Source of the DNA: Sandaracinus amylolyticus
GTDB taxonomy: Bacteria; Myxococcota_A; Polyangia; Polyangiales; Sandaracinaceae
DNA: 64,000 bases
Reading direction: 5' to 3'
NCBI RefSeq assembly: GCF_021631985.1
Contig: NZ_CP070225.1
Span: 5,704,001-5,768,000, forward strand
Under the pieces are notes generated by a model. The model was not told the DNA's origin, did not search any database, and worked only from the letters and a program-made list of their open reading frames with translations. Made by a program: the position numbers and the translations under genes. The number at the start of each line of letters is the position of its first letter. Positions within the stretch are counted from its first letter, which is position 1. Shown here piece by piece: positions 1 to 64,000 of this stretch.

Positions 1-372
1 AGGAAGCGCCTGATCGCGTCGGGCATGTGGGTCCAAGCGATCGGGATCGCGGTGGTGATCGTGTCGTCGCGCTTCGTGTGGTTCGCGCTCGGCGCGACGC
101 TGCTCGGAGCCGGCACCGCGATGGTGTATCCGACGCTGCTCGCGGCGATCGGCGACGTCGCGCATCCGACGTGGCGCGCATCGTCGGTCGGCGTCTATCG
201 CCTGTGGCGCGACCTCGGCTATGCGATCGGCGCGCTCGTCGCCGGCGTCGCCGCCGATGCGCTCGGCCTCTCCGCGTCGATGTGGATCGTCGCCGCGCTG
301 ACCTTCGGCTCCGGCGTCGTGGTCGCGGTCCGCATGCGCGAGACCCTCGATCGTCAACCCGCGTCGGCGTGA
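1..372 (+). CDS. MFS transporter, C-terminal part (5' truncated by window edge)
   Basis: The reading frame is open from the first base and ends at a TGA at 370-372, so the gene starts before the window. The visible 123 residues contain three to four hydrophobic helices. They are Gly/Ala-rich, with a short basic loop (WRDLGYAIGALVAG) followed by the last helix pair and a charged tail, as at the end of a major facilitator superfamily carrier. The substrate cannot be told from this part. The end overlaps the 3' end of the convergent RND pump gene by 19 bases, so the two transcripts must collide or share a terminator. MFS is the best guess from the fold pattern; another polytopic carrier is possible. 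Confidence 0.7.
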   Translation, partial: RKRLIASGMWVQAIGIAVVIVSSRFVWFALGATLLGAGTAMVYPTLLAAIGDVAHPTWRASSVGVYRLWRDLGYAIGALVAGVAADALGLSASMWIVAALTFGSGVVVAVRMRETLDRQPASA

Positions 373-3300
373 GCACGCCGGTGCCGCAGCCGCTCGACCA
401 GCGCGTAGAACGTCGGCAGCGCCAGCAGCGTGAACACCGTCGACGTGGTGAGCCCGCCGATCATCACGATCGCGAGCGGTCGCTCGATCTCGGTGCCGCG
501 CAGCGGGAGCACGAGGATCGGGAGGAGCCCGAGCATCGCGGTCGCCGCCGTCATCACCTTCGGTCGCAGTCGGCCGAGGCTCGCGCGCTCGAGCGCGGTC
601 TCGAAGGGCAGGCCCTCCGCGACGAGCCCGCGCGTCTGCGTCACGAGCACGAGGCCGTTCTGCACGGCGATGCCGAAGAGGCCGATCAGCCCGACGAGCG
701 ACGACACGTTCCACGTCTCGCCGGAGATCCAGAGCGCGAGGATCCCGCCCACGAACGCATCGGGCAGCGTCGCGAGGATGACGAGCGTCTCCTCGAGCGA
801 GCCGAGCGCGATGTAGAGCAGCACGAGCACCGCGCAGATCGCGATCGCGATGGCGAGCGCGAGCGAGCGCGTCGCGCGCGCCTGGGTCTCGACGCGTCCC
901 CCGACGTCGAAGAAGTACCCGGTGGGGAGATCGAGCTGATCGAAGAGCGCGGCGCGCACCTCCGCCGCGGTGCTCGCGAGATCGCGCCCCGACACGCTCG
1001 CCTCGACGGCGACTCGCCGACTCCCCGCCTCACGACGGATCGCAGCAGGGCCGAGCGTCTGCTCGATGCGCGCCACCTGCCCGAGCGGGACGCGCGTCCC
1101 GTCGTGCCCATCGAGCAGCAGCCCGCGGATCGCCGCGAGATCGCCGCGATGCGCGTCCTGCAGGCGCAGCAGCACGTCGACGCGCCGCGGGCCACGCCAC
1201 AGCTCGCCGGCGGTGTCGCCCACCATCCCCACGCGCACCGCCTCGACGACGTCGCCCGGCGTGAGCCCCACCCGCGCCGCGGCCGCGCGATCGACCTCGA
1301 TGCGGATCTGCGGCAGCGAGCTCGCGCGCTCGGCGCGGACATCGGCCGTCCCCGACACGCGCTCGACGATCTCCTTCGCTTGCTCGGCGTACGTCGCGAG
1401 CCGCGAAGGATCGGGACCGAAGATGCGCACCGCGATGTCGGCGGGCGTGCCGCCGAGGCCTTCGTCGATGCGCATCCCGAGCGGCGTCGTGAACAGCGCG
1501 GACACACCGGGAACGCGCTCGAGCCGCTCGCGCATCGCATCCGCGAGCACCTGGCCGCTGCGCTCGCGATCGCGTCGCAGCACGACGAGGATGTCGCTGA
1601 TCGTGTGCGGCATCGGATCCTCGGTGCGCTCCGATCGCCCGGTGCGGCGCACGACGTCGTCGACCTCGGGGAACTCTCGCAGCGCGTCCTCGACGCGGTG
1701 GTTGAGGAGATCGACCTCCTCGAGCGACGCCTCGGTCGGCAGCACCGTCTGGATGAGCAACGCGCCCTCGTCGAGACGCGGCATGAAGTCGCCGCCGATG
1801 CGCATCGCGACGATCACGGCGGGCACCGTCACGAGAAGCGCGGAGATGCGCACGATCCACGCGTGCCGCATCGCCCACCCGAGGAGCGGCTCGTAGGCAC
1901 GGCGGAGCAGACGCACCACGCCGACCTCGGCGCCCGCCTGCTCGCTCGGGCGCAGCACGACGCTCGCGAGCACCGGCGTGAACGTCAGCGCGAGCACCAG
2001 CGATGCGGCGAGCGACGCGATCACCGCCGCGGCGAGCGGCGCGTACATCCGGCCCTCGATGCCCTGCATCGAGAAGAGCGGCAGGAACACCGCGACGACG
2101 ATCAGCGTCGCGAACGCGATCGGCCGCGCGACCTCCGCGGCCGCGTCGATGGCGCGCGCCCGGAGCTCGGGACCGCGCGCCATGCCCTCGGTGCGGTGGA
2201 TCACGTTCTCGACGACGATGATCGACGCGTCCACGAGGAGCCCGACCGCGATCGCGAGACCACCGAGCGTCATCGTGTTGAGGCCGACCCCGAGCAGCGG
2301 GAGCACGAGCCCCGCGAGCGCGATCGAGAGCGGCAGCGTGAGCGTCACCACGAACGCACCGCGCGCATCGCCGAGCAGCACGAAGAGCACGAGCACCACG
2401 AGACCTGCTCCGACGAGCACCGCGCGCCCCACGCCCGAGAGCGCCTCGTCGACGAGCTCGGCCTGGTCGTACGCGACGTCGAGCGACACGCCGCGCGGCA
2501 ACGTCGGCCGCAGCTCGTCGAGCGCCCCGTGCACGCCTCGAGACACCTCGGCGGTGTCGGCCCCGAACTGGCGCACCACGCGGAGGCTGACGACCTCGCC
2601 CGCGAGACGATGCGCCAGCCCGCGGCGGATCGCCGGCGCGTAGCGCACCTCGGCCACGTCGCCGAGCAACACCGGGACGTCGCCGCGCACCGCGACGACG
2701 GTGCTCGCGAGGTCCTCGGGTCGGTCCGCACGACCGACCGCGCGCACGCTCCACTCGATCGAGCCCTGCACGACGAAGCCCGCCGCTGCGTTCGCGCTCG
2801 CGGTCTCGACCGCGTGCTGCACCTCCGAGAGCGTCACGCCGCGCGCCGACATGCGCTCGGGATCGAGCTGCACCTGCACCTCGCGCAGGAACCCGCCGAG
2901 CCGCTCGACCGCCGCGACGCCGGGCACCGCGAGCAGTCGATTGCGGATCTCGAGCTCCGCGAGATCGCGGAGCGTCATCGGATCGACCGCGCCCGCCTCG
3001 GCCTCAAGCGTCAGCTCCATCACCTCGTTGAGCCGCCCGGTGAGGCTCGAGAGCAGCGGCGGCTCGCTCCCCGGAGGCAGCGACGACGCGACCTGCGCGA
3101 CGCGCTCGGCGACGAGCTGACGACCACGGTAGTAGTCCGCGTCGGGCTCGAGCTCGACGGTGACCTGCGCGACGCCGAGCTGCGACGACGAGCGGATGCG
3201 CCGCGCGCCCGGGAGCCCCGCGAGCGCGTTCTCGAGCGGGATCGCGATCCCGGTCTCGAGCTCCTCGGGGCCCATCGACGCGTTCTGCACGATGATGTTG

Positions 3301-3440
3301 AAGACCGGCGCCGACAGGTCGGGGAAGACGTCGCGCGGCAGGTCCGAGAACGTCGTCGCGCCGATCGCGGCGGCGATGACGGTGAGCAGCACGACGAGCA
3401 GCGGCCGTCGTGCGGAGGAGCGAACGAGCGTCTCGAGCAT
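354..3440 (-). CDS. CusA/CzcA-type RND heavy-metal efflux pump
   Basis: Inner-membrane proton-driven pump of the HME-RND family, 1028 residues, the usual length. It has an N-terminal membrane anchor (about residues 13-30), a large periplasmic domain, a first helix bundle from about 338, a second periplasmic domain and a second bundle near 870-1010. In the fourth helix, LLVDASIIVVEN places D404 and E411 where CusA has its proton-relay acidic residues, so the CusA branch fits better than the CzcA DFG type. It would export Cu+/Ag+ or another divalent metal with the adaptor and outer-membrane genes just upstream. The ATG lies 12 bases after the adaptor stop, so they are probably cotranscribed. 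Which metal it exports is inference. Confidence 0.93.
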   Translation of the reverse strand: MLETLVRSSARRPLLVVLLTVIAAAIGATTFSDLPRDVFPDLSAPVFNIIVQNASMGPEELETGIAIPLENALAGLPGARRIRSSSQLGVAQVTVELEPDADYYRGRQLVAERVAQVASSLPPGSEPPLLSSLTGRLNEVMELTLEAEAGAVDPMTLRDLAELEIRNRLLAVPGVAAVERLGGFLREVQVQLDPERMSARGVTLSEVQHAVETASANAAAGFVVQGSIEWSVRAVGRADRPEDLASTVVAVRGDVPVLLGDVAEVRYAPAIRRGLAHRLAGEVVSLRVVRQFGADTAEVSRGVHGALDELRPTLPRGVSLDVAYDQAELVDEALSGVGRAVLVGAGLVVLVLFVLLGDARGAFVVTLTLPLSIALAGLVLPLLGVGLNTMTLGGLAIAVGLLVDASIIVVENVIHRTEGMARGPELRARAIDAAAEVARPIAFATLIVVAVFLPLFSMQGIEGRMYAPLAAAVIASLAASLVLALTFTPVLASVVLRPSEQAGAEVGVVRLLRRAYEPLLGWAMRHAWIVRISALLVTVPAVIVAMRIGGDFMPRLDEGALLIQTVLPTEASLEEVDLLNHRVEDALREFPEVDDVVRRTGRSERTEDPMPHTISDILVVLRRDRERSGQVLADAMRERLERVPGVSALFTTPLGMRIDEGLGGTPADIAVRIFGPDPSRLATYAEQAKEIVERVSGTADVRAERASSLPQIRIEVDRAAAARVGLTPGDVVEAVRVGMVGDTAGELWRGPRRVDVLLRLQDAHRGDLAAIRGLLLDGHDGTRVPLGQVARIEQTLGPAAIRREAGSRRVAVEASVSGRDLASTAAEVRAALFDQLDLPTGYFFDVGGRVETQARATRSLALAIAIAICAVLVLLYIALGSLEETLVILATLPDAFVGGILALWISGETWNVSSLVGLIGLFGIAVQNGLVLVTQTRGLVAEGLPFETALERASLGRLRPKVMTAATAMLGLLPILVLPLRGTEIERPLAIVMIGGLTTSTVFTLLALPTFYALVERLRHRRAHADAG

Positions 3441-3452
3441 CGTGGTCGCGCC

Positions 3453-4634
3453 TCAGTGGTGGTGGTGCTCTTCGCCGCCGCCCTGCGCGCGCTCGGCTTC
3501 GGCTTTGAGCAGGAACGCGCCGTCGACGACGACGCTCTCACCGGCCTCGAGGCCGGACACGATCTCGACCTCGCCGCCGAAGTCGCGCCCACGGCCGACC
3601 TCGCGCACCTCGAATCGACCCGCGCCGCGGGGCACGAACACGACCCACCCCTCGGCGAGCCGCTGCAGCGCGCCGCTCGGCACCGCGAGCAGGCGATCCT
3701 CGCGCTCGCCGATCGCGATCGCCGCGGTCGCCGCCATGCCGGGGCGCAGCGATCCGTCCGCGTTGCTCAGCTCGGCGATCACGTCGAGCGTGCGCGACTC
3801 GGTGTTCACCTGCGAGCCCACGCGCGCGACCGACGCGTCGATCACGACGCCGGGACGCGCCGCGAGCGTCACCCGCACCGGCGCGCCGTGCGCGACGCGC
3901 ACGGCATCGCGCTCGAAGAGGTGCGCGACGAGCCAGAGCTGCGAGATGTCGGCGACCCGGAAGAGCACGTGCCCGGGCTCGACCACCGAGCCGACGATCG
4001 CGTCGCGCGCGAGGACGATGCCGGCGCGCGGGCTCGCGAGCACGACCTGCCCCCGCGGTCCTCCGCGCACCCCTCGCGCGCTCCCCGCAGCGGCGGCGAG
4101 CGCCGCGCGCGCCTGCGCGACCTCGGCCTCTGCCTCCTGGACCTCGCGAGCAGGCACGATGCGATCGGCCGCGAGCGCCCGACGGCGCGCGAGCGTCGCC
4201 TCCGCGAGCTCGACGCGCGCGCTCGCCGACGACACCTCCGCGCGCAGCGGAGCCGCGCCGAGGCTCACGAGGTGCGCGAGCGGTTGCCCTTGCTCGACAC
4301 GATCGCCGGCGTTCACCAGCACACGCTCGATGCGCGCCTCGAGCAGCGGCGCGAGGTCGTTGCTCAGGTCGGGCGCCGTCTGGAGCTCCGCGAGCGCGGT
4401 GACCATCTCGCCGCCCGGGCGCGCCTCGACCGGCGCGGTAGTGAGGCGCAGGTCGCGGAGCATGCTCGGATCGATCACGAGCACGCCCTCGCCTGCCGGC
4501 GCCTCGTCGTGGTCGTCGTGCTCGTCCGCCGCTTCGTGCTCGTCGTGCTCACCGTGCTCGTCGTCGTGGTGCTCGCTCGGAGCGCCGCAACCCATGACGA
4601 CGAGCGCGAGCAGCGCGCGCCATGCCGTGCTCAT
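3453..4634 (-). CDS. RND efflux periplasmic adaptor lipoprotein with His-rich N terminus
   Basis: Membrane fusion protein (CusB/CzcB type), 393 residues. It bridges the RND pump and the outer-membrane channel. A lipobox (VMGC, Cys16) follows a short hydrophobic leader, so it is probably lipid-anchored. Residues 22-43 are almost entirely His, Asp and Glu, and the protein ends in four histidines. Both are likely metal-binding tracts suited to handing metal to the pump. The middle carries a biotinyl-lipoyl-like half (ALVNAGDRVEQGQPLAHL), an alpha-helical hairpin and beta-barrel segments. The ATG at 4634 overlaps the TolC-like stop by four bases (ATGA). An in-frame upstream extension to 4775 was rejected because it has Arg-rich non-coding composition and lies inside the preceding gene. 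Confidence 0.9.
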   Translation of the reverse strand: MSTAWRALLALVVMGCGAPSEHHDDEHGEHDEHEAADEHDDHDEAPAGEGVLVIDPSMLRDLRLTTAPVEARPGGEMVTALAELQTAPDLSNDLAPLLEARIERVLVNAGDRVEQGQPLAHLVSLGAAPLRAEVSSASARVELAEATLARRRALAADRIVPAREVQEAEAEVAQARAALAAAAGSARGVRGGPRGQVVLASPRAGIVLARDAIVGSVVEPGHVLFRVADISQLWLVAHLFERDAVRVAHGAPVRVTLAARPGVVIDASVARVGSQVNTESRTLDVIAELSNADGSLRPGMAATAAIAIGEREDRLLAVPSGALQRLAEGWVVFVPRGAGRFEVREVGRGRDFGGEVEIVSGLEAGESVVVDGAFLLKAEAERAQGGGEEHHHH

Positions 4635-5845
4635 CGTGCACCTCCGATCGCCGCCTCGAGCGTCGTCCTCGCGAGCGCCGCGTCGCGCGCGCGCGACAGG
4701 AGCTGGGCTCGCGCCTCGACCACCTCGCGACGCGCGACGAGCACGTCGCCGACCGGCAGCTCGCCGGCCTCCCATGCACGCGCGACCAGCGCCTCGACCT
4801 CGTCCGCCGAGCGCGCCGAGTCGACGCTCGCGGTGAGCGCGTCGAGCGCCGCCCGATAGGCCTCGCGCGCTGTCGCGATCTGCACCGCGACCGTCGACTC
4901 GCGACGCTCGAGCTCGGCGCGCGCCGCCTCGTGACGTGCGCGCGCCTGCTCGCGCTCGCCTCGACCATCGTCGAACACCGGCAGCGTCACGCCGAGCGTG
5001 ACGAGCCCCATGTGATCGCCTTCTTCGAGCTGATACGAGAGCCCCGCGATCAGCTCGGGCACTGCCAGCGCCTCCGCGATGCGAACGCGCGCTCGGGCCT
5101 CTCGCTCGCGGGCCCGCGCGGCGGCCACGTCCGCGCGCTCACCGTCGAGCGCGCCATCGCTCGCCACCGCGAGCGTCGCGAGGTCACCTTCGACCTCGAG
5201 CGGCTCCTCCGAGGCGGCGCCGAGCAGAAGCCGCAGCGCGCCCAGCTCGCGACGCATCGCGGCGCGCGCATCGTCGCGCTCCGAGACCGCCGCGGCGCGC
5301 GCGAGCTCGACCCGGCGCGCGTCGATGATCGATGCATCGCCCGCGTCCACTCGCCGCACGATCACGCCGAGCATCGCGCCGAGGAGCGCCACGCCCGCCT
5401 CGGACAGCGCCGCACGATCGCGCGCCGCGAGCGCCGCGAGGTATCGCGCCGCGACCTCCGCGCTCAGCACGCGCGCGACGTCGGCGACCTCGGCGTCGGC
5501 CGCGTCGATCCGCGCTCGCGCCGCGTCGATGCGCGCATCACGCGCGCCCGAGAGCTCGAACGTCTGCTCGATCCCGACCGCGAGCTGCAGGATCCACTCG
5601 CCGTCGACGGTGTACCGAGGGCCCGCCTGCGCCTCGAGCAGCGGGTTCGCGCGGAGCGGCACCTCCGCCGACGTGAGCTCGCCACGCGCCTCGGCGAGCA
5701 CGTGACGCGCCGCGATCACGTCGGGCGCACGCGCTCGTGCCCGCGCGAGCGCCTCCTCGAGCGTGAGGGCCCTGCATTCACTGCTCGACGCGCACCAACA
5801 CACCACGCCGCCGATCGCGGCGACCATCCACCCGAACGCACGCAT
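4631..5845 (-). CDS. TolC-family outer-membrane efflux protein (CusC/CzcC-like)
   Basis: Outer-membrane factor of 404 residues with a signal peptide (hydrophobic residues about 5-20, followed by CRALTLEEALARA, the usual start of the first TolC helix). Long Ala/Arg/Glu-rich helices occur in two repeats, typical of the periplasmic alpha-barrel. It should form the exit duct for the RND pump and adaptor encoded just downstream. The stop overlaps the adaptor start by four bases, giving translational coupling. It is somewhat shorter than the 420-470 residues common in the family, but no domain is visibly missing. Confidence 0.88.
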   Translation of the reverse strand: MRAFGWMVAAIGGVVCWCASSSECRALTLEEALARARARAPDVIAARHVLAEARGELTSAEVPLRANPLLEAQAGPRYTVDGEWILQLAVGIEQTFELSGARDARIDAARARIDAADAEVADVARVLSAEVAARYLAALAARDRAALSEAGVALLGAMLGVIVRRVDAGDASIIDARRVELARAAAVSERDDARAAMRRELGALRLLLGAASEEPLEVEGDLATLAVASDGALDGERADVAAARAREREARARVRIAEALAVPELIAGLSYQLEEGDHMGLVTLGVTLPVFDDGRGEREQARARHEAARAELERRESTVAVQIATAREAYRAALDALTASVDSARSADEVEALVARAWEAGELPVGDVLVARREVVEARAQLLSRARDAALARTTLEAAIGGAR

Positions 5846-5953
5846 GCGTCACCCACGGGGCGAAGAACGCCCAGCCGAGAGCCAGAGACGACCGTCGAAC
5901 GAGCCGCGCCTGCGTGGCGTCGACTCGAGCGACTCGGACTGCCGATCAGGTCG

Positions 5954-6265
5954 TCAGGCTCTCGGGATGCGGAGCAGCCCGCGAGGGTCGGGCTCGGACG
6001 GCCGACGCTCGAGCACGACGTCGAACGTCGTGTCGCGCTCGCTCATCGGCGCGGCGTCGCCGAGGAGCGGTGTCGTCATCACCGCGAGCGGCCGATAACA
6101 TCCGCTGCACTGGTCGGTGTCGCCGCAGTGCGGCGGGCACTCGTGCTCGCCCGGCGCGTCGCGCTCGTCCTCGCACGCACACTCCGACGTCGCGACCAGC
6201 TCGAGCAGCCCGCTCACCTGGAGCGAGAGCACCACGAACATCAAGGCCGCGACGAGGGTTCGCAC
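5954..6265 (-). CDS. Small secreted Cys-rich protein, probable metal-binding partner of the efflux operon
   Basis: First gene of the metal-efflux series, about 103 residues from the GTG at 6265. An ATG at 6241 is an alternative start. From either start a hydrophobic leader (LVAALMFVVLSLQVSGLLEL) is followed by a compact Cys/His/acidic segment with CAC, CPPHC and CSGC motifs within about 35 residues. The remainder is polar with no helix-rich domain. Eight clustered thiols and several His/Glu residues suggest a periplasmic metal-binding or sensing peptide. No named family was recognised. The gap to the outer-membrane gene is 108 bases. It reads divergently from the kinase gene at 6394, leaving about 128 bases for two promoters. 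Confidence 0.65.
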   Translation of the reverse strand: MRTLVAALMFVVLSLQVSGLLELVATSECACEDERDAPGEHECPPHCGDTDQCSGCYRPLAVMTTPLLGDAAPMSERDTTFDVVLERRPSEPDPRGLLRIPRA

Positions 6266-6393
6266 TCGACCGGCGAGCTTACGACGCGCAGCGCGAGTTG
6301 CCAGCGGCGCGCGACGGCTTCGCGCGCGCACGAGCTGACATCCGCGCGCACCTCGCGCTCGATCCGGGTACCATCTCCGCCGACCGAGGCCCG

Positions 6394-8385
6394 ATGGCGC
6401 AGCGCAGTGAGCCCAAGCCTCCCGCCGGCGATGCCGCGCGCACCGACGCGCGCGCGACGAAGGTGGTGCCAGGCGCCGTCATCGACGGGCGCTATCGCGT
6501 TCTCGCTCCGCTCGGCGAAGGCGGCATGGGGACGGTGCTGGTCGCCGAGCACGTCGAGCTCGGGCGACGCGTCGCGCTGAAGGTGCTGCAGGAGCGTGTC
6601 GGTGACGACCCGACCATGCGCAAGCGCTTCCAGCGCGAGGCGAAGACGCTCGCGGCGATGTCGCACCCGAACATCGTCGCGCTGAACGACTACGGGATCT
6701 GGGAAGGCACGCCCTATCTCGTCATGGAGCTGCTCGAGGGGCGCACGCTGCGCGACCTGCTCGACGCGGAGCGCGTGCTCCCGCTGCCGCGCGCGCTCGT
6801 GATCGCGCAGCAGATCCTGCGCGCGCTCTCGTACGCGCACGGGCTCGGCGTGATCCATCGCGACCTGAAGCCCGGCAACGTGTTCCTGCAGGCGCTGCCC
6901 GACGACGTCGATCACGTGAAGCTGCTCGACTTCGGGTTCGCGAAGTTCGTGAACCAGTCGTCGAGCTCGATGGTCTCGTCGGACGGCATCGTGCTCGGGA
7001 CGCCGGCGTACATGGCGCCCGAGCAGGCCGGTGGGAAGGTCGATCACCGCGCCGACGTGTACGCGTCGGCGGTGTTGGTCTTCGAGATGCTCTCGGGGCG
7101 CCGGCCCTTCGAGGGCGAGCCGCTCGAGATGCTGCGCGCGAGACTCGTCGCGGATCCTCCGCGGCTCGGCGAGGTGCTGCGCGAGATGAACGTCGCGCCG
7201 GCGCTCGACGAGGCGCTGTCGCACGCGCTGGCGCGGAGCCCCGTCGATCGCACCGCGAGCGCGGTCGATCTGTCGCGCGCGCTCGCGAAGCTCGGGCCCG
7301 ATGCGATCGCGCCGCGCGCGAAGGGCGCGAAGCCGAGCACGAAGAAGAAGGCCGCGCCGAAGCACAGCAGTCAGGCGCTGACCCAAGAGCTCGGCTCGAA
7401 GGATCTCGAGAGCGTGCGTCCCCAGAAGGCGCGACGGCGCCGGCGGCGCTCGGTGTCGCCGCTCTGGGCGCTGCTCGCGCTCGTGTCGCTCGCGGGGCTC
7501 GCGCTCGCGGGATGGCGCGCGACGCCGTGGGGCGCGGAGCACGATCCGCTCACGCTGCTGCGCGGCGCGTGGACACGCGACGAGCCGGTCGCGCGCGAGC
7601 CCGAGGAGGAGAGCGCGATCGAAGCGCCACGAGCGCCCACCGACGAGGCTCCGATCGTCGCGCCGCCGCCGGAGCCGCCGGTCGCTGCGCCCGCGCCCGA
7701 GGTCGCAGAGCCGCTCGCGCCGCCGGTCGAATCGCCCACGATCGATCTCGCAGGGGCCGCGCTCGTCGAAGCACCGCCGGTCGACGAGATCCCGCCGGAG
7801 GAGCCGCCCGCGCTCGTCGTGGAAGAAGCCGCGCCGGTGGTCGCAGAGCCGGTCATCGAAGAGAGCGCGCCGGCGATCGAAGAGACCGCACCGGTGATCG
7901 CGGAGACCGAGCCGACGATCGAAGCTGCGCCGGCGGAGGAGGTCGTCGGCGATCCGTGGGCGCGGCCGATCCCGCCCGAGCTCGCTGCGCTGCGCGCTCG
8001 CATCCTCGACGCCCCTGCGCTGCCCGCGCCGATCGATCTGCGGCGCGTCGCGAGCTACGCCCGCCAGACGTCGAGCGATGCACGCGCCATCGTGCTCCTC
8101 GCGCACGGGTACGTGCGCATCCGATGGATGGACGACGCGCTCGAGCGCTACGACGAAGCGCACCGCATCGACCCGTCGTTGCGCGGGGATCCGCTGATGC
8201 AGCAGAACCTCGTCGCGCTCTCGATCTCGCCGGTCGTCGGAGCGCGTGCGAGCGCGCTCCTCACGACGATCTACGGGCGCGAGGCCCTCGTCGCGGTCGA
8301 CGCGGCGCTCGCGAGCCCGGCGCTCGACGAGCGCGGGCGCGCGCGACTGCGTGCGCTGCGCGACGCGATCGACGCGATGCCCTAG
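6394..8385 (+). CDS. Transmembrane Ser/Thr protein kinase (Hanks type) with Pro/Glu linker
   Basis: 663-residue kinase. The catalytic domain lies near residues 34-300: glycine loop GEGGMG at 41-46, lysine K63 in VALKV, HRDLKPGN from 155, DFG at 179-181 and APEQ at 208-211, so all key residues are present. A basic stretch then leads to one membrane helix (about 356-374, LWALLALVSLAGLALAG). This is followed by a low-complexity region rich in Pro, Glu, Val and Ala with repeated PVIEE/APVIAE-like units, and a C-terminal helical domain of TPR character (DDALERYDEAHRIDPS). The kinase is cytoplasmic, with the rest outside the membrane. The ATG at 6394 is the first start just ahead of the domain. Its targets are unknown. 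Confidence 0.93.
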   Translation: MAQRSEPKPPAGDAARTDARATKVVPGAVIDGRYRVLAPLGEGGMGTVLVAEHVELGRRVALKVLQERVGDDPTMRKRFQREAKTLAAMSHPNIVALNDYGIWEGTPYLVMELLEGRTLRDLLDAERVLPLPRALVIAQQILRALSYAHGLGVIHRDLKPGNVFLQALPDDVDHVKLLDFGFAKFVNQSSSSMVSSDGIVLGTPAYMAPEQAGGKVDHRADVYASAVLVFEMLSGRRPFEGEPLEMLRARLVADPPRLGEVLREMNVAPALDEALSHALARSPVDRTASAVDLSRALAKLGPDAIAPRAKGAKPSTKKKAAPKHSSQALTQELGSKDLESVRPQKARRRRRRSVSPLWALLALVSLAGLALAGWRATPWGAEHDPLTLLRGAWTRDEPVAREPEEESAIEAPRAPTDEAPIVAPPPEPPVAAPAPEVAEPLAPPVESPTIDLAGAALVEAPPVDEIPPEEPPALVVEEAAPVVAEPVIEESAPAIEETAPVIAETEPTIEAAPAEEVVGDPWARPIPPELAALRARILDAPALPAPIDLRRVASYARQTSSDARAIVLLAHGYVRIRWMDDALERYDEAHRIDPSLRGDPLMQQNLVALSISPVVGARASALLTTIYGREALVAVDAALASPALDERGRARLRALRDAIDAMP

Positions 8386-8720
8386 CGCGAGCGCTCCGCG
8401 AGCGGAACGTCGACGGGGTCGCTGCAGATGCTGGGCAGCACGCCGAGCTGCCCCCATCGGTTGTCCGCCAACACGTCTTCGCATCCATCGACTGGAGCGC
8501 GCACGCGTGGAGGCGCGACATCGAGCCCGGCGCGGTTCCACGAATCCGATCGCCCGAGCGCGTCCTTGCGGATCTCGCTCTGGCCGGATCGGAGACTGCC
8601 AGGTACGACATCGCGTCTCGCGAGCGCGAGAAATTCCGCTCCTTCTATCGCGCACGACGACGATTCTCGGCGCGCTGGGGCCGTCAGACCGACGCCGTGG
8701 GCGAGCGCGACCCGGGCTCC
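8382..8720 (-). other. Start-less, protein-like reading frame (possible gene remnant)
   Basis: The 458 bases between the kinase and the next lipoprotein (8386-8843) hold no complete gene. On the minus strand one frame is open from 8720 to a TAG at 8382-8384. Its composition looks like a real soluble protein rather than the usual Arg/Ala-rich shadow (for example DSWNRAGLDVAPP and CEDVLADNRWGQLGVLPS). It has no ATG, GTG or TTG before 8504, and upstream it is closed by a TGA. It could be the tail of a decayed gene, or a frameshifted gene whose start lies in another frame. No function can be assigned. Nothing else is visible in 8721-8843 apart from the leader of the next gene. Confidence 0.3.
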
Positions 8721-8843
8721 TCAGTCCCCGCCGTTCGCGAGGTGCGGAGAACGCGAGCCCCGCCGCGTCATCGAGGGCCCGCCGGATTTCCCGTCGAATG
8801 CTGCGGAGAGCACGCGGGCACGCACCGTGCTCGGCGCCGCTGC

Positions 8844-9584
8844 ATGAACACTCGTTGGTGTCTTTCAGTGCTGGTCGTCCTCCTCGCCGGTTGCGCGGAC
8901 TCGGGTACACCGTCGGGCCGCACGGGGTCGTCCACGCGCGACGCGGCCGTGCCCTCGACGACGACCGATGCCGCGACCGACGCGCGCGCCGACGCATCGA
9001 GCTCCGAGCCCGGCGAGGGATGTGGCGACGGCCTCGACGACGACGGTGATGGTGCGATCGACGAGAGCTGCTCGTGCACGCTCGGCGACACGCAGCCGTG
9101 TCACCCCGATCGTCGCGTCGCCGGCGTGGGCGCGTGCGCCTACGGCGAGCAGACCTGCGAGGTGAGCGGCGAGTTCGGCGTGTTCGGTGAGTGCACGGGC
9201 GCGGTCGAACCGGCGCAGGAGATCTGCGGAAATCAGATCGACGAGGACTGCGACGGAATGCCCGACGACGAGTGCCCGACGATCGTCGAGGTCGACGTCG
9301 ATCTCGACGGCGACTGCGTCACTGCGAGCTGCCCGCCGACGGCGCCCTACCCCGTCGGATGCGAGATCGTCATGGACGGCCGCGATCCCCGCGGCTGCGT
9401 CGCGAGCGATCCCATGCAGTCGGTGGTGTATTTCCAGGAAGGCGACGCGTGTGGCTCGGGCCACGTGTCCGGCACGCTCTCCTGCTCGAGCGCGCCGGGC
9501 ACGGGACTGACCGAGACCAGCTGCGTGATCAACAAGAGCACGCGCTATTACCCGCGCGATCGCGGCGGGTGCCCGGACACCTGA
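8844..9584 (+). CDS. MopE-like Cys-rich lipoprotein with DCD repeats
   Basis: 246-residue exported protein. The signal ends in a lipobox (VVLLAGC). A Ser/Thr/Asp/Ala-rich linker follows, then two copies of the calcium-site-like motif found in myxobacterial MopE-type proteins: CGDGLDDDGDGAIDESC and CGNQIDEDCDGMPDDEC. The acidic residues resemble Ca2+-binding loops flanked by disulfides. The C-terminal 100 residues contain six more Cys and many Gly and look like a small disulfide-stabilised beta domain of unknown function. The ATG at 8844 immediately precedes the signal. The longer open frame upstream was rejected as Arg-rich shadow. Its role is probably at the cell surface; the ligand is unknown. 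Confidence 0.82.
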   Translation: MNTRWCLSVLVVLLAGCADSGTPSGRTGSSTRDAAVPSTTTDAATDARADASSSEPGEGCGDGLDDDGDGAIDESCSCTLGDTQPCHPDRRVAGVGACAYGEQTCEVSGEFGVFGECTGAVEPAQEICGNQIDEDCDGMPDDECPTIVEVDVDLDGDCVTASCPPTAPYPVGCEIVMDGRDPRGCVASDPMQSVVYFQEGDACGSGHVSGTLSCSSAPGTGLTETSCVINKSTRYYPRDRGGCPDT

Positions 9585-9650
9585 TGCGATGTCGTGCTCG
9601 AGCGCCGGAGTCGAGATCGACTCCAGCGCTCCAGTCCGGTCGCGGTCGAA

Positions 9651-11107
9651 TCAGTCGCCGCCGCACCAGGTCGTCAGTGCGTCACGAAGTCCGTCCTGCG
9701 TACCGTCTCCGGTCCACGCGACGTATCCGTCGGGCCGGATGAGCACGGCAGTCGGAGCCTCGACCACGCCGATCACCGGGAGCTCCCACGCGCCCCGATA
9801 TCGAGCGTCGACACATTCGACTCCATCCGCCCGCGCGCCGAGGTCGATCGCGCCGGGCTCTCCGAGATTCAACAGCACCGGTCGCGCGCCGTGCAGCAGC
9901 GTGAACACCCGGCGCGGGCCGCTCTCGGTCGTCAGCTCGAGATCGGGCATGCGGCGTCCGAGCAGCGGATGGCCCGCGCCGAGGTCGTAGTGGATGTCGA
10001 GACCCGACAGCAGCCCCGCGAGTCGCTTCCGCGGCTCGTCCATCTTCACCAGCTCGGACACCGTCTCGCGCAGCGCTCGGGTCCGTTCGTCGCCGCGCTG
10101 GAGCGCCGTCTGCGACATGGTCGTCTGCAGTGCGCGCGCCGTGATCGGGTGCCGCTCGCGCTGGTAGCTGTCGAGCAGGCTCTCCGCCGACGTGCCGTGG
10201 ACCACGCGGGCCAGCTTCCATCCCAGGTTGACGGCGTCGTGGACTCCGAGGTTGAGCCCTTGTCCGCCGGCCGGAGAGTGCACGTGCGCCGCGTCGCCGG
10301 CCAAGAGCACTCGTCCCTCGCGATACGAGGCAGCCTGTCGCGTCGCGTCGGTGAACCTCGACAGCCACGTGACGTCGTGAACGCCGTAGTCCGTGCCGTA
10401 GACGGACATCAGCGCTCCGCGCAGCTCGTCGAGCGTCGGCTCGTCGCCCTGTCCGACCTGCGGCTCGCACACCACGAGGCTCACGCGCTTGCCGTCGTCG
10501 AGCTTGCCGAGCCCGTGAACGCCCCTGTCGCCGTGACGGATGCCCCACGCCGGCTCACCGTCATCGCGCACTCGGCGATCAGATAGCTGACCGACGCGTC
10601 CCACCCCGGGAAATCGATACCGGCGCTCTTGCGGACCAGACTGCGACCACCGTCACACCCGACGACGTAGTCCGCGCGCAACGAAGCACCGTCCTCCAGC
10701 TCGAGGTCGACACCGGTCTCGTCCTGCACGAGTCCGATCACCTCACGACCGCGATGGATCGGCACCGCGAGCTCGGCGGCCCACTCGGCCAGGATCTGCT
10801 CGACGTGGCGCTGCGAGAGCGCGAGACCGTAGTTGTGGCGAGTCGGGAAATCGCTGATGTCGAGAGGCGCCATCCCGAAGCCCGCGGTCTGGGCCACCTG
10901 ACCTCGCGATAGAAAACGGTCCGCGAGGCCACGCTGATCGAACAGCTCGATCGTGCGCGAGTGCAGACCGCGTGCACGCATGCCGGCGAGATCCTGATTC
11001 GCACGGCGCTCGACGATCGCGACGTCGGCGCGCGCCAATGCGAGCTCCGCCGCCAACATCAGTCCCGTCGGACCTCCGCCCACGATCACCACCGAATGGT
11101 TCGTCAT
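9651..11107 (-). pseudogene. FAD-dependent aromatic-ring monooxygenase, frameshifted
   Basis: Two overlapping minus-strand frames together make one flavoprotein hydroxylase of the PheA/TfdB/Rdc-like class, about 485 residues. The N-terminal frame from the ATG at 11107 has the dinucleotide motif VIVGGGPTGLMLAAELA and the second FAD motif VGCDGGRSLVRKSAG. The C-terminal frame has LLAGDAAHVHSPAGGQGLN and the thioredoxin-like tail domain of this family. The reading passes from one frame to the other near 10558: after ...AECAMT the coding sense continues as GEPAWGIRHG, which needs one extra base. A single missing G in a short G run explains this, as a true mutation or a sequencing error. If intact it would use NADPH and O2 to hydroxylate an aromatic or polyketide substrate. 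No pathway partner is adjacent. Confidence 0.8.
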
Positions 11108-11215
11108 GGCGGGGGACTCTGCGGCACGAATTGGGGCTTCCCGCAAGCCCTGGGTCTGGCATAAACCGGAGCTGGGAGAAGACAGGCGCGCTCTGTCTTC
11201 CGCCGGGCGCCGACG

Positions 11216-12385
11216 CTACGCGAAGAGCTGCGCGAGCCACGCACGGACGCGCGCGAGGACCCCGCGCTGCTCGTCGAAGCGCGGCGGACCGGAGACCTGG
11301 GTCTCGTCTTCCATCCGTGCGCCGAGACGCGTCGACTCCTCCGACGCGCCGATCCGCGGCAGCGCGGTCACGTCGATCGTCCACGACCCCGCGCCCGCCG
11401 CCGCGGCCGCGAGCTCCTCGAGCCGCCGCAGATCGATCCCCGCGCGCTCGCGCACCAGCGCGCCGATCTCGCCCGCCGTCGCCACCCGCGGCAGGCTCGC
11501 GCGCAGCGCCGTCGCGAACGACTCCGCGTCCGCGAACCGCTCCGCCGGTGGCCGCCTCAGCGCCTGCGCGACCACTGCGGCGAGCTCCGCGGGCACGTGC
11601 GGCGCCCTCTCGCGCACGTCGGGAATCGGCGCGATCGCGAGCGCCTGGTACGCCTCGACGTAGCTCTTCGCGTGCACCAGCCGGCGGCCCGTCAGCATCT
11701 CCCACACCACGATGCCGAGCGCGAACACGTCGGTGCGCGCATCCACCGGCGCGCCCTCGATCTGCTCGGGCGCGAAGTAGCCGAGCTTCCCCTTCAGCTC
11801 GCCGGTGCGGGTGCGCGTGATCCGCGCGTACGCGTGCGCCACACCGAAGTCGGCCACGCGCGCGCACCCTTCGACGTCGACCAGCACGTTGGGCGGCGAC
11901 ATGTCGCGGTGCACGATGCCGAGCGGCGCACCGTCGGGCCCCGTCGCGCGGTGCGCGTCGTGCAGCCCGAGCGCGATCTGCGCTCCGATCTCCGCGGCGA
12001 TCGCGGGAGGGATCGCGCCGCCGTGCGCGAGCAGTCGCGAGAGCGACACGCCGACCACGAGCGGCATCACGAGGTAGGGCCGCCCCTCGTCGTCCGAGCC
12101 GAGCGTGTACGTCTCGACGCAGTGCGGGCTGGCCACCATCGACGCGATGCGCGCCTCGTCGAAGAACATCTCGACGAACTGGCGCTCGTCGACGACGTCT
12201 CGCCGCGGCTGCTTGACCGCGACGACGCGCGGCATCGAGTCGCCCGCGGGTGCGCGCGCCGCGTAGACCTCGGCCATCCCACCGGCCGCGATGCGCCCGA
12301 CGATCTCGTAGGGGCCGACTCGGCTCGGCACCGGTGTGGAGATCTCGCGCGCCGCCAACGGGGCGACGCTACCACGCCGCCGCAT
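11216..12385 (-). CDS. Ser/Thr protein kinase, soluble
   Basis: 389-residue Hanks-type kinase with no membrane helix. The catalytic domain spans about residues 25-290: glycine-rich loop IAAGGMAEV, lysine K58 in VAVKQ, catalytic loop HRDMSPPN from 159, DFG at 179-181 and FAPEQ at 204-208. Catalytic residues are intact. The M-S-P variant of the usual L-K-P loop is common in myxobacterial kinases. The C-terminal 100 residues are helical and charged with no recognised sensor. It starts 8 bases after the stop of the next kinase gene, so the two are probably cotranscribed and may phosphorylate each other or a common target. Confidence 0.92.
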   Translation of the reverse strand: MRRRGSVAPLAAREISTPVPSRVGPYEIVGRIAAGGMAEVYAARAPAGDSMPRVVAVKQPRRDVVDERQFVEMFFDEARIASMVASPHCVETYTLGSDDEGRPYLVMPLVVGVSLSRLLAHGGAIPPAIAAEIGAQIALGLHDAHRATGPDGAPLGIVHRDMSPPNVLVDVEGCARVADFGVAHAYARITRTRTGELKGKLGYFAPEQIEGAPVDARTDVFALGIVVWEMLTGRRLVHAKSYVEAYQALAIAPIPDVRERAPHVPAELAAVVAQALRRPPAERFADAESFATALRASLPRVATAGEIGALVRERAGIDLRRLEELAAAAAGAGSWTIDVTALPRIGASEESTRLGARMEDETQVSGPPRFDEQRGVLARVRAWLAQLFA

Positions 12386-12393
12386 GCGCGGCG

Positions 12394-13803
12394 TCAGGGC
12401 GTGTGCGTGGCCTCTGCCTCTTCGCGATCGAACGCATCGAGGCCCAGCAGCGGCGTTCTCTGCGTCTCGGGCACCGCGATGGGCGGCGGATCGACCGGCG
12501 TTTCCGGCTCGCTCGTGGGCTCGGCGCTCCGCGCGCTCGGGAGCGTGCGCCTCGCGCGCAGAACGGCCGGTGCGCCCGCGTCACGATGCGCCTCGGCGTC
12601 GGCCGTCGCGTCGTCTTCGACGGCGCTCGGCGCGGGCTCGAGGGTCGGCTCTTCCGCCGGTGCGACGCTCGGCTCCGCGCTCGCGGCCGGCGCGCTCGGG
12701 CTCACCGCTCGCTCCGAGAGCGCGCTCGCGGCCGTCCACGCCGCCGCGATCACGAGCGCCGCCGAGAGCGCCGCGATGCGCACCGCACGCGCCCGATTCT
12801 TCTCCGCTCGCGGCGGCGGCACCGCGGGCTCCGCGAGGCGCTCGGTGATCGTGCGCTCGATCGCCGCGAGCCGCTCGCCCGCGAGGTCGCGCACCACCTC
12901 CGCGATGCGCGCCGTCCCTGCGAGCCCTCCGTGCTCCGCGGCCGCGCGCTCCAGTCGATCCGCGAGCTCCGTCGCCGTCGCCAGCCGCGTCGCACGATCT
13001 CGCTCGAGCGCCGCGGCGACGGTCTCGACGATCACCGCGGGCAGATCGGGCCGCACCTCGTGCAGGCTCGGGATCGGCCGGCGCAGCATCTTGTCCACGA
13101 TCGCCAGCGGATTGTCCGCCTCGAAGAGACGCCGCCCCGCGAGCGTCTCCCACGCCACCACCCCGAGCGCGAACACGTCGCTCGCCGGCTCCGCCGGCTC
13201 GCCCCGCAGCTGCTCCGGCGCCGCGTACGCGACCTTCCCCTTCAGCTCACCGCTCTCCGTCTGCGTCGCGCGCGCCGCCGCTCGCGCCACCCCGAAGTCC
13301 GAGAGCCGCGCCCGCCCGTCGATCCCGACGAGCACGTTGTGCGGCGACACGTCGCGGTGCACGAGCCGCAGGGGCGCGCCGGTGAGACTGCGCGCCGCGT
13401 GCGCGTCCGCGAGCCCGCGCGCTGCCTGCACCAGGATCGCGAGCGCGACGTCGAGGTCCATCGGGCGGCCCCGCTCCGCCTGCGCGTCGAGGAGCTGGCG
13501 CAGCGACGCGCCGAGCACGAGCTCGAGCACCTGGAAGAGGATCCCGCGCTCGGGCACGCGGCCGAGGTCGAGCGTCGCGACGACGTGCGAGCTCTGGACC
13601 TGCGCGGCCACGCGCGCCTCGTCCACGAACATCCGCACGAATTTCTCGTCGCTCGCGAGGTGCGGGAGCATCACCTTGAGCGCGACGAGCTTCTGGAACG
13701 ACTCCTCGCCGAGGATGCGCGCCGCGTGCACGGTCGCCATGCCCCCGCTCCCGATCGGGCAGAGCACCTCGTAGCGCGCGAGCACCTCTCCACGAGCCAG
13801 CAC
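12394..13803 (-). CDS. Transmembrane Ser/Thr protein kinase
   Basis: 469-residue kinase, first of the tandem pair. The kinase domain covers about residues 10-285, with GSGGMATVH from 18, K43 in VALKV, HRDVSPHN from 149, DFG at 169-171 and AAPEQ at 194-198. After a helical stretch, one membrane segment lies at about 341-361. A Pro/Ala/Glu/Ser-rich tail of roughly 100 residues would then be extracytoplasmic; it has no folded domain that I can see. The start is the ATG at 13803, with a purine-rich stretch (AGGAGG-like) upstream. It is divergent from the lipoprotein gene at 13928. Confidence 0.92.
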   Translation of the reverse strand: MLARGEVLARYEVLCPIGSGGMATVHAARILGEESFQKLVALKVMLPHLASDEKFVRMFVDEARVAAQVQSSHVVATLDLGRVPERGILFQVLELVLGASLRQLLDAQAERGRPMDLDVALAILVQAARGLADAHAARSLTGAPLRLVHRDVSPHNVLVGIDGRARLSDFGVARAAARATQTESGELKGKVAYAAPEQLRGEPAEPASDVFALGVVAWETLAGRRLFEADNPLAIVDKMLRRPIPSLHEVRPDLPAVIVETVAAALERDRATRLATATELADRLERAAAEHGGLAGTARIAEVVRDLAGERLAAIERTITERLAEPAVPPPRAEKNRARAVRIAALSAALVIAAAWTAASALSERAVSPSAPAASAEPSVAPAEEPTLEPAPSAVEDDATADAEAHRDAGAPAVLRARRTLPSARSAEPTSEPETPVDPPPIAVPETQRTPLLGLDAFDREEAEATHTP

Positions 13804-13927
13804 CGGGCACGACCTCCTGAGAGCCCTCCGCGCCCACCTGCGACGCGCGCGGCGATCCTACCTCGTGTGCCCGCCGCGGCGTCAAACCACGGTTCACGAG
13901 CCGCATCGCGTCATCTAGGATCGGCGC

Positions 13928-15481
13928 GTGGTGACCGGCCGCCTCGATCGTCGCGTCATCCTCGCATGCGCCCTCGCGTGCGCGGCGCTCTGGGGGTGCG
14001 AGAGCGACCCAGCGCGCACCGAGCTCGTCGTGATCGTCGACTCCGACGTGCCGGAGCTCGACCACGTCGAGATCCACGTCGACGTACAGGGCCAGAGCGT
14101 GGTCCGCGAGACCGTCGATCTCCGCGCGTCGCCGCTGCCGATCACGTTCGGCGTGATCTCGACCTCGGGGCGCGACCGGCTCGTGCGGGTGGAGGCGATC
14201 GGGCTCGACGGCGGATCGCCGCGCGTGCACGCCGTGCGGCGCACGCGCTTCGTGCCGGGCGAGAGCCGCGTCCTGGTGGTCGTCCTCGAGGCCGCCTGCG
14301 CGGACCGCGCGCCGTGCGACGGGAACCTGACCTGCCGCGCGGGCGAGTGCACCGACGACTTCGTCGATCCCTCCGAGCTCCCCCGCTACGACGGCGAGCT
14401 CCCCGACTCGGGCATCACGCGCGTCGACGGCTCGGTGCTCGACGCCGGTCCCCCCGACGCGGGCTGCATGGACGACGCAGGTGTCGTCGGCAGGCCGGAG
14501 GGCTGCGTGCTCGACCGCTGGCCGGCGCGCCCCGTCTGCCGCGGCGACACCGGCGACGACGGGGTCGTGCGCTACGTCGCGCTGCTCGATCCGCTGATGG
14601 ACCAGGGCTCCGACGCGTGGCGCATGCTCGGCCACGACCTCGACGGCCTCTGCACCGATCCGTTGATGAACGACACGGCCGAGTGCCGCACGACGACGGG
14701 CCCGGTGCTCGATGGCCTCGGGGGGATCGACAACGCGACCTCGCGCGTGCTCGCGGGCACCCGGATCCTCTGGCCGACGTGGCTCGCGGAGGCGCAGGCG
14801 TTCGCGCGCGAGCGGATGCGTGAAGGCGACGTCGTGCCGGTCATGCGGATCCGCGGCTGGAGCGGCGAGCCCGACGACGCGCGCGTGGAGGTGTGGGTCG
14901 CCGGCAGCGTCGACGTCCTCCACGAAGACACGCCCGCGCCCGACGGCGGCGTCCTCGAGGACGATCCGTCGCGCCCCGATCCCGCGTGGGACGGAACCGA
15001 TCGCGCGTACGTCGCGGACGGGTACTTCTCGGTGGGCGACATCGGCATGCCGCTCATCGGCGACGACGACGCGTACGTCGCGGGCGGCACGCTCGTCGCG
15101 CGCATCCCGGACCGCGCACCCTTCGACGTCGCGGCGCGCAGCACCGGCGGAGTGGCGCGCATGGTGTTGACCGACGCCCGCTTCGTCGGCGCGATCGCCG
15201 CGGACGGCACGCGCTTCGATCGCGCGATGGTCATCGGTCGCTGGGGCCGCAACGATCTCCTCGGCTATCTCGAGGACGTGGGGATCTGCCCGAGCGATCC
15301 GGACTTCGCGCCGCTGCGGGTCTCGATCGAGCAAGCGCTCGACCTGCGCAGCGATCCCTCGAGCACCGGGCCCGATCTCGCGTGCGACGCGATCAGCATC
15401 GCGCTGCCCTTCGAGGCCACCGTGCCGGTGCAGTTCGGCGGGCTCGTGCGCGGCGAGTTCTCGCCGACGGGTTGTCCGTGA
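13928..15481 (+). CDS. Secreted lipoprotein of unknown function
   Basis: 517 residues from a GTG at 13928. The N-terminal leader ends in LWGC (Cys24), a plausible lipobox. Residues about 30-125 are beta-rich and resemble a small immunoglobulin-like or carbohydrate-binding-like domain. A short Cys cluster follows (CADRAPCDGNLTCRAGEC), then an Asp/Pro/Gly linker, then a larger C-terminal domain of about 350 residues with several conserved-looking Asp, Trp and Gly positions. No enzyme motif was recognised. Its stop overlaps the GTG start of the TPR protein by four bases, so the two are translated together and probably act together at the envelope. Confidence 0.8.
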   Translation: MVTGRLDRRVILACALACAALWGCESDPARTELVVIVDSDVPELDHVEIHVDVQGQSVVRETVDLRASPLPITFGVISTSGRDRLVRVEAIGLDGGSPRVHAVRRTRFVPGESRVLVVVLEAACADRAPCDGNLTCRAGECTDDFVDPSELPRYDGELPDSGITRVDGSVLDAGPPDAGCMDDAGVVGRPEGCVLDRWPARPVCRGDTGDDGVVRYVALLDPLMDQGSDAWRMLGHDLDGLCTDPLMNDTAECRTTTGPVLDGLGGIDNATSRVLAGTRILWPTWLAEAQAFARERMREGDVVPVMRIRGWSGEPDDARVEVWVAGSVDVLHEDTPAPDGGVLEDDPSRPDPAWDGTDRAYVADGYFSVGDIGMPLIGDDDAYVAGGTLVARIPDRAPFDVAARSTGGVARMVLTDARFVGAIAADGTRFDRAMVIGRWGRNDLLGYLEDVGICPSDPDFAPLRVSIEQALDLRSDPSSTGPDLACDAISIALPFEATVPVQFGGLVRGEFSPTGCP

Positions 15482-16281
15482 CGACGACGCGCGTGCTCGC
15501 GCTCGCGATCGCGTGGGCGGTCACGCTCGGCGCGGCGGGAGCGCAAGCGCAGTCGGGCTCCGGCGCATCGCTGACCGGCGCGGCGCGCGACCTCTTCCGC
15601 GACGGCATGCAGGCCGCGGAAGCGGGGCGCTGGGAGGACGCGCGCGCCGCGTTCGAGCGCAGCTACGAGCTCGCGCCGCGCGACTCGACGCTGCTCAACC
15701 TCGCGGTCGCGCTCGGCCAGACGGGGCGCCTCGTCGCAGCGATCGAAGCGTACCGGCGCTTCCTCGCGCGCGCCGACGAGACGACGCGCGCCCAGGGCGA
15801 AGCGCACGCGCGGGATGCCGTCGCCGCGCTCGAGGCGCGCATCGCGCACGTCTCGCTGACGGTGCGTGGCCTCGAAGAGGGCGACGTCGTGGCGCTCGAC
15901 GAGGTCGAGATCGCGCACGCCGCGATGGGCCTCGATCTCCCGGTCGATCCCGGCGCGCACGTCGTCACGGTCACGCGCGACGGCCGCGAGTGCGCGCGGC
16001 GTGCGCTCGAGCTCGCGGAGAGCGCGCGCCGTGACCTCGAGCTCGTCGCGATGTGTCCGCCGCCGCCGCCCATCGAGCCGGAGCTCGAGCTCACGCCGAC
16101 CCCGGTCGAGCCCGAAGATCAGAGCGAGGATCCGGCGCCGTGGATCGCGCTCGGCGTGGGCGCCGGCGCCGCGGTGATCGCAGGGATCGTGATCGCCGCC
16201 GTCGTGGTCGCGTCGCAGGGGCCGAGGGATCCGGGCCCGTTCATGGGCAACCTCGGCCCGGGCTCGTTCCCCGCGCCGTGA
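15478..16281 (+). CDS. TPR/PEGA-domain envelope protein with C-terminal membrane helix
   Basis: 267 residues from a GTG embedded in the stop of the preceding gene (GTGA). It has a signal peptide up to AGAQAQ. A TPR-type helical region follows at about residues 30-115, with the signature AAEAGRWEDARAAFERSYEL. Next is a beta-rich PEGA-like domain at about 120-190 (VRGLEEGDVVALDEVEI ... VDPGAHVVTV), then a Pro/Glu linker and one membrane helix near 220-245. This architecture is common in myxobacterial envelope proteins that scaffold other proteins or bind surface polymers. A longer frame reading in from 14893 is a shadow of the lipoprotein gene. Confidence 0.85.
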   Translation: MTTTRVLALAIAWAVTLGAAGAQAQSGSGASLTGAARDLFRDGMQAAEAGRWEDARAAFERSYELAPRDSTLLNLAVALGQTGRLVAAIEAYRRFLARADETTRAQGEAHARDAVAALEARIAHVSLTVRGLEEGDVVALDEVEIAHAAMGLDLPVDPGAHVVTVTRDGRECARRALELAESARRDLELVAMCPPPPPIEPELELTPTPVEPEDQSEDPAPWIALGVGAGAAVIAGIVIAAVVVASQGPRDPGPFMGNLGPGSFPAP

Positions 16282-16332
16282 CGGACGGCGACTCGCGCGC
16301 CAGGAATCACGCGTCTCGAGCTCGGCCCGCGC

Positions 16333-17400
16333 TCACGGCGCGATGCTGGTGCAGAACGCCATGTCGTTGGCCACGCCCAGCTCGGGCACCGGCGCACACG
16401 GATCGAGCATGCCCGCCTCGAGCTGGAGTCGGATGTCCTCCAGCCTCGTCGCGTTCTCGGCCGACACCAGGTGCGCGAGATCGTGGAACGGAGCCAGCGC
16501 CGAGCCGCCGAAGTAATTGCCCGCCTGCAGGGCGCCCCTGTCGGCATCCGCGATCAGATCCGCCACCGCGCTGACGATGCTCTTGGTCGAGCTCGACACG
16601 ATGCACTCACGAACCTCGGGGAGCGTCTGGTACTGATCGAAGTCGACCCCGATCACCGTGACGTCGCGCATGCACGCCGCGATCAGCGCAGCGTTTCCGG
16701 TCCCGCCGGCCGCGCCGAAGACGACGTCGGCTCGCATGTCGATCATCTGCTCCGCCGTCGCCGCGCCCCAGGTCGGGTTGGTGAAGCACGTCGCGATGTC
16801 GTCTTCGTGGAAGGTCGCGAGCACCGTGACGTCGGGGTTCACGTAGCGCGCTCCGTTCCAGAACCCGATTCCGAAGCGCGAGACCGGAGGAACGAAGCGG
16901 CAGCCGAGCACCGCGCCGACCACGCCGGTCTCGGTCACCAGCCCTGCGAGCGCGCCCGCGAGGAAGCCTCCGACGTCCTCGTGGAACACGACGCCCGCGA
17001 CGTTCGGAATCGTCGACTCCTGGAACTGGTCGGTCCCGATGAAGCTGACGTCGGGATGCCGCATCGCAGCGGCGCGCGTCCCTTCGCCCATCGTGAACGA
17101 CGACGTCACGACGATGTCGAAGCCCTCCTCGACCACCTCGTCGATCCGGGCGCCCCACACCTCCGGATCGGGCGAGTTGGTGACGACGCTGCGCAAACAC
17201 TCGTCGGGCAGCTCGAGCGCCGCAGCAGCCCGCAGCACGCCATTCCAGCCCGACGCGGTGAAGCCCTGATCGCCGAGGTCGCCGACGTCGACGACGTATG
17301 CGATCCGCGTGCGACAGGGATCGCTCGCCTCGGCCTCACACGAGGCGAGCAACACGACACATGCGAGAACGGGCAGACGCCCGATCGAGGAGTTGCACAT
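16333..17400 (-). CDS. BMP-family substrate-binding lipoprotein (copy 1)
   Basis: Periplasmic binding protein of the Bmp/PnrA/Med family, 355 residues. These proteins usually bind purine nucleosides for ABC import. The signal ends in a lipobox (LLASC). Family marks are the early DLGDQGFTASGWNGV loop, the SFIGTDQF strand and GVDFDQYQTLPEV. Two adjacent ATGs (17403 and 17400) follow a strong AAGGAGG. I chose 17400 because its spacing of five bases is better. It is the downstream member of a duplicated pair, sharing long identical DNA tracts with the next gene. No ABC ATPase or permease is nearby, so its role could be sensing or delivery to a distant transporter. The ligand is not known. Confidence 0.88.
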   Translation of the reverse strand: MCNSSIGRLPVLACVVLLASCEAEASDPCRTRIAYVVDVGDLGDQGFTASGWNGVLRAAAALELPDECLRSVVTNSPDPEVWGARIDEVVEEGFDIVVTSSFTMGEGTRAAAMRHPDVSFIGTDQFQESTIPNVAGVVFHEDVGGFLAGALAGLVTETGVVGAVLGCRFVPPVSRFGIGFWNGARYVNPDVTVLATFHEDDIATCFTNPTWGAATAEQMIDMRADVVFGAAGGTGNAALIAACMRDVTVIGVDFDQYQTLPEVRECIVSSSTKSIVSAVADLIADADRGALQAGNYFGGSALAPFHDLAHLVSAENATRLEDIRLQLEAGMLDPCAPVPELGVANDMAFCTSIAP

Positions 17401-17483
17401 CATGTCCTCCTTCTTGACGTTCTCGCGCCGGTACAAGCGCTGCGCGAGCGCGCGGAATCACGTGTGTCGTGCTCGCGCCGCGC

Positions 17484-18566
17484 TCAGTTCGCGCCGCCGG
17501 TGCAGAACGCCATGTCGTTCGCTTCGCCGAGCTCCTCCACCCGCGCGCACGGGTCGAGCGTGCCCGCCTCGAGCTGCAGTCGGATGTCCTCCAGCGTCAT
17601 CGCGTTCTCGGCCGACACCAGGTGCGCGAGATCGTGGAACGGAGCCAGCGCCGAGCCGCCGGCGTAGTTGCCCGCCGGCAAGGCTCCTCGCTCGGCGTCC
17701 GCGATCAGATCCGCCACCGCGCTGACGATGCTCTTGGTCGAGCTCGACAGGATGCACTCACGGACCTCGGGCAGCGTCTGGTACTGATCGAAGTCGACGC
17801 CGATCACCCTGGCGCCTCGCGTGCACGCCGCGATCAGCGCGCCGGTTCCGGTGCCGCCGGCCGCGGCGAAGACGACGTCGGCTTCCATGTCGACCATCTG
17901 CTCCGCCGACGCCGCGCCCCAGGTCGGGTCGCTGAAGCACGTCGCGATGTCGTCCTCGTGGAAGTCCGCGATCACCGTGACGTCGGGGTTCACGTGGCGC
18001 GCTCCGTTCCAGTAGCCGATCGCGAAGCGCGGGATCGCAGAGATGGAGGGGCAGCCGAGCACGACGCCGACCGTGTCGCTCTGGGTCGTCATGCCCGCGA
18101 GCGCGCCCGCGAGGAACCCACCGATGTCCTCGCGGAACACGATGCCGACGACGTTCGGAATCGTCGTCTCCTGGAACTGGTCGGTCCCGATGAAGCTGAC
18201 GTCGGGATGCCGCAGCGCGGCGTCGCGAGTCCCCTCGGTCATCGAGGGCGACTTGGTCACGATGATGTCGAAGCCCTCGGCGACCAGCTCGTCGATGCGG
18301 GCGCCCCACACCGCGGCGTCGGTCGAGTTCGTCTGGACGCTGCGCACGCACTCATCGGGTAGCTCGAGCGCCGCGGCGCCTTGCAGCACGCCATTCCAAC
18401 CCGACGCGACGTAGCCCTGATCACTGATGTCGCCGGTATCGATCACGTATGCGATTCGCGCGCGACAGGGATCGTCGGCCTCGGCCTCGCACGAGGCGAG
18501 CAACACGACACATGCGAGAACGGGCAGACGCCCGATCAAAGAGCTCCACAGGATCCGAAACTGCAT
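17484..18566 (-). CDS. BMP-family substrate-binding lipoprotein (copy 2)
   Basis: 360-residue paralogue of the preceding lipoprotein, with the same leader (IGRLPVLACVVLLASC), the same motif order (DISDQGYVASGWNGV, SFIGTDQFQE, GVDFDQYQTLPEV) and a nearly identical C-terminal third. Differences concentrate in the ligand-cleft loops: TKSPSMTEG here against TSSFTMGEG in the other copy, and CPSISAIPR against CRFVPPVSR. The two may therefore bind different ligands of one class. The ATG at 18566 has a strong AAGGAGGGGG upstream. It lies 45 bases after the LivJ-like gene stop and is probably in the same operon as the TonB receptor. Confidence 0.88.
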   Translation of the reverse strand: MQFRILWSSLIGRLPVLACVVLLASCEAEADDPCRARIAYVIDTGDISDQGYVASGWNGVLQGAAALELPDECVRSVQTNSTDAAVWGARIDELVAEGFDIIVTKSPSMTEGTRDAALRHPDVSFIGTDQFQETTIPNVVGIVFREDIGGFLAGALAGMTTQSDTVGVVLGCPSISAIPRFAIGYWNGARHVNPDVTVIADFHEDDIATCFSDPTWGAASAEQMVDMEADVVFAAAGGTGTGALIAACTRGARVIGVDFDQYQTLPEVRECILSSSTKSIVSAVADLIADAERGALPAGNYAGGSALAPFHDLAHLVSAENAMTLEDIRLQLEAGTLDPCARVEELGEANDMAFCTGGAN

Positions 18567-18611
18567 GTCTCCCCCTCCTTGGTTCGTTCTCGCGCCGCCC
18601 GGACGCGGTTA

Positions 18612-19838
18612 TCAGCCGCCGATGAAGTGGCAGAGGCTGCGGAAGACCGCGGGCTCGCGGTTGATGCGATCCTCTTCGATCGTCCAGAAGCCCAGGAACG
18701 GCATCGCGAGCTCGTGCTCGTCGGTGAGATCGACGCTGCTCGATGCGCCGCAGTAGTCGATCTCGGCGCCGTCGCGCACCGCCGCGAACGCCGCCTCGAC
18801 CTCGTACCAGGCGAAGAGCTCGCCGCTCGGACGCGACGTGTCGCGCAGCACGTCGGAGATCGATCCGCCCGACACCTCGACGCGCTCCGCGGCGAGCGCC
18901 CAGAGAATGAGCGCGTCGTAATAGAAGTGCGTGATCTGCAGCGGGCGCTCGTCGCTCCAGCGCGCTCGGAACTCGGTGCGGAACGCGGCCGCTTCGTCGC
19001 CCACCTCGGGCGAGACGCCGACCGCGCCGTCGAGCAGCCCCGGCGAGATGTTCGCGACGAACGCATCGTCGTTGAGGGTCGGCGCGAAGTACCAGCTCAC
19101 CGTCGCGCCCAGCGCCGCGGCGTCCATCACGATGCGCGCGCCGGAGCGCGGATAGGCGACCAGCACGAGCGCGTCGGGCTCGCCGTCGAGCGCGCGCTCG
19201 AGGACGGCGCGATCCTCGACCTCCGGATCGAAGCGCTCGTGAGAGATGATGCTCCCGCCCAGGCGGGTCAGCTCGCCGCGAACACCCTCTGCGAACGCGT
19301 CGCCATACGTCCCCTGCGCCGAGATGATCGATGCGCGCTGCCGTCGATCGCGGAACATGCGCTGCGCGAGCGCGCGTCCTTCGGCCGCTGCGGTGGGACC
19401 CAGATGGAAGCGCAGCGCCTCGCGGGTCGGGTCCGCCGACGCCGCCTCGCTGATGGTGAGCAGCGGAATCCCTCGCGCCGCGAGCAGCGGCTCGATCGAC
19501 TCGGCGAGATCGCCCTCCTCCGGCCCGATGATCACGTCGACGCCGGCATCGATCAGCGCCTGCGCGGCTTCCATGCCGCGCACGGGATCGGAGTGGGTGT
19601 CTCGCGACACCAGCGTGAGCGGCCGGCCTCCGACTCCGCCGGCCTCTTCGTTCACCGTCTCGATCGCGATCAGGAGACCGCGCTCGATGTTCTCACCCGC
19701 CGACGCGAGATCGCCGGTGAACGGGAGCAGCGCGCCGACGCGAATCGAGTCGGCCGGCGCGGGCGCCGGCCTGGACACGCAGCTCGCGAGCACGATCGAC
19801 GACGCCACGAGGGCCAGAGAGCGGTCGAGTGCAGCCAT
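18612..19838 (-). CDS. Branched-chain-amino-acid-type periplasmic binding lipoprotein
   Basis: 408-residue type I periplasmic binding protein of the LivJ/AmiC class. The lipobox VLASC follows the leader, then the typical first strand IRVGALLPFTGDLASAGEN, the VIIGPEEGDLAESI loop and the second lobe (EPDALVLVAYPRSGARIV). Such proteins bind amino acids, amides or small organic acids. Because no LivHMGF permease or ATPase genes follow, it may work with the TonB receptor and the two BMP lipoproteins as a capture or sensing set, or feed an unlinked transporter. The ATG at 19838 is 24 bases after the receptor's stop. Confidence 0.87.
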   Translation of the reverse strand: MAALDRSLALVASSIVLASCVSRPAPAPADSIRVGALLPFTGDLASAGENIERGLLIAIETVNEEAGGVGGRPLTLVSRDTHSDPVRGMEAAQALIDAGVDVIIGPEEGDLAESIEPLLAARGIPLLTISEAASADPTREALRFHLGPTAAAEGRALAQRMFRDRRQRASIISAQGTYGDAFAEGVRGELTRLGGSIISHERFDPEVEDRAVLERALDGEPDALVLVAYPRSGARIVMDAAALGATVSWYFAPTLNDDAFVANISPGLLDGAVGVSPEVGDEAAAFRTEFRARWSDERPLQITHFYYDALILWALAAERVEVSGGSISDVLRDTSRPSGELFAWYEVEAAFAAVRDGAEIDYCGASSSVDLTDEHELAMPFLGFWTIEEDRINREPAVFRSLCHFIGG

Positions 19839-19862
19839 GATTCGCTCCGTCTCCGAACGACT

Positions 19863-22298
19863 TCAGAACGTCTGTCGCCACTGCAGCAAGAACGTCCGCG
19901 GCGCCGACGGAAGGTCGATGCCCGAGAAGCCCGGCTGCGCGGTGTCGGTGCCCAGGATGTTCCGCGCGGTGAAGGTGATCGTCGTGAGCCCGCCCGGGAT
20001 CAGCTCGGCATCGAACACCGACGCCGTCGCGTCCCAGTACCAGGCGTCGGGCAGGTGATAGACGGCGCCCGCCTCGAGCACGTTGGTGTCGCTGGCGCGC
20101 CGCGACGACACATAACGAACCTGGGTTCCGAAGCGGATCGGGAAGCCCGGGATCGTGTAGTGCGCACCCGCGCGGAAGAGCCCGGGCGGATAGGCCTCGA
20201 GGTCGGTCCCCAGCAGGTCGGCGCGATATCCCGACACGTCCAGGCCGCGCTCACCGAGCACCAGCGAGAACGACGCATACAGGCGCAGCTGCTCGTTCCA
20301 GTCGACCCTCGCCAGCGTGTCCCACGACCACACGCCGACCTCGGAGATGTTCCGAGCGACCAAGTTGGCGCCCATGCGCGTGAACTCGGCCTTGTTGATC
20401 AGATAGCTGTACGAGAGCTCGGTCTGCAGCGTCATCCACTCCCACGGCCGATAGACCACCTGTCCTTCGAACGTGTGGATCTGCTGAGGGCGCAGATCGG
20501 GATTGCCCAGGATGTCGCCCGCCACCAGCGGCACGCCGTAGAGCAAGAGCGGCGTGGGCGCGCGGAACGCGCTGCCGTACATCACCTTCGCGCTGAGGTT
20601 CTCGAGGATCTCGACCGCGATCGCAGCGCGTCCGTTGATCTGCGAGTCGTAGATGTTGTGCAGGTCGTAGCGGATGCCGCCGTGGATGTGCAGGCGCTCG
20701 ATCGGCGTCGCGCTGGCGAGCAGATAGGCGCCGAAGTTGAGGAACGTGCGGCGCCCCTGTCGCGTCGAGGTCGACTCGCGGATGTTGCCCGGCGCCATTC
20801 CATCGCTCGCGCCGTAGAGCACGTGCAGCACCGAGGGCAGCTGCTCGTCGTCGAGCAGACCGTCGACACCCAGCGTCAGGCGCAGCTCGTCCAACGGCGA
20901 CCACCGCGCCGTCGCGCCGAGCTCACCCCCGGCGAAGTCGTTCTGGCGTCGGATCGAGTAGATGTCGCTCCCGACGTCGATGTGATCGCGGTCGGTCGGT
21001 GCACCACCGAAGGCGCGCACGAACGCATCGATCGAGAGGTGCGGATCGGGCGTGCCCGAATAGGCGAGATCGACGTAGCCCTGCCAGAGCGAGACGCGAT
21101 TGCCTCGCGACCGACCGACGAGATCGGTGCCTTGCGCGAGCTGCGCCCAGTCGGCGAATTCCGCGCCTCGATCGAGCACCGACGCATAACCCGTCAGCGA
21201 GAGCGAGTGCTCGGGCGCCAGACGGAGCGACACGCGCGCCAAGCCGACCGCGGAGTTCAGATCGAGCTCGCGCGCTCGCTCCCAGTCCTCACCGGTCATG
21301 CGATAAGGCGCGACACGCTGGGCCGGCGAGCTGGCCGGCAGCGAGATGCCCGATCGATCTCCGCGGAAGAGGCGCCACGACACGAAGAACGCCAGGTCGT
21401 CGATGCGCCGGCCGATCGCGAAGTCGAGCTCGCCACCGAGCCCACCGCCCCAGCTGAGCCCCTGGGTGAAGTCCGCACCATCGATTCGCCCGGGGTCGCG
21501 AGTGACGATGTTGACGACGCCCAAGAACGCGTCGGCGCCATACACCGTCGAGGCGGGCCCTCGCACGATCTCGATGCGCTCGATGATCGAGAGCGGCACC
21601 AGCTCGGCACCCAGCCAGTGACCCGCGGTCGCGCGATAGGACACCGCGCGTCCATCGATCGTCAGCTGCACCAGGCCGCTCTCGGCGCGCAGCCCGCCCG
21701 AGATTCCGCGCACTGCCACGTTGGGCGTGATGTGGTCGTCGACGACGTAGAAGCCGTGCACGTGCTCGAGCACTTCGGCGACCGTCGAATAGCCCCAGCG
21801 CAGGATCTCCTCGCGCGTGACGACGGTGACGTTCGCGGGCGCATCGTCGACCGACTCGATCGTGCGCGACACTGCAGTGACGTAGCGGCCGGACAGGAGC
21901 GCTTCGAGATCGAGCGTCTCGATCGCTTCGACGTCCTCTCCCTCGGCGTCGGTCAGGCTCTCGAGCCCGCTCTCGACCGGCGGAATGTCGGTCGGCTCGC
22001 TCGGCGCAGACTGCGACTCACCCTCGGGGGCGATGGCGGGCTCGCCTTCGCTCGCCGATTCTTCTCCAGGCGCCGCGCTGACAGGCTCGGTCGGCTCCGT
22101 CTGTTGGGGAGGCGTCTGTTGGGGAGGCGTCTGCTCGGGAGGCGTCTGCTCGGGAGGGGGCTCCGGAATCGGAGCCTCCTGCGCAGACACGGGTGCGACG
22201 CGCGCGACGAGCGCCAGTGCGAGCACCAGCGCCACACGTACGACTCGCGCTCGGAGCTTCGCGCCCGTCGCGGATCCTGGCGATCCGGTCGAAACCAA
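19863..22298 (-). CDS. TonB-dependent outer-membrane receptor
   Basis: 811 residues. The signal peptide ends at VSAQ. A long Pro/Gln/Glu-rich spacer (about residues 40-125) follows, including four pentad repeats of the type TPPEQ/TPPQQ. The plug domain begins near DLEALLSGRYVTAVSR and runs through EVLEHVHGFYVVDDHITPNVAVRGISGG and the IVRGPASTVYGADAFLGVVNIVTRD segment. A 22-strand-type barrel ends in the aromatic terminus LQWRQTF. This is the CirA/BtuB/FepA class for siderophores, cobalamin or other large nutrients. It is the first gene of a minus-strand cluster with three binding lipoproteins. Its substrate cannot be named from the sequence. Confidence 0.92.
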   Translation of the reverse strand: MVSTGSPGSATGAKLRARVVRVALVLALALVARVAPVSAQEAPIPEPPPEQTPPEQTPPQQTPPQQTEPTEPVSAAPGEESASEGEPAIAPEGESQSAPSEPTDIPPVESGLESLTDAEGEDVEAIETLDLEALLSGRYVTAVSRTIESVDDAPANVTVVTREEILRWGYSTVAEVLEHVHGFYVVDDHITPNVAVRGISGGLRAESGLVQLTIDGRAVSYRATAGHWLGAELVPLSIIERIEIVRGPASTVYGADAFLGVVNIVTRDPGRIDGADFTQGLSWGGGLGGELDFAIGRRIDDLAFFVSWRLFRGDRSGISLPASSPAQRVAPYRMTGEDWERARELDLNSAVGLARVSLRLAPEHSLSLTGYASVLDRGAEFADWAQLAQGTDLVGRSRGNRVSLWQGYVDLAYSGTPDPHLSIDAFVRAFGGAPTDRDHIDVGSDIYSIRRQNDFAGGELGATARWSPLDELRLTLGVDGLLDDEQLPSVLHVLYGASDGMAPGNIRESTSTRQGRRTFLNFGAYLLASATPIERLHIHGGIRYDLHNIYDSQINGRAAIAVEILENLSAKVMYGSAFRAPTPLLLYGVPLVAGDILGNPDLRPQQIHTFEGQVVYRPWEWMTLQTELSYSYLINKAEFTRMGANLVARNISEVGVWSWDTLARVDWNEQLRLYASFSLVLGERGLDVSGYRADLLGTDLEAYPPGLFRAGAHYTIPGFPIRFGTQVRYVSSRRASDTNVLEAGAVYHLPDAWYWDATASVFDAELIPGGLTTITFTARNILGTDTAQPGFSGIDLPSAPRTFLLQWRQTF
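22101..22160. repeat. Four tandem 15-bp units in the TonB receptor spacer
   Basis: Four consecutive copies of a 15-base unit (ctgttggggaggcgt twice, then two ctgctcgggagg variants). They encode the Pro-Gln/Glu-Thr pentads between signal peptide and plug on the minus strand. Copy number could vary by slippage without breaking the frame, altering the reach of the periplasmic spacer. Confidence 0.85.
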
Positions 22299-22418
22299 GG
22301 AACCCCCTCACGACTTTTGTATCGCCGAGCGCAGACGCATCTCAAGCGCAAAGTTTCACCCACAACGGCACTTACGCGCCGACAGGAGCGGGCGCGTCTC
22401 ACGTGCCCCTCGCGGTGA

Positions 22419-23981
22419 TCAGCCAAGTCGCGAGTCGATGACGGGCGCGAGCGGCTCGAGGTGCAGCTCCTCGAGATCGAGCTCGCGCTCGACCCGCTGG
22501 AACGCCGCGTCGCCGATGGTGCCGTCCGCGCGCAGCGCGAGCAGGCGTCGTCGCTCCGCGTCGATCGCCGCGCGCACGACGACGGAGTCGTGATGCTCGC
22601 CGGCGCTCCGTGCTCCGTGCTCGACGCGCGACAGCATCACTTCGAAGCGGCGTCGCAGCAGCTCGGCGAGCTCGCCCCCGCGGTATGCGTCGGTCGCCGC
22701 AATCGCCGCGCGCAGCGTCGCGACGCGTGCGAGCGCTGTCTCGCGCTCGACCTCGCCGTCGTCCTCGAGGCGGAGCGCCCTCGCGAGCGGTCCCAGCGTC
22801 AGCCCCTGCACCACGAGCGTCCCCAGCACGACGCCGAACGCGCAGAAGAGGATCAGGTCGCGGTACGGGAACGCCGGCTCACCGTGTCCGCCGGCCGGCA
22901 GCGCGAGCGCCACCGCGAGCGTGGTGATGCCGCGCATGCCGCACCACCCGACGAGCGCGGCCGCGCGCGGCGACAGCGCGAACGCGCGGCGCCCGCCGCG
23001 CCTCTGCACGAGCGCCGCCGCCGACACCCACACGATCCGCGCGGCGATCGTCGCGACACAGACCGCAGTCGCGATGCCGACGTGCTCGATCAGGAGGCTC
23101 GCGCTCATGCGCCCGACGATCGCGTTCAGCTGGAGCCCCACGAGCGTGAACGCGAGCACGGTCAGCACGAACACCGCGAGCTCCCACACCGCGTAGGACG
23201 GCACGCGCACGCGCGCGGGGATCACGTCGCCGGCGCGCCGCGCGTAGGCCATCGCGAACACGACGAGCGCGAGGATCCCCGACAGATGCAGCCGCTCGGC
23301 GAGCATCCACACGCCGAACGTCACGCCGAACTGCACGACGACGGCGAGCGCCACGTCTTCGATGCGCGCGGTGAGCCAGAGGACGGCGCGCGCGAGCACG
23401 AGCCCGAGCACGACACTTCCGACGCTCACCACGAGCAGCATCGGGATCACGGACTCGAGCGTGAGCGAGCCCGCGAGCGCGGCGCCGATCGCCAGCCGGT
23501 AGACGAGGATCGCGCTCGCGTCGTTGAAGAGGCTCTCGCCCTCGAGGACCACCAGGATGCGATGAGGCGGCCGCAGCTGGCGCAGCACCGTCGTCGCGGC
23601 CGCGGCGTCGGGAGGCGCGACGATCGCACCGAGCGCGATCGCCGCAGCCCACGGCATCGAGGGCACGAGCGCGCGCACCACGATCGCGACGGCTGCGACC
23701 GTGAGCACGACCGCGCCCACCGCGAGTCCCGAGACCGCGCGCCAGCTCGCGCGGAGATCACGCGGGGACGCATCGAAGGCGGCGTCGATCAGCAGCGGCG
23801 CGACGAAGAGCGTCAGCGCCAGCTCGGGGTCGAGCACGATCTCGGGCGCGCCCGGCAGCATCGCGATCACCGCGCCCACGAGCGCCGCGGTCGCGGGGTA
23901 CGGCGCGCCGATCCGCCTCGAGAGGGCGGTGAGCGCCGCACCCGCGAGCACGAGCGCGATGACGATCTCGAAGGTCTCCAT
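22419..23981 (-). CDS. Na+/H+ (CPA1-type) monovalent cation/proton antiporter
   Basis: 520 residues with about 12 membrane helices in the first 400 and a charged cytoplasmic C-terminal domain of about 120 residues. Family marks include ALGAIVAPPDAAAATTVLR in helix 5 with the ion-binding acidic residue, LEGESLFNDASAILVYRLA in helix 6, and the RGGRR loop followed by WCGMRGITTLAVALALP. These match the NhaP/YjcE-like CPA1 family, which exchanges Na+ or K+ for H+. The gene stands alone between the TonB receptor (120-base gap) and the aldo/keto reductase (15-base gap). Confidence 0.92.
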   Translation of the reverse strand: METFEIVIALVLAGAALTALSRRIGAPYPATAALVGAVIAMLPGAPEIVLDPELALTLFVAPLLIDAAFDASPRDLRASWRAVSGLAVGAVVLTVAAVAIVVRALVPSMPWAAAIALGAIVAPPDAAAATTVLRQLRPPHRILVVLEGESLFNDASAILVYRLAIGAALAGSLTLESVIPMLLVVSVGSVVLGLVLARAVLWLTARIEDVALAVVVQFGVTFGVWMLAERLHLSGILALVVFAMAYARRAGDVIPARVRVPSYAVWELAVFVLTVLAFTLVGLQLNAIVGRMSASLLIEHVGIATAVCVATIAARIVWVSAAALVQRRGGRRAFALSPRAAALVGWCGMRGITTLAVALALPAGGHGEPAFPYRDLILFCAFGVVLGTLVVQGLTLGPLARALRLEDDGEVERETALARVATLRAAIAATDAYRGGELAELLRRRFEVMLSRVEHGARSAGEHHDSVVVRAAIDAERRRLLALRADGTIGDAAFQRVERELDLEELHLEPLAPVIDSRLG

Positions 23982-23996
23982 GCGACGCGCGTACGC

Positions 23997-24920
23997 TCAC
24001 GCCGCCTTGGTGGGATCGCCCATCGGCCAGGCCACGCCGTCGCCGCGGTCCATCTTCGCGATCGCAGCCATGTCCTGGTCGTCGATGCGGAACGAGAACA
24101 GGTCGGCGTTCTGCCGCATGCGCTCGGGCTTCGTGCTCTTGGGCAGCACCGGATATCCCATCTGGATCGCCCACCGCAGGAGCACCTGCGCCTCGCTCAC
24201 GCCGTACTTCGCGGCCATCGCCTTGAACGGCGAGTCCGCGCGCTCACCGGTCGCCCTCATCTCGGCGGTCTTCGCGCTGTCGTGCCCCTCGGCGATCCGC
24301 CACGTGGAGAGCGGCACGAGGCTGCTGTACGCGATCGGCGTGATGCCCTTCTCGGCGAGATAGCGGACCAGCGCAGGCTTCTGCGACCAGGGGTGCAGCT
24401 CGATCTGGTTCGCGTCCGGCAGCGGCAGCCCCGCCCCCACGAGCTCCTCGATGTGCGCGACGTCGAAGTTGCTCACGCCGATGGCGCGCGCCTTCCCCTG
24501 TCGCTTCAGCTCGACGAGGCCGCGCCACTGCGCGAGCCGCTGCTCGTGGTCGAAGGGCGCGTGGATGAGATAGAGGTCGACGTACTCCAGCCCGAGCCGC
24601 GCGAGGCTCTCGTCCAGCGACGCGATCGTCGTCTCGGTCGTCTTCGGCGTCTGCCCCCACGCGGCGTTCCCGGGCCAGAGCTTCGTCGTCACGAAGACGT
24701 CCTTCCGGGAGAGGCCGTGCGCCTCGAGCGCCTGTCGGATCCCGGCGCCCACGCCCTCCTCGTTCCCATAGAACTCGGCGGTATCGACGTGCCGGAACCC
24801 GACTCCGAGCGCCGCGCGCACCACGGCGGCCGCATCGTCGTTCGCGATGAGATACGTGCCGAGCCCGACGTACGGGATCTCGATGCCGGCGGTCAGCACA
24901 CGAGTGTCGTTCTTGCCCAT
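23997..24920 (-). CDS. Aldo/keto reductase
   Basis: NADPH-dependent reductase of aldehydes and ketones, 307 residues, (beta/alpha)8 barrel. The catalytic tetrad is visible: Asp and Tyr in DTAEFYGNE, Lys in VTTKLW and His in LIHAPFDHE. The cofactor-site GVSNFDVAHIEEL and NQIELHPW segments are present. The C-terminal LPKSTKPERM fits NADP(H) preference. Start is ATG 24920, which has AAGGAGG at proper spacing; an upstream in-frame extension to 25025 lacks coding character. It is divergent from the AraC-type regulator at 25052 across 131 bases, a common arrangement for a regulator and its target. The natural substrate is unknown. Confidence 0.92.
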   Translation of the reverse strand: MGKNDTRVLTAGIEIPYVGLGTYLIANDDAAAVVRAALGVGFRHVDTAEFYGNEEGVGAGIRQALEAHGLSRKDVFVTTKLWPGNAAWGQTPKTTETTIASLDESLARLGLEYVDLYLIHAPFDHEQRLAQWRGLVELKRQGKARAIGVSNFDVAHIEELVGAGLPLPDANQIELHPWSQKPALVRYLAEKGITPIAYSSLVPLSTWRIAEGHDSAKTAEMRATGERADSPFKAMAAKYGVSEAQVLLRWAIQMGYPVLPKSTKPERMRQNADLFSFRIDDQDMAAIAKMDRGDGVAWPMGDPTKAA

Positions 24921-25051
24921 TCGGTCCTCCTTCGAGCGCCACGAAGCGCGCTCGCCATCTCTCTCACGCCGGACCGCGGAGCGCCTGCCAGTTCCTCGCC
25001 GTTGCGTGCCCAATCCTCTCCGCACGCATAGAACCGTGATAGTCAGTCGGG

Positions 25052-25930
25052 ATGGACGTCCAGAAGCTCGCCGCGCAGGCGCTCCGGCTGGTCCCTCGAC
25101 AGCTCGGCGAATCGCCCCAATCCGTCGAGCCGATGCCCGGTCTGGTGCTCCTCCGGCACCATCGCCGCACCGCGTTCGAGGCCTCCATCTACGAGCCCGT
25201 CTTCTGCCTGATCGTCCAGGGAAGGAAGGAGACGACGCTCGGCGGGCACACCGTCGGATCGGCGGCGGGCGAGTGTCTGCTGGTCAGTCACGACCTGCCG
25301 GTGATCTCTCGGATCACGCAGGCTCCGTATCTGTCGCTGCTGCTCGACATCGAGCTCGCGACCCTGAGGGGCCTCTACGAGGAGCTCGCGGACACGGCGT
25401 TCGACTCCACGCATGCGCGCGCGCTGCAGGTGCACGAGGCGGACGAGCCGCTGCTCGAGGCGCTGGGCCGCTACCTCGCGCTCGCCGGATCGCAGACCGA
25501 CGCCAAGGTGCTCGGCCCGCTCATCCTGAAGGAGATCCACTACCGCCTGCTCACCGCGCCGTTCGGCGCGATGCTGCGGCGCCTGATCCGGATCGACAGC
25601 CACGAGAGCGCGATCGCCCGGGCCATCGCCCACATCCGCCGCGACTTCCGCGCGCCGATCGCGATCGCGGAGCTGGCGCAGAAGGTCGGGATGAGCCCGG
25701 CGTCGTTCCACAAGCACTTCAAGGAGATCACGGCATCGACGCCGCTCCAGTACCAGAAGGAGCTCCGCCTGCTGCAGGCGAGGCGGCTTCTCTCGACGGG
25801 CGGAGCATCGGTGTCCTCCGCCGCCTTCGAGGTCGGCTACGAGAGCCCGAGTCAGTTCAGTCGGGAGTACACGCGCAGGTTCGGTGTGCCGCCCAGCAAG
25901 GACGCAGGCGACTCGCGTCAGCACGAGTGA
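25052..25930 (+). CDS. AraC-family transcriptional regulator
   Basis: 292 residues. The N-terminal two thirds match the AraC_N cupin-like domain found in regulators beside aldo/keto reductases ([17 protein letters not shown] ... YLVSHDLPV-like strand). Residues about 190-285 form the double helix-turn-helix: [24 protein letters not shown] for the first and [23 protein letters not shown] for the second. It very likely controls the divergent aldo/keto reductase and possibly the MFS gene downstream. The effector is unknown, probably an aldehyde or aromatic. Confidence 0.92.
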
Positions 25931-26042
25931 TTGTCGAGGGTGGCTGAACAGCCCATGCACAGCACCCGTCCTACTCGGGGCTCGCCTCGGTCCACATCAT
26001 CGCTCGCACGGCGTGAGAGTCGCCGTGACGAGAGGTGCGTGC

Positions 26043-27263
26043 GTGATCTCCGGCAACGACGGTTCGATCGATGGGGTGGGCGAGCGAGCGGACGGCGGCG
26101 AGGCGCTCGGCGCGCGTCGGGCGTGGAGCGCCGTCGGTTCGATGGCGCTCTGCGTCGCGTTGCTCATCGCCTCGGAGTTCATGCCCGTCAGCTTGCTCAC
26201 TCCGATCGCTTCGGATCTCGGCGCGACGGAGGGAATGGCCGGTCAGGCGATTTCGATCTCCGGTTTGTTCGCGGTCGTGACGAGCCTGCTCATCGCGTCG
26301 GTCGCGAGCCGCTTCGATCGACGCAGCGTCTTGTTGGCGTTGACGGCCGTCATGCTGGGCTCGCTGCTGTCGATCGCGAACGCCTCGAGCTTCGGAACGC
26401 TCATGGCCGCACGCGCTCTCCTCGGCGTGACCATCGGCGGCTTCTGGGCGCTGGCGACGGCCACGGTCATGCGTCTCGTGCCTGGACGGGATGTTCCGAG
26501 AGCCCTCGGCGTCCTCTACATGGGCAATGCCGTGGCGACGGCGTTCGCGGCTCCGATCGGCAGCTATCTCGGTGAGATCATCGGTTGGCGCGGCGTGTTC
26601 GAGGCGTTGGTGCCCATCGTCGTGCTGAATCTGATCTGGCAGTGGGTCAGTCTGCCGTCCCTTCCTCCCCGAGCGTCGAATCCCGTCGGGAGGGTGTTCG
26701 GCCTGTTGAAGCGCCGCAACGTCGCATTCGCCATGTCGGGCGTGATGTTGACGTTCGCCGGCGCGTTCTGCGCATTCACCTACTTCAGGCCGTTCCTCGA
26801 GGGCTACACGCACGCGAGCGTGCCGCAGCTGTCGATGCTGCTCCTCGGGCTCGGGGCGGCTGGATTCGTCGGCACGTACGGCGCCAGCTCGTTGCTCGGG
26901 AAGCACCTCTATCCGTTGCTCCGTTGGCTGCCGCTGATGCTCGCCGTCGTGACGGTCGCGCTGCTCGCCGGTGGGCGCAATCTCTGGGCCGTTGCGGTCG
27001 CGATGATCGCGTGGGGCACGTTGAACTCCGCGATCCCCGTCGCGTGGTCCACCTGGCTGTCGAAGGGCATTCACGACGAGCCGGAGAGCGGTGGTGGTCT
27101 GATGGTCGCGGCCATCCAACTCTCCATCATGCTGGGCGCGGCCTTCGGCGGCGTGCTCCTCGATCGTTTCTCGATCGCCGCGACGCTGCTCGGCGCAGCC
27201 TGCCTGCTCGTGGCCGGCTCGCTCGTCGTCGGCAGCGGAAGCCGAATCACGTCGAGCGATTGA
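26043..27263 (+). CDS. MFS transporter (AraJ/YdhP-like drug or sugar efflux)
   Basis: Twelve-helix major facilitator, 406 residues from a GTG at 26043 that follows AGAGG by seven bases. The frame stays open further upstream into the AraC gene, but that part is non-hydrophobic. Motif A-like loop SVASRFDRRSVLL follows helix 2, and the DHA1-type motif RALLGVTIGGFWALATATV lies in helix 4/5. The sequence resembles the arabinose-efflux/YdhP branch that exports sugars, purines or drugs. It starts about 110 bases after the AraC gene on the same strand and precedes a LysR regulator. Confidence 0.9.
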   Translation: MISGNDGSIDGVGERADGGEALGARRAWSAVGSMALCVALLIASEFMPVSLLTPIASDLGATEGMAGQAISISGLFAVVTSLLIASVASRFDRRSVLLALTAVMLGSLLSIANASSFGTLMAARALLGVTIGGFWALATATVMRLVPGRDVPRALGVLYMGNAVATAFAAPIGSYLGEIIGWRGVFEALVPIVVLNLIWQWVSLPSLPPRASNPVGRVFGLLKRRNVAFAMSGVMLTFAGAFCAFTYFRPFLEGYTHASVPQLSMLLLGLGAAGFVGTYGASSLLGKHLYPLLRWLPLMLAVVTVALLAGGRNLWAVAVAMIAWGTLNSAIPVAWSTWLSKGIHDEPESGGGLMVAAIQLSIMLGAAFGGVLLDRFSIAATLLGAACLLVAGSLVVGSGSRITSSD

Positions 27264-27349
27264 GTCGAGAGAACGCCGTTCTCGAGAGCTGCAGAACGAG
27301 TGCGACGCAGGACTTGACAATCGCCCGACGGGGGCGCGTGTTCTAGCGC

Positions 27350-28282
27350 GTGGCCACGATTCCCTTCCTCCAGCTCCAGGCGTTCCTCGCCGTCGCTCGA
27401 GCGCAGAGCTTCAGCGGCGCGGCGCGCGAGCTCGGCGTCTCACGCTCGGCCGTGAGCCAGAGCGTGCGGCAGCTGGAAGAAGAGCTGGGCGTGGTCCTCG
27501 TCGCACGCACGACTCGGAGCGTGGCGCTCACCGACGCCGGACGTCGCCTGCTCGATGCCGTGGGCCCTGCCTTCGCACAGACACGTGCGGCGCTCGACGA
27601 GGTCGCGGCGAAGCCTGGCGAGGTGGTCGGGCGTGTGCGGTTGACGGTGCCGAGAGCGGCCTTCGACTTCGTGATCGAGCCGGTGCTCCCGACGTTCCGT
27701 GAGCGTCATCCCCGCATCCAGCTCGAGATCATCTTCGAGGATCGACGTGTGGACATCGTCCGCGAGGGCTACGACGCGGGGATTCGATTGAGTGAGTTCG
27801 TCGAGCGCGACATGGTGAGTGTCCGGCTCACCGATGCATTTCGGTTCGTCGTCGTCGGCGCGCCCAGCTACCTCGAGAAGCACGGTGCTCCGCAGCGCCC
27901 CGAGGATCTCCTCCATCACGAGTGCCTCACCTTCCGCTCGGAGACGACGGGGTCGCTCTACGCATGGGAGCTCGAGCGGGGTCGGAAGACCTGGCGCATC
28001 CCGGTTCGAGGCTCGGTGGTCACGAACGAGGGTCTCTTCTGCATCCGATGGGCAGAGCAGGGACTGGGGCTCTCGTACATGTACGAACCGCTCGTCGCCG
28101 AGCAGATCCGCACGGGGCGACTCGTACGCGTGCTCGAGCCCTATGCGGCGTCGGTCCCCGGGTTCTTCCTCTATTACCCGAGTCGCACGCAGCGCTCCGA
28201 GCCGCTCCGGCTGTTCATCGAGACGGTTCGCGAGCATGCCGCCCAACACACGGCCGCCGCGAAGAGCAAATCATCGCGCTGA
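27350..28282 (+). CDS. LysR-family transcriptional regulator
   Basis: 310 residues from a GTG. N-terminal winged helix-turn-helix at about residues 6-65 (FLAVARAQSFSGAARELGVSRSAVSQSVRQLE) is followed by a two-lobed effector domain at about 95-295 (VGRVRLTVPR ... LEIIFEDRRVDIVREGYDAGIRL). It belongs to the subgroup that includes many putative aromatic or aldehyde-responsive repressors. The same-strand Tat hydrolase follows after 136 bases; either it or the upstream MFS gene may be the target. The last nine residues are polar and variable. Confidence 0.93.
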   Translation: MATIPFLQLQAFLAVARAQSFSGAARELGVSRSAVSQSVRQLEEELGVVLVARTTRSVALTDAGRRLLDAVGPAFAQTRAALDEVAAKPGEVVGRVRLTVPRAAFDFVIEPVLPTFRERHPRIQLEIIFEDRRVDIVREGYDAGIRLSEFVERDMVSVRLTDAFRFVVVGAPSYLEKHGAPQRPEDLLHHECLTFRSETTGSLYAWELERGRKTWRIPVRGSVVTNEGLFCIRWAEQGLGLSYMYEPLVAEQIRTGRLVRVLEPYAASVPGFFLYYPSRTQRSEPLRLFIETVREHAAQHTAAAKSKSSR

Positions 28283-28418
28283 GAGCAGGCCCCCACGCCG
28301 AGCGCGCGATGGCGACGAGACGCCGTTTCGGCGCACGCACCGTCAACCGTGGCTAAACGGCTCGTGCGCCCGCCGACCTCTGCTCCGTCGACGAGCTCGA
28401 ACGTAGGGTTTGGCGACG

Positions 28419-29516
28419 ATGAGCACGAAGTCCGACGTGGCCGAAGAGGCGCGAGACGAATCCCTTGGGGTGGACACGGGCCGACGCCACTTCCTGAAGG
28501 TCGCGGGTGCCGGCGCGGCGGTGTTGGGCGCGCTTCCGCTCGGGAGCCGCCGTGCACGCGCGCAGGACGGGCTGGCCTGGGACAAGACGTTTCCCAGGAG
28601 CGCGCTCGTGAGCCACGAGAAGGTGGCGTTCTACAACCGGCTCGGCATCCACCTCGTGGCCGATCTCTACGTCCCGCGGAGTCTGGACCGAAGGACGCGC
28701 GCGTCGGCAATCGTCGTGGGTCATCCCTATGGCGGAGTGAAGGAGCAGACCTCCGGCCTCTATGCGCAGCGCATGGCCGAGCGCGGCTTCGTCACCATCG
28801 CATTCGATGCGTCGTACAACGGAGAGAGCGGAGGCCAGCCCCGCTCCATCGCTTCGGCGGAGGCGTTCGTCGAGGACTTCAGCGCCGCAATCGACTACCT
28901 CGGCGCGAGCCCGTTCGTCGACCGGAACCGAATCGGAGTCATCGGCATTTGTGGCAGTGGCGGCTTCGGCTTGGCGGCTGCGGAGATCGATCCGCGCATC
29001 AAGGCGATCGCCACCGTCAGCATGTACGACATCGGCCAGGCGACGCGGCAGGGACTGGCGGAGCGCCTGAACAGAGCCGAGCTCACGAGGGCCCTGGAGA
29101 CGATCGCGGCACAACGCTGGGCCGAAGTGGACGGTGGACGACGAGCGATGGTGATCGGAACGCCCGAGGTCATCACCGACGGTTCGTCCGCGATCGAGAG
29201 AGAGTTCTTCGACTACTACCGCACGCCGCGGGGCCACCATCCGCGCTCGACCACGGCGATGTCGCTGACCAGCGGCGCCGCGATGTCGTTGTTCTGGTCG
29301 TTCGAGCATCTCGATTGGATCTCGCCGCGACCGGTCCTGTTCATCACGGGCGACCGAGCGCACTCACGGCTCTTCAGCGAGCACGCATTCCGGAGGGCCT
29401 CGGAGCCGAAGGAGCTCTACGTCGTGCCGGGCGCCGGCCACGTGGATCTCTACGACCGCGTGGGCCTCATCCCCTGGGACAAGCTCACGTCCTTCTTCGA
29501 CGCGCATCTCGGGTGA
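28419..29516 (+). CDS. Tat-exported alpha/beta hydrolase (YcjY/dienelactone-hydrolase-like)
   Basis: 365 residues. A twin-arginine signal (TGRRHFLKVAGAGAAVLG) ends at ARAQ, so the enzyme is probably folded in the cytoplasm and exported. The core is an alpha/beta hydrolase: HPYGG oxyanion loop near 105, nucleophile elbow GICGSGGFG near 190, where Cys or Ser serves as nucleophile as in the YcjY family, acid residue in LFITGDRAHS and histidine in VVPGAGHVDLYD. I chose ATG 28419 over the TTG nine bases earlier because it has a purine-rich site (TAGGG) at usable spacing. The substrate is unknown; ester or lactone cleavage is expected. A long antisense frame was rejected. Confidence 0.87.
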   Translation: MSTKSDVAEEARDESLGVDTGRRHFLKVAGAGAAVLGALPLGSRRARAQDGLAWDKTFPRSALVSHEKVAFYNRLGIHLVADLYVPRSLDRRTRASAIVVGHPYGGVKEQTSGLYAQRMAERGFVTIAFDASYNGESGGQPRSIASAEAFVEDFSAAIDYLGASPFVDRNRIGVIGICGSGGFGLAAAEIDPRIKAIATVSMYDIGQATRQGLAERLNRAELTRALETIAAQRWAEVDGGRRAMVIGTPEVITDGSSAIEREFFDYYRTPRGHHPRSTTAMSLTSGAAMSLFWSFEHLDWISPRPVLFITGDRAHSRLFSEHAFRRASEPKELYVVPGAGHVDLYDRVGLIPWDKLTSFFDAHLG

Positions 29517-29744
29517 GGCGATGATCGTCATTCGTCGAGATTCGGCATCGAGCGGGCGACTGCCTCTGAGACCGATGCGCGGCCCGCGAAGCGAGCTCCT
29601 CGTCACCGAGCCCAGCGCGGCGCGCTGCCACACACCGCAGTGACCTCTCGTGCGCTTGTGACGCGCACACCACGGCGCCATGAGCGTCGAAGACGGGCCC
29701 GAGACCGCGCACGTTGCCCGCGGCGGATCGAGGAGGATCGCGAG

Positions 29745-30230
29745 ATGTTCGATCGACCGAGCTCGCCGGCCGCCGGCGAGAACATGGCGGTGGTGGGAAG
29801 CATCGGCGTCGTCGACGGCGTCGCCGTCGCCGGCAGCGTCACCACGGGCAGGAGCGTCGCTGTCGCCGGCAGTGTCGCAACCGTCCGGAGCGTCGCTGTC
29901 GCCCGCAGCTCGGCGACGGCGGGGAGCGTCGCTGTCGCGGGGAGCGCCGGGACCGCAGGCAGTGTCGCAGTCGCCGGCAGCGCGGGCACCGCGGGCAGTG
30001 TCGCAGTCGCCGGCAGCGCGGGCACCACCGGCAGTGTCGCCGTCGCCGGCAGCTTGCTCACGCTGCTCGGCATCGGAATCCGCAGCTGCGTGGCGACGCT
30101 CGCGTGCGTCCGCTGCCTCCGTTGCATCGCGTGTGTCGCTTGCGTCGACTGCGTGGACTGCATCGGCTGCGTCGGCTGCGTCGGCCTGCGCGGCGCGGTG
30201 GGACAGCGCCAGGTCCGCGCTGTGGCCTGA
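29745..30230 (+). CDS. Candidate repeat protein: 12-residue Ala/Val/Gly repeats plus CxxC ladder
   Basis: In the 755-base stretch between the hydrolase and the desaturase the best gene candidate is this 161-residue frame. Its ATG at 29745 is preceded by AGGAGG eight bases upstream. Residues about 25-105 are nearly seven copies of a 12-residue unit of the form SVAVAGSAGTAG, which could form a beta-roll or helix. After a short hydrophobic turn comes a ladder in which every third residue is Cys, nine in a row (CVR CLR CIA CVA CVD and so on). No known family was recognised. A minus-strand frame through the same repeats (PATATLPAV type, GTG at 30244) is about as plausible on codon bias, so the strand is uncertain. 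The rest of 29517-30271 shows nothing. Confidence 0.35.
   Translation: MFDRPSSPAAGENMAVVGSIGVVDGVAVAGSVTTGRSVAVAGSVATVRSVAVARSSATAGSVAVAGSAGTAGSVAVAGSAGTAGSVAVAGSAGTTGSVAVAGSLLTLLGIGIRSCVATLACVRCLRCIACVACVDCVDCIGCVGCVGLRGAVGQRQVRAVA
29817..30058. repeat. 36-bp minisatellite, about 6.7 copies
   Basis: Tandem 36-base units, most alike in the central copies (core ggcagtgtcgcagtcgccgg), diverging toward the left end. The period is a multiple of three and each unit contains two related 18-base halves. Three frames (one plus, two minus) stay open across it, so the DNA repeat alone does not identify the coding strand. Confidence 0.9.
30105..30185. repeat. 9-bp tandem array, nine copies
   Basis: Nine consecutive 9-base units of the form TGC-GTC-NNC, reading Cys-Val/Ile/Leu-X on the plus strand. 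Separated by about 45 bases from the 36-bp array and in the same plus-strand frame. Confidence 0.85.
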
Positions 30231-30271
30231 GGCGACCGACACACGCAGCCACCTTGGTCAGCCCATGCGCG

Positions 30272-31084
30272 TCAGGGTGACGAGGCGCTCTTCGCCTGAT
30301 CGAGTCGCGCGGCTTCGCGAGTGCCCATCAGGTGGTCCCACAGGATCAGCGCTTCACCGAAGTTCACGCTCGCATCGGCGTGATGGCGGTTGTGGAACGC
30401 AGACGTGTTCAGCCACAGCCTCGGCAGCACCGCCTCCACCAGCCTCGACTGCGCGCCGCAGTGCAGATAGAGGTTCAGCGTCACGAAGCCGGCCACCAGC
30501 GCGAAGTACACCGGCGCGTAGTGCGGTGCCCACGGGAACGCGAGCAGGACGATCGGAAAGAACGTCAGCAAGGACTCGACCGCGCCCACCGCGAACGACG
30601 AGTACGACGTGGGGTCGCGATAGCCGTGGTGCGCGCGGTGGAACGGGAAGAGCCACCGCGTGTGCAGGAGCCGGTGCTTCCAGTAGAGCCACGCGTCGAG
30701 CGCCACCAGCGCGAACAGATTGCCGAGCACCACCGTGCCGAGCCCGCCTGCCTCCTCGAGCGTCCACACGAGGCCGGTTGGCTCACCCGCCCGGAGGCGC
30801 GCGAGCGGCCACGCCAACAGGCACGATGCGACCAGCGTCGCGCCGAGCGTGTCCTTCGTCCCGCGCCACGCGAAGGTCGGCAGTCGCCTCGGGCCCTGCA
30901 GCCGCGACGGGCTCCGCTCCGAGAGCCACGTGAAGAGCGCCGCGCCTGGGAGCAGGACGCAGGTGATGCCGACGAACGCGATCACCATCGCGCCGTAGAA
31001 GCGCGCGGGTCCCTGCGGGCAGAGCAGCCCGGCCAGCACCAGCACCGCGAACACGAGCCGCTCGATCCAGTGCGCACGCGTCAT
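30272..31084 (-). CDS. Fatty acid hydroxylase / sterol desaturase family protein
   Basis: Integral-membrane di-iron oxygenase, 270 residues with four to five helices. The histidine clusters of the family are all present: HRLLH near 139, HRAHH near 151, a further His in LYLHCG, and HNRHH near 235. Together they hold two irons that activate O2 for C-H hydroxylation or desaturation of lipids such as fatty acids, sterols or carotenoids. The ATG at 31084 has GGAGG six bases upstream. It is divergent from the TetR gene over 98 bases that hold a clean palindrome, so it is probably repressed by that regulator. The lipid substrate is not evident. Confidence 0.93.
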   Translation of the reverse strand: MTRAHWIERLVFAVLVLAGLLCPQGPARFYGAMVIAFVGITCVLLPGAALFTWLSERSPSRLQGPRRLPTFAWRGTKDTLGATLVASCLLAWPLARLRAGEPTGLVWTLEEAGGLGTVVLGNLFALVALDAWLYWKHRLLHTRWLFPFHRAHHGYRDPTSYSSFAVGAVESLLTFFPIVLLAFPWAPHYAPVYFALVAGFVTLNLYLHCGAQSRLVEAVLPRLWLNTSAFHNRHHADASVNFGEALILWDHLMGTREAARLDQAKSASSP

Positions 31085-31115
31085 GGGAGACCTCCGGACA
31101 CCTCGACCTTCTCAC

Positions 31116-31132
31116 CGTTACACCGTGTAACG
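31116..31132. promoter_or_regulatory. Palindromic operator, probable TetR-family site
   Basis: Perfect inverted repeat CGTTACAC-C-GTGTAACG, two 8-base arms around one base, in the 98-base gap between the divergent desaturase and TetR genes. Arm size and position suit a TetR dimer repressing both promoters. Confidence 0.7.
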
Positions 31133-31182
31133 CAAGACGTGACCCGGCGACCGTCGCGACGGGCGCGCTACCATCCGCGCCG

Positions 31183-31872
31183 ATGGCGACGCGGAAGACC
31201 GGCAAGACCTCGGCGCGCGCACGTGTGCCGCCCGACGCACGGAGGCGTCAGCTCATCGACGAAGCCTCGCGCCTCCTCACCGAGGAGGGCCTCGACAGCC
31301 TCCAGATCAGCTCGCTCGCCGAGCGCGCCGGAGTCTCGCGCCCGCTCGTCTATCGCATGTTCCCGACGCGCCAGGCGCTCGTGCGCGCGGTCCTCGACGA
31401 CTTCAACGACGCGATCGATCGGCGCTTCCACCGAGCGCTCCTGCGCGCGCTTCCGGCGGGCACCATCGAGAGCATCACGACGGCGTTCATCGATGCGAGC
31501 TGCGACGTGATCGAGGAGAAGGGCGCCGGTCCCTGGCTCCTGCTCGACGCGCGCGGGAGCGACCCCGACATCGCGCGCATCTCACGCGAGGCGTTCACGC
31601 ACCTGCTCGGGCCGTGGCAGGAGCAGCTCGCGACCTTCACCGGCACCAGCGCGAAGCGCGCCGCGAACGACCTCTGGATCATCGTCGCCGCCGGACGCGC
31701 TGCGCTGTGGGGATGGATCGACGGCTCCATCTCGCGCGCCGATGCCGTCGCGGATGCGACGCGCGCCGTCAGCGCGCTGGTCGCCGCGTTCGGAGCACCC
31801 CGCGGCGCATCCGCACCGCGCGCCAAGGCGCAGGAATCATCGAGCGCTCGCCCGCGGCGGCGGGCGAAGTGA
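31183..31872 (+). CDS. TetR-family transcriptional regulator
   Basis: 229 residues. The N-terminal helix-turn-helix at about residues 20-65 (RRQLIDEASRLLTEEGLDSLQISSLAERAGVSRPLVYRMFPTRQALV, split across the motif) is typical. The remaining helical domain (about 75-200) is the variable ligand-binding and dimer part. The tail of about 25 residues is Arg/Ser-rich and probably disordered. It most likely represses itself and the divergent membrane hydroxylase through the palindrome 51 bases upstream of its start. Its ligand may be a fatty acid or lipid-like inducer; this is inference from the target. Confidence 0.92.
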   Translation: MATRKTGKTSARARVPPDARRRQLIDEASRLLTEEGLDSLQISSLAERAGVSRPLVYRMFPTRQALVRAVLDDFNDAIDRRFHRALLRALPAGTIESITTAFIDASCDVIEEKGAGPWLLLDARGSDPDIARISREAFTHLLGPWQEQLATFTGTSAKRAANDLWIIVAAGRAALWGWIDGSISRADAVADATRAVSALVAAFGAPRGASAPRAKAQESSSARPRRRAK

Positions 31873-32016
31873 TCGCCGCGCCAGCGAGCCGCCAGCACGC
31901 TCACGCCGCGCGCGGGACACGGCGTCTCCCTTCGAGGAATTCCCGCGTCACGACCGAGCTCACGCATCCGCCTGATCGCAGCGTCGCGAGCGCCGATGCC
32001 GAACGCGATCTCCGCG

Positions 32017-33057
32017 TCAGGCGCGGTATTGTTGGGCGAGTCGCTCGAGCGGAACCGGGCGGATCTTGTGCGCCTGACCTGCCGAGCCGAAGGCTTCGAA
32101 GCGCGCTCTGCAGATGCTGCGCGCTGCCTCCATCGCGGCTTTGAGGTATTTGCGCGGATCGAACTCGGTGGGTCTCTCGACGAGACTACGGCGAATCGCA
32201 CCCGTCATCGCGAGACGAATGTCGGTATCGACATTGACCTTCCGCACACCGTGCCGAATGGCCTCCTGGATGCGCTCGACGGGAACTCCGTAGGTCTCTC
32301 CGATCTCGCCTCCGAACTCCCGGATCACGTCCAACCATTCTTGCGGAACCGAGCTCGAGCCGTGCATCACCAACGGCGTCTCCGGGACCCGCGCGTGGAT
32401 CTCCGCGATCCGGCCGATCGCGAGCACGTCATCGCTCGGCTCGCGCGTGAACTTGTACGCGCCGTGCGAGGTGCCGACCGCCACCGCGAGCGCGTCCACC
32501 CTCGTCCTGCGGACGAACTCGACGGCTTGCGCCGGATCCGTCAACAACGCATCGCGCGACAACTGGCCCTCGGCGCCGGAGCCATCCTCCTCGCCCGCGC
32601 GGCCGGTCTCGAGCGAGCCGAGGCACCCGAGCTCTCCCTCGACCGACACTCCCACCGCGTGCGCCATGGCCACGACTTTCGCCGTGACCTCGACGTTGTA
32701 CTCGAACGTGGCCGGCGTCTTCATGTCGGTCATGAGCGAGCCGTCCATCATGACCGAGGTGAACCCCGACCGGATCGATGCCGCGCACACGGCGGGGCTC
32801 GCGCCATGGTCTTGATGGAGCACGACCGGGATGTCCGGATATGCCTCCACCGCTGCGAGCGCCAGATGCCGTAGAAAGGGCTCGCCCGCATACGCGCGTG
32901 CTCCCGCCGACGCCTGGAGGATCACGGGACTGCCAGTCTCGGCCGCAGCGGACATCACGGCCTGGACCTGCTCGAGGTTGTTGACGTTGAACGCAGGGAC
33001 CGCGTAGCCGCGCTCGGCCGCATGATTCAGCAACTGACGTAGGGAGATGAATGCCAT
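32017..33057 (-). CDS. fba: Class II fructose-bisphosphate aldolase
   Basis: Zn-dependent aldolase, 346 residues (CbbA/Fba long type), cleaving fructose 1,6-bisphosphate or sedoheptulose 1,7-bisphosphate. Marks: [14 protein letters not shown] at the start, HQDHG at 81-85 with catalytic Asp83 and Zn-ligand His84, [14 protein letters not shown], the phosphate loop [18 protein letters not shown] with another Zn His, and NVDTDIRLA near the end. It is last in the minus-strand series phosphoketolase, LOG protein, acetate kinase, aldolase, with 111 bases before it. It could regenerate sugar phosphates for the phosphoketolase reaction. The 144 bases after its stop show no gene. Confidence 0.94.
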
Positions 33058-33168
33058 CGCCTCGAGCGACGGTGCATCTTCGAAGCCAAATGGTGACCAC
33101 GGCTGGCGGATGCGGGACCGGCCCGAAAATGTCCCGCGTCTCGAGCGCTGCGCGATCGAGCGCGGCTC

Positions 33169-34248
33169 TCAGACGTCGAGGAGCGCCGTGGCGACTCGCG
33201 CCATCTCGTCGGCCTCGTCGACCTGGACGACCCACGCGGAGGCGCGGCTCCCGGGGGCCGTGATCGCTCGATCCACCGGGCTCGCGGCGTTCCGAGCACG
33301 GTCGAGCTCGAGACCGAGCCACGCGAGGGGCCCGAGGATCCGCTCACGAATCTCGGCGGCATTCTCTCCGACACCACCGCCGAACACGACCGCATCGAGC
33401 CCGCCGAGCACTGCCGCGTACGCGCCGATGATCTTGCGCAGTCGATGGCAGTAGAGCTCGAGCGCGAGAACGGCGCGGCCATCACCGCTCGCCGCCAGTC
33501 GCAGGACGTCGGGCATCGCGTCATGGCCACAGACGCCGAGCAGGCCACCTCGCTGGTTGATCCAATGGTCGAGCTGGTCCGCCGAACAGCCGCGTGCGCG
33601 CAGGAGGTGGATGAGCAAACCAGGATCCACGTCGCCGGAACGACTGGCCATCACGAGCCCTTCGGACGGCGAGAACCCCATCGACGTATCGAGCGCTCTG
33701 CCATCGAGGATCGCAGTCGCCGAGCAGCCCGCACCGAGCTGGAGAGTGACGAGGCGTCGGGGTCTCGCGGGCAGCTCCCGGGCTCGCCGACTCATGTAGG
33801 AATGCGCCAGCCCGTGGAACCCGTAGCGGCGTATGGGCCCGAGCTCGGACGCGAGCGCGTAGGTCGCCGCGTGATCGGGAAGGTCGTGGAAGAACGCGGT
33901 GTCGACCGCCGCGAGCTGCGGCACGTTCGGCCCGAAGGCGATCCGAGCCGCTGCGAGATAGCGGAGCGCCGCGGGATTGTGGAGTGGCGCGAGCGGGCTC
34001 GCGTCGCGCACGGCAGCTTCCACGTCCGGAGTGAAGAACGCGTGCCTCTGCACGTCGCCTGCGTGCACGACGCGATGGACGACGGCGTCGATCGCTCCGT
34101 GAGGTGCCACGAATTCCGCGAGATCGACGACGGCGTCCCGAGACGCGCGCCGCGAGCTCACGATCCGCCCATCGCGCCACACCGCGAGCTTGACCGACGA
34201 GCTCCCCGTGTTGACCAACAGCAAGCGTACCTGGTGGACGCTCGTCAT
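33169..34248 (-). CDS. ackA: Acetate kinase (short variant)
   Basis: Makes acetate and ATP from acetyl-phosphate, the product of the adjacent phosphoketolase. 359 residues, shorter than the usual 395-405. Recognisable blocks are NTGSSSVKLAV, HRVVHAGD, DTAFFHDLPDHAA, YGFHGLAHSYMSRR, DTSMGFSPSEGLVMASRSGDVDP and GGVGENAAEIRERI. The nucleotide-site loop reads QLGAGCSATA in place of the usual HLGNGAS, and the C-terminal helix is shortened. It starts 6 bases after the LOG-protein stop, so it is in the same operon. The variant loop may alter nucleotide preference, but the fold and the main catalytic His and Arg blocks are kept. Confidence 0.92.
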   Translation of the reverse strand: MTSVHQVRLLLVNTGSSSVKLAVWRDGRIVSSRRASRDAVVDLAEFVAPHGAIDAVVHRVVHAGDVQRHAFFTPDVEAAVRDASPLAPLHNPAALRYLAAARIAFGPNVPQLAAVDTAFFHDLPDHAATYALASELGPIRRYGFHGLAHSYMSRRARELPARPRRLVTLQLGAGCSATAILDGRALDTSMGFSPSEGLVMASRSGDVDPGLLIHLLRARGCSADQLDHWINQRGGLLGVCGHDAMPDVLRLAASGDGRAVLALELYCHRLRKIIGAYAAVLGGLDAVVFGGGVGENAAEIRERILGPLAWLGLELDRARNAASPVDRAITAPGSRASAWVVQVDEADEMARVATALLDV

Positions 34249-34254
34249 CGCGGC

Positions 34255-34980
34255 TCAGTCCTCGTGCTTGCGAGCGCGCATCCAGCGTTCGTGATCCGCC
34301 CGTACGACCTCGATCGCTTCGGCGCTCGAGACCGCGCACCGCGGAATCGAGAGCTCCTGTTCGGACGCGAAAGCCAGGTCCGCACCGAGCATGTGGGTGC
34401 GAGCCCATCGAACGAGGTCGCTCCACATCGGCCCGACGAAGACGAGCGGCTTGTCGCTCAGGTGGCCGACCTGCAGGAGCTGCCAGATCATCATCGCCTC
34501 GAGAACCGTCCCGATCCCGCCGGGCGCGACGATGTACGCGTCCGACGCCAACACGAAATGATGCAGGCGCGTGAAGAAGGTCCGGTGCTCGTACATCTGC
34601 GTGACGAACGCATTCGGTGTCTGCTCGAAGGGCAGGCTGATGCGAATCCCCATCGAGCGGGCTCCGGCACCACTCGCCGCGTCGCTGGCTCCCGCGTTGG
34701 CCGCGCTCATGAGACCCGGGCCGCCGCCAGTGACGATGTCGCACCCGAGCTCGGTCAGTGCTCTCGCCACCCGGCGGGTCTCGTCGTAGACGAACGTTCC
34801 GGGCTCCGCGCGAGCGGATCCGAAGATCGTCACGCGGTAGCGCTCCTGCTTGGACGGGCGCAGCCGAGTGAGGCCGTTCACGACCTCCCACAGCTTGAGC
34901 ACGCTCTCGACGACGACGTCCTTGACGCGGTCTTCGTCGTCGAGGCTGATGTCGCCGCGATCGGCGTCCGAGCCACTCAC
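34255..34980 (-). CDS. LOG-family Rossmann protein (TIGR00730 type)
   Basis: 241 residues from a GTG whose last bases overlap the phosphoketolase stop (GTGA), so translation is coupled. Contains the two LOG signatures [14 protein letters not shown] and [12 protein letters not shown]. Some family members cleave the ribose-5-phosphate from nucleoside 5'-monophosphates (cytokinin-activating phosphoribohydrolase). Others have no known activity and were once mislabelled lysine decarboxylase. Lying between phosphoketolase and acetate kinase, it could feed ribose-5-phosphate from nucleotides into the pentose pool; this is inference. The first 50 residues are an extra charged N-terminal helix seen in the longer subfamily. 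Confidence 0.9.
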
Positions 34981-37400
34981 GGCCGCGACTCCGCACGGTA
35001 CGGGAACTTCCACTCTTCCATCTCGGGCTTGTCGACCCCGAACTCGTACGCATACGCCTGACTCGCGAGCTGGGCGTTCCGGAGCTTCTCCTTCTGATGG
35101 ATGCCCCGGCGCTGCAGCCACGGGACTCGATCGATCACGTCCATCGCGAGGCTGAATCGATCGATGCGGTTCTGGATCGCGAGCTCGAGAGGCGTGTTGA
35201 TGTTTCCCTTCTCCCGATAGCCGTGTACGTGGAAGCTCTGACTGTTGGCGCGCCGGTAGATCATCCGGTGGATGAGCCACGGATAGCCGTGGAAGTTGAA
35301 GATGACCGGCTTGTCGGTGGTGAACGTGCCCTCGAAGTCCCGATCCGACATGCCGTGCTCGTGCTCGTCCGGCGATGCCAGGCGATAGAGGTCGACCACG
35401 TTGACGAAGCGGATCTTCAGCTCGGGAAAGTCTTCGTGGAGGAGCGTGACGGCTGCGAGGGCTTCCTTCGTCGCGATGTCGCCGGCGCAGGCGATGACGA
35501 CGTCCGGCTCGGTCCCGTAGTCGTTGCTCGCCCGGCTCCAGACGCTCACTCCCTTCTTGCAGTGCACGATGGCCTCCTCCATGTCGAGATACTGGAGGTG
35601 CTTCTGCTTGTCGCAGACGATGACGTTGATGAGGCCACTGCTGCGCAAGCAGTGATCGGCCACGCACAACAACGTGTTCGCGTCGGGCGGCAGATAGATC
35701 CGGCAGACGTGCGGATCCTTGTTGAGGACGACGTCGAGGAACCCCGGATCCTGATGGGTGAACCCGTTGTGGTCCTGCCGCCAGACGGTCGACGTGAGCA
35801 ATAGATTGAGCGAGGACACCGGTGCACGCCACAGCTGCTCTCGACTCGCCGAGAGCCACTTCGCGTGCATGTTGAACATCGAGTCGATGACGTGCGCGAA
35901 GGCCTCGTACGTCGAGAAGAACCCATGCCGGCCGGTGAGTAGATAGCCCTCGAGCCAGCCCTCGAGCGTGTGCTCCGAGAGCATCTCGAGGACCCGCCCG
36001 TCGGGGGACAGCTGTCCTCCGTCTGCGTCCTCCGGCAGGTAGTCGCCGAGCCACATCTTCTTCGTGACCTCGTAGATCGCGTCGAGGCGGTTCGACGCGG
36101 TCTCGTCGGGACAGAAGACGCGGAAGTTGTGCATGTTGGCACGCATGATGTCGCGCAGGAATTCTCCGAGCGGCCGAGTGTTCCCGACGGTGCTGCGACC
36201 CGGCTGCTCCACTCGGACCGCGTAGTCGCGGAAGTCCGGCATCCGCAGCGGCCTCCGCAGCAGCCCGCCGTTGGCGTGCGGATTGGAGCCCATGCGCCGT
36301 CGGTCTTGCGGTGCCAGCGCTCGGAGCTCCGGAATCAGCCGGCCATCCTGGTCGAACAGCTCCTCGGGACGATAGCTGCGCAGCCAGTCCTCGAGCAGCT
36401 TCAGGTGGGCCGGGTTCGAATGGATGCCCGAGAGCGGCACTTGGTGCGACCGCCAGAAGCCCTCGGTCTTGTGGTTGTCGACCTCGCGAGGGCCGGTCCA
36501 GCCCTTGGGGCTCCGCAGCACGATCATCGGCCACCGCGGCCGGACTGCTCTTCCGCTCGCGCGTGCGTCGCCCTGGATCTGCTTGATCTGGAGCACGCAG
36601 TCCTCGAGGGTCGCAGCCATCTGCTGGTGCATCGCCTCGGGATCCGAGCCCTCCACGTAGTACGGAGTCCATCCGTAGCCCCGCAACAGGCCGTCCAGCT
36701 CCTCGCGCGAGATGCGCGCCAGGATCGTCGGATTCGCGATCTTGTATCCGTTCAGGTGCAGGATGGGGAGCACGGCGCCGTCGCGAATCGGATTCAAGAA
36801 CTTCGTCGAGTGCCACGCCGTGGCGAGCGGCCCCGTCTCGGCTTCTCCGTCGCCGACCTCGACCGCCACGAGGAGATCGGGATTGTCGAAAGCCGCGCCG
36901 AACGCGTGAGAGATGCTGTAGCCCAGCTCACCGCCTTCGTGGATCGATCCGGGCGTCTCGGGAGTGCAGTGGCTCCCGATTCCCCCGGGGAACGAGAACG
37001 AGCGGAAGAGCTCGAGCATCCCCGCCTCGTCCTCGCCCTTGTCGGGATAGATCTCCGAGTACGAGCCCTCGAGGTAGACGGGGGCGAGCACGCCCGGCGC
37101 GCCGTGGCCGGAGCCCGCCATGAAGATCGCATCGAGGTCGTACTTCTTGATCAGGCGATTGAGGTGCACGTACATGAAGCTCAGGCCGGGGCTCGCGCCC
37201 CAGTGGCCCAAGAGGCGCTGCTTGACGTGCTCGGGGCGCAGCGGCTCGCGCAGCAGGGGATTGGCGCGCAGGTAGATCATCCCCACCGCGAGGTAGTTGC
37301 ACGCACGCCAGTACGCGTGCATGGCCCGCAGCTCTGCAGACGCGCTCTGTCCCGGGGAGGCTCCACGCCGCCCCGATTCCCACTGCTCGACGTGCGTCAT
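34977..37400 (-). CDS. xfp: Xylulose-5-phosphate/fructose-6-phosphate phosphoketolase
   Basis: Thiamine-diphosphate enzyme, 807 residues, the normal length. It splits xylulose 5-phosphate (and usually fructose 6-phosphate) with phosphate into acetyl-phosphate and a triose or tetrose phosphate. Marks include [76 protein letters not shown], and the C-terminal domain with [15 protein letters not shown]. The ATG at 37400 is preceded by AGGAG at seven bases; the frame upstream is a shadow. First gene of the carbon module and read in the same direction as the exporter operon, 89 bases after its last permease. Confidence 0.96.
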
Positions 37401-37489
37401 GATCTCACTCCTGCGAACGGCGTTCGTGGCACTCGCGCCGCGCCTTCGCTCCGGCGAGCCGGTTCTGCATGTCGCGTTCCGGCAGCGAG

Positions 37490-38614
37490 CTACTTCGCGA
37501 CTGCGATGGACTTCCGGAAGCGCGTCACGCTGTAGACGAAGAACCCGAGGCCGACGACGCTCACCATCGCGAAGTTCCGCCACACGGCCCCCAGGCCGCC
37601 GCCGCGGTACACGATGACCTGCGAGAAGCTGACGAAATGCCTCGTCGGAAGGAAGTAGGTGAGCGCCTGCAGCCACTCGGGCTGACTCTCCACCGGAGTC
37701 GAGCCTCCGGAGAGCAGCTGCAGAACGACGACGACGAGCACGATCAGGAGGGCGAACTGCGCCATCGAACGTGAGATCGTGCCGAGGAACAGGCCGAGCG
37801 CCGTCGCGAAGAAGAGGTACAGCGCCACGCCGACGAACCACAGCGCGTGTGAGCCTGCGAACGGCACCCCGAGCACCATCTGGACCATGACGAAAAGCGA
37901 GATCGCGGTCGCGACGAGGATGACGAGCGCGTTGGCCCACACCTTTCCCATCGCGATCTCGAATGCGGTCAGCGGCATGACGAGCAGGTGCTCGAGCGTG
38001 CCGTGCTCTCGCTCTCGAATCACGGCAGCACCCGTGAGCACGATCGTCAGGAGCGTCAGCTGGTTGATGATCGCGACGACGCTCGTGAACCAAGACGACT
38101 CACTGTTCGGATTGAACAGCTTCCGCACGATCAGCTGCGCGGGCCTCGGCCCTTCCTCTTCGGTGCGCCGGAGGAAGCTCGAGATCCGATCGTCGATGAT
38201 GTTCTTGATGTAGCCGGAGCCGATGCCGGCCTGCTGCATCGCCGTCGCATCGATGCTCACCTGGATCTCCGGATGGCGTCCTGCGCGGAGGTCGTACTCG
38301 AAGCGCGGAGGGATCGTGACGACGAACATGAATCGTCCCTCGTCCATCGCGTCTTCGATCTGATCGGTCCGGATCTCCTCGGGCCTCTGGAAGCGCGGGG
38401 GATAGAACGCGTTGAGCAATTCCCTCGAGAGCGCGGAGCGGTCCTCGTCGACGAACGCGATCGAAGCGTTGTTGACTTCGTTCGAGGTGCCGGTCGCCTG
38501 CGAGTAGACGGTCCACGTGAACGCGTATGCGACGAAGAGCATCAGGACCGTGTCGCCGACCAGGCTCCGCAGCTCCTTGAGCCCCAACCACGCGATGTTC
38601 GTCAGCGAGTGCAC
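37490..38614 (-). CDS. ABC-2 type permease (YhhJ/YbhR-like)
   Basis: 374 residues. One N-terminal helix (about 20-40), a large extracytoplasmic domain of about 140 residues (about 45-185, including [16 protein letters not shown] and a [13 protein letters not shown] strand), and five more helices ending near 365. This is the DrrB/YbhR class of ABC-2 export permeases. The GTG start comes one base after the RbbA-like stop (TGA C GTG), so translation is coupled. In E. coli the equivalent protein YhhJ sits beside RbbA and a HlyD-type adaptor, the same set as here. Exported substrate unknown. Confidence 0.92.
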
Positions 38615-38615
38615 G

Positions 38616-41426
38616 TCATCGGTCCTGCTTCTTCAGGGCGAGCGCGCTCACCGCGAGGAGGATCGGAATGGTGCACGCGAGGACGAGCAGGTCGTGCGCC
38701 ATCAGTCGGGGCGCGAGGCCCTTCGTGTAGGCGCCGACGCTCGAGTGCATGTAGTACGTCGTCGGCCAGACCGAGCCGATGATCCGGGCGCCGCCCTCGA
38801 GGGTCGAGACCGGCTGGAGCAGGCCGGCGAACTGGATCGTCGGCTGGATCGTGAGGATGGCCGTGACGAAGACCGCGGCGACCTGAGTCTTCGTGAACGT
38901 CGAAGTGACCATGCCGACGCCGGTCGTCACCACGACGTAGAGGAACGTGCAGAGCGTGAGGACCAGGAAGCTGCCCTTGATCGACACTCCGAACACGATC
39001 GCTGCGAGCGCCACCAGGATGAAGTAGTTGATCATCCCGATCGCGACGTAGGGAATCTGTTTCCCCAGCAGGTACTCGAGCCGTCCGGTCGGCGTGACGT
39101 AGAAGTTGATGATCGAGCCGAGCTCTTTCTCGCGCACGATGCTGACGGTCATGAGGATTGCCGGGATCAGGATCAACAGCAGCGCCGGCACACTCGGCAC
39201 GATCGTGTAGATGCTCTCGAACGTCGGGTTGTACATGTAGCGTTTCTGGATGGACGCCGTGAATCGCGGTGGAGGCGTGCGGAGCGCGGTCCCGCGATGT
39301 CGCAGCATCGTCTCGTGGACGCCGCGCACGTACTGGGCGATCGTCTCGGCGCGATACGGCATCGCGCCGTCCACCTGCACGAGCACTTCGGCTTCCGACT
39401 CCCGCCGCACGTCGCGACCGAATCCTGGCGGGAGCTCCACGATGAACGACACGTCGCCGGACTTGAGCCGGTCGAGCCCCTCCTCGTCGGAGGTGACCGG
39501 TGCCGTCGGTCGGAAGTACTCGCTCGCTCCGGCGAACTGCTCGAGATAGGCGCGGCTCTCGGGCGTTCCGTCGCGGTCCAGGACCGCGTAACGAATGTCC
39601 TCGACGTCCGTGGTGATGCCGAATCCGAACACGAGCATCAGCAGCGCGGAGCCGACGAACGCGAACGTGAGTCGGATGGGATCGCGGCGGATCTGGATCG
39701 CCTCGTTGCGCGAATAGGCGAGCATCCGGCGCACCGGAAGCGGCACGCGGGACTTGCGCGCGGGCTTCGGCGGCGCTGCGGCTCCGACGGGCAGCGAGGC
39801 GGCCGGCGGGGGCACCGACGTCGTGCTCGGAGCGCCCTTCTCGGCCTTCGCGCGATCCGACGAATCGACGATCGCGTCCTCCATGTACGCGATGAACGCG
39901 TCTTCCAGGCCTGCCGCGCCACGCGCCTCGATCAGCTTCTCCGGCGCGTCGCACGCCAGCACTCGCCCGGCATGCATGAGGGAGATGCGGTCGCAGTGCA
40001 TTCCCTCGTTCATGAAGTGCGTCGTCACGAAGATCGTGACGCCGTCTCTCCGGGAGAGCTCGACCAGCAGCTCCCAGAAGCTGTCTCGCGCGACGGGATC
40101 GACGCCCGACGTCGGCTCGTCGAGGATCAACAGCGTGGGCTCGTGCAGGACGGCGACTGCGAGCGAGAGTCGCTGGCGCAGACCCATCGGGAGATCGCGA
40201 GTCAGCGCGTCGATGTGAGGGCCGAGCCCGAACCGCTCGACCAGAGCGTCTATCCGCGTCTTCGCGACGTCGGGAGGAAGGTGGTAGAGGCGCGCGTCGA
40301 GAACCAGATTCTGCCGGACCGTCAGCTCCTCGTAGAGCGAGAAGGCCTGGGTCATGTATCCGATGGTCTTCCGGACTGCGATGCTCCCCGCTTCGACGGA
40401 GCTCCCGAAGATCGTCGCGGTCCCCTCGGTCGGCGGCAGGAGACCGGTGAGCATCTTCATCGTCGTCGACTTGCCGCAGCCGTTGGAGCCGAGGAAGCCG
40501 AAGATCTCGCCCCGCTCGATGCTCAGCGTCACGTGGTCGACCGCGGTGAAGCTGCCGAAACGTTGGGTCAGCCCCTTGGCCTCGATCGCGATCTCGCGCG
40601 CGCCGGCGGGGCGCGGCGGAATCACGAGCTTCCTGTGCCCGAGGCGCCTCTCCTCGGGCAGGAGCGCGATGAAGCACTCCTCGAGGCTCGTCGTGCCGGT
40701 CCGCTGCATCAGGTCCTGCGGGGTGCCGGCCGCGAGGACGCGCCCCGCGTCGATCGCGAAGATCCAGTCCCACCGCTGCGCCTCGTCCATGTACGCAGTG
40801 GAGATGACGACGCTCATCCCGGGCCGACCTGCGCGGATGTCGTCGATCAGAGTCCAGAACTGCCGGCGCGAGAGCGGATCGACACCCGTGGTCGGCTCGT
40901 CGAGGATGAGGAGATCGGGGTCGTGCACCAATGCACCGCAGAGCCCGACCTTCTGCTTCATGCCGCCGGAGAGCTTTCCCGCAGGCCGATCGCGAAACGG
41001 AGCGAGGCCGGTGGCGACGAGCAGATCATCGATGCGAGCTTCGCGCTCCTCGGCGGAGAGCCCGAAGAGCTGCGCCATGAAGTCGACGTTGTCGTGGACG
41101 CTCAGCTCGAGATAGAGATTCTTCCCCAACCCCTGCGGCATGTACGCGATCCGCGGCCCGGTGGATCGTCGATGCGCGGCGGACGCGATGTCGCCGCCGA
41201 GGACCGTGAGCTTGCCGTCCTGCAGCTTCTTCGAGCCTGCGATCAGCGCGAGGAGCGTGGACTTGCCGACACCGTCGGGGCCCACCACGCCGACCATCAG
41301 GCCACTCGGGACCTCGAGAGAGATGTGATCGAGCGCGACGACATGGCCATACCGGTGCGTCACGTCGGCCACCGTGACGACGGGACCGACGACGGGCGCC
41401 CCTGCGAGCGTGGTAGTCGTGCTCAC
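38616..41426 (-). CDS. rbbA: RbbA-like fusion: two ABC ATPase domains plus ABC-2 permease
   Basis: 936 residues from a GTG with TAGGAG upstream. First ATPase domain about 15-250: Walker A GPDGVGKST, signature LSGGMKQK, Walker B LLILDEPTTGVD; its switch position reads ISTAYMDEA, lacking the usual His. Second domain about 275-505: GSNGCGKST, a divergent signature PMGLRQR, LLILDEPTSGVD and a normal TTHFMNEG switch. A linker then leads to an ABC-2 permease domain (about 565-930) with six helices. The architecture matches E. coli RbbA (YhiH), reported as a ribosome-associated ATPase, but here the permease and adaptor context argues for export. Eight bases separate it from the HlyD-type adaptor gene. 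Confidence 0.9.
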   Translation of the reverse strand: MSTTTTLAGAPVVGPVVTVADVTHRYGHVVALDHISLEVPSGLMVGVVGPDGVGKSTLLALIAGSKKLQDGKLTVLGGDIASAAHRRSTGPRIAYMPQGLGKNLYLELSVHDNVDFMAQLFGLSAEEREARIDDLLVATGLAPFRDRPAGKLSGGMKQKVGLCGALVHDPDLLILDEPTTGVDPLSRRQFWTLIDDIRAGRPGMSVVISTAYMDEAQRWDWIFAIDAGRVLAAGTPQDLMQRTGTTSLEECFIALLPEERRLGHRKLVIPPRPAGAREIAIEAKGLTQRFGSFTAVDHVTLSIERGEIFGFLGSNGCGKSTTMKMLTGLLPPTEGTATIFGSSVEAGSIAVRKTIGYMTQAFSLYEELTVRQNLVLDARLYHLPPDVAKTRIDALVERFGLGPHIDALTRDLPMGLRQRLSLAVAVLHEPTLLILDEPTSGVDPVARDSFWELLVELSRRDGVTIFVTTHFMNEGMHCDRISLMHAGRVLACDAPEKLIEARGAAGLEDAFIAYMEDAIVDSSDRAKAEKGAPSTTSVPPPAASLPVGAAAPPKPARKSRVPLPVRRMLAYSRNEAIQIRRDPIRLTFAFVGSALLMLVFGFGITTDVEDIRYAVLDRDGTPESRAYLEQFAGASEYFRPTAPVTSDEEGLDRLKSGDVSFIVELPPGFGRDVRRESEAEVLVQVDGAMPYRAETIAQYVRGVHETMLRHRGTALRTPPPRFTASIQKRYMYNPTFESIYTIVPSVPALLLILIPAILMTVSIVREKELGSIINFYVTPTGRLEYLLGKQIPYVAIGMINYFILVALAAIVFGVSIKGSFLVLTLCTFLYVVVTTGVGMVTSTFTKTQVAAVFVTAILTIQPTIQFAGLLQPVSTLEGGARIIGSVWPTTYYMHSSVGAYTKGLAPRLMAHDLLVLACTIPILLAVSALALKKQDR

Positions 41427-41434
41427 GTTCGCTC

Positions 41435-42505
41435 CTAGCGGCGCGTCGTGGTCGACGAGCGCGCCACGCGCCCGCGCTCCGGGCTCAGGAGGTTCCGCTG
41501 GAGGAACTCGGGCCAGGGCGTGGATTCGTCGAATCGCACGTACCCGACGCCACGCACGCCCGTCTTGATCTGCTCCGTGTAGTGCATCACGAGCTCGCGC
41601 GGCACTTGGATCTTCACGCGGAACATCAGCTTCTCGCGCTCCGACCGGGTCTCGACCTCTCTGGGGGTGAACTGCGCCTCGGGGGACACGAAGCTCACGT
41701 AACCAGGCGCGACGCGGTCGGGTGCGTAGTCGAGCTGCACCCGCGCTTCGGCGCCGATCTGGATCTGCGCGGCCTGGTTCGAGGGCAGGAAGATCTCCAT
41801 GTAGACGTCTTCGAGATCCACGAGCGTGAGGACCTCGCCTCCGGGCCCGAGCACCTCGCCGGGCTCGGCCAAGCGATAGAGCACGCGTCCGTGCACGGGC
41901 GAGGTCAGCGTCGCGTCGTCGATGCGACTCTGGACCACGGCGACGTTCGCTTCGGCCACTGCGACTTGCTGCTCGGCGACACGCAGGTTGGCCTCGGCCT
42001 CGTCGTGTCCCGCTCGCGCCGTCCTCAGCGCCGTCGTTCGCACGTCGAGCTCGCGCTGGGAGCCGGCGCGCTCCGCGACGAGATTTCCAGCACGCTCCAC
42101 CTCGATCCGCGCGAGCGCGATCTCGCTGTCTCGCCTGGCGATTCCGGCGCGCGCCACCGCGAGACTCTCGTGGGCGCCGGCCAGATTCTCTCGGGCTTCG
42201 GCCAGCTCTTGATCGAGCGTGACCGTGTCCATCCGCGCGAGGACCTGGCCGGGTCGAACGAGGTCGCCCTCCTCCACGTAGATCTCTCGTACTCGGAGCG
42301 GCAGTCGAGTGGCGACGTCGACTTCCTGGCTCTCGATCCTTCCGTTCCCGGAGGCGATCCCCTCGGGAAGGGCATCCGCGCGAGACCGCCAGTATCGATA
42401 TCCGAAGAACCCGGCGACGAGCACGACGGCGAGCACGCCCAGCGTCCATCGCCGAGTCTTCTTGTTCTGCAGCTTCGTCTTGAGCGCCTGGATCTTCGAG
42501 GTCAT
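41435..42505 (-). CDS. HlyD-family periplasmic adaptor (YhiI-like)
   Basis: 356 residues. One N-terminal membrane anchor (about 20-38), then a biotinyl-lipoyl half (VREIYVEEGDLVRPGQVLARMD), a long coiled-coil hairpin (about 100-205), the second lipoyl half (LTSPVHGRVLYRLAEPGEVLGPGG) and a beta-barrel domain. It would link the RbbA-like ABC exporter in the inner membrane to the NodT-type outer-membrane factor encoded just upstream, whose stop overlaps its ATG by four bases (ATGA). Confidence 0.93.
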   Translation of the reverse strand: MTSKIQALKTKLQNKKTRRWTLGVLAVVLVAGFFGYRYWRSRADALPEGIASGNGRIESQEVDVATRLPLRVREIYVEEGDLVRPGQVLARMDTVTLDQELAEARENLAGAHESLAVARAGIARRDSEIALARIEVERAGNLVAERAGSQRELDVRTTALRTARAGHDEAEANLRVAEQQVAVAEANVAVVQSRIDDATLTSPVHGRVLYRLAEPGEVLGPGGEVLTLVDLEDVYMEIFLPSNQAAQIQIGAEARVQLDYAPDRVAPGYVSFVSPEAQFTPREVETRSEREKLMFRVKIQVPRELVMHYTEQIKTGVRGVGYVRFDESTPWPEFLQRNLLSPERGRVARSSTTTRR

Positions 42506-44067
42506 TGCGCAACTCCGCTGTCATCCGTGCGGCGAGGAGGGCTCTCCGCGGCGTCTCCCCCGGCGGTTCGATCACCCGGATCGACGTGCGCCGTGTCCGC
42601 GCCCGCGAATTCCTGGTCGATCTGCCATCCTCCGCCGAGCGCTTTGTAGAGCGCGATCGCGCTCGTCGCGGTCGATGACGTCGACTCGGTGTGACGGCTC
42701 TGCGATTCCAGGAGCACGCGCTGCGTGTCCAGGACTCGCTGGTAGTCGGTCGCGCCTTCTCGATATTGGATGAGCGCCAGCCTCACTGCGAGCTCGGCCG
42801 CGGTGACGGCGGCCGCCGAGAGCGCCACCGTCTCTCGCGAGAGGAGGAATTCGACGATTCCGTCCTCGACCTCCTGCGCGGCGAGCAGGACGGTCTGCGC
42901 GTACTCGAGGAGCGATCGCGAATAGCGCGCGTCCTGGGCCGCGATGTTGTTGAGGATCTGCGGGTAGTTGAGGAGGGGCCAGAAGAGACTCCCGCCGAAC
43001 GTGTAGAGGAACGAGCCGGGCTCGAGCACTCGACCGATGGCCGACTCTGCTCCTGCGCCGACGACGGCAGCCGTTCCCAGCGAGCCCGTGAGGGAGAAGC
43101 TCGGATAGAGCTCGGCAGTCGCCGCGCCGACACGGTTGCACTGCGCGATCGCGCGCAGCTCTGCAGCGCGGATGTCGGGGCGACGGCGCAGCAGCTCTGC
43201 CGGCAGGCCGATCGCGACTCGGGGCGGCGGAGACGGGATTCCACGGGTCTCCTCGAGGAAGGGCTCGACGAATCCGCGCGGTCTCCCGAGGAGTGTGCTG
43301 AGCGCATTCAGCGCCTGCTGGTGCGCGATCCGGAGCGCCGGAATCCGAGCGCGAGTGGTCTCGAGCAACGTGGTCGCCTGAGCGACGTCGAGCTCGGACG
43401 TCGCTCCGTTGCGGAAGCGCGAAGTCGCGATGTCCAGCGCGTCCGACTGCACCACGACGTTCGCGTCCGCTTGTGCGATCAGCGTCTCGAACGAGCGCAC
43501 GAGCACGTAGGTCCGAGCGACCTCCGCGTTCAGCGAGACGATCGCGTCCTGGTAGTCGGCGACCTGTGCGAGCAGGTCCGCGCGCGCCGCCCGCACACCG
43601 CGTCGTTGCCGTCCCCAGAGGTCCAGCTCCCAAGTCGCATCGATGCCGACGAAGTACTGTCCGAAGATGTCGGTCGAATCCTCGCGCGTGATCCCTCCGA
43701 TCGTCCCGCTGGCGACCGGGCTCGGGTTCTGGGGCAAGAGCTCGCCGATCGCGACACCGACCTGCGCCCGAGCCTCCTCGATCCGCAGGCGTGCAATCTG
43801 GAGAGAGAGGTCCTGTTCATAGGCGAGCTCGATCAGGTGATCGAGCACCGGGTCGTCGAAGGTCGTCCACCACGCGATGTCGACGGCGGCATTCGTCGCG
43901 AGCCGTGGATCGCGGGCTTCCGTCCACTGGGAAGCCAGTGGGACGCGCGGTCGAGCGTACTCCGGGCCCACCATGCAGCCGCTCGCCGCCAGCGCGCACG
44001 CCAGCGTCACGACGGCGCATGCGCCGTGCTGCTTCGCGTCCGACCATGGGGTCCGATGTTCGCGCAT
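42502..44067 (-). CDS. NodT/OprM-type outer-membrane efflux lipoprotein
   Basis: 521 residues from the ATG at 44067; the shorter leader and lipobox AASGC followed by MVGPEYARP are typical of NodT-family outer-membrane factors. Two TolC repeats are visible, with family phrases such as [40 protein letters not shown] and the GLPAELL loop. The C-terminal 30 residues are polar and variable. It forms the outer duct for the HlyD/RbbA exporter and starts that operon. No strong ribosome site precedes the chosen ATG, so the exact start is the least certain point. Confidence 0.9.
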   Translation of the reverse strand: MREHRTPWSDAKQHGACAVVTLACALAASGCMVGPEYARPRVPLASQWTEARDPRLATNAAVDIAWWTTFDDPVLDHLIELAYEQDLSLQIARLRIEEARAQVGVAIGELLPQNPSPVASGTIGGITREDSTDIFGQYFVGIDATWELDLWGRQRRGVRAARADLLAQVADYQDAIVSLNAEVARTYVLVRSFETLIAQADANVVVQSDALDIATSRFRNGATSELDVAQATTLLETTRARIPALRIAHQQALNALSTLLGRPRGFVEPFLEETRGIPSPPPRVAIGLPAELLRRRPDIRAAELRAIAQCNRVGAATAELYPSFSLTGSLGTAAVVGAGAESAIGRVLEPGSFLYTFGGSLFWPLLNYPQILNNIAAQDARYSRSLLEYAQTVLLAAQEVEDGIVEFLLSRETVALSAAAVTAAELAVRLALIQYREGATDYQRVLDTQRVLLESQSRHTESTSSTATSAIALYKALGGGWQIDQEFAGADTAHVDPGDRTAGGDAAESPPRRTDDSGVAQ

Positions 44068-44385
44068 GGATGCCGGCGTGCTCGGAGCAACCGGGATGCC
44101 CTGGGAATCGCTCCACGACTGCGGCTCATCGTCGGGAGACCACGCGCGTCGTGAGCGTGTGAGCGCAGAAAGGAACGCTGCGGGATCCCGATCGAGTGTG
44201 GGACTCGTCGCGGCACGACACCGTGTCTCGCGTGTGCGAGCGCGAGGTCGCACTTCGTCCCGTCTACGCGCCCGATGCCGCCGGTTCGGCGACGACGATC
44301 CGGGAGATCCGACTCCGCTCCTCGATGCTGGAGTGGCTCGTCTCGTGCTGCCCACCAGCGCAGGAGCCCGAGGCCGAAGAACGGT
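44068..44385. promoter_or_regulatory. Divergent promoter region between exporter operon and HAD/transaldolase gene
   Basis: A 318-base gap between two start codons on opposite strands. No coding frame with convincing composition, hairpin or palindrome was found; it must hold promoters for both directions. Confidence 0.45.
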
Positions 44386-46320
44386 ATGCACGACGGTTCG
44401 CGAATCGCAGCGCTGCTGGCGGACGTCGACGGGACGCTGCTCACGAAGGACAAGGTGCTGACCGAGCGGGCGCTCCGCGCGGTCGACTCGCTCCGCGAGC
44501 GCGGCATCGTGTTCACGATCACCAGCGGTCGTCCGCCTTTCGGAATGCGGATGCTCGTCGAGCCGCTCCACCTGACGATGCCGATGGCAGCGTTCAACGG
44601 CGGCGTGATCGTGCTGCCGGATCTCTCGGTGCTCGATGAGCGCTTGCTGCCGGAGTACTTGCTGCCGGCGCTGCTGGACATGATCGAGGGACACGGGCTC
44701 GACGTGTTCGTCTTCCGATCGCGCGACTGGTTCGTGCGCTCCCTGAATGCGCCGCGCGTGAGCCGCGAGACCTCGAACATCCAGCAGGCTCCCGTCGTCG
44801 TGAAGAGCTTCGACGAGGTGCTCGCGGGCGTCGTCAAGATCGTCGGCGTGAGCAACGACCTGCCCCGCGTCGCGGCGTGCGAGGCGGCCGTGCGGCAGGC
44901 GTTCGGGACCCAGGTCTCGGCGGCGCGATCCGCCCCGCACTACGTCGACGTGACCCATCCGGGGGCGCACAAGGGAGTCGTGATCGAGCGGCTCTCGCGG
45001 TATCTGAAGATCCCGCTCGAGCACATCGCCGCGATCGGAGATCAACCGAACGACGTTCTGATGTTCGAGCGTGCCGGGCTCAGCATCGCGATGGGCAATG
45101 CGAGTGACGAGGTGAAGCGGCGCGCCACCGTCGTGACCAGCTCGTTCGCCGACGAAGGTTTTGCCGAGGCCGTCGATCGCATCGTCCTGCCTCGCAGCGC
45201 GGCTGCGAGCGGCCCTGCGGTGAAGACCACCGGGAGGCTCCATCACCTGGGCCAGAGTCTCTGGCTGGATGGCATCGGCCGCGACGCGCTCGAGTCGGGC
45301 GCGTTGCAGCGCCACATCGACGAGCGCTCGGTGACCGGGATCCGATCGAATCACGCGCTCTGGGCACGTGCGCTCGAGACGAGCTCCGCGTACGACGACT
45401 CCATCGCGAACGGGCGGCGCCGGAACCGCTCGAGCGAGGAGCTCCTGCTCGACATCGCGATCGAGGATCTCGCGCAGGCAGCGGATCTCCTTCGTCCCGT
45501 CCACGAACGCAGCGCGGGCGTCGACGGGTGGGTCTCCCTCGGAACGAGACTGGCTCACGACACGGTGAGCGCGGTCGCCGGCGCGAAGGAGCTCCTCTCC
45601 CGCGTGGCCCGCCCGAATTGGATGATCGAGATCCCCGGCACGCCGGCGGGACTGTCGGCCATCGAGCACCTGATCTTCGCCGGAGCCCCCGTCAACGTCG
45701 TGCTCCTCTTCTCTCGGGAGCAATACCTCGCGGCGGCCGAGGCGTACCTGCGGGGAGTCGAGCGTCGCGTCGACGCGGGCCTTCGCCCCGACGTCGCGTC
45801 GCTGGCCACGATGTCGATCCGTCGTTGGGACGCCGCCGTGGCAGGCGCGGTCCCCGAGGAGCTCCGAGGAGGGCTGGGCATCGCGATGGCCCAACGCACC
45901 TACAAGGCGTACCGCGAGGTCCTGCGCTCACCGCGGTGGCAGCGGCTCTACAACCTCGGTGGGCGCCCGCAGCGACTCCTGTGGGACATCACGGGGTCCG
46001 AGGACGCGAGTGCGTCCGACGTCACGTACGCGGCCTCGCTGACGGCGCAGTTCACGGTCCTGGCGATGCGGGAGCGCGCGCTGCTGGAGTTCGCGGAGCA
46101 CGGTCAGGTCACGACGCTCCTGCCGGCCGACGGCGGCACCAGCGACGAGACCCTCGCGCGTTTCCGAGCGGCAGGGATCGACCTGTATGCGCTCGCGCCG
46201 AAGCTCCAGGAGGACGGTCTGGCGAGGCTCGCGGGATCGTGGAGCGACCTCGTCGCGACCGTCGAGCGGAGAGCCGGGCGCGGCGACCTCGATCGCCGAC
46301 AGACAGGTGCTCCCGCCTAG
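44386..46320 (+). CDS. Fusion of Cof-type HAD phosphatase and degenerate transaldolase
   Basis: 644 residues. Residues about 7-275 are a HAD-IIB (Cof/YbiV) phosphatase with every catalytic motif: DVDGT with Asp13/Asp15, TSGRP, Lys196 in HPGAHKGV and GDQPNDVLMFE with Asp219/Asp223. Residues about 285-632 match the long bacterial transaldolase family: LWLDGIGRD, SVTGIRSN, LLRPVHERSAGVDGWVS, RLAHDT, IPGTPAGLSAI, SVNV-like VNVVLLFS and a final SW(N/S)DL. The Schiff-base lysine expected before IP is Glu415 (codon GAG, 45628-45630). The E-V-D segment after VS is deleted, and the Thr of the LTLLFS strand is Val. The second domain is therefore probably not an active transaldolase and may bind sugar phosphates or regulate. 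The gene is divergent from the exporter/phosphoketolase series. Confidence 0.9.
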   Translation: MHDGSRIAALLADVDGTLLTKDKVLTERALRAVDSLRERGIVFTITSGRPPFGMRMLVEPLHLTMPMAAFNGGVIVLPDLSVLDERLLPEYLLPALLDMIEGHGLDVFVFRSRDWFVRSLNAPRVSRETSNIQQAPVVVKSFDEVLAGVVKIVGVSNDLPRVAACEAAVRQAFGTQVSAARSAPHYVDVTHPGAHKGVVIERLSRYLKIPLEHIAAIGDQPNDVLMFERAGLSIAMGNASDEVKRRATVVTSSFADEGFAEAVDRIVLPRSAAASGPAVKTTGRLHHLGQSLWLDGIGRDALESGALQRHIDERSVTGIRSNHALWARALETSSAYDDSIANGRRRNRSSEELLLDIAIEDLAQAADLLRPVHERSAGVDGWVSLGTRLAHDTVSAVAGAKELLSRVARPNWMIEIPGTPAGLSAIEHLIFAGAPVNVVLLFSREQYLAAAEAYLRGVERRVDAGLRPDVASLATMSIRRWDAAVAGAVPEELRGGLGIAMAQRTYKAYREVLRSPRWQRLYNLGGRPQRLLWDITGSEDASASDVTYAASLTAQFTVLAMRERALLEFAEHGQVTTLLPADGGTSDETLARFRAAGIDLYALAPKLQEDGLARLAGSWSDLVATVERRAGRGDLDRRQTGAPA

Positions 46321-46328
46321 TACCTCTG

Positions 46329-46347
46329 CCCGGAGCTTCGTTCCGGG
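46329..46347. terminator. Hairpin between convergent genes (1)
   Basis: CCCGGA and TCCGGG pair around a seven-base loop directly after the fusion gene's stop. No T run follows, so factor-independent termination is uncertain; it could also act in either direction. Confidence 0.4.
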
Positions 46348-46355
46348 CTGCGCTC

Positions 46356-46379
46356 CACTCGCATCGAACGACGCGAGTG
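46356..46379. terminator. Hairpin between convergent genes (2)
   Basis: CACTCGC and GCGAGTG form a 7-bp stem with a ten-base loop, midway between the stop at 46320 and the convergent YeiH-like stop at 46395. Likely bidirectional terminator together with the neighbouring hairpin. Confidence 0.45.
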
Positions 46380-46394
46380 AAGCGCTCTCTCGGC

Positions 46395-47426
46395 TCAGAT
46401 CCACACGACGGCGAACACCAGCGCGACCAGCGCGAGCGCGCCCGCGACTGCGAGCACGATCGTGCGCCGCTCGAGCGACGCCATCGCCGCCGGCGAGATG
46501 CGCAGCCCGATCGCCGCCATCGACACGGCGAGCGCAGCGTTCGCCGCGTCGAGCACGACGCCGCGTGTCGCCTCCCATGCGCCGTCGATCCCCGTCCCGC
46601 GGAGCGCGAAGGAGATCGCGGTTCCGAGGACTCCCACCGCGAAGAACGCGATCGCGAGGCCGGGAACGGCGGGGCGACGCCTGGCGCTCGGCGCAGCGAT
46701 CGGCGTGACGAGCGGGAGCATCGCGAGCCCCACCGGCAGCAGCGCGACGCGCGCGAGCTTCGTGAGCAGCGCGAGCGGCGCGACCTCGGGCTCGGCCGCG
46801 CTCGCCGCCACCACGTGCGCGACCTCGTGCAGCCCGCCGCCTGCGACGAGCGCGAACGTCGGACCGTCGAGCGCGCCGATCGCGTGAGCGCCCGCGAGGA
46901 GGAGCGCGAGCGCCGCGCCGAGCACGCTCACCGTCGCCACGGCGAGCGAGACGTCCTCCTCACGCGCGTCCAGCCTCGGCGCGGCGGCGACGATCGCGGC
47001 GGCACCGCACACGCTGGTGCCGATCGCGACGAGTCCCGCGAGCCTCGACGAGAGTCCGAGCGCTCGCGCGAGCAGCGCGAAGAGGACGAGCCCGAAGGCC
47101 ACCGCGACGAGCGCGACGATCCACGGGCGCCACCCCGCGCTCGCGATGAGCGAGCCGTCCAGCCGCAGCGCGCTCGCGACGACGGCGGCGCGCAGCACGT
47201 GGGTCGACAGGGTCCGCAGCCCCGCGTCCTCGTCGGCGCGGGGAGCGCTGCCGAGCCGCTCCCGCGTCGCTCGGAGCGCGGCACCGACGAGGAGCGCGGT
47301 CGTGAGCGCGCCGATCGCGCGCCACGGCGCGTGCGGCGTCGTGACCAGCGCGAGCAGCGCGATCATGATCGCCGGCCACGCGCGACCGACGTTGCGCGCA
47401 AGCGCGACGACATCGTTCGTCCGCAT
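46395..47426 (-). CDS. YeiH/YeeE-like putative sulfate or anion exporter (UPF0324 type)
   Basis: 343 residues with about ten membrane helices. The family hallmarks are the loop GTSVCGAAAIVAAAP and GGGLHEVAHVVAAS, close to the GTSICG and HEVAHV signatures of the conserved YeiH family. Members have been proposed to export sulfate, sulfite or a sulfur compound, but this is weakly proven. The ATG at 47426 has GGAGG upstream and lies five bases after the SoxB-like stop. Third gene of a DsrE-like, SoxB-like, YeiH-like operon, which supports a role in removing a sulfur anion. Confidence 0.85.
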   Translation of the reverse strand: MRTNDVVALARNVGRAWPAIMIALLALVTTPHAPWRAIGALTTALLVGAALRATRERLGSAPRADEDAGLRTLSTHVLRAAVVASALRLDGSLIASAGWRPWIVALVAVAFGLVLFALLARALGLSSRLAGLVAIGTSVCGAAAIVAAAPRLDAREEDVSLAVATVSVLGAALALLLAGAHAIGALDGPTFALVAGGGLHEVAHVVAASAAEPEVAPLALLTKLARVALLPVGLAMLPLVTPIAAPSARRRPAVPGLAIAFFAVGVLGTAISFALRGTGIDGAWEATRGVVLDAANAALAVSMAAIGLRISPAAMASLERRTIVLAVAGALALVALVFAVVWI

Positions 47427-47431
47427 CGCGC

Positions 47432-49027
47432 TCACCTCCGCTCGTACTGAGAGAAGACGTGCGGAGGCAGATCGTCCGCGACGACGCGGCGCGAGCCGTC
47501 GAGCACCACGGGGTCGTGCGCCCGCAGATACCGCCGCACGGCCTCGTGCACGTCGATCTCGTGCGTGACCGCGCTCTTCACGTTCGCGATGCGGCAGAGC
47601 GTGTCCTCGGGATCGCCCTCGCGCGCGCACGCGGTCAGCGAGTAGCGCCGCTCGTCCTCGATCGGACGGCCGCCCACGTCGAGCGACACGACGCGCTCGC
47701 CGCGAGCGCGGTCGGTCCGGAAGCGCGCATGCATGCCCGAGATGCGCGGCAGCCAGCCGCCGAAGAGCTGGTCGGCATCACGCGAGAAGACGTGCTCGAT
47801 CTCGCTCTCCCAGAAGTGCCGCAGCTGAGCGCCGGTGACACTCCCCGTGCGCAGCGGCGTCGAGACCGGCAGCCACATCCAGAGGTCGCCCTCGGTGATC
47901 GGACCGGGCTCGATCGGATGGCCGAAGCGGAAGCCGTTCGACATCGCGATCTCGGTGCCGGTCGCCTCTCGCAGCGCGTCCGTCACGACCGCGTCGGCCG
48001 AGGTCTCGAGCACGCCGTAGCGCTCGAGCGGCACGCCGCTGTGGCCGATGACGCGACCCGCCCGCTCGCGGTGCGGCGCGAGAGCGTCCGCGACGAGCTG
48101 CGCGACGTGGGGATCGCCGCGATAGCGATCGGCGCGGAGCTCGACGAGCTCCCAGCGCAGGCGCGGCCGCACGCCGGGCCGCTCGATCTCGACGTCGAGC
48201 CGGCCGAGGAACGACGCGAACGCGCCGGGCTCGACGATCCACGTCCCGCCGCGCTCGATCGGCTCGTAGACGCGCTCGTGGGTGTCGCCCGAGAGCACGA
48301 CGTCGATCCCGGGCACGCGCTCGGCGAGCGCGATCGCGCGCGCCAGGCCGAGGTGCGTGATCGCGATCACCACCTCGGCTCCGTCGCGCTCCCGGAGCGC
48401 ACGGACGTGCGGCGCGATCACGGTGGCGTCGAGGAATCGCAGACCCGTCGAGTACGCCGGCGGCTGTCGCCGCGGCACGTCGGGGTCGGTCACCCCGACG
48501 AAGCCGAAACGCACTCCGCCGACGTCGCGGACGAGCGTCGCGGGGAAGAGCGGCTCGCCGCTCGCATCGTCGACGACGTTCGCGGCGAGGACCGGATATC
48601 CGACGTCGCCGAGCAGCTCGCGCATGCGCGCCGGCCCGTGCACGACCTCCCAGTTGCCCGGGATGCCCACGTCCACGCCGAGCGCGCGCTGCGCCGCGAG
48701 CACGACCTCGCCGCGCGACCACGCGGCCGGCCCGGTGCCGTGGAACGTGTCACCGCCGTCGACGAGGAGCGCGTGGCCGCCCACCGAGCCACGGATCCGC
48801 CGCGCAGCCTCGGCGAGGCGCGCGTAGCCGCCGCCGCGCGAAGAGATGCGCCTTCCGTCGGGCTCGCGGAACACCTCGGGGTGCTCTTCGAGCTGCGCGT
48901 GCGCATCGGAGAAGAACATCACCGTCGCCGAGCGCGCCTCGACGGCGCGCGGGTGATCGGTCGAGGCGGGCGCGCTGCCGCAGCCCGCGAGCAGCACGGT
49001 GATCGAGAGACAGAGCGCGCTGCGCAT
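47432..49027 (-). CDS. SoxB/5'-nucleotidase-family metallohydrolase, lipoprotein
   Basis: 531 residues with lipobox LLAGC. The N-terminal metallophosphatase domain has the two-metal ligands SDAHAQ (Asp41, His43), VDGGDTFHG (Asp93), PGNWEVVHG (Asn125), ITHLG and GDTHERV. The C-terminal domain (about 340-520) has the substrate-binding pattern AMSNGFRFGHPI ... WLPVSTP. The GNWE reading, in place of GNHE of nucleotidases, resembles SoxB, the sulfate thiol esterase of thiosulfate oxidation. No soxXAYZ is nearby. Hydrolysis of a nucleotide or sulfonate ester remains possible. The ATG shares one base with the DsrE-like stop (TGATG). Confidence 0.85.
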   Translation of the reverse strand: MRSALCLSITVLLAGCGSAPASTDHPRAVEARSATVMFFSDAHAQLEEHPEVFREPDGRRISSRGGGYARLAEAARRIRGSVGGHALLVDGGDTFHGTGPAAWSRGEVVLAAQRALGVDVGIPGNWEVVHGPARMRELLGDVGYPVLAANVVDDASGEPLFPATLVRDVGGVRFGFVGVTDPDVPRRQPPAYSTGLRFLDATVIAPHVRALRERDGAEVVIAITHLGLARAIALAERVPGIDVVLSGDTHERVYEPIERGGTWIVEPGAFASFLGRLDVEIERPGVRPRLRWELVELRADRYRGDPHVAQLVADALAPHRERAGRVIGHSGVPLERYGVLETSADAVVTDALREATGTEIAMSNGFRFGHPIEPGPITEGDLWMWLPVSTPLRTGSVTGAQLRHFWESEIEHVFSRDADQLFGGWLPRISGMHARFRTDRARGERVVSLDVGGRPIEDERRYSLTACAREGDPEDTLCRIANVKSAVTHEIDVHEAVRRYLRAHDPVVLDGSRRVVADDLPPHVFSQYERR

Positions 49028-49500
49028 CAGTACCTCACGATCGCCGCGTCGCGCGCGACGTAGTCGACCAGCGTCGCGATCGCGTTGGGCACGATCTCGG
49101 TGGGCTGGGGATCGAGGCGATCGCGATCGACGCCCATGTGAACGAGCGCGCTGGCGCAGAGCCGCACGCGCACGCCGGCCGCCATCGCCGAGCGGATGAG
49201 CTCGGTGAGCTGCGCGGGGCGCGCGGAGATCGTTCCGTCGAACGCCTGCACGCCGCGGCCGTAGACGAGCACCACGACCTCCGAGAGGCGCTGCTGCTCG
49301 GCCGCGGTGCGCGCGTGGCGGAAGACCGAGGACATCGTCTGCGCGTCGAGGCCCGTGGTGAGCACGAAGACGAGAGCGCGATCGGAGCGCGCGGGCGCGT
49401 CGGCGGCGGGCCGAGCGGGAGACTGCGCATGCAGCGTCGCCGGCGCGCACCCGAGCGCGACGATCGACGCGAAGAGGACGAGAGAACGGATCGTGACCAA
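49027..49500 (-). CDS. DsrE-like exported protein
   Basis: 157 residues. The start is a TTG at 49500 following GGAGG by six to seven bases; no ATG or GTG lies near the leader. A signal with possible lipobox (VALGC) is followed by a DsrE/DsrF-like alpha/beta domain: ALVFVLTTGLD, a VVLVYGRGVQAFDG strand, RLCASALVHMG and a C-terminal strand. DsrE proteins carry sulfur on a Cys or bind sulfur donors; here the Cys in RLCAS lies near the usual position. Exported versions are less common. First gene of the sulfur operon. Confidence 0.8.
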   Translation of the reverse strand: MVTIRSLVLFASIVALGCAPATLHAQSPARPAADAPARSDRALVFVLTTGLDAQTMSSVFRHARTAAEQQRLSEVVVLVYGRGVQAFDGTISARPAQLTELIRSAMAAGVRVRLCASALVHMGVDRDRLDPQPTEIVPNAIATLVDYVARDAAIVRY

Positions 49501-49609
49501 GACACACCTCCACGACTGCGCTCCGGAGAGCGCGGGTTGTTCCTCGCGTTCCGCAGGTCGCGGGGGCCGGCGAGGGATCGGCCGCGGGTGACGCTCGGAG
49601 AGCCGAGCG

Positions 49610-49957
49610 TCAGGCGGTCCGTGGAGGTCGATCGAGGCGTGTCGAGCGGGGATGGGCCGAGTCGCGCGCGCGGCTGCGCTCGAGCGCGAGCTCGACGACC
49701 GGCGCGCGCACCGTGGTGCACGCAGGAGCGAGGCCGATCGTCGGCGCGCAGGGCGCCGCGTCGTCGACCTCCGCGAGCTGGTCCGCCGCCGTACCGTCGG
49801 CGCCGACGTACGCCGTCGCGCGCACGAGCGGCTTCGCTCGCTCGCAGCGCAGAGCGCGGTATGCGCTGACCTGCACGGCGAAGGAGACGACGACCGCGAG
49901 CGCGATCGTCACGCCGCGTCGGAGGGGACCGAACGACACGCTCGGGATGCACAGCAC
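49610..49957 (-). CDS. Small predicted membrane or exported protein
   Basis: 115 residues from a GTG at 49957. A single hydrophobic helix (about residues 16-33, VTIALAVVVSFAVQVSAY) follows a basic N terminus (PLRRG), then an Ala/Asp-rich segment with three Cys and a basic tail. Codon third positions are strongly G/C, which supports real coding, but no family is recognised and the ribosome site is weak. It sits on the minus strand just ahead of the DsrE-like gene and after the arsenate reductase gene. It could belong to either group or stand alone. Confidence 0.5.
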   Translation of the reverse strand: MLCIPSVSFGPLRRGVTIALAVVVSFAVQVSAYRALRCERAKPLVRATAYVGADGTAADQLAEVDDAAPCAPTIGLAPACTTVRAPVVELALERSRARDSAHPRSTRLDRPPRTA

Positions 49958-50032
49958 TCGGCATGCCCGCGCGAATTCCTCGCGATCACGCCGCGCGTGA
50001 AACGTCGTGAAACGGATCCCGCGCTCGACGTT

Positions 50033-50437
50033 TCATCCGCGCCCGATCCCTTCGCGCGCGATCAGCGCGAGGACACGCGCGCGCACGCCGTCGCGGATCG
50101 CGCGCACCTCGTCGATCGGCTTGCCCTTCGGATCGGGCAACGGCCAGTCGTCGCGACGGAGGCCGGGCACCACCGGGCACTGCTCGTCGCAGCCCATCGT
50201 GATCAGCATCGTCGCGCCGCGCGCGAGCTCGTCGGTCAGTCGCTGCGGCTGCCGCCCTTCGAGCTCGATGCCGACCTCGCGCATCGCGACCGCGACCTCC
50301 GGATGCACGCGCGGTCCGGGCTGGGTGCCGGCGGAGATCGCGCGCGCCTTGGTGGGATCGGCGAGGTGCTCCAGCCACGCGGCCGCCATCTGCGAGCGAC
50401 CCGCGTTGTGCACGCACGCGAACAGATAGGTCTTCAT
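50033..50437 (-). CDS. arsC: Arsenate reductase (low-molecular-weight phosphatase type)
   Basis: 134 residues. Reduces arsenate to arsenite with a thiol relay. P-loop CVHNAGRSQ (Cys-x5-Arg) near residue 8, further Cys pair MGCDEQCP near 80-86 and the phosphatase-type DPKGK loop near 100 are all present, so it is catalytically complete. The donor could be thioredoxin or another small thiol. The ATG at 50437 shares one base with the Acr3 stop (TGATG); an upstream in-frame extension lies inside that gene. The arsenite produced would leave by Acr3. Confidence 0.93.
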   Translation of the reverse strand: MKTYLFACVHNAGRSQMAAAWLEHLADPTKARAISAGTQPGPRVHPEVAVAMREVGIELEGRQPQRLTDELARGATMLITMGCDEQCPVVPGLRRDDWPLPDPKGKPIDEVRAIRDGVRARVLALIAREGIGRG

Positions 50438-51552
50438 CACGCCCTCGTCTCGTTCACGGTGCCCGGCGCGCACGGCGCCGCGATGATCTCCACGTCGGTG
50501 CCGGGGAAGTGCTTGCGCTGCAGCCAGAGCGCGACGTTCACGAGCCCGATGAGCACCGGCACCTCGACCAGCGGCCCGATGACCGCGGCGAACGCCGCGC
50601 CGCTGTCGATGCCGAACGTCGCGATGGCCACCGCGATCGCGAGCTCGAAGTTGTTGGACGCCGCGGTGAACGAGAGCGTCGCGCTCTGTCCGTAGGTCGC
50701 GCCCACGCGCTTGCTCATGAAGAACGAGACCAGGAACATCACGACGAAGTAGACGAGCAGCGGCAGCGCGATGCGCAGCACGTCGAAGGGCAGCTCGACG
50801 ATCGTCTCGCCCTTGAGCGAGAACATCACGACGATCGTGAAGAGCAGCGCGACCAGCGTGATCGGCCCGATCCGCGGGACGAACGTCGTCTGGTACCAGT
50901 CGGCGCCGCGCGCGCGAACGAGCACGAAGCGCGTCAGGAATCCCGCCGCGAACGGGATGCCGAGGTAGATGGCGACGCTCTGCGCGATCTCGCCGATCGT
51001 GATGTCGACCACCGCGCCCTCGAGCCCGAGCCAGCTCGGCAGCAGCGTCGCGAAGAAGTACGCGTAGACCGAGAAGAAGAGGACCTGGAAGATCGAGTTG
51101 AACGCGACGAGGCCCGCGCAGTACTCGGTGTCGCCCTTCGCGAGATCGTTCCAGACGATCACCATCGCGATGCAGCGCGCGAGCCCGATCAGGATGAGCC
51201 CGAGCATGTATTGGGGCTCGTCGCGCAGGAACAGGATCGCGAGGCCGAACATCAGCACCGGGCCGATCACCCAGTTCTGCACGAGCGAGAGCACGAGCAC
51301 GCGCCGGTTGCGGAAGACCTTGCCGAGATCCTCGTAGCGAACCTTCGCGAGCGGCGGATACATCATCAGCACGAGCCCGATCGCGATCGGCACCGACGTG
51401 GTGCCGACGTTCATCGCGCCGAGCGCGTCGCGCACGCCGGGCACGAGCACGCCGAGCGCCACGCCCACCGCCATCGCGCCGAAGATCCAGAGCGTCAGGT
51501 AGCGATCGAGGAACGAGAGATTCCGGGCGACGCCCGTGGTCTGCGCGGACAT
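50437..51552 (-). CDS. acr3: Arsenite efflux permease Acr3
   Basis: 371 residues with ten helices, the BASS-fold arsenite exporter. Recognised by [36 protein letters not shown] (the conserved Cys of helix 4), the [17 protein letters not shown] stretch and [18 protein letters not shown] with the Glu of helix 9. Start ATG 51552 lies four bases after the ArsR stop and before the leader; the longer frame to 51705 is shadow. Middle gene of arsR-acr3-arsC. Confidence 0.95.
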
Positions 51553-51556
51553 CGGG

Positions 51557-51934
51557 TCAGCCTTCCTTCGCGAGCTTCTCGGGCGCCTCGAGCGCGGCCT
51601 GACGCGGCGGTGCGAGCGCGGAGATGAGGTCGCCGAGCGCACCGACGATCGAGAAGTCGAGCGAGTAGTAGACCCACGAGCCGCGCCGCTCGGAGCACAC
51701 GACACCCGCGTCCTTGAGGACCTTCAGGTGATGCGAGACGGTCGGCTGCGCGAGACCGAGGCCAGGCGTGATGTCGCAGACACACACCGCCCGGCCCGCG
51801 GCCGCGAGACGCGCGACGATCTCGAGACGAGCTTCGTCGGCGAGCGCTCGCAGGAGCGGCGCGTGACCGCGAATCGAGCGCGGAGCGATGACGGCCGGCG
51901 TGTCGCAGCGGTCGCGAAGGTCGTTTCGAGCCAT
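51557..51934 (-). CDS. arsR: ArsR-family arsenical-responsive repressor
   Basis: 125 residues, winged helix. Helix-turn-helix [24 protein letters not shown] near 57-80, preceded by CVCDI whose two Cys are in the position that binds As(III) in ArsR. Wing [11 protein letters not shown] follows. It should repress its own operon until arsenite displaces it. A 7+7 inverted repeat lies 20 bases upstream of its start and is the likely operator. Confidence 0.94.
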
Positions 51935-51954
51935 CGCGCGCAGACTACGGCGAA

Positions 51955-51979
51955 ATCGACGACCGTCAATACCGTCGAT
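51955..51979. promoter_or_regulatory. Putative ArsR operator upstream of arsR
   Basis: ATCGACG and CGTCGAT form an inverted repeat with an 11-base spacer. The spacer carries a TTGACG that fits a minus-strand -35, with TAGTCT 16 bases further, so binding here would block arsR transcription. A second perfect palindrome (ACTTCG-A-CGAAGT) lies at 52016-52028. Confidence 0.5.
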
Positions 51980-52045
51980 CGAGCGACACGAGATTGGCGC
52001 GAATGCTCATCGTTCACTTCGACGAAGTACGATATCGCGCCGCGG

Positions 52046-52621
52046 CTAGCTCGGCTCGCCCTTGCACCCACTGCACCCGCGCGGCGTGCACTCCGTGATG
52101 CGACGCCGCGCATCGAGCTCGATCGCGCACGCTTCCTCGAACATGCGCCGGAGCTGCTCGCGCCCGCGCTGCACCCGCGACTTCATGCCGGAGTGCGACA
52201 CGCCGAGCATCGCTGCGGCGTCCTTCTGCGACACGCCTTCGATCTCGGTGAGCGTGATCGCTTCGCGGTAGGGCGACGGGAGCATCGTGACGAAGCGCGC
52301 GACGCACCCCACGAGCTCGCGCGTGAGCGCGTCGTCGCTCTCGCCGTCGTCGGGCGCGGCTTCGATCACGACGTCGTCGCCCGCGACGGGATGACGCGCG
52401 CGCGTGCGCCGGTGCTCCGCGATCGCGCTCCGCGCGACCTGGAAGAGCCACGGCGCGAGCCGCTCCTGATCGCGCGCCTGCCCGATGCCGCGCTGCATTC
52501 GCAAGAACACGTCCTGCAGCACGTCGTCCACGTCGGCGGGCGCGGCGACACGACGCGCGACGAACGCGCGAAGGCGTCCTTCGAGCTCGCGCCACACGCG
52601 CTCCGCCTGGGGATCGTTCAC
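52046..52621 (-). CDS. SigZ-like extracytoplasmic-function sigma factor
   Basis: 191 residues from a GTG that overlaps the arsM stop by four bases. Region 2 (about 15-80: FVARRVAAPADVDDVLQDVFLRM ... WLFQVARSAIAEHRR) and region 4 (about 115-165: LPSPYREAITLTEIEGVSQKDAAAMLGVSHSGMKSRVQRGREQL) are complete. A short tail with Cys residues, CTPRGCSGC, is typical of SigZ proteins and may bind a metal or arsenite. No anti-sigma gene is adjacent. Coupled to arsM, it may direct transcription of arsenic or stress genes. Confidence 0.9.
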   Translation of the reverse strand: MNDPQAERVWRELEGRLRAFVARRVAAPADVDDVLQDVFLRMQRGIGQARDQERLAPWLFQVARSAIAEHRRTRARHPVAGDDVVIEAAPDDGESDDALTRELVGCVARFVTMLPSPYREAITLTEIEGVSQKDAAAMLGVSHSGMKSRVQRGREQLRRMFEEACAIELDARRRITECTPRGCSGCKGEPS

Positions 52622-53454
52622 GCGCAGCACTCCGGACCGCAGCACGACTTGCCGGGCTTGATCGCCTCGATCGCCGCGGAGGCGACGTAGCGCTCCGCGC
52701 CGCTCTCGGGGAACCAGTCGCGGATCGTCGCGCGCGAGGCTTCCTTCACGTCGACGCGCACCTCGCCGAAACCGGCCTTGGTGAGCATCGCGCGGAGCTC
52801 CTCGACGTGCGCCGCGCCCGCGACACACCCGGTGTACGCGGCGACGTCGGCGCGCACCGCGTCGGGCAGCACGGCAGTGGCGACGACGTCCGCGATGGCG
52901 AGACGACCGCCCGGTCGCAGCACGCGGAACGCCTCGCGGAACACGGCGGCCTTGTCGGGCGACAGGTTGATCACGCAGTTGGAGATGATGACGTCGACGC
53001 TCGCATCCGACACCGGCATACGCTCGATCTCGCCGAGCCGGAACTCGACGTTCGTCGCGCCCGCCTTTGCCGCGTTGGCGCGTGCCTTCGAGATCATGTC
53101 GGGCGTCATGTCGACGCCGATCACGCTTCCCTTCGGTCCGACCTGTCGCGCCGCGAGGAGCGCATCGAAGCCACCGCCGCTGCCGAGATCGAGCACGGTC
53201 TCGCCCTCCTGCAGCGCTGCGATCGCCTGCGGGTTCCCGCAGCCGAGGCCCATGTCGGCGCCCTGCGGGACCGCCGCGAGCTCGGCGTCGCTGTAGCCGA
53301 GGCCTGCGCTCGTCGAGCCGACGCCGAGGCCTGCGCTGGTCGGGCCGCAGCACCCGCTCGGCGCGCACCCGCACGAGCCACCCTCGCGCGCGATCTTCCC
53401 GTACGTCTCGCGCACGGTGCCCCGGATCTCGTCCATCGTCTTGGTGTCGGTCAT
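52618..53454 (-). CDS. arsM: Arsenite S-adenosylmethionine methyltransferase
   Basis: 278 residues. N-terminal Cys cluster (SCGCAPSGCCG near 27-37) precedes the class I methyltransferase fold. SAM motifs: VLDLGSGGGFDALLAARQVG, VIGVDMTPDMISKAR, GEIERMPVSDASVDVIISNCVINL. The Cys in NCVINLS and one in YTGCVAGA match the arsenic-binding Cys of ArsM, and the protein ends in CCGPECCA. It methylates arsenite to volatile or exportable species. ATG 53454 has AGGAGG upstream. Coupled to the sigma gene downstream. Confidence 0.95.
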   Translation of the reverse strand: MTDTKTMDEIRGTVRETYGKIAREGGSCGCAPSGCCGPTSAGLGVGSTSAGLGYSDAELAAVPQGADMGLGCGNPQAIAALQEGETVLDLGSGGGFDALLAARQVGPKGSVIGVDMTPDMISKARANAAKAGATNVEFRLGEIERMPVSDASVDVIISNCVINLSPDKAAVFREAFRVLRPGGRLAIADVVATAVLPDAVRADVAAYTGCVAGAAHVEELRAMLTKAGFGEVRVDVKEASRATIRDWFPESGAERYVASAAIEAIKPGKSCCGPECCA

Positions 53455-53509
53455 CTCGAGCCTCCTGCTAGGGAAGACGGGCTCTCCGCCGGAAGGACGC
53501 AGACAATCG

Positions 53510-54352
53510 TCATCGGTCCGCTCGGCGCGCGATCTCGGCCGCGACGCCGACGACCAGATACATCGCGAGGCCGTAGACGAGGATCGCCTCGGTCGTTCGG
53601 GGCGCGGGGTACACGGTCGCGGCGAGCGCGAGCGCCAGCGACAGACTGCGCACGCCGGTCGAGACGCCGAGCGCGACGCGGCTCGCGCGCTCCGCGCCAC
53701 GTCCGAGCAGCTGGGCCGCCATCACGCCCACGAGCGTCAGGAGCACCGAGGCACCGAACGTCCACGGCCCGGCTTCGAGCACCGAGCGCCAGCGCGCGAT
53801 CGCGATGCCGGCGATCAGCGAGAGGAGCAACAGGTTCGAGGCCGCGTTCGCGATGCGCGCAGCGCGCACCGTCACGTCGCCCGAGAGGTGCGCCCGCGCG
53901 ATCACCGCGAGCCCGAGCGGCACGAGCTGCAGCGCGATCGCCACGCCGGCGCCGCTCGCCGCGGCGACCAGCGATGCGCGCGAGCCCCCGCCCGTGAGCA
54001 GCGCGACGAGCGCCGGCGTCGCGAGCGCACTGAGCAACGTCGCGAGCACCACGAGCGCGGCCGTGAGCGCGGCGTTTCCCCGCGCGCGCAGCGTGAGCAC
54101 GGTCGCGGACGCGCCGCCGGGAGCGCACGCGGCGAGCGTCAGCCCTACCCGCGTGTCGGCGTCGATCGGCGCCAGCGCGAGGACCGCGGCGGCAGTGAGC
54201 GGCACGACGACGAGCGTCGCGATCATCGCGCGCACGAGGAGCCCGCGCTGCGCGAGGATCGATCGCGCCCGCGCGGCGTCGAGATCGAGCCCCACCGCCG
54301 CCATCGACGCGACGACGAGGAGCGCAGCGACGACGCGCTCGAGGAGCGTCAT
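53510..54352 (-). CDS. BASS-type (bile acid:sodium symporter superfamily) transporter
   Basis: 280 residues with about nine to ten helices. The motif GLTLAACAPGGASATVLTLRARGN and later AARIANAASNLLL resemble the crossing helices of the BASS fold shared by bile-acid symporters and Acr3. It starts at ATG 54352, overlapping the stop of the upstream membrane protein by four bases. Its position between an ArsR-family regulator and arsM suggests transport of an arsenical or another small anion; that is inference, as the family transports many organic anions. Confidence 0.82.
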   Translation of the reverse strand: MTLLERVVAALLVVASMAAVGLDLDAARARSILAQRGLLVRAMIATLVVVPLTAAAVLALAPIDADTRVGLTLAACAPGGASATVLTLRARGNAALTAALVVLATLLSALATPALVALLTGGGSRASLVAAASGAGVAIALQLVPLGLAVIARAHLSGDVTVRAARIANAASNLLLLSLIAGIAIARWRSVLEAGPWTFGASVLLTLVGVMAAQLLGRGAERASRVALGVSTGVRSLSLALALAATVYPAPRTTEAILVYGLAMYLVVGVAAEIARRADR

Positions 54353-54894
54353 GCCCGCGCCCACTGCGCGCCGCGCACCGCGAGCCACACGTGCACGATC
54401 GCGATCACGATCGCGCCCGGCACCAGGTTGGCGGCGATCGCGGCGCCGAGCGACGAGAGCCCGGTCGACATCGACGGCGCATCCCAGGCCCACGCGTCCG
54501 CCGGGCGGGCCGCGAGCGCGAGCGCGATGGCGGCAGTTCGCAAGATCGTCAGCACGACGTGCAACAGATACTCACCGCGCGACAGACCGCCGAGCTCGCG
54601 ACGCGACTCGGGCTCCACGAACACGTCCCAGAGCTCCACGACGGTGTCCGCCGCGGCGAGCCCGACGCCGAGCCACAGGAGCGCTCCCGCCGAGGGCAAC
54701 GCGAAGAGCACGAGGGCGATCGGACCGAAGAGCATCGCGCGCGCGGTGTGCAGCGCGTGCTCGCGCCGCGTCTCCGGGCGCGCGTGGAGACGGTCGCGGA
54801 CGAGGTGGAGATAGATCCCGTCGATCGCCGCGAGCGCCGTGAACGCTGCGAGCACCAGCGACGCCAGCAGTGAGAGGTCTTCGTCGATCTGCAT
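54349..54894 (-). CDS. Conserved-looking membrane protein, unknown function
   Basis: 181 residues from ATG 54894, which has GGGAGA-type purines upstream; an alternative ATG lies at 54921. Four to five hydrophobic helices are visible, with a charged loop containing RDRLHARPETRREHALHTAR. No catalytic motif was recognised. It lies after the ArsR-family gene and overlaps the BASS transporter start by four bases, so the three are probably one operon. Confidence 0.75.
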   Translation of the reverse strand: MQIDEDLSLLASLVLAAFTALAAIDGIYLHLVRDRLHARPETRREHALHTARAMLFGPIALVLFALPSAGALLWLGVGLAAADTVVELWDVFVEPESRRELGGLSRGEYLLHVVLTILRTAAIALALAARPADAWAWDAPSMSTGLSSLGAAIAANLVPGAIVIAIVHVWLAVRGAQWARA

Positions 54895-54967
54895 CTCGTT
54901 CTCCCGTGTACAATCATGCACAGATACGGGCGCGCGAAGTCCGATCGGCCGCGCGGCCCGCGTCGTC

Positions 54968-55345
54968 TCAGTCGCCGCGCGCCGGTCCCTTGCGACGCAG
55001 CGTCACGAGCGCCGGAGGCGGGCAGCACAACATCACGAGCGCGCGCGCTTCGGCGGTGATCGCCTCGAGCCGAGCGAGGAATCCCGGGCCGTCGACGTCG
55101 TAGATGCGCCGCCGGCCTTCCTTGCGCGCGCTCACCAGGCCCGCGTCGAGGAGCACCTTCAGATGACGCGACACGACCGATCGCTCGAGCGGGAGCGGGG
55201 CCGCGATCACGCCCGCTTCGGACGGCCCGTTCAGCAGGAGGAACTTGACGATCTCGACGCGCGCGGGCTCGGCGAGCGCCGAGAGAAGGCGCGAATCGAG
55301 CACCTTCACCAGCTCGCGCGCCGCGCGTTCGCGTTCCGTCGCCAC
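54968..55345 (-). CDS. ArsR-family winged-helix regulator (second copy)
   Basis: 125 residues from a GTG at 55345. The winged helix (about 12-85) reads LDSRLLSALAEPARVEIVKFL, then PLERSVVSRHLKVLLDAGLVSARKEGRRRIY. There is no CVC As-site in the recognition helix, but a C-terminal LCCPPP could bind a metal or metalloid. It heads an operon with a membrane protein and a BASS transporter. A 7+7 palindrome lies immediately upstream and overlaps the likely promoter, so it probably autoregulates. Confidence 0.88.
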   Translation of the reverse strand: MATERERAARELVKVLDSRLLSALAEPARVEIVKFLLLNGPSEAGVIAAPLPLERSVVSRHLKVLLDAGLVSARKEGRRRIYDVDGPGFLARLEAITAEARALVMLCCPPPALVTLRRKGPARGD

Positions 55346-55348
55346 GAT

Positions 55349-55368
55349 GCGTGTATGGCTCTACACGC
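55349..55368 (-). promoter_or_regulatory. Operator and promoter of the second ArsR-family gene
   Basis: GCGTGTA and TACACGC, a perfect inverted repeat with a six-base spacer, starts three bases before the GTG. On the minus strand TTGACC (-35) and CATACA (-10, weak) are 17 bases apart with the palindrome over the -10. Transcription would begin at or next to the GTG, so the message may be leaderless. Confidence 0.6.
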
Positions 55369-56128
55369 TTCGCCGGTCAAGACGCCGCGTCGGATGGTGC
55401 GCGCCGAGCACGCGGTGCTCGCGATCCCCGCGCAGGTGCCGCCGAATCGGCCCCACCCACGGAGCCAGCGCGAGACACGCGAGCGCCACGGGCCACCGGA
55501 CGAGCTCGAGCGGCCCCGGGAACGCGACGCAGCCCGTGCCGTGCGTACCGAGAGTCGGCGCGGTGGCGATCGCGACCGCCGCGAGCGCGAGCGCGAGCAG
55601 CGCGCGCCCCGATCGGCGTTCGAGCGCGCGGAGGGCCGCGGCGAGCGCAGCCGTGGCGAGGGCGACGTGGGGCGTCGGCCACACACGGCCGGTCACGCTC
55701 CCGAGACTGCCGGTCTCCGGCCACCACAGCAGCGTCGCGAACGCCAACGGAAGCAGCGCGCCTGCGATGGCCGCCGACACCGCGATGCGAGTCACCGCGG
55801 GCTCGTCGGACCGCCGGACCACCACCGCGAGCGGCGCGACGAGCACCACGGTCGCGGCGATGGCGAAGCACGACGCGAGGACGTCGCGGTCGGTCCACGT
55901 CGTCGCCGCGATGGGTAGCGGCAGCGCGGCGGCGACGGACGCGCGGACCACGGACCGCGTGCTGGTGAGGAAGGGCGCGAGCAGTGGCGCGCCGAGGACC
56001 ACGAACCAACCCGGAGCCTCGAGGACGATCGCGCCCGCCGACTCGAGCCCGTAGCGCGCGCACGACGCAGTGGCGAAGCACGCGGCGAGCAATGCGAGCA
56101 CCGCGAAGCGCAGGACGAGCATCGGCAT
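55361..56128 (-). CDS. Polytopic membrane protein, unknown function
   Basis: 255 residues from ATG 56128 (56122 also possible). Seven to eight hydrophobic helices, Ala/Leu/Val-rich, with short basic loops and a charged C-terminal tail (RRHLRGDREHRV). Starts with a signal-like helix (LVLRFAVLALLAACFATASC). No family was recognised. Its stop lies inside the palindrome of the next operon's promoter, so the two are tightly packed. No good ribosome site is visible, leaving the start uncertain; frame composition clearly fits a membrane protein. Confidence 0.65.
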   Translation of the reverse strand: MPMLVLRFAVLALLAACFATASCARYGLESAGAIVLEAPGWFVVLGAPLLAPFLTSTRSVVRASVAAALPLPIAATTWTDRDVLASCFAIAATVVLVAPLAVVVRRSDEPAVTRIAVSAAIAGALLPLAFATLLWWPETGSLGSVTGRVWPTPHVALATAALAAALRALERRSGRALLALALAAVAIATAPTLGTHGTGCVAFPGPLELVRWPVALACLALAPWVGPIRRHLRGDREHRVLGAHHPTRRLDRRSV

Positions 56129-56228
56129 CACGGTGCGACCGCGCGGCCGCGTCGAGGTTCCGAGCCATGCGCTCGCGACGTCGACGAGCCGCGCGCTCGT
56201 CGTGAATCGGTCGGGATGACGAGCGTGA

Positions 56229-57026
56229 CTACACGTCGAGCACCGCGGCGAGCGCTGGCGCGCCGTACTCCGCGCCGCCGGTGTGGACCCGCAGATTCCC
56301 GCGAATCTGCGCGACTCCCGAGGAGTGCGTGTGCCCGCAGAGGACGGTGAACGTGCAGCTCGGGTGGCGCTCCGCGAGCTCGAGGAGCGCATCTCCCATC
56401 GCCTGGCACGCGAAGAACGGGAGCCAGTCGGGTGCCGACATCGCGCCCTCGTGCCAGCTCGCTTCGGGAAACGGCGGGACGTGCGTCGCGACCACGCAGT
56501 GCTGTATGCCCTGCATCGCAGTCGCGCCGGTATGCGCGCGCAGCGACGCCGCGGCCTCGTCGCCCAGCGCCTCGAGCCGAGCGCGCAACACGTCGCGCGA
56601 GAGGCCGGTGAGCTCGCGGATCAAGAGATGATCGTTGAGCCAGATCTCCGAGCGCTCGTAGTCGCCGGCGCGCCCATCGCCCCAGCCGTCGTGCCCGACG
56701 AGCAGCGTGGTCGGCCCGAGCCTGATCGCACCGATCGCAGGCAGCCATCGCAGCCATCGCGAGGCGCTGCTCAGCGCAGTCATCTCGGCGCGCACTCGTT
56801 CGATGCTGCCGTGATAGAAGTCGTGATTGCCGAGCACGAAGTAGATCGGCCGCTCGATCACCGACGCGATCTGCTCGAGCAGCGGTGAGAGCGAGCCCGC
56901 CTCCGCGATGTCGCCGGTGAGCACGACACACTCGCCGCCGCTCTGGGCGAGCGCGCGCGCGAACCTCGTGACGCCCGTCGCATCCAGGAAGTCGAGGTGG
57001 ACGTCCGTGGCCCAGGCGATGCGCAT
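56229..57026 (-). CDS. Calcineurin-like metallophosphoesterase
   Basis: 265 residues. Two-metal phosphoesterase with complete ligand set: ATDVHLDF (Asp, His), LTGDIAEAG (Asp), LGNHDFYHG (Asn, His), THVPPFPEA (His) and CGHTHSSG (His, His). It resembles cytosolic phosphoesterases acting on nucleotides or phosphoproteins. ATG 57026 follows the FG-GAP gene stop by ten bases; GAAGG lies directly against it, so spacing is tight. Part of a minus-strand string with two large secreted proteins upstream; a functional link is not evident. Confidence 0.9.
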   Translation of the reverse strand: MRIAWATDVHLDFLDATGVTRFARALAQSGGECVVLTGDIAEAGSLSPLLEQIASVIERPIYFVLGNHDFYHGSIERVRAEMTALSSASRWLRWLPAIGAIRLGPTTLLVGHDGWGDGRAGDYERSEIWLNDHLLIRELTGLSRDVLRARLEALGDEAAASLRAHTGATAMQGIQHCVVATHVPPFPEASWHEGAMSAPDWLPFFACQAMGDALLELAERHPSCTFTVLCGHTHSSGVAQIRGNLRVHTGGAEYGAPALAAVLDV

Positions 57027-57036
57027 CCTTCGCCCG

Positions 57037-59193
57037 TCAGTACACCGACGTGCCGAACTGGCCATCTGCCGGCGCCGCGAGCGCTGTCGCCCACGACGTC
57101 GCGAGACCGGCGCCGTCTCCGCGGTACACGTATGCCGCGCCGAGCGACATCGCCGTTCCCGGCGCGCCGACGATGACGTCGCCGTCGCCGTCGCCGTCGA
57201 GATCGCCTGTGCCGGCGAGGGCTGTGCCGAACCCTGCGGACGTGGCCTCGGTGATCTCCGCCGCAGCGGGGCTCGCGGGGCCGCTCGCGCCGCTCACGAA
57301 GAGGTACGCCGTGCCGGTGCTCGGAACGCCGACCAGCAGGTCGCCGTCGCCGTCGCCATCCACGTCGCCTGCGCCGGCGACTCCGCACGGCCTGCCCGAC
57401 ACGACGACGCGACTCAGCGAGGTCGTGAAGATTCCGCCGCTCCGGCCGCGATAGGTCCGAGCCGCACACGAGGCCGGGACCGCGTCTTCTTCCGTGACGA
57501 CGAGGTCCGGGTAGCCGTCGACCGGCGCGGTGTCGCCCATGTTCGCGAGCGAGCGACCGAACCAGCCATTGTCGCCGGCCGGCGGAGTGAGCGTCACCGC
57601 GGGCACCGTCGCGAGGCCGAGCGCGCTGCCGAAGAACACGTACACGCGCCCGGTGTCGGCGCTCTCCAACGGCGCGCCGATGGCGAGATCGGAATAGCCG
57701 TCCGCGTTCCAGTCGCCGCTCGCGATCCCCGTTCCGAACCGGCCGGCGACCCGCGGCCCGCTCAGAGCGACGGCGGGCGTCGTCGCGAGACCCACCGCGC
57801 CGCCGAGGTACACGTACACGGCTCCTCGGGTCGACAGCACGCTCGGCGCGGCGATCGCGACGTCGCAGTAGCCGTCGCCGTTCACATCGCCCGCGCTCAG
57901 CACCCGCGATCCGAAGAACCCGCCGGCTCCGTCGGGGCCCACGAGGTCGGTCGCGGCGCTCACCGACAGCCCCGACGGTCCGCCGAGGTACACGTGCGCC
58001 GCGCCGGTGTTCGCGCTCACCCCGTCCGCGCCGATCACGACATCGGCGAATCCATCGCCGTTCACGTCGCCGGCGCTCGCGACCGCGACACCGAAGTGCC
58101 CACCGGCTCCGTCCGGGCTCGCGAGGGTCGTCGTCGGATCGGGCGTACGGGCCAGCCCCCCCGCGCGCCCGGCGAAGAGATAGGCGGCACCGACGAACAT
58201 CCTCGTCGCGGGATCGGTCGCGCCGGGAGCTCCGACGAGGACGTCCGGATGTCCGTCGCCGTTCGCGTCGAGCGTCGTGCCCCACGAGTTGTCGATCGTC
58301 GCCCCCGTCGCGCCGCGAACGAGCTGCCACGTCGGGCTCGGGGCGGTGCCGGTCGCGGATCCGACGCGGCCTCGCAGTCGCCAGAAGACGACGCCGGCCG
58401 GCAGATCGCTCCTCGGCGCCGCGCTGGTGCCGGTCGCGTCGAGTGTCTCGAGGACCGTCGTGCACGCGCGGTCCCGACAGATCTCGACGCGCGCGCCGTC
58501 GGTGCCGGGCGCGAGGCTCCAGCGCAGCGTGGGTCGTCGCGAGCTGACCGTCGCGGTCGACAGCGGCGCGATCGGGCGCGGCGCAGGGACGTCGCACTCC
58601 GTCCCGACGAGCGTGTATCCCGAGTCGCACGCGAACCCGCAGGTGACCCCATCGCAGCTCGACGTCGCGTGCGCGGGCGCAGGACACGGCGTGCAGCTCG
58701 TCCCGCACGACGCCGGAGACGTGTCGGCCGCGCAGTCGTCGCCGCATGCGTGGTAGCCCGGGTCGCACGCGCTGACGACGCACGCGCCCGACACGCAGCT
58801 GCTCGCCCCGTGCGCGATCGCGCAGCTCTCGCTCGCGGCAGGCTCCTCGTCGGTCGAGCCGTCGCAATCGTCGTCGCGCGTGTCGCAGGTCTCGGCAGCG
58901 TCCGGGTGCCGGCTCGCATCGGAGTCGTCGCAGTCGTCGCCCCCGCAGACGCTCGATCCGTGGCCGTCTCCGTCGGCGTCGCAGTCGAACGCGTCGACGT
59001 CGGAAGCGTCGACGAGCTCCGCGTCGGCGGCGGTGGTCGCGTCGCTCGACGCCGTGTCGGCGTCGACCGGGCCCATCGCGTCCGGGGAGGACGCGTCGTG
59101 GTCGGCGGTGGGCTCGGCGCACGCGCCGATCACGACCAGGAACGCTGCAATCCACGGGTGGCGCTCGCGGCGCCCGCTCGGTCCAGCCGTCAT
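57037..59193 (-). CDS. FG-GAP repeat (integrin-like) lipoprotein with DCD domain
   Basis: 718 residues. Exported lipoprotein (lipobox VIGAC). Residues about 30-75 form an Asp/Ala/Ser linker. Next come MopE-like calcium motifs (DCDADGDGHGSS, DDCDDSDASRHPDAAETCDTRDDDCDG) and a Cys-rich segment to about 205. A short fibronectin-like stretch precedes seven FG-GAP blades (about 300-718) with Ca2+ loops such as DANGDGHPDVLVG, DVNGDGFADVVIG, DWNADGYSDLAIG. It is probably a seven-bladed beta-propeller at the cell surface that binds partners or polysaccharide. Ten bases after the next gene's stop, in one series. Confidence 0.92.
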   Translation of the reverse strand: MTAGPSGRRERHPWIAAFLVVIGACAEPTADHDASSPDAMGPVDADTASSDATTAADAELVDASDVDAFDCDADGDGHGSSVCGGDDCDDSDASRHPDAAETCDTRDDDCDGSTDEEPAASESCAIAHGASSCVSGACVVSACDPGYHACGDDCAADTSPASCGTSCTPCPAPAHATSSCDGVTCGFACDSGYTLVGTECDVPAPRPIAPLSTATVSSRRPTLRWSLAPGTDGARVEICRDRACTTVLETLDATGTSAAPRSDLPAGVVFWRLRGRVGSATGTAPSPTWQLVRGATGATIDNSWGTTLDANGDGHPDVLVGAPGATDPATRMFVGAAYLFAGRAGGLARTPDPTTTLASPDGAGGHFGVAVASAGDVNGDGFADVVIGADGVSANTGAAHVYLGGPSGLSVSAATDLVGPDGAGGFFGSRVLSAGDVNGDGYCDVAIAAPSVLSTRGAVYVYLGGAVGLATTPAVALSGPRVAGRFGTGIASGDWNADGYSDLAIGAPLESADTGRVYVFFGSALGLATVPAVTLTPPAGDNGWFGRSLANMGDTAPVDGYPDLVVTEEDAVPASCAARTYRGRSGGIFTTSLSRVVVSGRPCGVAGAGDVDGDGDGDLLVGVPSTGTAYLFVSGASGPASPAAAEITEATSAGFGTALAGTGDLDGDGDGDVIVGAPGTAMSLGAAYVYRGDGAGLATSWATALAAPADGQFGTSVY

Positions 59194-59203
59194 CGATGCG
59201 TCC

Positions 59204-61138
59204 TCACGGTGAAGGGTTGGCGACCGCGACGAATCCGTCGGTCCCGCCGGTGGTCAGGAGCTCGCCGCCGCTCCCGAACGAGACGCCCCGCCGGAACGAG
59301 CCCACGAAATACAGCGCGCCGCCCGCTGCGGTGACGGCTCTCCCGGAATCGGAGTCCGCCTCGCCGTACTGGTTGGCCCACACGAACGCGCCGCCCGCAG
59401 CGTCGTAGCTCGCGAGGAACGCATCGGTGTACGGCATGCCGAGCGCGTAGCAGCACGCGGAGAGCTGCACGCCGCCGCCGAAGTCGGTGAGGCCGTCGAA
59501 CGACCCGGTCAGCGTCAGCACCCCGGTCGTGCGGTCCAGCGTGCCGCCCCAGACGTCCTCCCGAGACCCGCTCCCGGCGCGACGCGACCATCGATGCGCG
59601 CCGGTGGATGCGTCGAAGCCCGCGACCACGATGTCGGTCAGCCCCGCGCTGCTCAAGGCGCCGCCGCCGACGTCGATGCTCGTGTCGAACGAGCCCATCA
59701 GATAGAGCGCGTCGCTGCCGTTCGAGGCGATCCGAGTGCCGCTGCAATCGCCCGCGGAGAGCCGCGCCCAGCGGTACGCACCCGTCGGGTCGTAGCTCGC
59801 GATCCACAGCCGAGGAGACGCCGTCCCGGGCGACGGTCCCGCTCCGAGATCCGCGTGGTACGTGGTGCTCCCCGCGACGTACACGTTGCCCGCATCGTCC
59901 GAGGTGATCGCCTGGGGCCGGCCGGCGGTGAACGCTCTCGACCAGCGATGCGCGCCCGTCGCGCCGTCGTAGGCGGCGACGAACGCTCCGTACCCCGTCA
60001 TCGCCGCGGTCACGGGGCCGCCGCCCAGGTCGTACGTGCCCTCGAGCTCGCCGGTGACGAGGACGGTCCCCGTCGGGTCGGTGGCGATCGCACGGATCAC
60101 GACGTCGGCGCTCGCGGTCGTGTCGACGTCGAGGGTCCAGCCGGGCGCTCCGGTCACGGCGTCGTAGCTCGCGACGAGCACCGCGCGCGAACCGACGGAG
60201 ACGCGGCCGGCTGCGAACACGCGGTCGGCGGCCACGGCGATCCCGCTCATCATGCCCGACACGCCGGTCCGGACGACGGCGATGTCGCGCGACCAGCGAT
60301 GCGTGCCCGTCGCGTCGTAGCTCGCGAGGTAGTAGTTCGTGCCGGACGCGGACGCGGTGACCGGGCCGCCTCCGAGATCGACCGGCGGCGTGTACACGCC
60401 CGCCACGTAGGCGTTCCCGGCGAGGTCGGCGTCGATCCAGGCCGCGGAATCGTTGCCCGTCCCTCCCAGACGACGCGACCAGACGAAGCGCGGGCGGCAG
60501 ACGCCCTCACGACACGCCTCGCCGTCACCACACGCCACCCCGCAGCCACCGCAGTTCGCGGGGTCGGCTGCGGTGGCGACCTCGCACCCGTCGCCGCGGA
60601 AGTCGTTGCAGTCGGCGGAGCCCGTCGGACACGCGATGCCGCACGCGCGATCGATGCACGCGCCGGGCAGGCCTGCGCCGGGAGGGCAGACGGTCCCGCA
60701 CGCGCCGCAGTTCGACGGATCTGCGGCGAGCGAGGTCTCGCATCCGTTCGTCGCGTTCGCGTCGCAGTCGGCCCAACCCGCGTCGCACACGAACGAGCAG
60801 CTCGAGCCGCGGCACGTCGGGCTCGCGTGATCGCGCGACGGGCACGCCTCGTCGCAGGCGCCGCAATGCGCGGGGTCGTTGCGGGTGTCGGCGCAGGCGG
60901 CACCGCACATCGTCTCGCCGGGCCCGCATCCCGGCGCCGCGTCGGGCGCGATGCGCGCGTCGAGAAGCGTCGGCGCGTCGTGCGACGGCTCGGATGCGTC
61001 GTGCGACGGCTCGGATGCGTCGATCGATGGCTGCGCGTCCGAGGGGCGGTCTCCCGCGTCGATGAATCCGTCCCCTTCCGACGCGCAGCCAATCGACGCC
61101 CAGAGCGTCACTCCAATCATCAGCGTGGCTGGGCGCAT
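59204..61138 (-). CDS. Cys-rich lipoprotein with SBBP-type beta-propeller
   Basis: 644 residues from ATG 61138 (GGAGG upstream). Lipobox ASIGC, Asp/Ser/Ala linker with a tandem SEPSHDA pair, then a Cys-rich domain of about 120 residues made of units like NDPAHCGACDEACP, DPSNCGACGTVCPPG and DPANCGGCGVACG. From about 215 a beta-propeller of repeating YLASYDATGTHRWSR and AGVYTPPVDLGGGPV type units fills the rest. Such proteins are common in Myxococcota and are probably surface-exposed; no ligand is known. It precedes the FG-GAP lipoprotein and shares its overall plan. Confidence 0.9.
   Translation of the reverse strand: MRPATLMIGVTLWASIGCASEGDGFIDAGDRPSDAQPSIDASEPSHDASEPSHDAPTLLDARIAPDAAPGCGPGETMCGAACADTRNDPAHCGACDEACPSRDHASPTCRGSSCSFVCDAGWADCDANATNGCETSLAADPSNCGACGTVCPPGAGLPGACIDRACGIACPTGSADCNDFRGDGCEVATAADPANCGGCGVACGDGEACREGVCRPRFVWSRRLGGTGNDSAAWIDADLAGNAYVAGVYTPPVDLGGGPVTASASGTNYYLASYDATGTHRWSRDIAVVRTGVSGMMSGIAVAADRVFAAGRVSVGSRAVLVASYDAVTGAPGWTLDVDTTASADVVIRAIATDPTGTVLVTGELEGTYDLGGGPVTAAMTGYGAFVAAYDGATGAHRWSRAFTAGRPQAITSDDAGNVYVAGSTTYHADLGAGPSPGTASPRLWIASYDPTGAYRWARLSAGDCSGTRIASNGSDALYLMGSFDTSIDVGGGALSSAGLTDIVVAGFDASTGAHRWSRRAGSGSREDVWGGTLDRTTGVLTLTGSFDGLTDFGGGVQLSACCYALGMPYTDAFLASYDAAGGAFVWANQYGEADSDSGRAVTAAGGALYFVGSFRRGVSFGSGGELLTTGGTDGFVAVANPSP
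60977..61018. repeat. 21-bp direct duplication
   Basis: Two adjacent copies of a 21-base unit (tcgtgcgacggctcggatgcg) in the linker of the propeller lipoprotein, giving the repeated SEPSHDA heptad. Bounds are accurate to a few bases. Confidence 0.8.
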
Positions 61139-61325
61139 CGGACCTCCGGCTGGACGACTCTCGGCGGCGCGCCGAGTCGTGTCAACGGCGCCCACCGATC
61201 GTCTCGCCGCTCGAGCGCACCGAGCCCGTGACGACCCTCGATCGAGTGGCGCCCACCGAGGCGGAGTCGAGGAGTCATGTCGGTCTCCGAGAACGAACGA
61301 GGCGCGGATCACTCCGCGCCTCACG

Positions 61326-62173
61326 TCACGACGTGAACGGACCACCACCGTTGATCGGGCCGGGCGTCGGGATCGGCGTGACCGGCGTCCCCGGCTCGGT
61401 CGGGGTGACGACGTCGTTCCGGCTGCCGCGGCGGCGGCCCGACCAGAGCGAGGGCGCGATGCTGTCCGCGTCGTCGTCCCACCAGCGCACGTAGGTGAGC
61501 ATGCGGCGGACCTCGCCGTAGGTTCTCACGAGCAAGCTGATCGCGCGAGTACGCAGCTCGGCCGCGGGAAGGCGCGTCGAGCCCTGCTCACGCTCGTTGA
61601 GGCGCTGGAGCATCGTCTGCGCCTTCTTCTCGACGCGCTCGAGATCGTCGACGGTGAGCGGCGTCTTGCCGCGCACCGCGCTCCAGTGCTCGCGAAGCAA
61701 CGAAACGATCACCAGCGTGCTGGTCACGAGCGTGCGATAGCCCTGCACCGGGCGGCCCGCCTCGACGCGCGCGCGCTCGATCAGCTTGCGGTTCGCGAGC
61801 GACTCGGCGTCGGTGAAGACGAGCGTGTGCTCCTCGCCGAGATCGGCGGCCATGCCGGCGAGATCGGACATCGCGTCCGACGCGGTGAGCTCGATGTTCG
61901 CCTGCACGGTCGCGTAGGCCACGACGGGAAGCTCGTCGCGATCGCGAGCCCCTCCACGCCGAAGCGCTCGAGGATCGAACCGCGCAGGGTCGCGATGCGC
62001 GGGAGGCTGCCGATCACGACTCCCGCGGCGGTCGAGGGGTCGAGCCCGGGCAGGCGCAGCATCTCCGCAGCGGGCATCCGCTCCAGGAGCTCGCGCTTGG
62101 TCTCGAGCGCTTCCTTCGGCGTCAACGAGTCGGTGGGGGTGGACGGGGTGTCGGTACGGGGCCTGGCGGGCAC
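61326..62173 (-). pseudogene. Unknown helical protein, frameshifted
   Basis: About 280 residues if read through one frameshift. The N-terminal part starts at GTG 62173 (GGAG at eight bases) and reads PARPRTDTPSTPTDSL, then helices (ALETKRELLERMPAAEMLRLPG). After ...IATSFP the sense moves to another frame near 61926 as VVAYATVQANIELTASD and continues with helical, charged sequence (LREHWSAVRGK, TMLQRLNEREQ) and a Pro/Gly/Thr tail. One missing base at the CCC run restores a single frame. No family was recognised. The upstream part of the same frame (to 62464) is the 42-bp array and not gene. The 187 bases after it show no gene. Confidence 0.65.
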
Positions 62174-62263
62174 GGTCGCGCTCCTTCGCTTCTTCGCGCT
62201 CTCGTGCGCGAGTGCCCGGTCATCGGAAGGAGCGGTGCGCCGTTGCGTCGGAACCGCGCGTGA

Positions 62264-62530
62264 AATGCGCGAAAGGCGCGATTGGGTCTCCGCGACCCCA
62301 AAGCCCGATTTTGAAATCAGAAATCGGGTCAGCGCGACCCCATTGGTCGATTCTGAAATCGGAAACCGGGTCAGCGCGACCCCATGAGTCGATTCTGAAA
62401 TCAGAAATCGGGTCGGCGTGACCCCATAGGTCGATTTTGGAATCGATCGCGCCGACTCGCTCACGGCCTGGGCGATTCTGAAATCCCACAGCCGGTCAGC
62501 GTCCCCAACAGGTCGATTCTGATCGATGAG
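62264..62530. repeat. 42-bp tandem repeat array with internal palindrome
   Basis: Four well-matched units start at 62306, 62348, 62390 and 62432. Two degenerate units at 62473 and 62514 are 41 bases apart, and a worn unit precedes the first. The core reads cgattctgaaatcag followed by a GGGTC-rich half; TCTGA-AA-TCAGA is a small palindrome at the head of each unit. No spacers separate the copies, and it lies in a non-coding gap between two minus-strand genes. Confidence 0.9.
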
Positions 62531-62620
62531 CGTGCGTCGACGCGCGGCGGTCGAGCCAATCGATCGTCGTACCCGGTGAGCGGCTCCCGACCGAGAGCCC
62601 TGCCATCGTCCGACATTCGT

Positions 62621-63079
62621 CTAGCCCTCGTCGAGCGTGAGCGTGAGCAGCGTGGGATCCTCGGCCAGCTGAACCAGCAGCGTGCGCGCGACCTCGATGC
62701 GCACGTCCGGTGGCGCGACTGCGGCAGCCCATTGCACGAGTGACGCGACGTTCGAGCCGGTGCTCGCGAAGTCGAGGCACGCCACGACGCTCGCGAGCTC
62801 GTACGGCACTCCGAGCACGCAGGAGGCACCGGCGCGAACGGCCGCTTCCGCGATCGACGGCGGCCCGCTCATCACGACCGGCAAGCCCCACGACCGCTCG
62901 CGCGGAGCGGACGCGACGGACGCGAAGTCGACCCACAGCACGTCGTAACGCGTCGCGGCGAGCTTCTCGAGGGTTTCCCCCGCGCTCGTCGCCACGTGCA
63001 CGTCGTACCGGTGCGCGAGCGCGAGCGCGCTCGCCATCGCGCGCTCGCGATCCGTCTCGAACAGGAGAACGCGCCTCAC
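62621..63079 (-). CDS. Receiver-like protein lacking the conserved lysine
   Basis: 152 residues from a GTG at 63079. The first 105 residues resemble a CheY-type receiver: RRVLLFETDRERA for strand 1 and acidic pocket, YDVLWVDF with the phospho-acceptor position Asp51, LPVVMSG with Ser71, and VLGVPYEL where receivers have a Lys followed by Pro. Here that Lys is Val91, so switching by phosphorylation may be altered. A 45-residue helical extension follows, ending in LLTLTLDEG. No kinase partner is adjacent. An upstream in-frame extension to 63151 lies across the small membrane peptide gene. Confidence 0.7.
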   Translation of the reverse strand: MRRVLLFETDRERAMASALALAHRYDVHVATSAGETLEKLAATRYDVLWVDFASVASAPRERSWGLPVVMSGPPSIAEAAVRAGASCVLGVPYELASVVACLDFASTGSNVASLVQWAAAVAPPDVRIEVARTLLVQLAEDPTLLTLTLDEG

Positions 63080-63084
63080 GCTTC

Positions 63085-63213
63085 TCAGCGCGTGAGCATC
63101 CCCAGCACGATCGCGCCCACGAAGAGCGCGCCGATGATGACCAAGAACCAACCGGCGCCACCCGGTGCGGCCGGCGGAGCACCGCTCGAGCCACGCGCAT
63201 CGTTCTTCCTCAT
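63085..63213 (-). CDS. Small single-helix membrane protein, 42 residues
   Basis: ATG at 63213 with GGGGAGA at about nine bases, TGA at 63085. A polar Gly/Ser/Pro-rich N terminus (RKNDARGSSGAPPAAP) is followed by one hydrophobic helix (WFLVIIGALFVGAIVLGML) and a Thr-Arg end. It lies between the antiporter stop (63227) and the receiver-like gene (63079) with gaps of 13 and five bases, so all three may be cotranscribed. No family recognised. Confidence 0.7.
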   Translation of the reverse strand: MRKNDARGSSGAPPAAPGGAGWFLVIIGALFVGAIVLGMLTR

Positions 63214-63226
63214 CGCGTTCTCCCCT

Positions 63227-64000
63227 TCATCCGAGTCCCAACCACACGAGGTAAGCCGCGTACGCCGCGACGAGCACCGCGCCTTCGGCGCGGGTGATCG
63301 TTCGTGCCGTCCGCATCATCGCGGCGGCCATCAACGTCGTTCCCACGAGCACCACGACGTCCGAGCGGACCGTTTCGAACGGCGCTCCGACGTGGCCCAC
63401 GAGCGCGGCCGCGCCGAGGCACAGGAGCACGTTGAAGATGTTCGACCCGACCACGTTGCCGACCGCGATGTCCGAGTGCCCCTTGCGCGCCGCCATCAGC
63501 GACGTCGCGAGCTCCGGCAGCGAGGTACCGATCGCGACGATGGTGAGGCCCACCAATCGCTCGCTCATCCCGACCGTACGCGCGAGCCCCGCCGCTCCGT
63601 CGACGAACACACTCCCGCCGATGACGAGCGCGACGAGCCCGAGAACCACCAACCCACCGAGCTTCGCGCGCGCGGCGCCGCTGGTCTCCGCGGCGCCCGC
63701 GGCGTCCGCCGCGTCGGCAGTGACTTCCGCTGTCTCGCGCGCCTCACCCGCGTCGGGGCGCGACGTGCGGATCATCCAGAGCGTGTAGCCCACCGCGACG
63801 ATCAGCAGCGCTGCGCCTTCCCATCGCGACACGTCGCCGTCGATCAACAGGAGCGGAAGCGCGAGCGCGCTCACCACGAGCAGCCGAGCCTCGCGCCGCG
63901 GGATCACGCGATCGACGCGAGGCGGCGATACGAGGGCCGTCGCGCCGAGGATCAGCCCGAGGTTCGCGATGTTCGATCCGATGACGTTGCCGAGCGCGAT
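63227..64000 (-). CDS. Ca2+/Na+ antiporter (YrbG/CaCA family), C-terminal part
   Basis: The frame is open to the window edge, so the N terminus lies outside. About 257 residues are visible. Both alpha-repeat signatures of the family appear: GNVIGSNIANLGLILG near the edge and GNVVGSNIFNVLLCLG later, with SLPELATSLMAARKGHSD preceding the second. They form the ion sites. Between the repeats lies a long acidic, Ala-rich cytoplasmic loop (EARETAEVTADAADAAG). Nine or so helices are present in this part. It exchanges Ca2+ for Na+ or H+ at the inner membrane. Confidence 0.92.
   Translation of the reverse strand: MALGNVIGSNIANLGLILGATALVSPPRVDRVIPRREARLLVVSALALPLLLIDGDVSRWEGAALLIVAVGYTLWMIRTSRPDAGEARETAEVTADAADAAGAAETSGAARAKLGGLVVLGLVALVIGGSVFVDGAAGLARTVGMSERLVGLTIVAIGTSLPELATSLMAARKGHSDIAVGNVVGSNIFNVLLCLGAAALVGHVGAPFETVRSDVVVLVGTTLMAAAMMRTARTITRAEGAVLVAAYAAYLVWLGLG

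Follow-up and report, generated by a model that had tools for sequence, protein, structure and literature searches.

What becomes of a transaldolase barrel that stays attached to another enzyme after the residue needed for its chemistry has been replaced? This question was raised by a gene in the window, as we call the whole stretch of 64,000 nucleotides of Sandaracinus amylolyticus DNA analysed here, in which a Cof-type HAD phosphatase was joined to a transaldolase-like (TAL) domain carrying Glu in place of the Schiff-base Lys. An answer required knowing how much of each half was intact, whether the loss was shared by relatives, and whether the barrel still evolved as a folded protein would.

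The fusion and its phosphatase half

The open reading frame of the HAD-TAL fusion (44386..46320, plus strand; 644 amino acids) started at an ATG at 44386 and contained no internal stop. A second in-frame ATG lay upstream at 44275, and no clear Shine-Dalgarno sequence was seen by eye before the ORF. Two Pfam matches within the single ORF, Hydrolase_3 (PF08282; residues 11-262, E 2.4e-55) and TAL_FSA (PF00923; residues 292-624, E 1.1e-40), bore out the original prediction that an intact Cof-type HAD domain and a full-length TAL-like domain are joined in one frame. The HAD-IIB phosphatase domain (PF08282, TIGR00099) occupied residues 7-268 (44404..45189, plus strand) and was followed by a linker at about residues 269-284 (45190..45237, plus strand; pLDDT about 57 in part), the end of which, VKTTGRLHHLGQSLW, matched the sequence with which stand-alone TAL proteins begin, MKATQQLHEMGQSLW. 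By the PF00923 match and the structural model, residues 285-630 (45238..46275, plus strand) formed a transaldolase-like (beta/alpha)8 barrel with an altered active site.

The catalytic set of the HAD half was present throughout motifs I-IV (Asp13, Asp15, Ser47, Lys196, Asp219 and Asp223); all of these except Ser47 had been called intact beforehand, and all could be read in the translation. This half scored above the curated TIGR00099 cut-off (165.3 vs 137 bits) and shared its fold and catalytic residues with Cof-type HAD-IIB phosphatases of TIGR00099 such as E. coli YidA (1rkq) and the B. thetaiotaomicron protein 4dwo; unlike them, it had a barrel fused at its C-terminus. Alterations were found at 3 of 43 HAD-family invariants (W108F, Q183A and N195H, the last adjoining catalytic Lys196), each only in the window protein, and more were altered only in L088, a distant member (9/52). 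These three substitutions suggest that the specificity of the phosphatase may have shifted.

Judged from its sequence, the HAD half probably dephosphorylates sugar phosphates of the pentose-phosphate/phosphoketolase network. One report states that 4-phosphoerythronate inhibits 6-phosphogluconate dehydrogenase (PMC6449344), and our guess at a candidate task is the clearing of side products such as this one. A Cof-type HAD also recurred near tal, gnd, zwf, tkt, pgl, pgi or xfp at L012, L014, L016, L018, L026 and L031-L039, the neighbours being Pfam-checked in L012, L018 and L033 only. This recurrence near pathway genes spanned Acidobacteria, Alphaproteobacteria and Actinobacteria, and it suggests that the recurring HAD has a phosphatase role in the pentose-phosphate pathway. 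As a separate observation, a second Cof-type HAD in the same genome (L002; G000:C1:1637556-1638365 and downstream), 53% identical to the window HAD, formed a fusion, within a single open frame, with a beta-phosphoglucomutase-like HAD, TIGR02009 and TIGR00099 both scoring above cut-off. A relative of its Cof part occurred in the congener G008 (L005).

Altered active site of the transaldolase-like half

The Schiff-base Lys is essential for transaldolase. At the position that we take to be TalB Lys132, codon 415 read GAG (Glu415; 45628..45630, plus strand), and codon 439, the equivalent of TalB Thr156, read GTG, giving Val439 in place of the catalytic Thr (45700..45702, plus strand). Both replacements had been predicted, as had the retention of Asp295, Asn322 and Asn437, which were present in the translation and, matched by motif, presumably correspond to TalB Asp17, Asn35 and Asn154. 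The predicted deletion of an E-V-D segment stood in part: the Glu equivalent to TalB Glu96 was lost and two residues fewer were present, but the change was a substitution with a net two-residue deletion and not a clean loss of E-V-D. The family motif V-S-L-E-V-S-P read V-S-L-G-T-R, with Gly386 replacing Glu and G-T-R filling residues 386-388 (45541..45549, plus strand) of the lost beta3 Glu motif.

The loss of Lys, Glu and Thr called by the original prediction was upheld, but it understated the extent of the change. Substitutions were seen across a much larger set of active-site positions: T320R, P323H, F326W, E386G, V387T, F477S, S479R, A534D, S535I, K539E, T560A, P562R and T565A. Several altered the beta7 motif (residues 534-539; 45985..46002, plus strand), part of the probable phosphate site, from ASTGTK to DITGSE. 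Only Arg480 was kept among three probable phosphate contacts; Ser535 had become Ile and Lys539, matched by motif to the presumed role of TalB Arg228, had become Glu. As these two changes remove or reverse probable phosphate contacts, the earlier suggestion that the domain may bind sugar phosphates was weakened, and such binding is now less likely. A paper on TalB describes its phosphate site as two Arg and one Ser and names Phe178, Arg181 and Ser176 (PMC3962226), and titles of PDB entries list the TalB mutants D17A, N35A, E96A, T156A and S176A.

Every confirmed homologue that covered the Schiff-base column had Lys, in contrast to Glu in the window protein. The best family match of the TAL half was PRK03343, and its scores lay below the curated cut-offs of both NF002881/PRK03343 (332.6 vs 367 bits) and TIGR00876 (201.6 vs 233.75 bits). 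It shared full-length homology and fold with the PRK03343/TIGR00876 transaldolases (N. gonorrhoeae 3clm and C. glutamicum 3r5e; Z 48-50), but, unlike them, it had none of the catalytic Lys, Glu and Thr. The bifunctional transaldolase/phosphoglucose isomerase (PRK09533) likewise joins a transaldolase to an enzyme neighbouring in the pathway; there, however, the partner is PGI and the TAL domain is N-terminal, whereas the window protein matched the TAL part only (269.9 vs a cut-off of 712 bits) and had no PGI domain. With the catalytic Lys, Glu and Thr gone, the TAL domain very probably has no transaldolase activity.

A trivial cause had to be weighed here, since AAG and GAG differ by one base and a column of Lys in all homologues would also be expected if the Glu came from faulty sequencing or assembly, or were a lone variant in an otherwise working transaldolase. 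The original prediction had named Lys-bearing homologues as the sign of a one-base error at 45628, and the homologues did bear Lys, but an error of this kind leaves 19 changes unexplained. The window TAL altered 19 of 57 family-invariant positions, spread over seven barrel strands with no frameshift, compared with 0-5 in the other full-length members by a leave-one-out count that set the truncated L066 aside. L092, on a longer branch than the window protein, altered 5 of 62. The one-base error was rejected on these 19 altered invariants around the barrel mouth, and we give an error or lone variant almost no weight.

Other fusions and the genomic setting

An exact-peptide scan of 84,980 species genomes (79 loci; peptides including 'PNWMIEIP', with diverged cases possibly missed), combined with searches of the order, the class and plasmids, found HAD and TAL in one ORF in only two places besides the window. 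Both were in metagenome-assembled genomes: L010 from Thermoguttaceae bacterium A05DMB26 (JANLFZ010000017.1) and L011 from Polyangiaceae bacterium Bin8.16 (JABFXY010000085.1), the latter being the same locus as L089 of the order-wide search. No further HAD-TAL fusion was found in the class-wide search of 318 genomes. Alignment of the Lys column across fused proteins, which had been proposed as a check, placed Lys in both. Domain order, linker position and linker length were the same as in the window protein, but L010 and L011 kept the Lys, Glu, Asn, Thr and phosphate residues where the window protein had lost its active site, and they stood in an operon with xfp where the window fusion was separated from it. 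Identity of the window protein to L010 and L011 was 77% and 79% in the HAD half and 58% and 57% in the TAL half; that between L010 and L011 was 82% and 74%, respectively. No other fusion with active-site loss was found in the 84,980-genome exact-peptide scan, the order, the class (318 genomes) or the plasmid collection. Because L010 and L011 keep every catalytic residue and lie in phosphoketolase operons, the HAD-TAL fusion itself is not new, and the active-site loss, among the sequences compared, is confined to this genome.

L021 was considered as a third fusion and rejected, as it consisted of two adjacent genes, the HAD with an internal deletion; adjacent HAD and TAL genes of this sort are plausible as the pre-fusion state. 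The contig of L066 ended inside its TAL, so that this locus speaks neither for nor against a fusion. Most relatives had HAD and TAL as separate genes of one pentose-phosphate gene set, and operons from several phyla combined the two families with zwf, gnd, pgl, tkt, pgi or xfp. The order was zwf-tal-pgl-HAD-tkt-pgi in L012 and tal-pgi-gnd-tkt-zwf-HAD-pgl in L033, and xfp adjoined HAD in L018. Among the fusions, L010 had the order rpiA, pgi, fusion, xfp, with ackA further on (rpiA and pgi named by eye), and L011 the order xfp-ackA-fusion.

In the window, the fusion was a single plus-strand gene flanked by two minus-strand genes, NodT and Cons_hypoth698. Its description as beside a phosphoketolase operon was loosely right, but xfp (34965..37376, minus strand), the only phosphoketolase gene in the genome, was not directly adjacent: on the opposite strand and at a distance of 7 kb, it was separated from the fusion by a four-gene efflux operon encoding an ABC-2 permease, an ABC ATPase/permease, HlyD and a NodT-type OEP (37490..43989, minus strand). 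Acetate kinase was encoded at 33169..34248 (minus strand; PF00871, E 3e-84). The efflux operon also bordered the xfp-ackA-fusion module in L011, with its gene order unchanged. In the congener G008 the efflux genes were found at 79-85% DNA identity with two of them swapped, the ABC ATPase and ABC permease genes (G008:C1:9406064-9412632 vs window 37490-43989; L011 has the window order), and neither the fusion nor a phosphoketolase was found in that genome. The window xfp shared 59-60% identity with the L010 and L011 genes; these were 76% identical to each other and 57-59% identical to an actinobacterial xfp. Since the window xfp, at about 59%, was no closer to the L010 and L011 genes than the actinobacterial one, its history is probably not that of the xfp accompanying the fusion elsewhere. 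Two further observations were made by eye in the window: a minus-strand ORF between ackA and xfp (34255-34960) had a LOG-family-like end (GGGPGLM), and ORFs at 50033-53700 resembled a cluster of arsenic genes, made up of an ArsC-like phosphatase, an ACR3-like transporter, an ArsR-like regulator and an ArsM-like methyltransferase overlapped by an RNA polymerase sigma-like ORF.

The genome also encoded a TalC/FSA-family enzyme with Lys that scored above the TIGR00875 cut-off, although TIGR00875 is named fructose-6-phosphate aldolase and transaldolase activity of this member is not assured, as well as a distant TAL protein with the Lys motif. Because of these other Lys-bearing TAL-family enzymes, loss of the window TAL activity may be tolerable.

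Fate of the barrel

A structure prediction for the fusion protein, which had been proposed as a check, yielded an AF2 model with a mean pLDDT of 89.6 and a weak spot at residues 271-280, in which the barrel was intact. The TAL half superposed on N. gonorrhoeae transaldolase (7bbw_A) with Z 49.6 and rmsd 1.5 over 347 aligned residues, and the L011 model gave Z 52.5; the AF2 input alignment was rich in active transaldolases, and this would favour a barrel. The barrel fold thus appears in this model to be preserved while the catalytic pocket is lost. The low confidence of the linker means that no interdomain arrangement can be read from the model.

The altered invariants were concentrated at the barrel mouth, set from the strand ends of the predicted structure, where 16 of 30 had changed against 3 of 27 elsewhere (Fisher p 8e-4; p 0.0005 to 0.044 over ten choices of mouth window and threshold). 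Hand-set windows gave 18/34 against 1/23, but these were drawn with the changes in view, and the strand-based test is therefore the one relied on. Among active relatives the mouth differed less than the remaining positions (L010-L011, 14% vs 29%; L010-L012, 9% vs 30%), and this order was reversed between the window protein and L011 (50% vs 41%). Counts of changes found only in the window protein against those only in L011 were 22-24:4 at the mouth, 39-61:24-28 in the rest of the TAL half and 16-24:11-13 in the HAD half; the last two did not differ by Fisher test, and the direct Fisher test of mouth against rest gave, depending on the outgroup, p 0.017 to 0.14. A general acceleration of the TAL domain was rejected as the signal, as the window branch was about twice that of L011 in both halves (HAD 0.22 vs 0.10, TAL 0.56 vs 0.23) and only the mouth stood out.

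A home-made codon model gave window-branch dN/dS values of 0.106 (TAL) and 0.075 (HAD), which are rough as dS was saturated, and omega = 1 was rejected for both TAL (delta lnL 17.3) and HAD. Given that saturation, and since the branch spans the period before the loss as well as the one following it, these values exclude neutrality only for the branch taken whole. The GC3 values were normal, at 0.879 in the TAL half and 0.897 in the HAD half.

These patterns bear on whether the TAL half might be a decaying relic, a dispensable passenger on its way out with no present role. Such a relic would fit an active-site loss seen in one genome only, the Lys-bearing TAL-family enzyme elsewhere in the genome, a nearby xfp not closely related to the xfp beside the other fusions, and a TAL dN/dS about twice the background on this branch (0.106 vs 0.054), a difference that was not significant (2 delta lnL 2.6). 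Decay should, however, strike all invariants alike, contrary to the contrast between the mouth and the remainder; the ORF, GC3 and predicted fold were all intact, and the TAL half outside the mouth evolved like the HAD half. We consider a relic possible but unlikely.

The remodelled mouth itself invites another explanation, in which the barrel would bind a sugar phosphate or another metabolite and tune the phosphatase as an allosteric domain, or would catalyse some other reaction. The mouth had gained charged or aromatic residues while Asp295, Asn322, Asn437 and Arg480 remained, and both families belong to pentose-phosphate operons. Against this, two of the three probable phosphate contacts had changed (Ser535Ile and Lys539Glu), a single sequence carried the new residues with none other to show selection on them, and the linker was of low confidence in the model. 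A sensor or a new activity accordingly strikes us as improbable.

We favour, with a probability of about 0.6, the explanation that the TAL half is a transaldolase-dead pseudoenzyme domain kept as a scaffold on an active phosphatase. It was preferred to free decay because structural invariants were kept and active-site invariants lost. The original view of the domain as a pseudo-enzyme agreed with the catalytic loss read from its residues, the persistence of the fold and the retained HAD catalytic set. The ancestor would have been a bifunctional HAD-phosphatase/transaldolase fusion in a phosphoketolase/pentose-phosphate gene set. Its transaldolase active site would then have been lost in this genome, leaving a barrel presumably devoid of transaldolase chemistry whose fold was kept by selection. 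The working part would most likely be the N-terminal HAD, acting through an Asp13 phospho-enzyme as a sugar-phosphate phosphatase on pentose-phosphate/phosphoketolase intermediates, and the barrel would most likely serve it as a covalently attached scaffold for solubility, oligomerisation or domain packing. Several points count against a scaffold: the rough omega is averaged over a branch that spans the loss, a single sequence carries that loss, the low-confidence linker comes with no sign of a fixed HAD-TAL interface, and the new mouth residues (Arg320, His323, Trp326, Glu415, Arg479, Asp534, Glu539 and Arg562) could just as well form a new site.

No report of a pseudo-transaldolase or of a HAD-TAL fusion was found in the literature searched, a limited library. 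Fused domains are known to lose their catalytic function, but for transaldolase no such report was found there. This TAL domain seems to be an enzyme domain that was turned, recently, into a non-catalytic scaffold, a recent loss being proposed because the only two other fusions found keep a working pocket. With their intact active sites, L010 and L011 provide a matched comparison for what a dead barrel gives its partner enzyme, and for whether the phosphatase is freed or constrained once the barrel no longer catalyses. Study of the fusion would also help to find out what the HAD family recurring in pentose-phosphate operons does.

Follow-up and report, generated by a model that had tools for sequence, protein, structure and literature searches.

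The window, a stretch of 64,000 nucleotides from Sandaracinus amylolyticus (a genome of 10.96 Mb in two contigs), carries on its minus strand a tightly packed row of three genes. It runs from an exported DsrE/DsrF-family protein (49027-49500, 157 aa; PF02635 37.7 bits, cut-off 22.7) through a SoxB-like lipoprotein (47432-49027, 531 aa, with the lipobox LLAGC, the motifs GNWE and FRFG and a Cys pair, C467/C478) to YeiH (UPF0324; 46395-47426, 343 aa; PF03601 130.3 bits, cut-off 24.5), a putative exporter of sulfur oxyanions, probably of sulfite. An earlier note on this DNA had the three overlapping or nearly touching, and so they are: the ATG of the SoxB-like gene and the stop codon of DsrE have a single base in common (TGATG), and YeiH starts 5 bases past the SoxB-like stop, which itself lies inside the YeiH ribosome-binding site (GGAGGTGA-GCGCG-ATG). 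The TTG start given there for DsrE is present, with GGAGG six bases upstream, and both the lipobox and the GNWE of what had been called a SoxB/nucleotidase-like lipoprotein are found. The signal peptide of DsrE was judged by eye, and a listed open frame of 47432-49513 is the SoxB-like frame mechanically extended.

Directly upstream of the trio is an arsenic set (50033-53451, minus strand) on which the earlier note was silent and which is not counted as belonging to it. Pfam and NCBIfam scans give, all on the minus strand, ArsC (50033-50437), ACR3 (50437-51552), ArsR (51557-51934) and ArsM (52618-53451), and between arsR and arsM is a frame resembling an ECF sigma factor, its identity being by eye. 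The gap from arsC to the trio (49501-50032) contains an unsupported 115-aa frame (49610-49957, minus strand) for which the Pfam and NCBIfam scans had no match.

What kind of enzyme is the lipoprotein? Metallophos (32.1 bits) and 5_nucleotid_C (64.9 bits) are both detected above their Pfam cut-offs, and its homologues carry a 5'-nucleotidase annotation in databases. The best curated model is that of SoxB, TIGR04486, at 249.7 bits, and in the genome-wide search the same model gave the gene 242.2 bits, both values being below the cut-off of 550; the nucleotidase-type models PRK09419, NadN and UshA score 64-88 bits. A sequence search of the PDB has SoxB as the best match (3.9e-50), the next being the nucleotidase 3ivd (2e-24). 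The predicted structure (pLDDT 91.9) is matched best by SoxB 2wdc (Z 41.0, rmsd 2.2 over 480 residues, 30% identity), with 3ivd tied to it by Z (40.2, rmsd 2.8, 23% identity), and the fold is that of SoxB, yet is not exclusive to SoxB.

In UshA a His-Asp dyad is catalytic, and Phe429 and Asn431 belong to the nucleotide clamp. Across an alignment of 116 proteins 22 rows have His in the column of the catalytic His and the other 94 have Trp; the Trp rows include the window protein (Trp126) and 5 of 5 SoxB references. Neither the partner Asp nor the Phe429/Asn431 pair is present in any of these 94 rows, the SoxB references among them; the window protein has Trp and Val at the dyad, and Val, Thr and Arg at the positions of UshA F429, N431 and F498. 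The Trp rows comprise 37 that read His-Trp where UshA has N116-H117 (SoxB, with 5 of 5 references, and a group B) and 57 with Asn-Trp, the window protein being of the latter kind. Metal-ligand positions are kept (D41, H43, D93, N125, H225 and H250 in window numbering, invariant in A3), and the ligand corresponding to UshA H252 is Asp in the window protein and in 47 of the 54 rows of its clade, which differs from both SoxB and the nucleotidases. GNW is found in the clade, FRF(G/S/A) in most of its rows, and the Cys pair (C467 and C478 in the window), which is in the loop of UshA F498/D504, in 48 of 54, as against none of the 5 SoxB, 34 group B and 22 nucleotidase rows. In the PDB alignment the crystal structure 4uwq, of SoxB disulfide-linked to SoxYZ, has Cys in place of this Trp, and so this position probably faces the Cys of a carrier.

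Both trees were made without the four catalytic columns and with rows of less than 400 aa dropped, a quick one from 116 rows and a careful one from 61 of the 116, chosen by hand. Support in the quick tree is 99 for the nucleotidases (22 rows), 100 for SoxB, 97 for group B and 95 for the window's clade (54 rows); in the careful tree a single branch sets off each of the four, the support being 100/98, 100/100, 99/90 and 100/100, respectively, and the window row groups with four other Myxococcota rows (100/100). A place among the 5'-nucleotidases, which would have told against the proposal of the earlier note, is not what the phylogeny gives: the 12 nucleotidases of the careful tree are together on one side of the 100/98 branch and the window's clade is outside. 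The sequences place the lipoprotein in a clade of its own, apart from canonical SoxB and from the 5'-nucleotidases alike. An AU test did not quite reject a union of nucleotidases and the window's clade against SoxB and group B (p 0.0501), so the closeness of the clade to SoxB rests on the motifs and the quick tree (96), which make it likely, but do not prove, that the nucleotidases are the more distant from SoxB. The protein is a cousin of SoxB; with 242-250 bits, where the model has its cut-off at 550, it is not SoxB in the canonical sense. Canonical SoxB was discarded on the score, the metal-ligand position and the absence of SoxYZ and SoxXA genes.

The earlier note had remarked that there is no soxXAYZ, and the same can now be said of the whole genome, in which SoxY, SoxZ and the SoxA/TsdA-type cytochrome domain (PF21342) are all missing in searches whose controls were positive. 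SoxY is found in 0 of 50 genomes with a SoxB-like gene (control plasmids, 4 of 4), SoxZ has no match in the genome of the window (2 of 2 controls positive), and nor has PF21342 (control W01 positive), a search that covered 23 sequence sets including the control plasmid and detected the domain in that plasmid and 10 of the 22 genomes. Elsewhere in the window's genome are metallo-beta-lactamase (MBL) and rhodanese matches, MBL up to 1.4e-43, and, away from the trio, one YeeE and four TauE matches. Close homologues of the SoxB-like gene are present in 4 of 96 genomes of the order, the window's included, and in 1 of 10 of the family, so its distribution is patchy. The sole DsrE and the sole YeiH match in 10.96 Mb both adjoin the single SoxB-like gene, and therefore the arrangement is not one of chance.

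The mature part of DsrE has one Cys, C115. Its model (pLDDT 89.8) matches 1l1s, 1jx7 (YchN) and 2hy5 (DsrEFH) in the PDB, where phmmer with the sequence has no match, and profile, fold and conserved Cys all put it in the DsrE family. At the loci compared (the best 80 of 276 relatives and the window), 46 of 46 DsrE homologues that lie near a SoxB-like gene have a Cys at the aligned position. A conserved Cys is a general mark of the family, so that its conservation supports a carrier role but does not prove it. A crude signal-peptide script scored 26 of the 46 DsrE frames as exported, 10 as not exported and 10, the window's among them, as without a usable start; as judged in this way, export is common for DsrE near SoxB-like genes at the other loci, though perhaps not universal. 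Over 21 genomes (chosen from 50, most of them having DsrE at the locus) PF02635 has 28 matches in 18, and where it has a sole match (12 genomes) that match adjoins the SoxB-like gene in 11, the positions having been compared by hand; the window's genome, with its one match, has the same juxtaposition. Minicystis rosea (G098) has a clade member and no PF02635 match in 16 Mb.

For the third gene, TIGR00698 gives 86.7 bits, below its cut-off of 232.6; the likeness to YeiH (UPF0324, PSE family) is through PF03601, and a substrate can be suggested by analogy. YeiH is the main sulfite-resistance factor of Salmonella according to PMC12880088, with which the earlier proposal of a sulfur-oxyanion exporter is consistent, and PMC11582611 has thiosulfate inducing YeiH in Hyphomicrobium, along with YeeE-type import. 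Among the 50 genomes with a SoxB-like gene, 31 have YeiH, with 36 matches in all, the window's genome having the one in the trio. Within 5 kb of the SoxB-like gene 10 were found as against 0.08 expected in the 50 genomes, an enrichment whose nominal p is too small, since the genomes are related and five of the ten loci are of Myxococcaceae type.

How general is this company? Neighbours were mapped by clustering all open frames at 81 loci, the best 80 of 276 relatives and the window; the relatives were found by GNWE-type or DGGDT-type patterns, with a bias to close relatives, and short metagenome contigs cut some neighbourhoods. Clade members account for 52 of the loci (L024-L073, L097 and the window, the partial L073 being outside the tree). 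Within 5 kb, DsrE is at 31 of the 52 (within 1 kb at 24), rhodanese at 30, a persulfide-dioxygenase-type MBL at 21, an ArsR-type regulator at 13, TauE and YeeE at 12 each, YeiH at 10 and SQR at 6. Counts for YeiH come from a strict single-sequence search, a first profile (129 frames, 58 loci) having been discarded. At 21 of the 52, several of them short contigs, there is no DsrE within 5 kb, and at 12, some with full 10-kb flanks, no sulfur-family neighbour; in the NW-H subclade DsrE is at the loci of 1 of 7 rows. Of the 29 group-B loci of the same set, 11 have DsrE at this distance and none has YeiH.

The conserved DsrE-SoxB-YeiH trio for which a search had been advised does exist, at 10 of the 52 clade loci from those best 80 relatives and the window. 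The order DsrE-SoxBL-YeiH is that of the window, SoxBL-YeiH-DsrE that of L035, L044, L046, L047 and L061 (Myxococcus xanthus); in L032, L041 and L053 YeiH is divergent from SoxBL-DsrE, and in L066 YeiH-DsrE is some kb ahead of SoxBL with a group-B gene between. Linkage is kept while gene order varies, and the trio turns up again, alongside further genes of sulfur detoxification, in several bacterial phyla. Runella slithyformis (L111) has the SoxB-like gene with DsrE. On a Pontibacter plasmid YeiH and rhodanese lie together with the SoxB-like gene and a c-type cytochrome, and a Runella plasmid has c-type cytochrome-DsrE-SoxBL in a row among TauE, MBL and YeeE genes.

With SoxB (TIGR04486; Thermus 2wdc and 4uwq) the window enzyme shares the fold, the two-metal site, a Trp where nucleotidases have their His, the lack of the Phe/Asn nucleotide pair and an Arg-aromatic-Gly type of motif (FRFG in the window, VRWG/FRWG in SoxB); it differs in having Asn where SoxB has His and Asp at the UshA-H252 ligand, and in being a lipoprotein with a Cys pair and an adjoining DsrE but no SoxYZ and no SoxXA. 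5'-Nucleotidases such as UshA (PF02872 + PF00149) are alike in domain layout and fold, whereas the window enzyme is without their His-Asp dyad and nucleotide clamp and is in a separate clade. DsrEFH/TusBCD and other PF02635 carriers have the same fold and a single Cys at a strand-helix junction, but the window DsrE is exported, overlaps the SoxB-like gene and is alone of its family in the genome.

A SoxB-like protein working without SoxYZ is not in itself new. Erythrobacter flavus 21-3 depends for sulfur formation on a SoxB-like protein that acts without SoxYZ, its deletion blocking sulfur globules (PMC7608252); the spread of such a pathway is treated in PMC9426585, and SoxB without other Sox genes is described for sediments in PMC12345210. 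The E. flavus protein, likened here by description and not by clade, was similarly annotated as a metallophosphatase/5'-nucleotidase, and it too keeps company with a sulfur dioxygenase and rhodanese (the window's genome has MBL matches of sulfur-dioxygenase type). Tetrathionate is made there by TsdA, whereas the window's genome has no match to a TsdA-type domain, and the main text of PMC7608252 does not contain ‘DsrE’. In open-licence full-text literature no description was found of the clade, nor of DsrE partnering a SoxB-like enzyme.

The interpretation that we tentatively prefer, at a little short of an even chance, is that the trio is a periplasmic sulfane-sulfonate unit made up of a SoxYZ-independent thiosulfohydrolase, a DsrE that holds sulfur and a YeiH that exports sulfite. 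The two-metal lipoprotein would hydrolyse the terminal sulfonate of R-S-S-SO3 species to release sulfate, the sulfane-sulfonate being either on Cys115 of DsrE or on a polythionate. Exported DsrE, in place of SoxYZ, would hold the sulfane part on Cys115, having been loaded by thiol exchange with tetrathionate or from a persulfide donor such as rhodanese. The persulfide may then be passed on and oxidized in the cytoplasm to sulfite by an enzyme of persulfide-dioxygenase type, and YeiH would move the sulfite out. According to PMC5336275 a thiosulfonate is the substrate of SoxB, which also acts on trithionate, and a carrier Cys is loaded with thiosulfonate by tetrathionate. No cytochrome of TsdA/SoxA type that would make tetrathionate is matched in the window's genome, which counts against the preferred reading. 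Of the small sulfur oxidation or detoxification route in the earlier note, the sulfur side is well supported by the tree and by the trio at 10 of 52 clade loci (the best 80 of 276 relatives and the window); that DsrE carries the substrate of the enzyme is a proposal, and the enzyme itself is not canonical SoxB. Could exported DsrE have replaced SoxYZ as covalent carrier in a clade of at least six phyla, with the Cys pair of the enzyme receiving or relaying the sulfane sulfur? This bolder version we think rather unlikely. DsrE is not universal in the clade, a limit on any reading of it as the carrier.

Might the enzyme not need DsrE at all? It may hydrolyse free polythionates (tetrathionate, trithionate), with DsrE mopping up sulfane or serving another step. 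There is the E. flavus precedent, in which TsdA and a SoxB-like protein are proposed to act without SoxYZ (PMC7608252), TsdA-like two-haem cytochromes are at 9 of the 81 loci (the best 80 of 276 and the window), mostly in Bacteroidota, and clade members without DsrE exist. However, few partners are as near or as frequent as DsrE (the 24 of 52 clade loci within 1 kb, from the same best 80 and the window), its gene overlaps that of the enzyme in the window, and the window's genome is without a TsdA-type domain; on balance this alternative is a real, if rather doubtful, possibility. Another route, sulfite detoxification by hydrolysis of Cys-S-sulfonate alone, was set aside. PMC5336275 has Thermus SoxB not binding Cys-S-sulfonate productively, the conjugate not reaching the SoxB metals and being no pathway intermediate, and so a pure sulfite route is limited.

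Two further explanations are very improbable. An ordinary periplasmic 5'-nucleotidase or UDP-sugar hydrolase with incidental neighbours would account for the two 5'-nucleotidase Pfam domains, the annotation of homologues and the tied structural scores (Z 41.0 versus 40.2), but not for all 94 Trp-type rows being without the dyad of His and Asp and without the Phe429/Asn431 pair, for nucleotidases keeping to one side of the 100/98 branch, or for the recurrence of sulfur-gene company; it was rejected on the motifs and both trees. It is equally hard to credit that the trio serves arsenic resistance in the window strain, for instance by thioarsenate desulfuration or sulfane supply. The trio follows ArsR-ACR3-ArsC at a distance of 0.5 kb, and ArsM lies further upstream, which invites the thought, but a gap of 532 bp separates it from arsC, ACR3 and ArsC are beside 0 of the 80 other loci (the best of 276 relatives), and a literature search for an arsenic-trio combination gave nothing fitting. 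With the window alone among the 81 loci in having ACR3 and ArsC, an arsenic module was rejected too.

If the preferred reading of a periplasmic sulfane-sulfonate unit is true, many genes that today bear the label ‘5'-nucleotidase’ would encode sulfur enzymes, in Myxococcota, Planctomycetota, Bdellovibrionota, Acidobacteriota and Bacteroidota, and surveys with soxB or soxYZ as markers would miss them; GNWE, FRFG/S/A and the Cys pair would then serve as a signature for annotation. Can SoxB chemistry be done on a DsrE carrier? The question is one for the bench, the system being of two proteins and purifiable. Should the swap of carrier prove true, a second carrier-based pathway for thiosulfate or polythionate would have been hidden under the 5'-nucleotidase label.

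On the minus strand, the row of DsrE, SoxB-like lipoprotein and YeiH genes is preceded by an arsenic set with family matches to ArsC, ACR3, ArsR and ArsM, which together with its neighbours occupies window positions 50033-54355 (minus strand); these neighbours include an ECF-sigma-like frame between ArsR and ArsM (52046-52621, minus, judged by eye) and, past ArsM, a second transporter matching the SBF family (53510-54355, minus). Between arsC and the DsrE gene lies a 115-aa frame (49610-49957, minus) that is without any family match and may not be a gene. On the other side of the trio, a plus-strand gene (44329-46320) fuses in a single frame a HAD-IIB phosphatase (residues 30-281) and a transaldolase (residues 311-643), both by family matches. 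Rhodanese and metallo-beta-lactamase matches are present on the same contig, G000:C1:5702083-5703068, ~1-2 kb ahead of the window's first base.

On a Methylosinus plasmid (locus L108, 5309-8956) a pair of DsrE genes and a DUF302 gene come after annotated soxZ and soxB, which links DsrE with true SoxB. On a Bradyrhizobium plasmid (L114, 4995-6743) soxB adjoins chrA, with no other annotated sox genes within 5 kb. A Halobacterium gene annotated as '5'-nucleotidase' (L118, 2902-4686) has the motif GNWD and adjoins a rhodanese gene; its tree position is unsure because of its long branch. The clade locus titled Comamonas sp. KCTC 72670 (L047) is Myxococcus-like and clusters with Myxococcus rows in the tree; the Comamonas label is probably wrong.

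The separate SoxB-like tree group, group B, comprises L074-L103, L116, L120 and L121. In some Bacteroidota (L066, L070, L110) one of its members adjoins a member of the window's clade, L110 additionally having a nucleotidase-type gene. The alignment reveals a SoxB-style His-Trp in most group B proteins, neighbourhood maps place several of their genes in persulfide-type clusters, and a clear signal peptide is absent from the three members inspected. Group B proteins are possibly SoxB-like enzymes of the cytoplasm.
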